Shown: piece by piece, positions 1-47,671 of the stretch
Position numbering within the stretch: position 1 is the first letter of the stretch
How the letters are laid out: every line of letters starts with the position of its first letter
NCBI GenBank assembly: GCA_021736255.1
Contig: JAIPGG010000011.1
Coordinates: forward strand, 1-47,671
Length of the DNA stretch: 47,671 nt
Direction of reading: 5' to 3'
Source: Spirochaetales bacterium
GTDB lineage: Bacteria; Spirochaetota; Spirochaetia; JAIPGG01
The notes under the pieces: generated by a model
What the model saw: the letters and a program-made list of their open reading frames with translations, nothing else
What the model was told of the DNA's origin: nothing
Database searches by the model: none
Translations under genes and position numbers: made by a program

Positions 1-647
1 TCCCCGCGGGTCAGCTGGGCTTTGTTGGTCACGTCCAGGCCGACCATCGTTACCGGCACTCCCGAGAGGAAAACCGCCCGGGCCGCTTCCGGGTCCACGT
101 AGATGTTATATTCAGCCCCGGGAATTATGTTCGAGTCCCGGAACGCGCCGCCCATCAGGACGATTCGCTTTATTTTCGAAGTCAGTTCCGGGTACTGGCG
201 CAGAAGCGCCCCGATATTGGTCAGCGGTCCGGTGGGCACAAGGGTAACTGCTTCGCTGTGCTCCCGAATGGTCCGGGCAAGGAACTCTACGGCGTGAGGC
301 TGGGTACCCCGCGCCGCAGGCTCCTCGATCTCAGGCAGGTCAGCACCGTCGAGCCCCGATACCCCGTGAAACTGGGGAGCGGTAACGAGCTCACGAAACA
401 GAGGCCGGTCGAACCCCCGGACTACCGGCACATCTTCGGCCCCGATCAATTTCAGAACCCGCCTGGCGTTTTGGAAGGTCTTGGTGCCGGTCTGATTTCC
501 CGCAACCGTCGTCACTCCCAAAAGTTCGATACGATCGCTCATTGAGGCCAGGATAATGGCCATCATGTCGTCGTGACCGGGATCACAGTCCATCAACACC
601 GGAATCCTGCGGCCCTTGTTTTGCGGATCTCCAGCAGCACTGCTCAC
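1..647 (-). CDS. Nucleoside hydrolase (IU-NH family), 3' end truncated by window edge
   Basis: Minus-strand reading frame from GTG at 647: VSSAAGDPQNKGRRIPVLMDCDPGHDDMMAIILASMSDRIELLGVTTVAGNQTGTKTF...; DxDPGxDD metal/ribose motif. GTGA overlap with the upstream permease stop. Not in ORF track because of GTG start and open end. Confidence 0.88.
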   Translation of the reverse strand, partial: MSSAAGDPQNKGRRIPVLMDCDPGHDDMMAIILASMSDRIELLGVTTVAGNQTGTKTFQNARRVLKLIGAEDVPVVRGFDRPLFRELVTAPQFHGVSGLDGADLPEIEEPAARGTQPHAVEFLARTIREHSEAVTLVPTGPLTNIGALLRQYPELTSKIKRIVLMGGAFRDSNIIPGAEYNIYVDPEAARAVFLSGVPVTMVGLDVTNKAQLTRG

Positions 648-1675
648 GAGCTTCCCCCCCTCTGCTTTGCGGCGGCAGGGGGAGGATTATCAGGCGGACC
701 CGAGTCGTATTCCTCCTCCAAAGCCTCTTCCTTTATCTTCTGCCGGCGCTTCTGTACCCGGATGGCATAGAGAGCCAGGGCCAGTACCGTTGCCACATAG
801 GGGATCATCTGGATGAGCTCGGAGGGGATATTCACCGAGGCAATATAGATTGCCAAAGCGTTCACCGAACCGAACAGGAGGGCGGCGAGAAAGGTCCCCA
901 GCGGCATGTTTCCGCCGAGGGTTGCCGCTGCAATAGCAATCCACCCTCGCCCGGCCGTCATATCCCGGGCAAACCAGGAGACATAGCCCATAGAGAGGTA
1001 CAGCCCGCCGAGTGCCCCGAAAAGTCCCGAAAGCATCAGGGCATAGAGCTGGACCCGGTCCACATTGATCCCGACGGACCGGGCGGCATCAGGATTCTGC
1101 CCGACAGCGCGTATCCGAAGCCCGAGAGGGGTCTTGAAGATCAAGAAGAAAAAGACAATCGCCGACAAGAGAGCGGCATAGGTAAGCACATTGTGTCCGC
1201 TCAGAATATCCCCTAGTACCGGTATCGACCGTAAAAGCGGGATATGCACCTCCGGAAAAACGAGGCTCTTGAGAGAACTGGTGCTGCCCTTGTCGCCGGT
1301 GAGCACATAGAGCAAAAAGATGGTAAATCCGCTGGCGAACATATTCATGGCGATGGCGCCGAGAATGATGTCGGTCTTGAGCTTCAGATGGAAATAGCCT
1401 AGGGCCGCCCCCATGGCAATACCGATCAGAATTCCTGCCAAAAGCGCCAATAAGAGACTCCCGGTAAAGGCCCCGACAATGACCCCGAAAAAGGCGGACA
1501 TAAGCATCATTCCCTCGAGGGAGATGTTGACTACCCCCGCCAGATCAGTAATAGCGAAACCGAGAGCCGGAAAGATCAGGGGTGTCATGACACGCAAAAC
1601 AGCAAAGCCGAAGTCGCTGGAAAAAATACTATCAAGCAAGGGACTCATCACCAGCCTCCTCGCGTTTTGCTTCAT
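644..1675 (-). CDS. ABC transporter permease, BMP/nucleoside type (NupQ/YufQ-like); start may be the internal ATG at 1648 (MSPLLDS)
   Basis: Multi-TM protein with typical inner-membrane permease motifs (GFAITDLAGVVNISLEGMML, GRGWIAIAAATLGGNMP); operon context. Confidence 0.9.
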   Translation of the reverse strand: MKQNARRLVMSPLLDSIFSSDFGFAVLRVMTPLIFPALGFAITDLAGVVNISLEGMMLMSAFFGVIVGAFTGSLLLALLAGILIGIAMGAALGYFHLKLKTDIILGAIAMNMFASGFTIFLLYVLTGDKGSTSSLKSLVFPEVHIPLLRSIPVLGDILSGHNVLTYAALLSAIVFFFLIFKTPLGLRIRAVGQNPDAARSVGINVDRVQLYALMLSGLFGALGGLYLSMGYVSWFARDMTAGRGWIAIAAATLGGNMPLGTFLAALLFGSVNALAIYIASVNIPSELIQMIPYVATVLALALYAIRVQKRRQKIKEEALEEEYDSGPPDNPPPAAAKQRGGSS

Positions 1676-2708
1676 TTACCGTCAGTTTGTATTTGAATCG
1701 TCCCAGGAAGGCCTCGGCGGTAATCAGGATGATTATGACCGCCTGAATAACCGTTACCAGTTCGAAGGGAACATCAGCCAACAGGTTCAAGCTCTGCCCG
1801 CCGACCCGGATATACGCCAGGAAGAACGAGGCAAAGATAATCAGGATCGGATGTTCACGGCCGATAATAGCCACGATAATCCCCTCCCATCCGTAACCCG
1901 GACTCATCTGCCAGTTGAAGCGGCCGTGGATTCCCATAATCTCGGTCATGCCGCCCATACCGGCAAGCGCTCCCTCGATCACCTGAACGAGAATGATGAT
2001 CTTGAAAATCTTGATTCCGCCGAAACGGGAAAACCCCTGGTTATGACCGGTCATGCGGATCTCGTATCCGAGGGTGGTATGGAACATAAGATAATAGATC
2101 AGCAGGGCCGCTCCAAGAGCGAGAAACACCCCGTAGTGCATCCTCGTCCCTTCGAGAAACTGAGCGAGCCGCGCCGATTCGGGGAGGCGGTATGAAACGA
2201 GAAAACCTGCTTCCTTATCCCGGAAAAAGTTGTTTATCAGGTAGAGGCCGAGAAAATACGCTACGTAGTTCATCATCAGCGAGGCAACGAGCTCGCTGGC
2301 TCCCCATTTGGCCTTCATAAACCCGGGAATGAAGCCCCAGGCTGCGCCCGCCCCGGCTGCTACCAGGAGCACGAGGGGAATATGGATGAAAATAGGCATA
2401 GAGGTAGAAACGGCAAAGGCCGTTCCTACTGCCGCACTGATAAAAAGAGCTCCCTCGGCCCCGATATTGAACTGCTTTGCCCGGAAAGCTACGGCAATCG
2501 CAATACCACAGAAAAGGATGGGAGTAGCATTTTCCACGATGTTCGACAGCCGGGATTTCGAAAGCAATGGGGCTATCAAAAAGGATTTCAGGGAAAAGCC
2601 GGGCGTTTCGCTGATAACGTAGATCAGAAAAATACTGATCACGATGCCGAGGGCTATGGCAATCAGTGTTCTGATCAGGGTGAAGTTTCTAAGAATGAAT
2701 TTCTGCAC
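1632..2708 (-). CDS. ABC transporter permease, BMP/nucleoside type (NupP/YufP-like)
   Basis: Multi-TM; FNIGAEGALFISA and GYGWEGIIVAIIGREHP motifs typical of the family; overlaps adjacent genes. Confidence 0.9.
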   Translation of the reverse strand: MQKFILRNFTLIRTLIAIALGIVISIFLIYVISETPGFSLKSFLIAPLLSKSRLSNIVENATPILFCGIAIAVAFRAKQFNIGAEGALFISAAVGTAFAVSTSMPIFIHIPLVLLVAAGAGAAWGFIPGFMKAKWGASELVASLMMNYVAYFLGLYLINNFFRDKEAGFLVSYRLPESARLAQFLEGTRMHYGVFLALGAALLIYYLMFHTTLGYEIRMTGHNQGFSRFGGIKIFKIIILVQVIEGALAGMGGMTEIMGIHGRFNWQMSPGYGWEGIIVAIIGREHPILIIFASFFLAYIRVGGQSLNLLADVPFELVTVIQAVIIILITAEAFLGRFKYKLTVNEAKREEAGDESLA

Positions 2709-4236
2709 CGAGATCCTCCTGACGTTTTACTCCGAGCATATATGGGCCGAGATCCTCAGCGCTCACCATGCTCGGGTCGGGTATATGGGCTACGATCTCT
2801 CCGTTGTAGATCACCAGAATACGGCTCGAAAGCTTGAGCACCTCGTCGAGGTCGGCCGACACCATAAAGACGGCCTTTCCTTCGTCCCGCACCTGCCGCA
2901 GCAGGCTGTGAATATGCTCCTCCGAACCGACATCCACACCGCGGGTAGGCTGGGAGGCGATCAGCACATCCGGATCGGCAGAGAGTTCCCGCGCCACGAC
3001 CACCTTCTGGATATTCCCCCCTGATAGAGAATTGACCGGGGTATCAACATTCCGGGTCAGGATATGAAAACGCTTTACCAAATCCAGTGTGTGATCGGTA
3101 ATTGTCTTCCACAACAGACGAGAACGGCGTGAATAAGGAGCTTTGTAATATCGGTCGACGATCAGGTTTTCCTTGACCGAGGCCTGATCGGCTACCCCGT
3201 TTTCCATCCGGTCTTCGGGAATGTGGGCAAGCCCGATTTCTCTGACCTTCCTCGGGGAAAGCCCTGATATCGCTTTGGACCGGACAAAGATTTCTCCGTC
3301 CGTCGGCTGGAGAAGGCCGGTAAGAAGCTTGACCAGTTCCGTCTGTCCATTGCCCTCTACCCCGGCGAGGCCGAGGATCTCTCCGGCCCGAACGGAAAAA
3401 CTCACATCCTTGAGCACAAATATTTCGTCCTCGTTTACAAAAGAAAGGCCCTTGGTCTCGAGCACCACTTCACCGGTTGTTTCACTCTGAGGAATCCGTT
3501 CGGTACGAATGTCCCGTCCCACCATGAGATGGGAAATATCCTCTTCGCTCAGCTTTGCCGCATCTTCGGTAGTGATTACCTGGGAATCCCGCATCACCGT
3601 TACCCGGTCGGCAATCTCCTTTACCTCCCGAAGCTTGTGAGAGATAAAAAGGATTGTCTTTCCATTGGCTTTGAGCTGCTTCAGGGTCCGGAAGAGCACC
3701 TCCGTTTCCTGAGGAGTAAGCACGGCGGTTGGTTCATCGAGGATAAGCAGTTCGGCTTTCCGGTAGAGGGCCTTGAGAATTTCCACCCGCTGACGGATCC
3801 CGATGGGCAGATCCTTGATCTTTTTATCCGGAGGAACCTCGAGACTAAAACGCTGGGCCACCTCTCTGGTCAGTCTGATCATCTCGTGATCATCCAGAAA
3901 GATCCCCCGCCGTTTCGGTTCAATCCCAAGAACAAGGTTCTCGGCCACCGTCAGGTCGGATGCCAGCATGAGATGCTGATGAACCATCCCGATACCTTGC
4001 TGAATAGCATCGTCGGGACTCTTGAAATTCACCTCTTGGCCCTGGAAACTGATCGTGCCGTTCTGAGGACGGGTAATACCGAAGATCACCTTCATCAAGG
4101 TCGACTTGCCCGCGCCGTTCTCGCCGACAATCGCGTGGATGGTCCCCTCTTCCACCGAAACGCTGACATCCTTGTTGGCAATCACCCCGTCAGGATAAAT
4201 CTTCTCGATATTCTTTACTTCAAGAATTGCAGCCAT
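2689..4236 (-). CDS. ABC transporter ATP-binding protein, duplicated sugar/nucleoside type (NupO/YufO/RbsA-like)
   Basis: Two ABC domains: Walker A GENGAGKST, signature region LPIGIRQRVEILKALYR, Walker B LLILDEPTAVLTP; second half LSGGNIQKVVVAREL. Confidence 0.95.
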   Translation of the reverse strand: MAAILEVKNIEKIYPDGVIANKDVSVSVEEGTIHAIVGENGAGKSTLMKVIFGITRPQNGTISFQGQEVNFKSPDDAIQQGIGMVHQHLMLASDLTVAENLVLGIEPKRRGIFLDDHEMIRLTREVAQRFSLEVPPDKKIKDLPIGIRQRVEILKALYRKAELLILDEPTAVLTPQETEVLFRTLKQLKANGKTILFISHKLREVKEIADRVTVMRDSQVITTEDAAKLSEEDISHLMVGRDIRTERIPQSETTGEVVLETKGLSFVNEDEIFVLKDVSFSVRAGEILGLAGVEGNGQTELVKLLTGLLQPTDGEIFVRSKAISGLSPRKVREIGLAHIPEDRMENGVADQASVKENLIVDRYYKAPYSRRSRLLWKTITDHTLDLVKRFHILTRNVDTPVNSLSGGNIQKVVVARELSADPDVLIASQPTRGVDVGSEEHIHSLLRQVRDEGKAVFMVSADLDEVLKLSSRILVIYNGEIVAHIPDPSMVSAEDLGPYMLGVKRQEDLGAEIHS

Positions 4237-4245
4237 AGATGCTCC

Positions 4246-4285
4246 CGAAAAAAACGCGGGAGAAGTTTTTCCGTCCTTCTCCCGC
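4246..4285 (-). terminator. Intra-operon Rho-independent terminator (minus strand)
   Basis: 10-bp perfect stem GCGGGAGAAG/CTTCTCCCGC (4256-4265 / 4276-4285), followed on the minus strand by GTTTTTTTC. Confidence 0.8.
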
Positions 4286-4309
4286 TGGATTCAATAATTC
4301 ATTCTCGTA

Positions 4310-5392
4310 TCATTTACCGATAGCAGTACCGACGCTGATCTCGCCGGCTTCGATCATATCGGCGATCTCCTGGACACGATCGCGGTATTCCTTCGGCACC
4401 AGGCGCTTGTAATTTTCGTTGTCGGCAACACCGACACCGTTTTCCGCCAAACCGAGTACTTCAGCCTCTCCGTAGGCAAGGGTGCCTTCGATGTGTTTTC
4501 TGATTCCACGATAAATGGAAAGATCGACATTCTTCATCATCGAAGTGACGATCCATTCAGCCTTTTCCGGGTCGGTCTCTTTGAAAATCTTGTACTGATC
4601 CGAATCCACTCCGAGAGTATACTGTTCCCGTTCCTTGGCCGCATCGATACCGCCGAGCCCTGTCTCGCCGCCTACATTAAAGGTGATGTCGGCGCCCTGA
4701 TCAAACATGGCAAGAGTCAGCTCTTTTCCCTTGGCAGGATCGTTGAAGGCCCCGGCATAGGAAACCAGTACATCGACATCGGGATCTACATACTCAACAC
4801 CCTCTACATATCCGACTTTGAAGTCGTTTATGACGGGAATGTCCATTCCTCCGAGAAATCCGACGACCTTCTCGCTGTTGGCCTTGTCCATGTCACTGTT
4901 GGTGATCATTGCAGAGAGCGCGCCGACGAGGAAGGAACCCTCGTTCTGGCTGTAGAGAATAGAATAGACATTGTCCAGCCCCTCTTTCGAGTAATCCACG
5001 CTGGTGTCGTAGGTAAAAAAGCGCTTTTCTGGATGCATGGGAGCAAGCTTTTCCAGGTATTCCTGAAGCTGCCAGGTACCTGCAATGATAATGTCCCAAT
5101 CACCTTCGGCCAACTGCGTGAGGTCCGGCTCCCAGCGGGAAGAATCGTAGGAACCCTCTACGGTCTTGGCAAACACGTTGTAATCCTCTTCGGCCATCTC
5201 GAGTCCGTTATGAGCTGAATCGAAGAAGGACTTGTCACCGAGAGTTCCGTTCACATACAGTACAACCCGCAGCGGCTCTTCCTTTTGAACCTGCTCACCT
5301 TCAGCTTCTCCGGCTCCTTCCTGCTCGCCGCCTGCAAACGCGAGAGCCGAAGCCATCAAAAGCACAACTAGTACAATCAGAATTTTTTTCAT
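4310..5392 (-). CDS. BMP family substrate-binding protein (PnrA/TmpC/BmpA-like)
   Basis: Signal peptide MKKILIVLVVLLMASALAFAGGEQEG; BMP family fold motifs (GTLGDKSFFDSAHNG, VGFLGGMDIPVINDFKVGYVEGVEY); SD TAGGAGG. Confidence 0.9.
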   Translation of the reverse strand: MKKILIVLVVLLMASALAFAGGEQEGAGEAEGEQVQKEEPLRVVLYVNGTLGDKSFFDSAHNGLEMAEEDYNVFAKTVEGSYDSSRWEPDLTQLAEGDWDIIIAGTWQLQEYLEKLAPMHPEKRFFTYDTSVDYSKEGLDNVYSILYSQNEGSFLVGALSAMITNSDMDKANSEKVVGFLGGMDIPVINDFKVGYVEGVEYVDPDVDVLVSYAGAFNDPAKGKELTLAMFDQGADITFNVGGETGLGGIDAAKEREQYTLGVDSDQYKIFKETDPEKAEWIVTSMMKNVDLSIYRGIRKHIEGTLAYGEAEVLGLAENGVGVADNENYKRLVPKEYRDRVQEIADMIEAGEISVGTAIGK

Positions 5393-5419
5393 CGTTACCT
5401 CCTAAGAAAACGGTGACAC

Positions 5420-6328
5420 TTATTGTAGATCAGTTATTCTGAAAAGTAAATCAAGAAATCGCACCTGATCGTACTCCAGAATAATATCCATACTCTCCCC
5501 GTCCCAGAGAACCGAGGCTCCACGCATAGTGGTATTCCCGAGTTCCATCCGGAGCAGCCCCCGGATTTTCCGGCTGACCCCTTCCGGGGAAAGAAGAACG
5601 GCCATGGCTATCGGATCGGGAAAGGAAAGCCGTGCGGCGCCGAAACGGCTCTCGATGAAGCTGAGAACATTTTTCTGCATATCGAACATCAGATCGCCGG
5701 CCTTCGTCCCCTTGAATCCTCGTTCAGCGAGCTTCTCGGGGTCGATCATCATTGCAGCTGCCGGATCCCAGGGTACCACCGTGAGGGGCACACCGCTGTC
5801 GAAAACGAACTGGGCCGCCTCAGGATCGGCGTAGTAGTTGAACTCGGCAAAGCCCGTCACGTTCCCCGGGCCGACGGAACCGCCCATAGTCACGACCTGT
5901 CCGATAGCGTTTTTGGCCTCGGGATAGAGATTGAGGGCCATGGCAAGATTGGTAAGGGGGCCGAGGGCTAAGACAGCCAAACCAGGATGAGCCAGAGCGG
6001 TTTCGGCCAGAGCCTGGGGGGCGGACAAACCCTTGAGTTCGAAAATCGGTGCAGGTAGTTCTACGCCGCCGAGTCCATTCTCTCCATGCACCCCTGCAGC
6101 TCGGCGCTCCTCCCCCAGCAGCGCCCGTTCGGCGCCCCGGTAGACGGGTATATCCGGACGATCGAAATAGGAGAGGAGCCGGAGGACGTTATCGCTCACC
6201 TGCTGGACTCCTACGTTTCCGGAAAGGGTTGTGACCGCTTTCAACTCCACTTCTTTGCTTGCCAGCGCCATCATAATGGCAACAGCATCATCCACACCAC
6301 AGTCGGTATCAATCAGTAATGGCTTCAT
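5420..6328 (-). CDS. Nucleoside hydrolase (IU-NH family)
   Basis: MKPLLIDTDCGVDDAVAIMMAL with DTDxGVDD motif; HGENGLGG and GPLTNLAMAL motifs. Confidence 0.93.
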   Translation of the reverse strand: MKPLLIDTDCGVDDAVAIMMALASKEVELKAVTTLSGNVGVQQVSDNVLRLLSYFDRPDIPVYRGAERALLGEERRAAGVHGENGLGGVELPAPIFELKGLSAPQALAETALAHPGLAVLALGPLTNLAMALNLYPEAKNAIGQVVTMGGSVGPGNVTGFAEFNYYADPEAAQFVFDSGVPLTVVPWDPAAAMMIDPEKLAERGFKGTKAGDLMFDMQKNVLSFIESRFGAARLSFPDPIAMAVLLSPEGVSRKIRGLLRMELGNTTMRGASVLWDGESMDIILEYDQVRFLDLLFRITDLQ

Positions 6329-6479
6329 AGTCCCATTGTTTCCGGCCGTTTTCTGAAAGTCAAGGACAATTCACTCTAAAAGGCAGGTTGAAACAAACCG
6401 GCACGCGCTCATCATCCGCCGGCAGACAAGCTTCGCCTGAAAACTTGCTCTTCCGGGGAAATATATAGATCTTTTTCGT

Positions 6480-7310
6480 ATGAGAGGAACTACTCGGAGA
6501 CATGGACTTATTCCATTCGTCCTCTTCCTTCTGCTCACCCTCGTTCCGGCCTCTTTCGGCGAACCTGCACAAACCCTCGACCTGGAAACGGCAAAATTCG
6601 GGGTCAGCGTGGAGGGGCGTCCCCTCGAATCCGTCCGGATGGGCAGCGGTCCGCAGAAGCTCGTACTGATCGGCGGAATACACGGCGGCTACGAATGGAA
6701 TACGATCGATTTGGTACGCCGGTTTATTACCTATTTCAAGGAAAATCCGGAGGCAGTACCGTCAAAACTGAGTCTCTACCTGGTTCCCAACGCCAATCCG
6801 GACGGACTGGCGCGGATAAGCGGCAGCCGGGAACTCCCTGAACCCGGATTGCCGGTGTCGGAGATCAGACCCGGCCGTTTCAATGCCAACTGGGTGGATC
6901 TGAACCGGAACTGGGACAAAAACTGGCAACAGGAGGCCTGGTGGGGCACTACCCGGGTAAGCGGCGGGACCGCACCCTTCAGCGAGCCGGAAACCCGTGC
7001 CCTGCGGGACCTGCTTCTCGAACTGAAACCGGAGCTGGTAATCTGGTACCACAGCGCTGCCAACGGGATATTCTATGGAGGCAGCCGTTTTCCCGACAGC
7101 CCCTCCCGCGAACCTGCCGAGCGGTACGCCGAGGCATCTAACTACCGGATTCCGGAAGGCGGTCTTGTCTCCTACCCGGTTACCGGCGCTGCCGGCGGCT
7201 GGCTCTTCGAACAGGGCATCCCGTCCATGGTGGTGGAACTGGCAGGCAGGCAAAGCCCCGAATTCGAACGGAACCTGCAGGGCCTCGAGGCCGTACTCTC
7301 CTGGTTTTAG
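6480..7310 (+). CDS. Secreted M14-type zinc carboxypeptidase-like protein
   Basis: Signal peptide; LVLIGGIHGGYEWNT (HxxE zinc motif), NPDGLARISGSR, WVDLNRNWDKNW, later VELAG...E. Confidence 0.85.
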   Translation: MRGTTRRHGLIPFVLFLLLTLVPASFGEPAQTLDLETAKFGVSVEGRPLESVRMGSGPQKLVLIGGIHGGYEWNTIDLVRRFITYFKENPEAVPSKLSLYLVPNANPDGLARISGSRELPEPGLPVSEIRPGRFNANWVDLNRNWDKNWQQEAWWGTTRVSGGTAPFSEPETRALRDLLLELKPELVIWYHSAANGIFYGGSRFPDSPSREPAERYAEASNYRIPEGGLVSYPVTGAAGGWLFEQGIPSMVVELAGRQSPEFERNLQGLEAVLSWF

Positions 7311-8518
7311 GTCGAACCGGACACCGTTCCCCGGTCCCGTGCCTCTCTGCGGTGCAGGGAAACAAGAAAAAAGCTTAGAGCGGCTGTTCCTGCAAGCAGT
7401 CCCAAAGGAAAGGCTGCCGCCGGTACCCGGTCGGTAAAAAAACCGACAACCCCCGGCGCTATCGTCCCCCCCGCACTTGCTGCAAGCTCGATAGCAGGAA
7501 AAACCCTTCCCTTCGAACGGCGGGCCAGGGGACCGATCCGTGCCACCATCATGGTGTAAAGGCCTGCTGTAGCGAATCCGAGAAGAGCCGCCGCCCACGG
7601 CCGAAAGAGAGGAACAAAGAGCATTACCAACGACAGACCCGCTATGGAAACTACCGCCGTCGTATGGATCCGCGGCGGCCCAAGCTTTTCACTCAGCGGT
7701 GCAAGGAACTGCCTTCCCAGAAAGACTCCCACCGCCACGAAGAGCGCCGCCAGCTCGGGCGGATAGACATCCACCGAGAGAATGGCAAGGTAAGCGGGAG
7801 TCCAGCCGACAATCAGCGCCTCGGTCCCTACCGTAAAAAAGGCCAGAGCCAGGATGAACAGCCACAGAGCCGGACTAAGCCCGGACCAGCTGCGCTGAGC
7901 GCCCTTTTCGCCTGCCTGCGGAAGAACCGGCTCTTCCTCTTGTGCAACGATTCCCCGGGGGCTGCGGCCGGCGGGAACCTTCAGTGAACTCAGCCAGAGC
8001 ATCCCGGCAAGTACCGCCGGTACCGCCCATACCCAGCGCCATCCGAGCAGACCGAGGTTCACTGCAAGAAAACCGAGAACCGGGGCAAGAATGAGTCCCA
8101 CCCCGAAGAAGGAATGTACCCGCGTTGTCCACTTTCCGGGCTTTCGATGAAACCATGTCGCGAGCGCACCGTTGGTAGTCGCTATCAGAAGCGTCAGGGT
8201 CGGGCCGCGAACAGCGGATATTATCATTACCATGGTGTAGCCGGAGGCAAAGGGCAGCAGCAGAGCGGAGAGAAAAATGATCACTGCCGTTCCCTGGAGA
8301 AGTCTGCGGAAGGGGATCCGGTCACCGAGGAGAAACAGAAAACTTCCTGCGAGTATACCACCGACAAAACGTACCGACACGAGGTACCCTGCCTGTGTTC
8401 CATCGAGAGAAAATTCCTGTATCAACGAGGGAAGAACAACAGAGGCCTCGCTGGCAAGGTAGCCCGCGGCCATCATGGCGGAAACGAGAAAAAGGAATGA
8501 TCTTCGGCTGGTCTGCAT
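7307..8518 (-). CDS. MFS transporter
   Basis: ~12 predicted TM segments, MFS-like loops (FLLGDRIPFRRLL); length 403 aa. Confidence 0.85.
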   Translation of the reverse strand: MQTSRRSFLFLVSAMMAAGYLASEASVVLPSLIQEFSLDGTQAGYLVSVRFVGGILAGSFLFLLGDRIPFRRLLQGTAVIIFLSALLLPFASGYTMVMIISAVRGPTLTLLIATTNGALATWFHRKPGKWTTRVHSFFGVGLILAPVLGFLAVNLGLLGWRWVWAVPAVLAGMLWLSSLKVPAGRSPRGIVAQEEEPVLPQAGEKGAQRSWSGLSPALWLFILALAFFTVGTEALIVGWTPAYLAILSVDVYPPELAALFVAVGVFLGRQFLAPLSEKLGPPRIHTTAVVSIAGLSLVMLFVPLFRPWAAALLGFATAGLYTMMVARIGPLARRSKGRVFPAIELAASAGGTIAPGVVGFFTDRVPAAAFPLGLLAGTAALSFFLVSLHRREARDRGTVSGST

Positions 8519-8544
8519 CTGCTTTTATTATCCTTTCAATTATT

Positions 8545-9993
8545 CTACAGAATATTCTCTTTCAGCCAGTCGGCATAGTCCAACAGATCTTTCAGAATGA
8601 GTTTGTCCCTGGCCCCGATATTGCTGTCATACAGCATGGACATTACCTTCTTGCGAAACTTGCCGAATTCATAGGCCTGTTCGAATTCCGGGGCCAAGAG
8701 CCGGGCTGCGCAGATATTGTGCCATCGCTGCTGTTCTTGTTCAGAAAGAAAATCGTAGTAGTTTCTCCCCAGATACCGCTGCAGGAGGCGGGGCCCCCTG
8801 GGGTCGCGCAGATGGGGAGGATGATCGATCAGTTCCTGCGGACTCTTTCTTCGGATATCTGCAAAGGCCGCTTTGTCCTCGTCCCCGAAAAAGCTCCCCT
8901 GATAGATCTGAAGATCCGGATCCTGATACTGGGGCATTCTGGACAGGTCCTTTCGGAACACCTCCCGCACCTTCCGGGCCAGCCCCTCAGATTCGATGAT
9001 CCTTTTGTGATTTTCCAGGGCCTGATGTGTGTCGAGTCCCAGGCTCTTTTGCCGGGCATCATCGAGAACCGAAAGGGGGGAAAGGGCCGGACTGCGGTTC
9101 AGCGCGATACTAACGAGGGGAATGCGTTCCTGCTCGGGAGCGAGCCTGTCACTGCGGGTGAAGACCAGACGGCGAATCGTATCGACGTCGTATTCAAGAA
9201 GCGGAGCAGGATCCGACCGCAGATCGAAGGCGTACACCGCGTTGAAGTTTTCCGGATCGGTGGTGATGGGTGCGACAATGCTGCTGGCCGCTCCAGGCCG
9301 GGTAAACAACCGGGAAGTATAAACCACCGGATCAAAGCTTTCGAGGTTGATCATCCGCCGTGCCGCCTCTTTTTTCCGCAGCTTATAATAGTAGTCAAAA
9401 AGATCGGGCTGCTTCTCCCGGATCAGTTTCGCGAGCTCCATGGTCGCCCGGGTATCAGAGAGGGCATCATGGGCCGATTCGTGTTCGATCCCATTGGCCT
9501 CGCTCAAACGCTCGAGTTTAAAAACAGGCTTCCCCTCATCGTCGCTGAGCCACTGTATCCCCTCCGGCCTGAGGTCATGGGCCATCCTGACTAAACCGAG
9601 AACATCCCACCGCGAATTCCCGGCGGCATACTCTCTCCGGTACGGATCAAAAAAATTCCTGTAGAAAAGGTTTCTTACAAACTCATCGTCGAACTGGAGA
9701 TTGTTGTACCCCACCACACAGGTATCCGGTACCGTCATTTCCCGGTAGAGTTCTGCAGCAAAGTCGGCCTCTCTCATCCCCGCCTCGCCCGTCTTCTTCG
9801 GAGTGATCCCGGTTATTAAACAGGCATGGGGATCCGGCAGATAATCGGGGCTGATTCTGCAGTAGAGGACCACCGGTTCACCCACCGGCTCGAAGTCGGT
9901 GGTTGTGCGTATCGCAGCAAATTGTGCAATCCTGTCCCAGCGGGGATTTTTTCCGAATGTTTCCAGGTCGTACCAGAGAAATGTTGCGGCCAT
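8545..9993 (-). CDS. sbcB: Exodeoxyribonuclease I
   Basis: FLWYDLETFGKNPRWDRIAQFAAIRT (DEDD exo I motif), CVVGYNNLQFDDEFVRNLFYRNFFDPY, HDALSDTRATM; full length 482 aa. Confidence 0.93.
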   Translation of the reverse strand: MAATFLWYDLETFGKNPRWDRIAQFAAIRTTTDFEPVGEPVVLYCRISPDYLPDPHACLITGITPKKTGEAGMREADFAAELYREMTVPDTCVVGYNNLQFDDEFVRNLFYRNFFDPYRREYAAGNSRWDVLGLVRMAHDLRPEGIQWLSDDEGKPVFKLERLSEANGIEHESAHDALSDTRATMELAKLIREKQPDLFDYYYKLRKKEAARRMINLESFDPVVYTSRLFTRPGAASSIVAPITTDPENFNAVYAFDLRSDPAPLLEYDVDTIRRLVFTRSDRLAPEQERIPLVSIALNRSPALSPLSVLDDARQKSLGLDTHQALENHKRIIESEGLARKVREVFRKDLSRMPQYQDPDLQIYQGSFFGDEDKAAFADIRRKSPQELIDHPPHLRDPRGPRLLQRYLGRNYYDFLSEQEQQRWHNICAARLLAPEFEQAYEFGKFRKKVMSMLYDSNIGARDKLILKDLLDYADWLKENIL

Positions 9994-10107
9994 GAAACAC
10001 CAGTGTAGCCGATGCGGTGTTCACTGACAACGTTCATTTCCTTTGCGGATTCATGTTTTCCATGAGATAATCTTCTCATCATCCAAACATAGAGGCAGGA
10101 GACATTC

Positions 10108-11250
10108 ATGACCCCACGAGAACGCTTGCATGCGGCCCTCAACCACAAAGAACCCGACCGGGTTCCCATCGACTTAGGCGGAATCGTCACCGGCATCAGC
10201 GAGGTAGCCCACCGGCGGACCCGAGAGTATCTCGAAATTCCCGGCCGGGAAATCATTATCGACCTCATCCAGCAGCTCGTCCGGCCCGAAGAAGAGCTGC
10301 TGCGACGGTTCGGAGTAGACACCCGCTATGTCTATTTGACCGGCTCCCGCGATCATTCGGTTACCGACCAATTCGAGAACGAGAACCCCGAGGAATACAC
10401 TGACGAATGGGGAGTACGCCGGCGCAGGGCCTACCTGAATACCGGGGGGGCATATTACGACATTGTCCACTCGCCCTTTGCCGGGATGAGTTTGGGTGAA
10501 CTCAAGACCCTCGAACTCCCGGACCCCTACGAGGCCGGACGCCTGCCCGAACTCTCCGAAGAAGCCCGCCGGCTCCATGAAAGCAGCGAATATGGAGTTA
10601 TCGTCAATGCAATCGGCTCGGTCTTCGAGTTTACCTGGTATACCCGGGGGTTCGAACAGTTCCTGATGGACCTGGTGCTCGACCCGGAAGCTGCTTGCTA
10701 CCTGATGGACCGCATGTTGGATTTTCAGCTCGGACTTTTCGATCAGATTTTGGAACAGACGGGCTCCTATGTGGATGTAGTGATGGTCGGAGATGATCTC
10801 GGCGGACAAAACGGGCCCACCTTCTCTCCGGATCAGTATCGGAAGTATGTCAAACCGCGTCAGAAAAGGCTCTTCGATTTTATCCGTTCAAAGACCGATG
10901 CGAAGCTCTTCTACCATTCCTGCGGGAGTGCCCGGGCTTTTCTCCCTGATTTGATCGATATCGGGGTGGACATCATCAATCCGGTCCAGGTAGCCGCCCA
11001 TGGAATGGACACTGCAGAACTAAAACGAGAGTTCGGAAATGAATTAACCTTCTGGGGCGGCGTGGATACCCAATCGGTTCTTCCCTTCGGGAACCCCGAC
11101 CAGGTGCGGGAGGAGGTCAAACGCCGCATCGATGACCTGGCCCCCGGCGGAGGTTACGTTCTGAACGCGGTTCACAATATTCAATCCGACGTTCCCCCGG
11201 AAAACGTGGTGGCACTCTTTGATGCCGCCCTCGAGTACGGGGGTTACTGA
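10108..11250 (+). CDS. Uroporphyrinogen decarboxylase (URO-D)/MtaA-like methyltransferase family protein
   Basis: MTPRERLHAALNHKEPDRVPIDLGG N-terminus typical of the family; KLFYHSCGSARAFLPDLIDIGVDIINPVQ motif; SD GCAGGAGA. Confidence 0.9.
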   Translation: MTPRERLHAALNHKEPDRVPIDLGGIVTGISEVAHRRTREYLEIPGREIIIDLIQQLVRPEEELLRRFGVDTRYVYLTGSRDHSVTDQFENENPEEYTDEWGVRRRRAYLNTGGAYYDIVHSPFAGMSLGELKTLELPDPYEAGRLPELSEEARRLHESSEYGVIVNAIGSVFEFTWYTRGFEQFLMDLVLDPEAACYLMDRMLDFQLGLFDQILEQTGSYVDVVMVGDDLGGQNGPTFSPDQYRKYVKPRQKRLFDFIRSKTDAKLFYHSCGSARAFLPDLIDIGVDIINPVQVAAHGMDTAELKREFGNELTFWGGVDTQSVLPFGNPDQVREEVKRRIDDLAPGGGYVLNAVHNIQSDVPPENVVALFDAALEYGGY

Positions 11251-11309
11251 TTTCCCTCTTGTATCGATCCGCCCCGGCAGAACCACAGCAGCCGCCCGCC
11301 ATCGCTGTT

Positions 11310-12197
11310 TTACTCGGGAAGCTCTCTGCTCACCTCGGGAATGCCGATTCGCCGGCTCAGCCGCTGGAGTTCCCGGAGCACCATATCCAGGTTGCTGTCC
11401 CGAATCGTAGGCAGACGGTAGCGGGCCCGTTTTACATCTTCATACAATATGTCCGCCGCAACCAGCTCCTCTTTTTCTCCTGCTTCGGCAACAACGGTGC
11501 CGTAGGGGTTGAGAATACGGCTGCCTCCCCAAAAATCCAAACCCGAAACCCCGGAGGCGTGATTTGCCATACATACCGGGAAACCATAGATCATGGCATA
11601 GAATTCTGAGGTAACAGCCCAGCCGTGGGGATTGAAGAAATCACCATCCACGGCGCTGTTTGTAGAGGCAATCGGGAGCAGAAGCAACGTAGTGCCGTGA
11701 ACAGCAGCTAAATGAACCAGGGCGGGATTCCATGCATCCGAACAGATAAGAGTCCCCGCATTCCAGCGGGGATCATCGAGCTGGAAACTCTCGTAATAGC
11801 GCCCTTCGGCAAAGTGTTTTCCCTCCTCCAGCCGTCCGTAGGTGGCAAGGTTCAGTTTCCGATGAATAAAGGCGACATTCCCCGATCGGAGAGCGACCTG
11901 GGAATTGTGAAACTGTGCGGCAACCCCCTCTTCCATAAACCCAACCAGCGTCCACATGGGGCCGGCCGCCCGGGCCAACTCCAACAGATGCGGATCATTT
12001 CGGTCGAGGGACATATCCACCGTTTGCGGACCTATAGCATACCCGGTAAGCGAGAGTTCGGGGAAAAGAAGAACATCGACCCCTTCTTTCCGGGCCTGTT
12101 GAATATAGTCCAGGTGCTTTTGAAAGTTTGTTTCCAGGTTTCCCAGCTCACAATCGATCTGCGCAATAGCAACACGAAGCGTATCCTTTCTGCTCAT
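11310..12197 (-). CDS. Carbon-nitrogen hydrolase (nitrilase superfamily)
   Basis: Catalytic Glu in VDVLLFPELSLTGY, Lys region IHRKLNLATYGRLEEGKHF, Cys region GTLICSDAWNP. Confidence 0.9.
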   Translation of the reverse strand: MSRKDTLRVAIAQIDCELGNLETNFQKHLDYIQQARKEGVDVLLFPELSLTGYAIGPQTVDMSLDRNDPHLLELARAAGPMWTLVGFMEEGVAAQFHNSQVALRSGNVAFIHRKLNLATYGRLEEGKHFAEGRYYESFQLDDPRWNAGTLICSDAWNPALVHLAAVHGTTLLLLPIASTNSAVDGDFFNPHGWAVTSEFYAMIYGFPVCMANHASGVSGLDFWGGSRILNPYGTVVAEAGEKEELVAADILYEDVKRARYRLPTIRDSNLDMVLRELQRLSRRIGIPEVSRELPE

Positions 12198-12297
12198 GCT
12201 TCAATCCTCCCAACGGCCGTCAGCGAATAGATAGTACTCATAGAACACTATTCCAGAGCTTGATTCAAGACAGATATTAACCATATATTTATATAGC

Positions 12298-14157
12298 ATG
12301 CAAAACCCCGATGGCCGCTTACGGCACAACTACACGCAGGTTTTCGTACCACTTATCTTATTGGCACTCCTCATTGCTTTGAGCTTTTGGGGTTATCTTC
12401 TTTTTCACAGCGTAGCCGAGATTTTCAGCATTGTTATTGCCTTCGGGATCTATTTTGTATCGTGGAACACCAGAGAATACACTGATGGGGACCACTTCAG
12501 CTTCCTCGGTATCGGCCTTGCGGTAGTAGGAGCTGTGGATATGCTCCATATCCTCGCTTACGAAGGAATGGGGGTATTCCCTGCTTACACGTCCAATCTT
12601 CCAACACAACTGTGGATAATCGCGCGGAGTTATGAAGCGGCGAGTCTGCTGATCTTTCCCCTCCTTGTCGCTCGTCGAATCAATTTTCGAATTGTCATCC
12701 CCTTGCTCCTTGCGGCCGGAGTTGTGCCGGTTTCCCTCACCTTTTTTCGGCAGTTTCCCGACTGTTTTGTGCCGGGGCAGGGACTCACCCTTTTCAAGAT
12801 TATTTCCGAGTATATTATTATTGCCGTCCTCGCATCGGCTATTACCTTCCTTTTGAAAAAGAAAAGCACCTTTGACGGAGAGACACTCCGGCTGATGATC
12901 CTGGCCTTGTCAGCGACAATTCTCGGAGAGCTGGCATTTACCCTCTACATCAATGTCTATGGTATTTCCAATATGGCAGGCCATTTTCTGAAAGTACTCT
13001 CGTTTTATTTCATCTACCGTGCCACCATAGAACGAAACCTCCGGCGGCCCTTCTCCTTTTTCTTTACCGAACTGAAAAGGCAGCAGGAGGTACTATCTAA
13101 AAGCGAGAAACGCTACCGGCTGCTTTATGAAAATTCTCCGGCAAGCATCTATACCTGGCGCTATCATGAGGGGGACCTTTTTCTCGACGGCTGCAACAGC
13201 ACCGCTTCAACTGAAACCGGCGGCAGGGCCAATGGGCTGATCGGCGAAAGAGCACAAACCCTTTATCATCATTATCCCGACGTAAGGGCCTCACTCGAGG
13301 AAGCACAAAAAACAGGCTCCGTGGTCAGCAAAGAAATAGAGCATCCTGATTTTCGACTGGATACCCCGGCAAAAGAAGGCTTCCCTGCAGAACTCCTCAT
13401 CTCTCCGATAACCGACAAGCTGGTCCTCATGCACATCCGGGACATCACCGCCCGGGTGGAAGCCGAACAACTCCGTTCGGACATTGAAAGCATTACCCGC
13501 CACGACCTGAAGTCACCCCTCAACGGGATAGTCATGACGATTCAGCTGCTCCAGCAGGACCCGGACATACAGGAAAGGTATGGAAGGGAACTCGAGCTGA
13601 TGGCCGATGCCGGAGACAAGATGCAGGAAATGATCAACCGGTCACTTGCCCTGTATCAAATCGAAAAGGGCACCTACAACCTGAAACCCAGACCCCTTTC
13701 CATCCGGCCGATGCTCGAGCACATAAGACACCACCTCTCTTATATCAGCGAACAGCAAGACATAGACCTGCTCTTCGAATCCTCGGAAGAACAGGAAAGC
13801 AGCCAAAACATCCGTATTTTCGGAGAAGAAACCCTCTGTTTCTTCCTTCTAATGAACCTGATCAAGAATGCCGTCGAGGCCTCCCCTCCGGGTGAAAGAG
13901 TGCGGATCTCGTACGGGATTAGCCGGGAGCCCGGTTGTGCCGGCAGGGTAGAGATTTCCGTTCAAAATAGCGGGGTCATCCCTGAATCAATACAACCGGT
14001 TTTCGGGAAGAAACCCGCCCCCAGCCAAAAGGAAAGGGGAAACGGCCTCGGGGTCTACAGCGCCCGATTGATGACGGAAGTCCAGGGGGGAAGCTTCAGC
14101 TGGACCAGCGGCGAACCGGAAGGAACCAGAATAACCATCTGTTTACCGGCACCCTGA
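12298..14157 (+). CDS. Sensor histidine kinase: N-terminal 7-TM MASE3-like sensor, PAS-like region, HisKA and HATPase_c domains
   Basis: TM-rich N-terminus; H-box ITRHDLKSPLNGIVMT; N-box LLMNLIKNAVEASPPG; G-box GNGLGVYSARLM. Confidence 0.88.
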   Translation: MQNPDGRLRHNYTQVFVPLILLALLIALSFWGYLLFHSVAEIFSIVIAFGIYFVSWNTREYTDGDHFSFLGIGLAVVGAVDMLHILAYEGMGVFPAYTSNLPTQLWIIARSYEAASLLIFPLLVARRINFRIVIPLLLAAGVVPVSLTFFRQFPDCFVPGQGLTLFKIISEYIIIAVLASAITFLLKKKSTFDGETLRLMILALSATILGELAFTLYINVYGISNMAGHFLKVLSFYFIYRATIERNLRRPFSFFFTELKRQQEVLSKSEKRYRLLYENSPASIYTWRYHEGDLFLDGCNSTASTETGGRANGLIGERAQTLYHHYPDVRASLEEAQKTGSVVSKEIEHPDFRLDTPAKEGFPAELLISPITDKLVLMHIRDITARVEAEQLRSDIESITRHDLKSPLNGIVMTIQLLQQDPDIQERYGRELELMADAGDKMQEMINRSLALYQIEKGTYNLKPRPLSIRPMLEHIRHHLSYISEQQDIDLLFESSEEQESSQNIRIFGEETLCFFLLMNLIKNAVEASPPGERVRISYGISREPGCAGRVEISVQNSGVIPESIQPVFGKKPAPSQKERGNGLGVYSARLMTEVQGGSFSWTSGEPEGTRITICLPAP

Positions 14158-14176
14158 CGGCGGACCGGCCAATTCC

Positions 14177-15262
14177 CTATCGATCGAAAACCATATACTT
14201 GCTGTATATCAGTTCATACCGGTTCTCGTGGTGCCTGATTTTCCAGATAGCCGAACCCTCCGCCGTGAGTTTCATAGGAGGGAAAAAGGTACGCCCCTCT
14301 TCCGACGCCTCGCTGCAGAGAATGGAACACACCCCTTCGCTCCCCCGCCGGGCGTCCGCATGACTGCCGCCGAGCCAGCAATCCGCCGGTGCAACAGCCG
14401 CCGACCAGGAATAGGGATCGGAAAAGAGAAGACGGGCCCCTTCTTTCGCAAGCACCCTGCCGGCCTCCATCAAATGTGAACGCGGAGAGGGAACCTTGTC
14501 TACGATATTCAGCGATGCTGCAGCAGAGAAGACCGAAGAAGGAAAGGGGAGTCGCAGGGCATCGGCCAGTAAAAAATCCGTGCGTTCGACCCGAATCGGT
14601 GCCGCATTCTCCTTGTGCTTCCCAATTTCATTGCCCTTACCTTCAGTGCGGAGAAGAAAACGCCGGGTACGGCGGATGTGCCCTTCAACAACGAGTTCGG
14701 CATCGATCACTCCCCGCCTGCGCAGGGTTCGCGCCGCTTCAACAAGACCCGCTGAGAGATCGACTCCGACAGAAAGCTCTGCTGTCCGGCTCATCTCAAA
14801 GTTCAAACGGCCCACTGCTGCACCGATGTCGATTATCTGTCCTGCCGGGTTCCCCATAGCTTCACACCAGCACGGGTAGGCATCGCCGGCCTCTTCATCG
14901 CCTGCCAGGTCTCCGTAATGAGACCAAAGATAGGAGGCGATTAAATCGGGATCTTCATAATCGGTACGAGCGCTCCGTTGGTTCGCGCCCCCGGAAGGCT
15001 CCATACCGCCGGCCGAATCCACAGGGTCGGCGGGGACCGCAGGGTCGGCGGGGACCAGCCGGCCGAGCCCGCCGGTTACCGGGTACACCGCCCCGCACCG
15101 GCTGCAGGCAAGAGTCCCTTCGGCTATTTCAGAACTCCCGTCGGGACCCACCTCTTCCGCGCTTACCGAGAGGGCAAGCGGTGTTTCTTCCGGCAGACAG
15201 TGCGGACATATAAGCAGGTCAGCAGTTTGGTACTTCAATATACCCCAGCATAGCGGGAGCAT
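14177..15262 (-). CDS. Class I SAM-dependent methyltransferase with N-terminal Trm112-like zinc-binding segment
   Basis: CPHC...CSRCGAVYPVTGGLGRLVP N-terminus; IIDIGAAVGRLNFEMSR motif I, FPSSVFSAAASLNIVDKV. Confidence 0.75.
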   Translation of the reverse strand: MLPLCWGILKYQTADLLICPHCLPEETPLALSVSAEEVGPDGSSEIAEGTLACSRCGAVYPVTGGLGRLVPADPAVPADPVDSAGGMEPSGGANQRSARTDYEDPDLIASYLWSHYGDLAGDEEAGDAYPCWCEAMGNPAGQIIDIGAAVGRLNFEMSRTAELSVGVDLSAGLVEAARTLRRRGVIDAELVVEGHIRRTRRFLLRTEGKGNEIGKHKENAAPIRVERTDFLLADALRLPFPSSVFSAAASLNIVDKVPSPRSHLMEAGRVLAKEGARLLFSDPYSWSAAVAPADCWLGGSHADARRGSEGVCSILCSEASEEGRTFFPPMKLTAEGSAIWKIRHHENRYELIYSKYMVFDR

Positions 15263-15291
15263 CGGTTCCCAGCAAGACTGCAGATCCCCGC

Positions 15292-16644
15292 TCAGTTTCG
15301 AACAGCTTCGATCTCCTTGTTCAGGGCCTCGCGGCTGGGAATGATCGAGGAAAACTTCAGTTCACCGTTGATGTAGATACTCGGCAGCTGCTTCACACCC
15401 ATCTTGTTCGCCCGGACAATATTCTCGAGGGACTTGGTTGTTTTGTATTCGACCACATCCAACCCATCTCCGTACTGTCGTTTAGCATCCAGGGCCGACT
15501 GGAACATATAGGTACAGGCTGCGCAGGTATCCGAATCTATCGTAAAGACTTCGACGAGCGGACGGGGCAGGTTTTCGTAATCGGGAATGTCGATCTCCAC
15601 ATCCGGGACCTCCGCCGAATAATTGGCAACCAGCTCCCGGGTTTGATCGGTCTGGTGAACAGCCTGTTCACAACCGACCGTGTTTTCCACCGGGATATCG
15701 TACGGCATATCGCAGCCGGGAGAGACAATAAGATTTGTATTGTCCACTGCATCGAGCTCTTCGATCACAATTTTCATATTGTCCTGTTGGGTTCCGAAGA
15801 GCATAACCGTTGCCAGTGGGATGTTTCCCGCCATCACGATGTTGTAGCGGTCGGTGACCTTCTTGGCCTCGGCAATATTGATGTTCTCGTCAATCGAGAT
15901 CCCGTCGGGCTTGGTTTTGCACATCTCCTCGATATTCTTGGTTGCATCTCCACAGACAAAAAAGGAGGAATAGCGTTTCATCGACCTGATCGTGTCGAAA
16001 AGGCGGGTATACGGCGCATTGAGAAACTGCTCGAAATGATCGGGTGATATCTGCGAAACCAGAGGATCCACCGACGCAAGGATATCAGCCCCAGCTTCCG
16101 CATAGTAGCCGGCCATAGCCTCTCCTATACGGGTCGTATAATCGATGAGCTGCATTACATAATCAGGATCATCGAAAAAATCCATAAAGATGTTAGTGCC
16201 CCGCAGATGAGAAGCCAGAGTGAAAGGACCGCAAAACAGGCCGTAGAGTGCCGTATCCGAACCCACTTCTTTGCTCAGGCGGCGGGCAGCCTCGAGGGCC
16301 ATCGGGATCCGGCCGTCTTCGGGGCCGGGAATAGTATCAGGTATTGTCTTGTCCGATTCGAGCGGGTGACTGGTAACCGTCGGGGGGGAATCCTCCGACC
16401 AGAGCAGATCACAGCCCAGGGCCTCCGCCTCGATTTGAAGATCAAACATAACCGGTTGCCCGTCCGGAATATAGAGCCGGTGTGCCTCGAGAAGCGACTT
16501 CGTGAGCTTATCAAGATCGGTGTAGACCTCTTTTGCCGAAACCCCGATCAGCTTTCCTGCATGGACCCCTGCAAAGGGGACCCAGGGCACATTGTCCGCT
16601 TTCTCATGTTGAAAAACCTTAAGAACCCGTTCTTTTCCCGTCAT
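15292..16644 (-). CDS. URO-D/MtaA-like methyltransferase fused to C-terminal thioredoxin-like domain
   Basis: N-terminal MTGKERVLKVFQHEKADNVPWVPFAGVHAG...; C-terminal FTIDSDTCAACTYMFQSALDAKRQYGDGLDVVEYKTTKSLENIVRANKMGVKQLPSIYINGELKFSSIIPSREAL (CxxC, cis-Pro). Confidence 0.85.
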   Translation of the reverse strand: MTGKERVLKVFQHEKADNVPWVPFAGVHAGKLIGVSAKEVYTDLDKLTKSLLEAHRLYIPDGQPVMFDLQIEAEALGCDLLWSEDSPPTVTSHPLESDKTIPDTIPGPEDGRIPMALEAARRLSKEVGSDTALYGLFCGPFTLASHLRGTNIFMDFFDDPDYVMQLIDYTTRIGEAMAGYYAEAGADILASVDPLVSQISPDHFEQFLNAPYTRLFDTIRSMKRYSSFFVCGDATKNIEEMCKTKPDGISIDENINIAEAKKVTDRYNIVMAGNIPLATVMLFGTQQDNMKIVIEELDAVDNTNLIVSPGCDMPYDIPVENTVGCEQAVHQTDQTRELVANYSAEVPDVEIDIPDYENLPRPLVEVFTIDSDTCAACTYMFQSALDAKRQYGDGLDVVEYKTTKSLENIVRANKMGVKQLPSIYINGELKFSSIIPSREALNKEIEAVRN

Positions 16645-17594
16645 CTTGTCTTCTCCTGTAAAGAAAAAATTGTATCCACATCTGTTCCGTTCGGAAGGAT
16701 TACACTCAGTCCCTCCTTCGGCTTTTTATCATGCGTTTTTCCTGCCGCATTCTCTTGTGCCGGCTCTTTTGCCGGAGTAATCGAGAACTGAGCTCCGGTA
16801 ACACTCACTGAACGAAGTCCCTCTCTCGTTTTGAGGAAGCCCTTGATCCGCAGAGCTTTCTCCGAAGCCTTTTCGAGGATACTGCGGAGCTCCGACTCAT
16901 CGAGAAGGCGGTCCGGTCTCCACTCCGCCGTTACCGGCCTTCCACCACCGTCCCAGCCTGCAAAAAGCTGAAACGTATCGCTGCTCCTGTCGAGCGGTTC
17001 GGGGGGTAATTCAGCCGGATCAATAGCACCCTGCACCGTTTCTATCACCGGCGGTTTGTCGTTAATCGAACGGATGCTGTCGCGGACAGCCTGCAGGTCT
17101 TTCCCGTTTACCAGGTCCGTCTTGTTGACTACCACCAAGTCGGCATAAACGATCTGTTCTTCCACCGCATTCACGCTGCCGAGAAGTTTCGGAAACCGCT
17201 GTGCATCCACAATCGATACAAAACCGCGGTAACGGATTTTGCCGCCAGACAGTTTCACCGTCTCGTCAATAATATCACCAAGGGCATTGGGCTTTGCCAG
17301 ACCCGAACTCTCCACGAGAATTGCATCGAGATCATGATCACTCAAGGCCTTCATCGATTTAACAAAGGAGCCGGAAATACAGGCGCAGAAGATCTGCCCG
17401 CCGTTGAGTTCCACAATCTCCTCATCTCCAGAGCCGTGGACCAGGTTCACATCAACCCCGAGCGTTCCGAAATCATTGACCAGAACTCCAAGGCGGCGTT
17501 CGGACATCCCGGATAGGAGGGCATTGAGAGCAGTGGTTTTTCCCGAACCGAGAAATCCCCCGATAATCCAGAGATCGGTTTGTTTTTCAGCCAT
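16641..17594 (-). CDS. CobW/G3E family P-loop GTPase
   Basis: GGFLGSGKTTALNALL P-loop, VLVNDFGTLGVD, NGGQIFCACISGSF (CxCC-like), VVVNKTDLV; 4-nt ATGA overlap with downstream gene. Confidence 0.9.
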   Translation of the reverse strand: MAEKQTDLWIIGGFLGSGKTTALNALLSGMSERRLGVLVNDFGTLGVDVNLVHGSGDEEIVELNGGQIFCACISGSFVKSMKALSDHDLDAILVESSGLAKPNALGDIIDETVKLSGGKIRYRGFVSIVDAQRFPKLLGSVNAVEEQIVYADLVVVNKTDLVNGKDLQAVRDSIRSINDKPPVIETVQGAIDPAELPPEPLDRSSDTFQLFAGWDGGGRPVTAEWRPDRLLDESELRSILEKASEKALRIKGFLKTREGLRSVSVTGAQFSITPAKEPAQENAAGKTHDKKPKEGLSVILPNGTDVDTIFSLQEKTR

Positions 17595-17743
17595 TCTTCT
17601 CCCCTTGATCGGTATGTTGCCCCTCTCTGTACGGCTGGAGCTTGTACCTTACTTATATAATAATAATATAGGCCCACAGCGTTGCCGATTCTATAAACTA
17701 TTTTTTTATTTTGGCACCTTTCGGATATATACTGGAAATTGAA

Positions 17744-18199
17744 ATGGAAAGCCTAACTTTTACCTTGATTCATAGTTCCTCCCTGCTCCAAACAGCTGAT
17801 ATTTTTTTTGTCTGTCTCCATACCGGGTTGATCCTTTTTAATACGTTCGGCTGGATTTGGCGCCCCGTACGCCGAGCCAATTTATTCACCCTCGGATTGA
17901 CCGGCGTTTCCTGGTTTCTGTTAGGGATTTTCTATGGAATCGGCTTCTGCCCCCTTACCGAATGGCACTGGCAGGTGCTCGAAAAGCTCGGGAGAAGCGG
18001 TTTACCCCGTTCTTATACCGAATATCTTGTAGAACGACTAACCGGCATGGATTTCCAAACCGCATTGGTAAACACCGTCACGGTGACGGTGTTTTTTGCA
18101 TCTCTCGCTGTTTCCCTGTGGATGAATATCCGAATGCACAAGCGCTGGCGCGAATATTCAACCGCCTATAACCAAATTCCACAAGCTTTGAACCACTAA
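17744..18199 (+). CDS. Small membrane protein, DUF2784-like (ORF track start at 17711 TTG; ATG at 17744 more likely)
   Basis: ~4 TM segments, HTGLILFNTFGWIWRPVRRANLFTLGLTGVSWFLLGIFYGIGFCPLTEWHW resembles DUF2784. Confidence 0.7.
   Translation: MESLTFTLIHSSSLLQTADIFFVCLHTGLILFNTFGWIWRPVRRANLFTLGLTGVSWFLLGIFYGIGFCPLTEWHWQVLEKLGRSGLPRSYTEYLVERLTGMDFQTALVNTVTVTVFFASLAVSLWMNIRMHKRWREYSTAYNQIPQALNH
18071..18097 (+). terminator. Terminator-like hairpin located inside the DUF2784-like CDS
   Basis: AACACCGTCA-CGG-TGACGGTGTT perfect 10-bp stem, 3-nt loop, then TTTT. Confidence 0.45.
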
Positions 18200-19648
18200 T
18201 TATTGATTAAACAGCGCCGATGTGTCGTAGATTTCCAGATTGTCATCCAGAAAATCCGTAAATGCAAGCAGCCGGTCGTCCGGAGAGAGATCGAGACCGG
18301 TCGGCTGATTTCTGCCCCATATCCAGTCTACGAGCTCGAGCGTTTCTGTATCCATAACGAATACCCGGCCGAATTCCGGCCCCTTGAGCAGGTAGGAATC
18401 ATGATTGTTTTTTCCCCGGGAAGAAACAAAGAGATACTGCCCGTCCGAAGAGATCTCGATGGTATTCAGATTCCAACCGATCCACCGGGAGCGCAGAACA
18501 GAATCATCCGAAAGATCGATCCGGAATATGCGCCCGCTGTGCATGTCCGAGGCATAGGCAAAACGCCCGCCAGGATCGAGAACAATGTGCCGCTTTGCAC
18601 CCGGCCCGAGTTCGAGGGTGAGTTCCCGTCGAAATACAGGCCGGTACAAGGGGTAGCGTTCAAACCCTTTACCGGCGGACGGCGCTGTTTTGGCACCCCT
18701 CCTCCGTTCCGGACGGGCGCCTGAATCTATTGCAATCTTTTCAATCTTTCCCGATTCGTACAGACACACATAGAGATACGTTCCTTTCGGGGCTACGGCT
18801 ATTCCCCGGGGAACATCTTCGAGGCCGATGGTCCGCACAAGCCTTCTTTGTTCAGGATCGATTACCGAAATGTCTTTTGTTACCCAGTTGGACACGTAGA
18901 CAAGCCTTTCCTGCGGACCAGGGCAGATCACCTTGCTCCAATGACCGCCGGTATCCACAGAGCCTCGATAGTCAAGATCTTCCAGCCCGAGTATGTGAAC
19001 CCGGTCGGTGGTCATCTGGGAAACCCAGAGCTCTCCCCGTTTCGCAAGCACAGCCGTCTCCACAAATCCGAAATGCCGGCGGTTCCCGGGCGGCAAGCGA
19101 AGGGGTTTTCCTTTCCGGATACTGATCCGCCTTCCATCTTGGCCCGATCCGGCCTCCCCTCTGTCATAATAATAGACATCAAGACCCGGCCCCTTGAGCT
19201 GGGCTACGACAATCCGCCGGCCGCCGGGCAAGAAACGGACGCTCTTCGGCTGACCGCCGGTAGGATATTCACCGATCGGAGCAAGGCGGCTCTGATCTTC
19301 GAACCGTTCAAGTTTTATTTCGTAGTTTTTCTTTCCGCCGGATTCAGCATGATAGAGCAACCGGGCAGGATAGTAACCGGGGGCCTTGAACACGAACGTG
19401 AGCGGATCATCACCCGGCCTGCTTTCGGCTTGAAGGGAGTATACCCTGCTCCCGTTTTCCCCGGCCCGAAAAGCAAGCTTTTCTCCCTGATAGTATAATT
19501 CTGCAGAAGGAGGAAACACCCGGACTTCCAGCTCTTCCGCTGCCGCCGTGCCGGTTAAAAACAGAAAGACCACCGTCCACCCGAGAAGGGCGGCCGGTAC
19601 AGAAAAGAAACGCCGGATCAAAGGAGCCGTGAAATTTTTACCGTCCAT
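18200..19648 (-). CDS. Secreted YncE/YVTN-like beta-propeller protein
   Basis: N-terminal signal segment; repeated YVSNWVTKDISVIDPEQRRLVRTIGLEDVPRGIAVAPKGTYLYVCLYESGKIEKI and related blades. Confidence 0.75.
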   Translation of the reverse strand: MDGKNFTAPLIRRFFSVPAALLGWTVVFLFLTGTAAAEELEVRVFPPSAELYYQGEKLAFRAGENGSRVYSLQAESRPGDDPLTFVFKAPGYYPARLLYHAESGGKKNYEIKLERFEDQSRLAPIGEYPTGGQPKSVRFLPGGRRIVVAQLKGPGLDVYYYDRGEAGSGQDGRRISIRKGKPLRLPPGNRRHFGFVETAVLAKRGELWVSQMTTDRVHILGLEDLDYRGSVDTGGHWSKVICPGPQERLVYVSNWVTKDISVIDPEQRRLVRTIGLEDVPRGIAVAPKGTYLYVCLYESGKIEKIAIDSGARPERRRGAKTAPSAGKGFERYPLYRPVFRRELTLELGPGAKRHIVLDPGGRFAYASDMHSGRIFRIDLSDDSVLRSRWIGWNLNTIEISSDGQYLFVSSRGKNNHDSYLLKGPEFGRVFVMDTETLELVDWIWGRNQPTGLDLSPDDRLLAFTDFLDDNLEIYDTSALFNQ

Positions 19649-21240
19649 TCTGAAAGCTCATGGATACCGATCTCTTTCATCCCCCGGACATAGGTCTCGA
19701 GCCTGTCTCCGATCGGTTCGCGCCAAGGGGGAGGGATCACATTCTCTCCGCCGAGCACACCGATAACCGTCATGATCTGTGCAGCATTGCAATCCACATC
19801 CTGGCCCTCCATAGAGATTATCTCGAGGGTCTTGCCGAAATCGCCCCCGCCGAACCAGAGGGCTACCACCTCCGCCGCAGCATTCGGGTAGGCATGCACC
19901 CAATTGTAACGGCGGTACTCGTACTCGCAGGCGCGCCAGGCCGTTTCCCAGTCGTTTGCATTCCGGCACTGCCGGAGGGCAAATTCCAGGACCGAACGAT
20001 ATTCGCTTTTTTCGGGGATCATGGCTATCGATGTCCGGACGATCTGTCGAACAGTCTCCTCATCCGCCGTGCTCCCGCCAAAAGCCAGGGAGACTATCAG
20101 GGCATTAAAGACCTCGCCGAGGACGCCGTTGTCCGCGTGAGAGACCCGCCCGTCTACCCAGGCCAGCCATGCGGCAGTTTCAGGCTCCGCCGGAGCCACA
20201 AGACCGCAAACCGCACCTCGCATCTGGGCTCCGATCCAGTCGGTAAAGGGATTGCCCGCCTGCGCACTTTCGGGCGGGGTCAAACCCGCTTTCAAATTCT
20301 CCAGGGCAATCAGCTCCGCCGACCAGCCGAAGGGAATCCGGGCGGCCCACTGTTCACCGATGGCACGGGAGGTCAGGCCTTTTGCCGTACCGGCCTCGGC
20401 AGACTGCCCGGTTTCACCGCCACCGCCGGCCTCTTCGACCGCCAGAAGAAAAGCCAACTCGAAGGTGATATCGTCATTGAGCGTACTGGGAGGATAGACA
20501 TAGGAATGGACCTCGCCGAATGCCTCGTGCAGCCGGTCGGTTGTGTAGCCTTCCAAGGCGGTTCCGTGAGCGCCGCCGATGATTTGGGCCAGCCATCCGG
20601 CGTAGACCCGCTCCAGATACTCATCTTCAGGCAGCGCCTCTTTCCGGGGTCCCGCCGGGGAGAGTGGCCCGCCTGATGCGGGTGTTCCCTCTGCCGAAGC
20701 TTTTGCTCCGTTGGAACTTGCAGCCGCAGCAAAGTCCGCTGCAGCAGAAAAATCCATATCCCGCCGAACCTCTTCCCAGCTCGTGTAATGGCGGAACCGC
20801 CAATACCCCGAATCGGGATCCTTCTCCGCCCTGCGCCACAATGCCCGCATTCTCAGGGCCTGACGCTGCAGCTCGATCGAGTCGTCTGACTCCAGCGCCT
20901 TGAATCCCTCCTCGGCAATCTTCCTCCATTCGGGATCCACTCGGTAGCCCCGGTTCTCCAGGGCCTGCACACCGGCCACCAAAAGGTGTTCGGGAGCTCC
21001 CGAACCGGGAACCTTCGACCTCCACAGCATCGAGGCAAGCCCGTCCTGAAACGACTCGAGCCGGCCCATGAGCTCCCAGGACCGGTCTTCGGCCTGCCCC
21101 TCAGGGGGACGGGAGGCCTGGAGGGTCTCGAGCTCTATTTCCCAGGCAGCCTTTTTTGGACTGAGGGAGACCCCGTCGATCTTCAGCTTTCGCGAGCTGC
21201 CTCCGGCGTCTTTCTTAGCATCCATGCCTCGTTCGTTCAC
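19618..21240 (-). CDS. ADP-ribosylglycohydrolase (DraG/ARH) family protein with long N-terminal extension
   Basis: GGAHGTALEGY...STLNDDITFELAFL and C-terminal GQDVDCNAAQIMTVIGVLGG metal-binding motifs. Confidence 0.85.
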   Translation of the reverse strand: MNERGMDAKKDAGGSSRKLKIDGVSLSPKKAAWEIELETLQASRPPEGQAEDRSWELMGRLESFQDGLASMLWRSKVPGSGAPEHLLVAGVQALENRGYRVDPEWRKIAEEGFKALESDDSIELQRQALRMRALWRRAEKDPDSGYWRFRHYTSWEEVRRDMDFSAAADFAAAASSNGAKASAEGTPASGGPLSPAGPRKEALPEDEYLERVYAGWLAQIIGGAHGTALEGYTTDRLHEAFGEVHSYVYPPSTLNDDITFELAFLLAVEEAGGGGETGQSAEAGTAKGLTSRAIGEQWAARIPFGWSAELIALENLKAGLTPPESAQAGNPFTDWIGAQMRGAVCGLVAPAEPETAAWLAWVDGRVSHADNGVLGEVFNALIVSLAFGGSTADEETVRQIVRTSIAMIPEKSEYRSVLEFALRQCRNANDWETAWRACEYEYRRYNWVHAYPNAAAEVVALWFGGGDFGKTLEIISMEGQDVDCNAAQIMTVIGVLGGENVIPPPWREPIGDRLETYVRGMKEIGIHELSEWTVKISRLL

Positions 21241-21252
21241 TTCCTCACCCCT

Positions 21253-22611
21253 TCACTTATTGTCATAGGTCTGCATCGGTCCTCCCCCTCTGTCCTTCAA
21301 AAGCGAGGAACCGTGCTCGGCGATTTCGTGAAAGAGGTCGTCGATATCAACAGTTAGCAGCCTTCCCTCGTGGACCACGACCCTCCCGTCTACAATTACT
21401 TTTTCGATATTCCGCTCACAGAGGGAGTAAAGAATATTTGCCCAGATATTGTGAACAGGCTGCATATTCGCCGTCTCCGGATTGATCAAGAGCAGATCAG
21501 CGGGAGCACCCGGAACGATGTCTCCATACTGCTTTGTCCCGAGGACCCGGCCGCCGCCGCACAGAAGCGGTATCATCTCTTCAATCTTCCCTGATTCCGC
21601 ACTGCCGCTCGAGGCTTTGGCAAGCAAAGCGGCATCCCGGCCCACCTCGAATATATTCATTGTATTATTCGATGCCGCCCCGTCACTGCCCAGACCGATT
21701 CGGATGCCGTTTTTCAGAGCCCTGGGGGCCAGGTCTTTCACGTCCCCGAACTTTAGATACGTTTTGGCACAGTGGGCAATCCCGCTTTGCCGGTCTGCAA
21801 TCAGGTCCAGGTCCTCGTCGGTGGCATGGTAGGCATGGGCAAGGATCGTACCCGGGCGCAGTACCCCCGTATCGGCAAGAACCTGAACCGGTGTTTTTCC
21901 CCGGTCAGCAAGGCTGCGGCGCACCTGGTCCGGCTCTTCAGAAACATGGATATGCATCGGCAGTTTCAACTTCTCTGAGGCTTCCGCCACCCGCTTCAGA
22001 AAATCATCCGGACACAGGTAGGGAGAGTGAGGGCCGAGCGATATAGATATTCGACTGTTGCGACCCGAGTAATCGGCGCTGAAAGCAAGAGCCCGTTCGA
22101 GCTGGGCATCGGCCTGTTCCCCGACCCCGAAAACCGCCCAAGCCAGATTCGCCCGGATACCCGATTCCTCGAAGGCCTGAAACACCCGTTCCATGGAGAA
22201 ATAATGATCGGCAACCGTGGTCACTCCCGCCCGCAGCATCTCGGCAGCGCCCAAAAGGCTTCCCAGGTAGACACCGTCCGGGGTGAGGTTGCGTTCGTAC
22301 ATCCAAATATATTTATTAAACCAGTCTTCAGGCACTGCGTCTTCCGCGGATCCACGCAGGAGGGTCATCGCCGTGTGTGCGTGGGTGTTTACCAGCCCCG
22401 GCATCAGATAGCGGCCGGTACCGTCGATCACCTGCTCATCGGTTTCCGGCCGCACCGGCTTGCCTCCACCGGGCACAGAACCCTTTCCGGTTTTTCCACC
22501 CTCGAGGTCCTTGCCCACGGCGGCGATTTTGCCGTTGCGTATCAGAACATCCACTTCGGTGCGGACATCCACACTGGCACAAGAGAGAGCTGTAACATTT
22601 CGAATCAACAT
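21253..22611 (-). CDS. Amidohydrolase, SsnA/MTA-SAH deaminase-like
   Basis: MPGLVNTHAHTAMTLLRG, MHIHVSEEPDQVRRSL, ILAHAYHAT, GLGSDGAASNNTMNIFEVGR. Confidence 0.9.
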   Translation of the reverse strand: MLIRNVTALSCASVDVRTEVDVLIRNGKIAAVGKDLEGGKTGKGSVPGGGKPVRPETDEQVIDGTGRYLMPGLVNTHAHTAMTLLRGSAEDAVPEDWFNKYIWMYERNLTPDGVYLGSLLGAAEMLRAGVTTVADHYFSMERVFQAFEESGIRANLAWAVFGVGEQADAQLERALAFSADYSGRNSRISISLGPHSPYLCPDDFLKRVAEASEKLKLPMHIHVSEEPDQVRRSLADRGKTPVQVLADTGVLRPGTILAHAYHATDEDLDLIADRQSGIAHCAKTYLKFGDVKDLAPRALKNGIRIGLGSDGAASNNTMNIFEVGRDAALLAKASSGSAESGKIEEMIPLLCGGGRVLGTKQYGDIVPGAPADLLLINPETANMQPVHNIWANILYSLCERNIEKVIVDGRVVVHEGRLLTVDIDDLFHEIAEHGSSLLKDRGGGPMQTYDNK

Positions 22612-22733
22612 AGCTTCGATTGTAACGGTTCACGGCAGACTGTCAAATCTTCTCTTCCTGAGATGCCGCCTGCGTTGTCGGAAAGCATAAACCTAGCTCG
22701 CTGCCTCAGCCCTCAAAAAGAAAGAGAGCCTCC

Positions 22734-23804
22734 TCAAGGAAGCGACTCGTGTGCGGCAAGCATGCCGGTCGGGACAAGCCCCGCCTTCCCAGGCAACAGT
22801 GCCTGTACGGCAGCAGCAGCTTCCTCGGATATTTCGCTTCCTCCCAGAGGGTCGGCAATGGAACGGCGGACTGAGAGCATGTTTCCCCATGCAATCTCGT
22901 AATCTTCCGCCTCGACTCTGGCATCCTTCAGACTACGGTAATGCTCTACCAAAGGGCGGAGGTTTCTGCTCTGCTTTTCATCCTGCTTCTTATCCAAAAA
23001 GACATCGAGTTCGATCAGGGAAAGGATAGGCTGCGCTTCATTTAAGCCGGCAAACCAGTTATTCTTGATTGTAAAACTTCTTTCGTGCACATACTTCTGT
23101 TCTTGCGGGTAGAGGTAAGGGATATGCACCGGTATCCCGGCAGTTTCATCTTCGCCGACCTCCACCATTTGTGAATAGAGCTGAAATCCCGAGTCGACCT
23201 CTTCGACGATCACCTCGTAATTGTCTGCCGGGATCCTCTCGAGAGCGGTGATGTTTTCTCCCATATCGTTCCCGTCAACGGTCACCCGGTAATCCCGGTT
23301 CTCTCCGCTCGTGGTAAACGCCAGGGATCCGAAGGCTACAACCTGTTCGGTAAATCCTTCGAGCAAACGCACAACAAGGAAATCGGTGAGATCAAAAATT
23401 CCGAGATACCCCCCAGCTTCTCCGTCCACAACAACCATTTCCCGTTCTTCTGCCGCGTTGTACACCGAAAGCGAAACCTTGATCGAATCCCCGGTCTCGG
23501 TAATGGTTCCGGAAAGCAGGTTGTCCACGGAAAACCGATCTACCGCAGCTTCGGCGGTTTCGATCCCCGGCCAGGAATCTTTCGGTACCGGTTTGAACTC
23601 ATAACCTTTCATCAGCGTGAACGTAGTCGACAGAATATCTTCGACTACCGAAGCGAGCTGCTCGGCCTGCACCGAACCGCCATGTCCGATGGGGCGAAGG
23701 GTTACACTCGCCTTCTGCTGGGCAAAGGCCGGCAGGCCGAACAGAAAGAAGAGCACAATACTAAAAAGGAGGAATCGTCGAAACAGAACCGCCTTCTTTA
23801 TCAT
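22734..23804 (-). CDS. Exported protein of unknown function
   Basis: Internal start MIKKAVLFRRFLLFSIVLFFLFGLPAFAQQ gives signal peptide; overlaps upstream lipoprotein gene (stop at 23801). Confidence 0.7.
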   Translation of the reverse strand: MIKKAVLFRRFLLFSIVLFFLFGLPAFAQQKASVTLRPIGHGGSVQAEQLASVVEDILSTTFTLMKGYEFKPVPKDSWPGIETAEAAVDRFSVDNLLSGTITETGDSIKVSLSVYNAAEEREMVVVDGEAGGYLGIFDLTDFLVVRLLEGFTEQVVAFGSLAFTTSGENRDYRVTVDGNDMGENITALERIPADNYEVIVEEVDSGFQLYSQMVEVGEDETAGIPVHIPYLYPQEQKYVHERSFTIKNNWFAGLNEAQPILSLIELDVFLDKKQDEKQSRNLRPLVEHYRSLKDARVEAEDYEIAWGNMLSVRRSIADPLGGSEISEEAAAAVQALLPGKAGLVPTGMLAAHESLP

Positions 23805-24865
23805 GGCGAATCTTCCTCCAGACGCAGAGACACGGTACGCTCCACTCCGCCTTGAGGTTTTTCTTCCCCGCCGAAGTGCATACACCCCCCGAAGAGCCGA
23901 TCATAGGAGGGAGAATAGAAAAGTCCCTCCAGAGACTCCCGATCCATTTCGCCTGCAGCAGGAAGCACGATGAGGGCATAATGGTCGATTCTGTCGGTGA
24001 ATATCTTCAGAGCAATTACCGCCTGCTTCCCGCCGGTAGTCAGGCGATAATCGATCGTCGCCATATCGTTATCCACTAGACGTCTGAGTCTGCCGGATAT
24101 TGCCTCTTCTGCCGGCAGACTGGCCCCAGTTGAACTGTTGCTGGTTGAACCGTTGTTGGTTGAGTCGAAAAACCGTTCCCACTCACTCGGCATCTCCCGG
24201 CCGGAAAGCATGAAGACCGCTCCACTTTCACTGTTGTGAAGGGCAAAGCCCTTCCCGGTATCCGAATACCAGGCCCACGAGGTATCGAGTGAATGAAAGG
24301 TATACAAATCACGAATACGTACGTCTTGTCCGAAATACCCGAAATCCATATAGGGTATCAGCGCTCTTCCCCCTGCCGTTCCGAGAGCAACTAAATAACT
24401 GCCGAGCAGGTCCACCGTTACCAATATCCTTTCCAGCTCCTGCCGGAACACCGCTGCCTCATGTTCACCGAACGAGCCTGCAGCCTCCTGTAATATCTCG
24501 GAATTCATAGAGCGCGAAAGGGCCCTCCCCAGCCCGCTCAGACTCTGCTCCTTCTCGCCGTCCTCCGGCTCCATAGCCAAGAGCTCGAGCACCACCTCAC
24601 CCTCAGCATTAAAAACCGAGAGCTTATTCTGTTTCACCTCCCGCAGTACCCGCCAGGAATCCGGCAACGGGAAAACCATATGTCTTGTCTGTAACACACC
24701 CCGCATACCGGGGGCATCCCCGAACAGATCCGAATCAGCAGTCTGTTCTTTTACGGCCGGCCCTTCTGCAGCATCAGGCCCGCGCCCCACGGTTGCACAG
24801 GAAACAAACAGGAGAAAAATCAAGACAGCAGATCCAAAAATAAAAACGGAAAAGCGGCGATACAT
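23801..24865 (-). CDS. Lipoprotein of unknown function
   Basis: MYRRFSVFIFGSAVLIFLLFVSCATVGRG lipobox; SD AAGGA upstream. Confidence 0.7.
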   Translation of the reverse strand: MYRRFSVFIFGSAVLIFLLFVSCATVGRGPDAAEGPAVKEQTADSDLFGDAPGMRGVLQTRHMVFPLPDSWRVLREVKQNKLSVFNAEGEVVLELLAMEPEDGEKEQSLSGLGRALSRSMNSEILQEAAGSFGEHEAAVFRQELERILVTVDLLGSYLVALGTAGGRALIPYMDFGYFGQDVRIRDLYTFHSLDTSWAWYSDTGKGFALHNSESGAVFMLSGREMPSEWERFFDSTNNGSTSNSSTGASLPAEEAISGRLRRLVDNDMATIDYRLTTGGKQAVIALKIFTDRIDHYALIVLPAAGEMDRESLEGLFYSPSYDRLFGGCMHFGGEEKPQGGVERTVSLRLEEDSP

Positions 24866-24935
24866 GCTAATGATCCTTTTTCGAAAAGCTTAACCGATCT
24901 CCCACCCCGTTGCAAATTATGGTAGTATAGGATCT

Positions 24936-26597
24936 ATGGGAAAAGACGGCCGGATCGGGTCAAACCAGATCAACGAAGTCCTCCTCATCGGAACTCGGGA
25001 CACCAAGGATGAGGACCTCCAGTTTCTCCGCCGCCGCCTGGAAGAACAGGGATACCCGGTCACCCTAATCGACATCGGTGTTCTGGGTTCAGAAAATGAG
25101 GGCCGGGGCGGCACCCCGGCACAGGTCGACACCCCAGCACAGGTCGATGCCCCAGCACAGGTCGGCACCTCAGCACAGGACGACACCCCAGCACAGGCCG
25201 ACGCCTCAAAAACCGGCCGGGCCCAACCCAGTGCCCAAACACAGGTCTCCCCAGACAAACCCCGGTCCCGGGTAATTCCCGCCTCTCAAGTGGCCGAGGC
25301 CGGCGGATCGGAATTGAGCACACTGCAGCACAAGCAGGACAAAACCCTGGCCATGGAGGTCATGCAGCGGGGACTGGTCCAGGTCGTCGGGGAGCTTCGA
25401 AAAAGCGGAGACCCGGCCGGGGTAATGGCCGTCGGCGGGGGAGCCGGCACATCCATCTGCACCGCTGCCATGCGGACCCTTCCCCTCGGTATACCCAAAA
25501 TCATGATCACCACCCTCGCCTCCGGCGACACCCGACAGTACCTCGAAGAGAGCGACATCATTTTGTTTCCCTCTATCGTGGACATTGCCGGGGTCAACAG
25601 CATCAGCGCCGGGGTGTATTCCCGGGCGGCAGGAGCGCTGGCCGGCATGATCGAGGCGAACAGTACCGAAACAGCCGTTCAGCCCGGGGCCGTTGCCGAA
25701 AAAACCGGCAAACACACGAACGGGCGTAATCCTGCGAATCTGCCGGTCATCGCCGCCACCATGTTCGGCAACACCACCACCGCCGTCGAGCAGTGCCGCA
25801 GCCGCATTGAAGAGCACGGAGGCTACCAGTTCCTGATCTTCCACGCCACCGGCACCGGCGGAAAGACCATGGAGGCCCTGATCAGTCAGGGGGCAATCCA
25901 GGGACTCCTGGACATAACCACCACCGAACTCGCCGACGAGCTCGCGGGGGGAGTCCTGTCGGCAGGTTCCGAACGGCTCAAGGCCGCAGCCGGGCAGGGA
26001 ATCCCCCAGATCGTGGCCCCCGGCTGCCTGGACATGGTCAATTTCTGGAAACCCGAAACCGTCCCCGAGATTTATAAGGATCGCCTGTTCTACCGGTGGA
26101 ACCCCGGGGTCACCCTCATGCGGACAAACCCTGAGGAAAACGAACGCCTCGGGCGAACCATTGCTGAACGCCTGAACCGTGCAGATCGGCAGCAGGAACC
26201 CGCCGGGCCGGCGGCCCAAGCAAACAGCCTTTCCGGCACACCATCCGGGGCAGCACCACCGCCCCCGATACAGATCTTGCTTCCCCTCCGGGGGCTCTCC
26301 CAGCTCGACTGCCCGGCAGACCGGGGAGAGGCGGCAGGTCCCTTCTGGTGGCCCGAGGCCGACCGGGCCCTCTTCGACAGCATCAAGAAACACATCGATC
26401 CGCAAATCCAGGTGATCGAGATCGATGCAAATATCAACGACCCGGCCTTCGCCGAAGCGGCCGGCAGGGCGCTGCCGGCGATGATGCAGGCCGGCATGAC
26501 GATACCTGCCACCCACCAACAGGACGATGCAGCCCAACAAAACGGCGGTCGGCCCGGTACCACAAACAATACAACCAACACAATCAACAAGGAGTAA
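24936..26597 (+). CDS. Tm-1-like ATP-binding protein (UPF0261 family)
   Basis: VLLIGTRDTKDEDLQFLRRRLEEQGYPVTLIDIGVLG; GVMAVGGGAGTSICTAAMRTLPLGIPKIMITTLASGDT; FHATGTGGKTMEALI. Confidence 0.88.
   Translation: MGKDGRIGSNQINEVLLIGTRDTKDEDLQFLRRRLEEQGYPVTLIDIGVLGSENEGRGGTPAQVDTPAQVDAPAQVGTSAQDDTPAQADASKTGRAQPSAQTQVSPDKPRSRVIPASQVAEAGGSELSTLQHKQDKTLAMEVMQRGLVQVVGELRKSGDPAGVMAVGGGAGTSICTAAMRTLPLGIPKIMITTLASGDTRQYLEESDIILFPSIVDIAGVNSISAGVYSRAAGALAGMIEANSTETAVQPGAVAEKTGKHTNGRNPANLPVIAATMFGNTTTAVEQCRSRIEEHGGYQFLIFHATGTGGKTMEALISQGAIQGLLDITTTELADELAGGVLSAGSERLKAAAGQGIPQIVAPGCLDMVNFWKPETVPEIYKDRLFYRWNPGVTLMRTNPEENERLGRTIAERLNRADRQQEPAGPAAQANSLSGTPSGAAPPPPIQILLPLRGLSQLDCPADRGEAAGPFWWPEADRALFDSIKKHIDPQIQVIEIDANINDPAFAEAAGRALPAMMQAGMTIPATHQQDDAAQQNGGRPGTTNNTTNTINKE
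25112..25206 (+). repeat. 18-bp in-frame tandem repeat (about 5 imperfect copies of CACCCCAGCACAGGTCGA, encoding PAQVDT-type units)
   Basis: cac cccggcacaggtcgac / accccagcacaggtcgat / gccccagcacaggtcggc / acctcagcacaggacgac / accccagcacaggccgac. Confidence 0.85.
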
Positions 26598-26601
26598 CTA
26601 C

Positions 26602-27432
26602 ATGCCCTTTATCGAACGACAAACAGCCCTCGAACGATTCCGCGCCTCCGTAGAAGAAGGCAGACCCCTGCTCGGATGCGGAGCCGGCACCGGCATCTCC
26701 GCCAAATTCGCCGAGCGCGGCGGTACCGACATGATCATCATCTACAACTCCGGTCGTTTCCGGATGGCAGGCCGCGGCTCTATGTCCGGCCTTATGCCCT
26801 ACGGGGATGCCAACGCCATCGTCGTCGATATGGCCGCCGAGGTCCTGCCGGTGGTCGACCACACCCCCGTCCTCGCCGGGGTCTGCGGAACCGACCCCTT
26901 CCGGATCATGCCCGTCTTTCTGCGCAGACTCAAGGAAATGGGCTTCGACGGGGTCCAGAACTTTCCCACCGTCGGTCTGTACGACGGGATGTTCCGGCAG
27001 AACCTAGAAGAGACCGGTATTAGTTTCGATCTGGAAGTAGAGATGATCCGGGAGGCTCATCATCTGGATATGCTCACCTGCCCCTATGTCTTCAACGAAA
27101 GCGAAGCGCAGAAAATGGCCGGTGCCGGCGCGGACATCATCGTCGCCCACATGGGCACCACCAACAAGGGCTCCATCGGCGCACAGACCACCATCAGCCT
27201 CGACCAAGCAGCCGAGCGCATCCAGTCGATACGCAACACCGCCGCCGCCGAAAACCCCGACGTCCTGGTCATCTGCCACGGCGGTCCGATAGCCGAACCC
27301 GAAGATGCCCAGCACATCTTCCGGAACACCAGCGGCATTGCCGGTTTTTTCGGCGCATCGAGTATCGAACGTCTTGCAACCGAACGGGCCATCGAGGGCC
27401 AGACCAGAAAGTTCAAGGACCTCGATTTGTAG
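26602..27432 (+). CDS. Phosphoenolpyruvate hydrolase-like/Tm-1 C-domain TIM-barrel protein
   Basis: MPFIERQTALERFRASVEEGRPLLGCGAGTGISAKFAERGGTDMIIIYNSGRFRMAGRGSMSGLMPYGDAN; SD aaggagtaacta before ATG 26602 (ORF-track start at 26527 is upstream of this). Confidence 0.88.
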   Translation: MPFIERQTALERFRASVEEGRPLLGCGAGTGISAKFAERGGTDMIIIYNSGRFRMAGRGSMSGLMPYGDANAIVVDMAAEVLPVVDHTPVLAGVCGTDPFRIMPVFLRRLKEMGFDGVQNFPTVGLYDGMFRQNLEETGISFDLEVEMIREAHHLDMLTCPYVFNESEAQKMAGAGADIIVAHMGTTNKGSIGAQTTISLDQAAERIQSIRNTAAAENPDVLVICHGGPIAEPEDAQHIFRNTSGIAGFFGASSIERLATERAIEGQTRKFKDLDL

Positions 27433-27620
27433 GTGTCTCCGACGGCCGGATCCGGAATGCAGCCAAAACGGGCTCAGACCGAAGGCCGGCCGCTACCGGA
27501 ATGCAGCCCGCCCGACCACAGCCTCATGATCACCCGGGATCAGGCCGCAGTCCGGCCTCCCCGGAATACAGGCCCACTTAATGGTTCAAAGCTTGTGTAA
27601 ATACGCCGATACTAAGACTG

Positions 27621-28145
27621 ATGAATGAATCAGCCGTTTCCCCCCAATCACAACAGCAGACATCCCGCAGCCATTCGGCTTCATCAACCCCCTCAGCGGG
27701 ACTTGAGACCAGCGAGTACATTCCCGGACTCGAAGCCCATCTTACCCGGGTACGCGAGCTATTCCGGATCTATTTCGACAACAGCTGGTTCGTCGGCATT
27801 CTCGAACGGATGTCCTTCAACTCCCTCACTCTGCACGAAATCCGCCGGATGCTGGAAATGCGAAGCTCCTACGTCACCGATTCCTATCGCCTGCTTACCG
27901 GAGTCAGGGCCCTCGAGGAACTCGTAGCCTTTACCCGCCGCTACGTTCTCCCGGTTATTCGCGACGAACTGGGGGTCTCGGGCTTTACTCGTCACAAGAA
28001 CCGCAGCCAGGACCCAATCACCCAGGTAGTCAAAGGCCTCTTTTCCGCCACCTTTCCGGCAAACCTCATGCACCTCGAAGAGCTCACCACAGAGCTTACC
28101 GAAATGACCCGTCCCCTCTCGAGCCCCAAACACCGCAGCGCCTGA
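27621..28145 (+). CDS. Hypothetical helical protein
   Basis: 174-aa ORF, GC3-biased, promoter-like TTCAAA-17-GATACT immediately before ATG; no family recognised. Confidence 0.6.
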   Translation: MNESAVSPQSQQQTSRSHSASSTPSAGLETSEYIPGLEAHLTRVRELFRIYFDNSWFVGILERMSFNSLTLHEIRRMLEMRSSYVTDSYRLLTGVRALEELVAFTRRYVLPVIRDELGVSGFTRHKNRSQDPITQVVKGLFSATFPANLMHLEELTTELTEMTRPLSSPKHRSA

Positions 28146-28473
28146 GGCACGTGCAAAATCCGGGCGTGTCCCCGGCCGTTCCTGCCCTTTTCCGCCTCCG
28201 TGTTTGCAGACGACTGAGCATCCGGAACGGCCGAGGCCGGTGCAGCGCTGCCCGTTTCGCGCTGCATGCTCCAATTCCTCGGCGGCGCTGCTCCCGCCGG
28301 GCTCTCCCGCTCACTCCCGATCGCCGGCCCGGCGGGATCCGCCTGCGGGATTTCCTCTGCGGTCCCTCATTCGTTCTTCCCACCCTTCCTTCGCAGTCGG
28401 TTTCCGGACTATCGAATACGCCTGGAGCTGCTTATTGAAATCGTAGAGTTCACTCAGTTTTTGTAAAACAAAG

Positions 28474-28677
28474 TCAATTCGATTCATCTTGGAGCTTCTC
28501 TATATCCACAATATCCTGCTTCGAACTCCGCGCACGCTTAAGCAGGATCAAGTCTTCTTTCTGCACAACCCGGATCGAACCGGCTTCCGACTGCGCCTCA
28601 TATGCTCGATCGACCATTCCGATAATCTGCTGGTCCCCCGATACGAGGAGGTCGATAATCATGTGTTCATTTTTCAC
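28474..28677 (-). pseudogene. Probable remnant of a nucleotidyltransferase-type (TA-associated) protein
   Basis: IRVVQKEDLILLKRARSSKQDIVDIEKL matches the C-terminal style of such proteins; upstream minus-strand segment VFDEYSRT is in another frame and ends in TGA, consistent with frameshift. Confidence 0.4.
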
Positions 28678-28823
28678 GTTCTTGAATACTCATCGAATAC
28701 ATTCACCGGGAACCACCCATGGAATTATACCGTTGAACAAAGAAGAAATCAAAAACTATCCCCGCAAAGCCGTATCCCGGCTCTCTTGACCCTCCGGCCG
28801 GCTCACCGTAGAGTGGTCTCGTC

Positions 28824-29528
28824 ATGCCCATCCCCGAAACGAGCAATACAGCAACCCCCAGTACCGACAGGAAGCACCCCATAGAGAGCGTAGTATTCGA
28901 TTTCAACGGAACCCTCTTCTGGGACACCCGCCTGCACAATCAGGCCTGGGACCGCTTTTTGGAGCAGCACCACATCAGCCTTACCGACAGCGAGAAGCAC
29001 CGGATACTCCACGGCCGTTACAACGCCGATATCATGCAGATGCTCTTCGACCGGCCGCTCAGCGACCGGGAGATTGCCGGTTTCATCGAGGAGAAGGAGG
29101 GAATCTACCGCAGACTCTGCCTGGAACAGCACATGGAACTCGCCCCCGGCGCCGCCTGCTTCCTCGATTTTCTACAGGATCGGGGGTCCGCCTTTACCAT
29201 CGCCACCGCCTCGGGGTTGGGGAACCTGAATTTCTACTTCGAACACCTCGGCCTCGAACGCTGGTTCGATATGGGAAAGATCACCTACGACAACGGCACC
29301 CATCCCGGCAAACCCGATCCCGAGATATTCCTGGCCGCCATGGAGCTGATCGGCGCCGCCCCCCGCTCCACCATCATCTTCGAGGACTCGGAGAACGGCA
29401 TCCGCGCCGCCGAACGCACAGGCGCCGCCGAGGTTTACATCGTAAACTCGAACAACGAAGACTACTCTCGCTGGCCCCACCCGGTGATCACCGATTTCGA
29501 CCAGGTGGACCGCTCGTTTTTTTACTGA
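28824..29528 (+). CDS. HAD family hydrolase (beta-phosphoglucomutase-like)
   Basis: VVFDFNGTLFWDT motif I; FTIATASGLGNLNFYFEHLGL; GKPDPEIFLAAMELIG; IIFEDSENGIRAA. Confidence 0.92.
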   Translation: MPIPETSNTATPSTDRKHPIESVVFDFNGTLFWDTRLHNQAWDRFLEQHHISLTDSEKHRILHGRYNADIMQMLFDRPLSDREIAGFIEEKEGIYRRLCLEQHMELAPGAACFLDFLQDRGSAFTIATASGLGNLNFYFEHLGLERWFDMGKITYDNGTHPGKPDPEIFLAAMELIGAAPRSTIIFEDSENGIRAAERTGAAEVYIVNSNNEDYSRWPHPVITDFDQVDRSFFY

Positions 29529-29546
29529 CTCTTATCAGAACGAGTC

Positions 29547-30029
29547 TTAGCCTTTTCGGCCAACAACATAGAGGTGGGAATCAGTACTCCCTTTTTCGAG
29601 TAACCGGTAACCGTCCTTGGCAATCATCTGAAAAAGCATGTTTGGTTCGAAATACCGTTCATCCACTCCGGTCCGGACTCCTTCCCGCCAATCCACGAAG
29701 ATGAATACCCCGGCTGGTTTCAACACCGCTTTCATGCTTGCCAAAAACTGTTCAACATCATGAAAATGATGGAGGGCATAAACGCTGTAAATAATGTCAA
29801 AGGATTTATTGAGAGTATTGATCTCTTCGGCGGGTATATCTACAAAGGTAATGCCCGGATAATCCCTCCGGGGGATGAAGGGGTCGATCCCCCAGGCCTC
29901 TCCTCCGTAGCGGGCGTGGAGTTCTTCAATCAAATCTCCGCGGCCTGCTCCTACCTCGAGGCAAGAGACCCCGGGAGAAAAATAATCTGCAAAGTATTTT
30001 TTCAATAGATCCCTGCCGGCCTGTTCCAT
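29547..30029 (-). CDS. Class I SAM-dependent methyltransferase
   Basis: VSCLEVGAGRGDLIEELHARYGG motif I; FDIIYSVYALHHFHDVEQFLASMKAVLKPAGVFIFVDW. Confidence 0.88.
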   Translation of the reverse strand: MEQAGRDLLKKYFADYFSPGVSCLEVGAGRGDLIEELHARYGGEAWGIDPFIPRRDYPGITFVDIPAEEINTLNKSFDIIYSVYALHHFHDVEQFLASMKAVLKPAGVFIFVDWREGVRTGVDERYFEPNMLFQMIAKDGYRLLEKGSTDSHLYVVGRKG

Positions 30030-30037
30030 AGCTGTAG

Positions 30038-30340
30038 TCTACCAACGCCGAGAAAACACGTCCACCGACCCTGCCGGCCGCGGCAAAGCAGATCATTTCT
30101 CCAGCCGGATCTCCGGCGGCGCCGGAAATCACTCCCGAGTTCAAACTTGAGTTCGATATCAGCAAGCGGGAAGCCGAGGTCGTTCCCCTGATGTGTTCGG
30201 GAAAGAGCAGCAAGACCATTGCGGAAAAGCTTTTTATATCCCCCCGTACCGTTGAAAATCACATCCAGAATATCTACCGAAAATACGGGGTGCGCAGACG
30301 GCTCGAACTCGTGCACCTGCTCCTCCGCTATTCGAGCTGA
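30038..30340 (+). pseudogene. LuxR-type HTH C-terminal fragment (no start codon found); not in ORF track
   Basis: Frame reads ...EITPEFKLEFDISKREAEVVPLMCSGKSSKTIAEKLFISPRTVENHIQNIYRKYGVRRRLELVHLLLRYSS*; TAG at 30035-30037 and no ATG/GTG/TTG before the HTH. Confidence 0.7.
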
Positions 30341-30415
30341 TCCGATTCTGATGGTCCGTCCAGAGTATTCACATCTCCGCTTTTTTTCTTCACCCCGATT
30401 TAGTATCCTTTAGGT

Positions 30416-30985
30416 ATGGATCAAATACGAATGCTCGAGGACATGCTCAATTCCAGAACGAAGGAAGGCAAAGAGGGAATCGTCGCCTTTGCCCGGTACC
30501 TGCGGGGGACTACCCTTGACGAGCGGACTCTCCCGGTTTACTTAAAGTTTCTGCACACCGGTGTCCCGGAGGCTATGGACGAACTCTTCCAGGACCGGGA
30601 TCCCGCCTCTTTCTTTTCCCGCTTTGTCCCCAACCGGGACCTGATCACGGAGGTCATCGAGCTGCTCTCCGAAAACGTCCCGAAGCAGGCTGATCGGCGG
30701 GTCGTCCTGGCATGCCTGGGGGTTCTGGCCAACGCATACGCGAGTGCGGAGGACGGGATGACGATCTATCCGCTGACGGTGCAGGACCTCTTTCACACGG
30801 CAAAGCACCTTACGGCAGGGGACAATCAGGTTTCCGAGATATTGGAAGACCTCCTCGATTCGCTTTCGGCTCTTTCGGCAGGCCGGCACGGAGAACTCCA
30901 CAAAACGGTCCTGCAACTGCGGGACGCCCACCTGGATGCAACAAAGAAGATTGGCGATGTGATTCCCCACAACATGCTCGTCTGA
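30416..30985 (+). CDS. Paralogous helical family member A (divergent), unknown function
   Basis: Shares FARYL...LPVYLKFL...DRDP..FF....PN...GMTIYPLTVQDLFHTAKHL...EILEDLLDSL...KKIGDVIPHNMLV with the four other copies. Confidence 0.7.
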   Translation: MDQIRMLEDMLNSRTKEGKEGIVAFARYLRGTTLDERTLPVYLKFLHTGVPEAMDELFQDRDPASFFSRFVPNRDLITEVIELLSENVPKQADRRVVLACLGVLANAYASAEDGMTIYPLTVQDLFHTAKHLTAGDNQVSEILEDLLDSLSALSAGRHGELHKTVLQLRDAHLDATKKIGDVIPHNMLV

Positions 30986-31017
30986 ACCGGCCGTCCGCTG
31001 TACGCATGCGGAAGGCC

Positions 31018-32988
31018 TCAATACACAGGCAGCCGGATGTCTTGTCCCGGGAATACGAGGTTGAACTGATCGAGCCCGGGATTCGCTGCAAAAACGTCCA
31101 TAACAAACTCCATCCAGGAAACTTCGGCAGGAACGGAGTAGGTCCCCCCGCCGGAAACAGAAACGCCTCCGGCTTTGGCCGTCTGAAACAATTGCCACGT
31201 AGTTTCGCCCTCGTTCACCGACCAGAGAGGTCCACTGTCGCTCGAAGATATTTGAAAATCCGATGCGGCGGGTGTTTGCCCGGCGGCTGCTTCGCCGCTT
31301 TCGCCGGCAGCAGTCTCTGCGCCGCCCACAGCACCGGCGGACTCTGTCCCCGGCGCCTGGGCCTCGTCGATAGTTCCGCCCCCAGCGGATCCGGTCTCGC
31401 CACCCCCATCTTTCGCCGGTATTCCGGTAAAAAGAACGACCCCTAAGACCACGGCAGCCGCCGCTCCACCGGCAGTAAAAAGCATGCTCCGTTTTCTACG
31501 GGCAGGGCGGCCCCCTCCTTCATCTCGGCCCCGTTCAGCCGTTCGCTCCCTTCCGGTGTCGGTGGAGGGCGACTCCGGAGCCGGTTCCGGTTCCGGTTGG
31601 GTTCCGGGCTTTCGTTCCGGTTCTTCCGCCTGTTCGGAACCGGGAGCTCCGGCCGGCTGGTCTTCGGTTTCCAGGTCATCGATAATCTTCAACAATTCTT
31701 CGGTGTTGCGGCTAAAATGGATGGTATATTGGGAGTCTTTCGCTTCCTTTGCATTTGTACCGGAGGGAGTTCGCTCGCCTTCCATCGCCTCGTAATCTGA
31801 GCTTAGTTTTTTTTGGGAAGCGCTTTCTTCTCCAGCTTCCCGGACATCTCCATCGGTCCGGCTGCCACTTTTACCCTCGGTTTCGGCCGCTTGAATAGCT
31901 GCTTCTTTCGCTTCATTTCGATCAAAAGGGGATTGCCGCTCAGATTCCCGTTCACTGCCGATGTAAGCATTATCTCCTCGGTCAGTCCTTTGCTCTTGAT
32001 CGGTGTCTCCCTCTGTTTGTTCCGCAGAATCAGCAAGATCGGAGCGTTCGGTCTGTTCCTTGTCGGCACTTGGAGATTCTCCGGAATATCGGCCGACCCG
32101 TTCGGACTGCTCTTCACTTTCAGCCTGCTCTGGAGAAAACCTATCTCTCTCTGTTACGGTTGCACCCTCCTCTATCGAAGCAGCATCCATCTCGTTATCC
32201 CTTTTTGTCGCGCTTCCAACTGGTTTTTGTCGCCGAGAGATCGAATCCCCATCCGATCCGGTTTTCTCCTCGGATTCACGTGCTGAACGGGCGGCATAAT
32301 CACTCGGCTTTCGCATATCAGGCTCGTCCGCATAATGGAATTCTTCAGTTAGTGCCTTATCGCCTTTCCCCTCGATCTCTCGGATGATGTTTTTTAAATT
32401 CCTGAGGTACACAAAAATTCCCTGAATCACATTTTCCGGAAGATCAGATTCTATCCTGGAAAGGAGGAAACTCAGCATCGCCCGATTTTGTTCATTCAAA
32501 TCAACTCGACAAAAAATCATCGTAAGATAGAAAGCGGTAGCATTCGGACTGAACCGGGATGTGACCTTTTCAATTTTTATGCCCTGACTGATAGCGCGCT
32601 TGAAAGACAAGTAGGGCCGATTAATAATATCGTAGGTAATGTCGTCGGGAAGGGGGCGTTTATCATCAAAGAGCTGGTAACGAAGAAAACTTTGATCACT
32701 GTTGTCCAGCCGTCCCTTGAGCAATTCATAGAGCAATTCCGCAGTTCTCAGGTTCCCTTGGCCTAATTTATTGAGTAAAACCATCGATAAAACCAGTTGT
32801 TCTTTCGACGCGCTGCTCTCAAGAAACGAATTGCTGATTATTGAACACGTTGTTTTTACGTCTTCCGGGCCGAGTTCGCCGAGAAAATCGTCTATCTGTT
32901 TATTGAGTTGGGCACTCCACCTATGCACTTCGGCTGAGGAGTAAATAGATTTCAAATCGTCCTTGATTGTTTCCTCGGCCGGCGGCAA
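31018..32988 (-). CDS. Predicted single-pass membrane protein: N-terminal helical domain, acidic low-complexity linker, TM, LysM-like C-terminus
   Basis: N-terminal ~220 aa globular; E/S/D/R-rich middle; RRKRSMLFTAGGAAAAVVLGVVLFTGIPA TM; NEGETTWQLFQ...FAANPGLDQFNLVFPGQDIRLPVY. TTG start with AAGGTG upstream. Confidence 0.75.
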   Translation of the reverse strand: MPPAEETIKDDLKSIYSSAEVHRWSAQLNKQIDDFLGELGPEDVKTTCSIISNSFLESSASKEQLVLSMVLLNKLGQGNLRTAELLYELLKGRLDNSDQSFLRYQLFDDKRPLPDDITYDIINRPYLSFKRAISQGIKIEKVTSRFSPNATAFYLTMIFCRVDLNEQNRAMLSFLLSRIESDLPENVIQGIFVYLRNLKNIIREIEGKGDKALTEEFHYADEPDMRKPSDYAARSARESEEKTGSDGDSISRRQKPVGSATKRDNEMDAASIEEGATVTERDRFSPEQAESEEQSERVGRYSGESPSADKEQTERSDLADSAEQTEGDTDQEQRTDRGDNAYIGSERESERQSPFDRNEAKEAAIQAAETEGKSGSRTDGDVREAGEESASQKKLSSDYEAMEGERTPSGTNAKEAKDSQYTIHFSRNTEELLKIIDDLETEDQPAGAPGSEQAEEPERKPGTQPEPEPAPESPSTDTGRERTAERGRDEGGGRPARRKRSMLFTAGGAAAAVVLGVVLFTGIPAKDGGGETGSAGGGTIDEAQAPGTESAGAVGGAETAAGESGEAAAGQTPAASDFQISSSDSGPLWSVNEGETTWQLFQTAKAGGVSVSGGGTYSVPAEVSWMEFVMDVFAANPGLDQFNLVFPGQDIRLPVY

Positions 32989-33165
32989 TCAGATCACCTT
33001 CCCTGCTGGATCAGCCTTCATACTTAAATCATCGGCGAAAAGGCCTAGAGAATACATTTCCGCTTGATATCCACTCGACCTATAATAATTATCAGGAGTC
33101 AACTTTTCCTAATAGCTTCTTGTGCCGACAATTGGATAAGAACAACCTCGGTAGGATAACATGAT

Positions 33166-33882
33166 ATGAACGAATGGGATTCTGGTAAAGAAGACAAAGA
33201 CTTCTTTCAACAAAACCGCCAAATTATACTCGACGGTATATTAGGAACCGGAAATCCAATTCAGGTCGGTTCAAGTATGGCTTTCGCAAAATACCTGAGC
33301 CACGTAGGCCTAACCTCAAAAAATCACTCCCTTTTTTTAAAAACAATTGAGACCAACAACAAATGGGTAGTGGATGAACTGGTTGCAGACCGGGATCCCC
33401 GGCTCATGTTTGCGGTTATACGCCCCTATTACGAGTTGATTCATCGGGCTTTTGAATTGCTTTCGTCATGGCACCCAGGGCAAATCTATTCCAAGGTTCT
33501 TTTGACTGTCCTCGGGACCATAGAATACAGCTTTTACAAGCCGGATGACGGCTTTGAGATTTACCCATTAGGCATTACCGACCTCCACAACCTAGGTAAG
33601 TTTCTCGACCAGGAGGAAGGTCAGCACAACAGCATAAACGAAACAATTCTCGAAATTCTCGATCGTTTGACCAGGCTCGGTGAATATCAAAGCACCATCC
33701 AAAAGAACATACTCGCAAAACATGCCTACAACATCAGAGATTCGTTTTTTGACAATACGAAAAGACTCGAAGACATCATCCCCAAGGTGCTGCTGGTCCG
33801 AATAAAACGAGAGGACAGAGAAGTACCTCCTTCCCGAGAATTCATTGATTTTGCCCAAAAAATCGACAATAATGATGAGTAG
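33166..33882 (+). CDS. Paralogous helical family member B, unknown function
   Basis: FAKYLSHVGLTSKNHSLFLKTIETNNKWVVDELVADRDPRLMF...GFEIYPLGITDLHNLGKFL...AYNIRDSFFDNTKRLEDIIPKVLL. Confidence 0.8.
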   Translation: MNEWDSGKEDKDFFQQNRQIILDGILGTGNPIQVGSSMAFAKYLSHVGLTSKNHSLFLKTIETNNKWVVDELVADRDPRLMFAVIRPYYELIHRAFELLSSWHPGQIYSKVLLTVLGTIEYSFYKPDDGFEIYPLGITDLHNLGKFLDQEEGQHNSINETILEILDRLTRLGEYQSTIQKNILAKHAYNIRDSFFDNTKRLEDIIPKVLLVRIKREDREVPPSREFIDFAQKIDNNDE

Positions 33883-33908
33883 TCATTAATCAAGAAAGGA
33901 ACGTCCCT

Positions 33909-34814
33909 ATGAGTATCAGCCCCTCCGACATCCAAAAGGCGACAAAAATAGTCGAAAACAATTCAAACCGACCGACAAGCAATTGTGGAATACCGGGAGG
34001 ACTATTGGATTTTTCCGAAGACACCAAACCCGCAATTGTTATCGGGGATCTGCACGGCGCCGTCGATAATCTCAAAGCGATTATCAATCACGAAGACAAC
34101 CTGGACCGGCTCAAAAACCACGAGCTTCGAGTTATTATCGTGGGCGATGGTCCACACAACGACCAAACCGGCCAGATGAAGGAAATGGAGTCCTCCCTCC
34201 AGGTGATGGATGAAATCATTCAACTGATAACCACATACGGGGAGGATGTGATCTATATCCGAGGAAATCACGACACCTTCGATGAAAATGTGGCCAAAAG
34301 CGCCATTCAACAGGGTCTGGAATTTCGCCTCCACATGACCGAACAATGGGGAGAAGAATACGTAGATGCTTTCGACGAATTCTTCGAGGCTCTGCCGATG
34401 TTTGTTATCGGAAAGGGTTTTGTCATTACCCATGCCGGACCGGTTCGTCATGGATGCACCCGCCAGGAGCTGATCGATGTAAAGGACAACCCGGATTATT
34501 ATCGACAGCTCATGTGGAACCGCCTTCACGAGTTTCGGGGTAATCCAAGCTTGAAGGAATACGGAGAAGAGGATATCCGAAAAACACTCAAGAAACTGAA
34601 CCTACCGCTCGACACTCCCTTCATTGTCGGTCACAATCCGATGTGGCATACCGGAAATGACACCGGCATTTGGCGGGATATTATCGGAATAAAAAATCAC
34701 ATAATCATTTATACGAATCTCCAAACTCGGGGACCATATCTCTACATAGAAAATAGTCGGATCACGGAAATGTTTGCAAGACCCAAAGCACCAGAGAGGT
34801 TTTATGTCAGATAA
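33909..34814 (+). CDS. PPP-family-like metallophosphatase
   Basis: IVIGDLHGAVDNL (GDxHG), VIIVGDGPHND (divergent GDxVDRG), YIRGNHDTFDE (GNHD), VITHAGPVRHG, FIVGHNPMWH. Confidence 0.85.
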   Translation: MSISPSDIQKATKIVENNSNRPTSNCGIPGGLLDFSEDTKPAIVIGDLHGAVDNLKAIINHEDNLDRLKNHELRVIIVGDGPHNDQTGQMKEMESSLQVMDEIIQLITTYGEDVIYIRGNHDTFDENVAKSAIQQGLEFRLHMTEQWGEEYVDAFDEFFEALPMFVIGKGFVITHAGPVRHGCTRQELIDVKDNPDYYRQLMWNRLHEFRGNPSLKEYGEEDIRKTLKKLNLPLDTPFIVGHNPMWHTGNDTGIWRDIIGIKNHIIIYTNLQTRGPYLYIENSRITEMFARPKAPERFYVR

Positions 34815-35733
34815 GAATGACAACATGCTAATAGCCGATACGATCAAGGATCAAACCGTCCGCGATTATTTTTACCTCGATCTGTCGCTGAATGAACTCA
34901 TCGACAAGATGTGCAACCTGCAGCTTCAAAATATCGGGGATGATAAGTTGGCTCCTTTCTGGGCGAAGGTTCGCGGATACACAGCCGGTATGGACAATGA
35001 AGGCAACTCATGGCTCATTAAGGAAATTCCACCTGAAGAAGGCCCTGCTCATAAGACTCAGGAAATCGCCTTTTACATGGATTTCTTGTTAAAGACACCG
35101 GCCGCCCCCACTGTCTTGCTCCAACATGGCGATACAATTTACCGGGCGACCAAACAGATTACCAATGCCATGCAGATCGGCAGCTACAACTATCTACAGG
35201 AACCGTTCATTAAGATGCTGGCAAATGATCTGATAAATCGCTGGCTTTTCTTCGATGAGGACAGAAATCCGAATAATTACCTGGTCAAACACGACACCGA
35301 CGGGGAACCCTTCATTATCGTGATTGATTACAACAAAGCGGATTTGGAAACGGAAGATATGAAGATCTTCGGACTCGAAGATCGGTTCGGCTGGCACCGT
35401 GAAGAAAAAACTCGATTCCTCACGTTACTGAAACCGGAAAATTTCGAGGGTTTGAGCATCGAAGACTTCGAACAACGCCTATCGTTAATGACCAGTATCG
35501 AAGAATCGACCATTCTCGAAATGTGCCGATCGGTGTTTTCCTGTGGCATTATCGAAGATACCGATGGAACGGCACAGAAAATCACTCGCAACCTGCTCAA
35601 TCGCATCGACTACCTCGATACATATTTTCGGAAATGGTTCAAAAAGCGAAACACCCAAAAAGAAAAGGAAGTAGATGACCGATATTCCGGACTGGGTCAG
35701 TCGTTTCTCGATTACTACAAACGGAAGACATGA
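34804..35733 (+). CDS. Atypical (HipA/PI3K-PI4K-like) kinase-fold protein
   Basis: SWLIKEIPPEEG (candidate ATP Lys), FFDEDRNPNNYLVKH (catalytic DRNxxN), FIIVIDYNKADLE (metal Asp). ATG 34804 preceded by GAGAGG; overlaps phosphatase stop by 11 nt. Confidence 0.65.
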   Translation: MSDKNDNMLIADTIKDQTVRDYFYLDLSLNELIDKMCNLQLQNIGDDKLAPFWAKVRGYTAGMDNEGNSWLIKEIPPEEGPAHKTQEIAFYMDFLLKTPAAPTVLLQHGDTIYRATKQITNAMQIGSYNYLQEPFIKMLANDLINRWLFFDEDRNPNNYLVKHDTDGEPFIIVIDYNKADLETEDMKIFGLEDRFGWHREEKTRFLTLLKPENFEGLSIEDFEQRLSLMTSIEESTILEMCRSVFSCGIIEDTDGTAQKITRNLLNRIDYLDTYFRKWFKKRNTQKEKEVDDRYSGLGQSFLDYYKRKT

Positions 35734-35753
35734 CAATACACTAGTAGTAAGGA

Positions 35754-37829
35754 ATGTTTCAGGCAGGAGATACAATCAATAATTGCTACGTCCTCCACGA
35801 GAAACTCGGAGAAAACGATGTTTTCTCCACATGGCGGGCAAAGGCTCTCTATTCGCCCAACGACTTTTCATTGACCTTTTTCACCTTTTCCGAAGAAGAG
35901 ATCGCAGATAACACGTTTGAACAGTTTCAGCAGGTTTTTTTTACCCTAAACACCTTCCAGAGTCCCTATATTCACACGCCGTTCGAATTCGACGAGTCCC
36001 AAGGGATAAAATATCTCTCATTCCCCTGGATATCAGGTTATTCCCTTCGAGAGGCTCTGTCGGAACAACTAATCAACGATTATAGTCAAATTGTAAATAT
36101 ATCGATCAACCTCCTTCGCGCACTCTCAGAACTCGAACGTATCGGTCTGCGTCACAATTGCCTCTCGCCACGGTCGGTTGTACTCGAGACATCATATTTC
36201 GAATACGGCTTAGTTCGTCTTCGAAATGTTGGATTTTCGCCGATCCTCGCATCCCTACCCAACTGCGACTATTGGAAAAGGCTCGAGCCATACCGCCGAA
36301 AACCGCAGGCAGGTGATCGTGGTCATGAACAAGATCTCTATGCAGCCGGGATTCTCATAGAAGAGATGCTTACATCCATCAACACCGAAGAAAATCTATC
36401 AGAGTCGGGTTCCCTCCGGCAATTGAGCCGGAACATGCAGGAACAACCGGAAGCCTTCGATTCGGTTGTTCACGTTCTCAATCAACTTCTTCAGTCCTAT
36501 CCGGGAAAGCAGGTTGTCGATTTAATTCAGGAACATATTGCTTCTACCGGCTTGGCGGAAAAATCGAACAAAAAACTGCTCCAGACGATCGAGAATCGCT
36601 ATACGGAGTACAAGAATGCCGCCTACGAGAAACGGAGAACTCGGATCCGGGAATTGGAAAGCAAAAATCGCATGTTAGAAGAACTGCCCGAACAAGAGAT
36701 TATTCCGGAAACCTCTCTGAATATCAGGGAGGAAGTAGAAGAGCTGGAACCGGCAGGACCGAACCCCGAAATCGAAGAAACACCGTCACAGGCATCACGA
36801 ACAACAGAAAACGCAAGATTGCTTACGAAAACATTGAACGCTGTGCGTCGATTTTTCCGTCGAGGAGGAAAAAAGAGATTTAGGCTCTCGAAAAAACCTG
36901 AAAGCTTTGAAAAACCACCACAAAGCGACAGGAGCGAAGCAAATCTACCGACAGTCGACGGCGACCTGAAGCATACGGGCGAACCTGATGAGAAAAACAG
37001 AGTGGCAACAGTCGTTCAGCAACTCACGGCCCATTTTACCGGCTTATTCAAATTCCGCTCCCGCTCTGAGGTTTCCACCGCCTCTTCCACTACAGCTCCA
37101 TCGCCGGATTTCGAAGAAAACGACACAGCCCCGCAAACCACCGAGATACCCGAAGTCAACACCGAACGGCCATACACGTCCGGTACCACTGAAGAAGAAT
37201 ACTACCGCAGGCAGCGGAAAACCCCGGGGTCGGGAACCGAATTGGGCAGCTACATGAATCAACAGGCTCAAGCAAAAAACTTTTCAGCCCGTTCCAGGGA
37301 ACAATCAAACAGCGATTACGCCCTCGGAGAGGGCCCAGACTATTCAACCCTCGAACGCAGGGATTCCGAGGACGCAAGTGGGCCCTCTCAAAATATAGAC
37401 TGGAACGAAAGCCGGATTCGAAAGGATCGGGAAACACCTCAATGGTTGCACTCACATACAGACGAGGAAGGAGAAACCAGGGACCGCGGACAATCGGAAC
37501 GCAAACCGGAAGACTACACCGTACCCCAATCGCTTCCTCCGAAACTCGAGCAACAGGGGCCGAAACGGGCTGCAAGCGACCTGCATCAGGAGCCGTCAAG
37601 CACAGAGGACACGAAAAATCCGGCAACCCCACCAAGACCTGTGGTCCCTCAACCGGAACCCGATACAATTCAGCCGGTTGAAAAACCTCCAGAAACCGAC
37701 GACACGGGGCAAGGTCCGGAACAACCGATGAGGCCGGCGAAGAAAGGGTTTTTTGCCCGTCTCTTGAGCTTTTTGCAACGTATATACGGTTTTTTTACCG
37801 GTAATGCCGGGAAAAATCGAGACAACTAA
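35754..37829 (+). CDS. Hanks-type pseudokinase with long disordered region and aromatic/basic C-terminal tail
   Basis: Kinase-like order: YVLHEKLGENDVFSTWRA, FSLTFF (VALKFF position, K to T), YLSFPWISGYSLREAL, GLRHNCLSPRSVVLE (HRD to HNC), RLRNVGFSP (DFG to NVG), DLYAAGILIEEMLT; C-tail KKGFFARLLSFLQRIYGFFTGNAGKNRDN. Confidence 0.8.
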   Translation: MFQAGDTINNCYVLHEKLGENDVFSTWRAKALYSPNDFSLTFFTFSEEEIADNTFEQFQQVFFTLNTFQSPYIHTPFEFDESQGIKYLSFPWISGYSLREALSEQLINDYSQIVNISINLLRALSELERIGLRHNCLSPRSVVLETSYFEYGLVRLRNVGFSPILASLPNCDYWKRLEPYRRKPQAGDRGHEQDLYAAGILIEEMLTSINTEENLSESGSLRQLSRNMQEQPEAFDSVVHVLNQLLQSYPGKQVVDLIQEHIASTGLAEKSNKKLLQTIENRYTEYKNAAYEKRRTRIRELESKNRMLEELPEQEIIPETSLNIREEVEELEPAGPNPEIEETPSQASRTTENARLLTKTLNAVRRFFRRGGKKRFRLSKKPESFEKPPQSDRSEANLPTVDGDLKHTGEPDEKNRVATVVQQLTAHFTGLFKFRSRSEVSTASSTTAPSPDFEENDTAPQTTEIPEVNTERPYTSGTTEEEYYRRQRKTPGSGTELGSYMNQQAQAKNFSARSREQSNSDYALGEGPDYSTLERRDSEDASGPSQNIDWNESRIRKDRETPQWLHSHTDEEGETRDRGQSERKPEDYTVPQSLPPKLEQQGPKRAASDLHQEPSSTEDTKNPATPPRPVVPQPEPDTIQPVEKPPETDDTGQGPEQPMRPAKKGFFARLLSFLQRIYGFFTGNAGKNRDN

Positions 37830-37906
37830 TACTACTCTACTACTCTATGAAGAGCCGGCATAAAACAACCCGCAACTTGTAAGGCCGCGGGTTTATTGGC
37901 TTTCTC

Positions 37907-38593
37907 TTATTGTTTACTCGGGGGCGTTTCTAACTGAGTATAATCTTCAGTCTTCAACAACAGATCAGGTATGGCTTCATCCAACGATTTATTCATGTCG
38001 AGGAATTTGCCTCGTATGTTGTTCGCCTGAGTAGCAACAGACATGAGTTCCTGATCTTCCGAGGGTCGACCTGGATCTACAAGTGATGCGATCGTATCGA
38101 GAATACTGAGTATACTCGAGTTCAAATCATATTTTTGGTCCTGAGCTTCATCCAGATGCTTTCCAAGGTTATTCACATCCTCCGGGTTCAAAGGATACAC
38201 TCGGTACCCCTCGAGCGGACTTTGGTATGTTACCTTCAAGAGCCCTAGGTATACTTGCAGAGCCTTTGGATATAGCCCTCCACGCTTTGCTTGAGTCAAC
38301 GCCCTGAAGCATTCCTTGAGGATATAATAATTCGGTTGAACCTTGATAAAGAAGGTTTCCGGCTCCGCATTACCCAGCAGAGCATCCGCAACCCAATGGT
38401 TTCTCAAAGCGAGGATTTTGAGGAAGATCGGATAATTATCGGGATTCACTCCTACCATGCTCAGATAGCGGGCATATGCTATCGTCGCATCCACACCTTC
38501 AGTTTCTTGCAGCTCAAGGATATTGGTAAGGAAAGATAATTCGAGCTTATCCAGATCCTCTTGGGTCCAACCGCTCTCTTCCCATCTCTTCAT
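37907..38593 (-). CDS. Paralogous helical family member C, unknown function
   Basis: YARYLSMVGVNPDNYPIFLKILALRNHWVADALLGNAEP...GYRVYPLNPEDVNNLGKHLDE...SILSILDTI...ANNIRGKFLDMNKSLDEAIPDLLL; start set by AAGGAG 7 nt upstream of ATG 38593. Confidence 0.8.
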   Translation of the reverse strand: MKRWEESGWTQEDLDKLELSFLTNILELQETEGVDATIAYARYLSMVGVNPDNYPIFLKILALRNHWVADALLGNAEPETFFIKVQPNYYILKECFRALTQAKRGGLYPKALQVYLGLLKVTYQSPLEGYRVYPLNPEDVNNLGKHLDEAQDQKYDLNSSILSILDTIASLVDPGRPSEDQELMSVATQANNIRGKFLDMNKSLDEAIPDLLLKTEDYTQLETPPSKQ

Positions 38594-38662
38594 GGATACA
38601 CTCCTTCGTATGAACAAAGGTGCAGGATTCGGCATCCTGCACCCGATAGTACAATGTTGTAG

Positions 38663-47671: not shown

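Follow-up and report, generated by a model that had tools for sequence, protein, structure and literature searches.

The open reading frame at positions 35754–37829 (+ strand) of the 47,671-nucleotide stretch of DNA analysed here (the window) encodes a 691-residue protein with an ATG start, below called pk. Its kinase-like domain has lost the beta3 Lys, the HRD Asp and the DFG Asp and is, by this motif criterion, a predicted pseudokinase. pk is a member of a distinct Spirochaetota pseudokinase family. We infer that it has no catalytic activity and, tethered to the membrane, serves a kinase/phosphatase module as an adaptor or allosteric subunit, a reading for which the case for and against appears to us evenly balanced.

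A predicted Hanks-type fold with a lost active site

In a single-sequence scan pk alone scored below the Pfam Pkinase cut-off of 31.7 (13.5 bits, E 0.046), and no canonical Pkinase match at 1e-5 was found in the window's genome assembly, which is 82% complete. A profile built on the family (31 members) matched S. aureus PknB (4eqm/9ymt) at E 3e-39 in a PDB profile search, and the kinase-like domain (residues 1–264, 35754–36545, delimited by the AF2 model, the family alignment and the profile) was modelled with a pLDDT of about 95 over most of residues 1–250. The comparison of a predicted structure with Hanks kinases, called for by an initial annotation made from the sequence, gave S. aureus Stk1/PknB (9ymt) as the Foldseek match of the AF2 model, at 2.2e-13 and with a target TM of 0.72. 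Because of the family profile, the model confidence and the Foldseek match, we regard the predicted two-lobed, PknB-homologous Hanks-type fold as secure, and the kinase fold that the annotation had called traceable is indeed so.

In the VAIK region, beta3 of pk reads FSLTFF (residues 38–43). The position of the Lys is occupied by T41 (35874–35876) in the MAFFT alignment or by L40 in the HMMER alignment, and a Lys is present in neither register. HRD is replaced by HNC (residues 134–136, 36153–36161), with C136 in place of the Asp, and DFG by NVG (residues 158–160, 36225–36233), with N158 in place of the Asp; the catalytic-loop Asn is changed to S. These beta3, HRD and DFG replacements had been proposed in the initial annotation, and all were recovered in the alignment and the profile. 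When the family profile was aligned to PknB in the PDB profile search, HRD was paired with hGL and DFG with kpG.

The same losses were observed among the relatives. Across 31 aligned pk proteins, the beta3 Lys is found in none, the HRD Asp in one (L033) and the DFG Asp in two, which are near-identical to each other. A relative from genome G129 apparently carries a D at the DFG-Asp position, as read by eye. A functional residue elsewhere in the active site, which had been named as the observation that could overturn the pseudokinase claim, found no conserved polar candidate across the 31 relatives save the structural alpha-F Asp (Asp194 in the window pk), which all 31 keep. By its sequence, pk lacks the ATP-positioning, catalytic-base and metal-binding residues. 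Since the motifs are lost and no alternative polar active-site residue is conserved, catalysis by pk is very unlikely, and the pseudokinase claim is upheld.

Family and subgroups

A first scan of named genomes with a single kinase sequence gave no matches; an alignment-based scan then succeeded. It recovered 48 loci with the neighbouring kinase (kin, described below), most of them in Spirochaetota MAGs and a few in SAR324 and Deltaproteobacteria. pk is present in 31 of the 48, as a conserved Spirochaetota family. In a tree whose branches are long and in which other kinases are sparsely sampled, all pk proteins stood apart from the ordinary and the CP1-like kinases of the same genomes (support 100/99).

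In subgroup 1, which holds the window, pk lies directly after kin and ends in an amphipathic helix. Subgroup 2, with Treponema sp. UBA12037 among its members, mostly shows the gene order kinase-fam240-fam240-fam240-pseudokinase (fam240 being a family of about 240 aa); its pk closes the gene run or lies upstream. There the beta3 residue is usually Arg, DFG usually reads KPG, and the tail is replaced by a C-terminus weakly resembling a degenerate COG3899-type ATPase (hhalign probability 41%). Because subgroup 2 has this ATPase-like domain instead of the tail, membrane tethering would not be family-wide.

Several observations on individual loci were made in the course of this work. In the relatives at L034–L053 (e.g. 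L042:13357-15417 and L038:5763-7847), the kinase domain and the C-terminal COG3899-like ATPase both look degenerate, and the Walker A position reads like FIQEPPPGP. Genome G067 contains two divergent pk relatives, L033:2421-4175 (− strand) and L092; L033, in which the HRD Asp is retained (as HND) and the beta3 Lys and the DFG Asp are lost, is a possible intermediate. The MAG record of L039 (DYPP01000020.1) carries the title Treponema denticola, isolate SulCav_GS09; the species name may be wrong.

A disordered linker, an amphipathic tail and purifying selection

The domain is followed by a low-complexity linker (residues 310–661, 36681–37736, + strand, as are all pk features). Beyond residue 315 the AF2 pLDDT is mostly below 50 (308 residues of the protein), and the linker is therefore predicted to be disordered, in agreement with the polar low-complexity segment first described. 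Two internal helices were predicted by AF2. The first, at residues 352–369 (ARLLTKTLNAVRRFFRRG region, 36807–36860), is basic and amphipathic, with a hydrophobic moment of 0.61 and a charge of +6, and similar segments are present in several relatives; the second spans residues 413–429 (VVQQLTAHFTGLFKF region, 36990–37040; pLDDT about 74). A third, basic/aromatic amphipathic helix is located near the C-terminus (residues 662–681, AKKGFFARLLSFLQRIYGFF, 37737–37796), where residues 666–681 are modelled as helical.

The amphipathic stretch in the last 32 residues was compared with composition shuffles, for the window pk and for 11 complete close relatives. The C-terminal helix of the window pk exceeded its shuffles at p about 0.001, and a basic hydrophobic amphipathic tail was found in 11/11 relatives (individual p ≤ 0.035, combined 8e-16), although their linkers hardly align. 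The G129 protein, which was outside this test, also has such a tail (KKSLWLRFWMFLKKIFKFYKQ). These results substantiate the basic/aromatic C-tail suspected from the sequence: according to sequence and model it appears to be a conserved terminal helix with a high hydrophobic moment and a basic face. Among the relatives this amphipathic, basic/aromatic character is maintained, whereas the tail sequence itself drifts, as the linker does. No transmembrane segment was detected in pk, the best 19-residue Kyte-Doolittle mean being 0.8.

FtsA and B. subtilis MinD each have, at the C-terminus, an amphipathic helix that binds membranes (PMC6158289). The pk tail shares with these helices its position and its basic amphipathic character, without homology, and this likeness suggests that the membrane binding shown for FtsA and MinD extends, by analogy, to peripheral binding by pk. 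The tail thus likely tethers the protein to the membrane; it could instead dock a protein rather than lipid.

Selection was estimated from two close relatives, L008 and L009. Between them, the kinase-like domain has a dN/dS of 0.11 and the linker one of 0.29, and the 26 codons of the tail show zero non-synonymous changes. As judged from these sequences, pk is under purifying selection, and the two ratios and the unchanged tail codons argue that it is not decaying.

The neighbouring kinase

The kin gene (34804–35733, + strand) gave no match in Pfam, NCBIfam or PADLOC, no curated HipA model of Pfam or NCBIfam matched it, and a PDB profile search was likewise negative; it was identified by the fold search alone. 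PI4KII (2e-4), HipA (4.7e-4) and CtkA (8e-4) were among the best Foldseek matches of its model (pLDDT 89), with TM values of 0.39–0.49 by query length. In 43 kin relatives D153, N158 and D175 are invariant and K73 nearly so, and the D153/N158/D175 spacing is the one expected of HipA. Sequence and model hence indicate a kinase of the HipA/CtkA/PI4KII fold with a catalytic D-x4-N and a metal Asp, not a Hanks kinase, and both this fold and the conserved D-x4-N...D pattern, which is HipA-like, speak for an active enzyme. The initial annotation was right that pk is encoded directly after a kinase with intact catalytic-type residues, and it needs correction as to the type of that kinase. The family of kin, which occurs in Spirochaetota, SAR324 and some Deltaproteobacteria, is without a Pfam or NCBIfam model.

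The possibility that pk is a dead paralogue of kin was considered and rejected. The fold of kin differs from the Hanks fold, and pk is therefore no inactive duplicate of kin; two branches of kinases are paired.

Gene module and linkage

Four closely spaced + strand genes, fam240, phosphoesterase, kin and pk, form a run that ends with pk. The run begins with a fam240 paralogue (33166–33882), which is followed by a calcineurin-like (PPP-type) phosphoesterase (33909–34814; Pfam Metallophos 9.5e-11, PHROG NinI-like Ser/Thr phosphatase 1.1e-7). The phosphoesterase and kin genes overlap by 11 bp, and 20 bp separate the kin stop from the pk start. Three more fam240 paralogues (37907–38635, 38663–39472 and 39500–40195, all − strand) converge on pk from the opposite side, and a GC-rich inverted repeat between the convergent runs (37867–37893) is terminator-like by consensus match only. 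These four were recognised by alignment; with a further copy at 30416–30985 (+ strand), the window holds five fam240 paralogues, and four or more surround kin in many loci. No known relatives of fam240 were found in Pfam, NCBIfam or by PDB profile (best E 0.09). A protein with one TM segment (31018–32988, − strand; hydrophobic segment KD 2.25) recurs beside the module and may connect it to the envelope; its C-terminus is LysM-like as a pattern impression, Pfam giving no LysM match.

In the first sample, eight genomes, the window's among them, have pk directly 3' of kin, and so do 11 named loci. In an evenly drawn sample of 249 genomes of the class, kin was found in 25 and pk in 16, and all 16 pk genomes have kin nearby on the same contig. 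The hypergeometric probability of this co-occurrence, 3e-19, overstates independence because the genomes are related. Matches in genomes G162, G184 and G216 were counted as ordinary kinases on their weak scores, their frame length (> 1,000 aa in 3/4 matches) and the absence of kin from these genomes. Matches to the PADLOC model PD-T4-6, a generic Ser/Thr kinase model, were not counted as evidence of phage defence. In G017, a genome with kin and no pk, a second PPP-type phosphoesterase gene overlaps a canonical Hanks kinase gene (L103:12310-15178, − strand) about 6 kb from kin.

Kin and the phosphoesterase are found without pk at L029, at L031 and in more distant lineages, and pk is therefore not required for the core module. 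Since kin persists without pk, and all 16 pk genomes of the class sample also carry kin, pk would be accessory to the module and dependent on it, and not the reverse. At L029:10880-11010, an out-of-frame stretch just past the kin stop reads GFFHRLLEILRKAFSLLRNIFLPK followed by a stop; this tail-like stretch is without the usual start codon and resembles a pseudokinase tail left behind when the rest of the gene was deleted.

Proposed mechanism and alternatives

In the mechanism that we propose, the tail would work as the C-terminal helices of FtsA and MinD do and insert into the inner leaflet of the cytoplasmic membrane, with one or two of the internal amphipathic helices contributing. The dead kinase domain would serve as a protein-binding module that docks kin plus the PPP phosphoesterase and/or fam240 proteins, and at the membrane these partners would be concentrated or allosterically tuned. 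Most likely, components of the module would be phosphorylated reversibly as a result, and the Ser/Thr-rich linker of pk itself may be among them. Because the kin–pk pair sits in a larger module, made up with the LysM-like one-TM protein, the fam240 paralogues and the phosphoesterase, a role as scaffold or activator of kin is one option among several. A more specific version, which we put forward only tentatively, is a STRAD-like arrangement across kinase superfamilies, where the membrane-tethered Hanks pseudokinase would bind and allosterically control the HipA/CtkA-fold kin, together with the PPP phosphatase and fam240 adaptors. If true, spirochaetes would have on their inner membrane a signalling complex not described so far.

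The gene order bears on the strongest competing explanation, in which pk is mainly a scaffold for fam240 or the one-TM protein and its linkage to kin reflects a shared operon and regulation rather than contact. Nearly every locus has fam240 genes on the flanks of the run, and the pk of subgroup 2 mostly follows three fam240 genes directly, not kin. However, in subgroup 1 pk is directly 3' of kin, and fam240 and kin persist without pk at L029, L031, L057 and L066; we consider this explanation unlikely, with perhaps a chance in four of being correct.

The adaptor role is also to be weighed against that of a substrate or decoy, whose Ser/Thr/Glu-rich linker would be the target of kin and the phosphatase and whose dead domain would be only a docking site. 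The linker is polar and under weak constraint, the kinase and phosphatase genes are directly adjacent, and there is a precedent in the MviN tail, reported as phosphorylated by PknB (PMC12599244). The pk linkers, however, are not alignable across genera, and this makes a substrate role improbable.

That pk is active through unusual chemistry, as SelO or SidJ, seems to us highly improbable: SidJ is described as a pseudokinase with another activity (PMC6858067), but the 31 relatives share no conserved acidic or basic active-site residue except the structural alpha-F Asp, and E78, which is conserved among them, is outside the canonical catalytic positions. Decay of a gene without function is the least credible reading, barely worth entertaining, for although pk has diverged fast (17–28% identity to relatives against 38–64% for kin in pk-carrying loci) and L029 holds an apparent remnant, long intact reading frames in many genera and the conserved tail and fold oppose it and the low domain dN/dS already contradicts it.

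Comparison with known systems

Bacterial pseudokinases are almost unstudied; experimental work on them is described as very limited in a 2025 review (PMC12599244). Here the fixed gene neighbourhood of a whole predicted-inactive family offers a single candidate partner kinase and a single candidate phosphatase, which makes the function of a bacterial pseudokinase directly testable with three proteins. The module itself is an apparently undescribed multi-gene signalling module of spirochaetes and a few other bacteria. A literature search on spirochaete pseudokinases returned no relevant paper.

The closest match of pk, by fold and by profile, is S. aureus PknB/Stk1. This kinase and S. pneumoniae StkP are active and keep K, HRD and DFG, whereas pk keeps none of them and is also without their PASTA domains.

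Seven bacterial pseudokinase families, ActPs1-3, GLW, CP1, DYD and DLHK, are listed in the review (PMC12599244). As far as the accessible text goes, none is defined by the architecture or the clade of pk, two CP1 members are reported from Leptospira, and the main text has no word beginning with 'spiroch'. We compared pk in detail with three of the seven, ActPs3, GLW and CP1, and each has a defining feature that pk lacks; DYD and DLHK are described there as keeping HRD and/or DFG. According to the same source, the pseudokinase domain of ActPs3 (MviN) has lost all three motifs, as in pk, and is membrane-associated with a proposed recruiting role; it shows an activation-loop deletion, is primarily actinobacterial and has a TM segment in many members. 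pk, in contrast, is from Spirochaetota, has no TM segment and lies in a different gene context. The GLW pseudokinases, also described as membrane-associated and divergent in all three motifs, are marked by GLW at the HRD position, by a poly-Leu beta3 and by a TM segment that follows the domain, whereas pk has HNC (HN, HG or HL in its closest subgroup), F-x-L-x-F and no TM segment. CP1 proteins are presented as soluble, with a Hanks-type kinase domain and a COG3899 ATPase, only part of the family being pseudokinases. The subgroup 2 relatives share with CP1 a C-terminal domain that weakly resembles such an ATPase, in degenerate form; the window pk has no ATPase domain by Pfam or AF2 and carries instead the disordered linker and the amphipathic tail. 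In the tree, pk separated from nine kinase-ATPase (CP1-like) proteins on a branch with support 100/99, these being sampled proteins and not a reference CP1 set.

As in STRAD-LKB1 and other pseudokinase-kinase pairs, the pseudokinase is genetically linked to a kinase. Unlike in STRAD-LKB1, the candidate partner of pk would come from another branch of the superfamily, the HipA/CtkA/PI4KII-like kinases.
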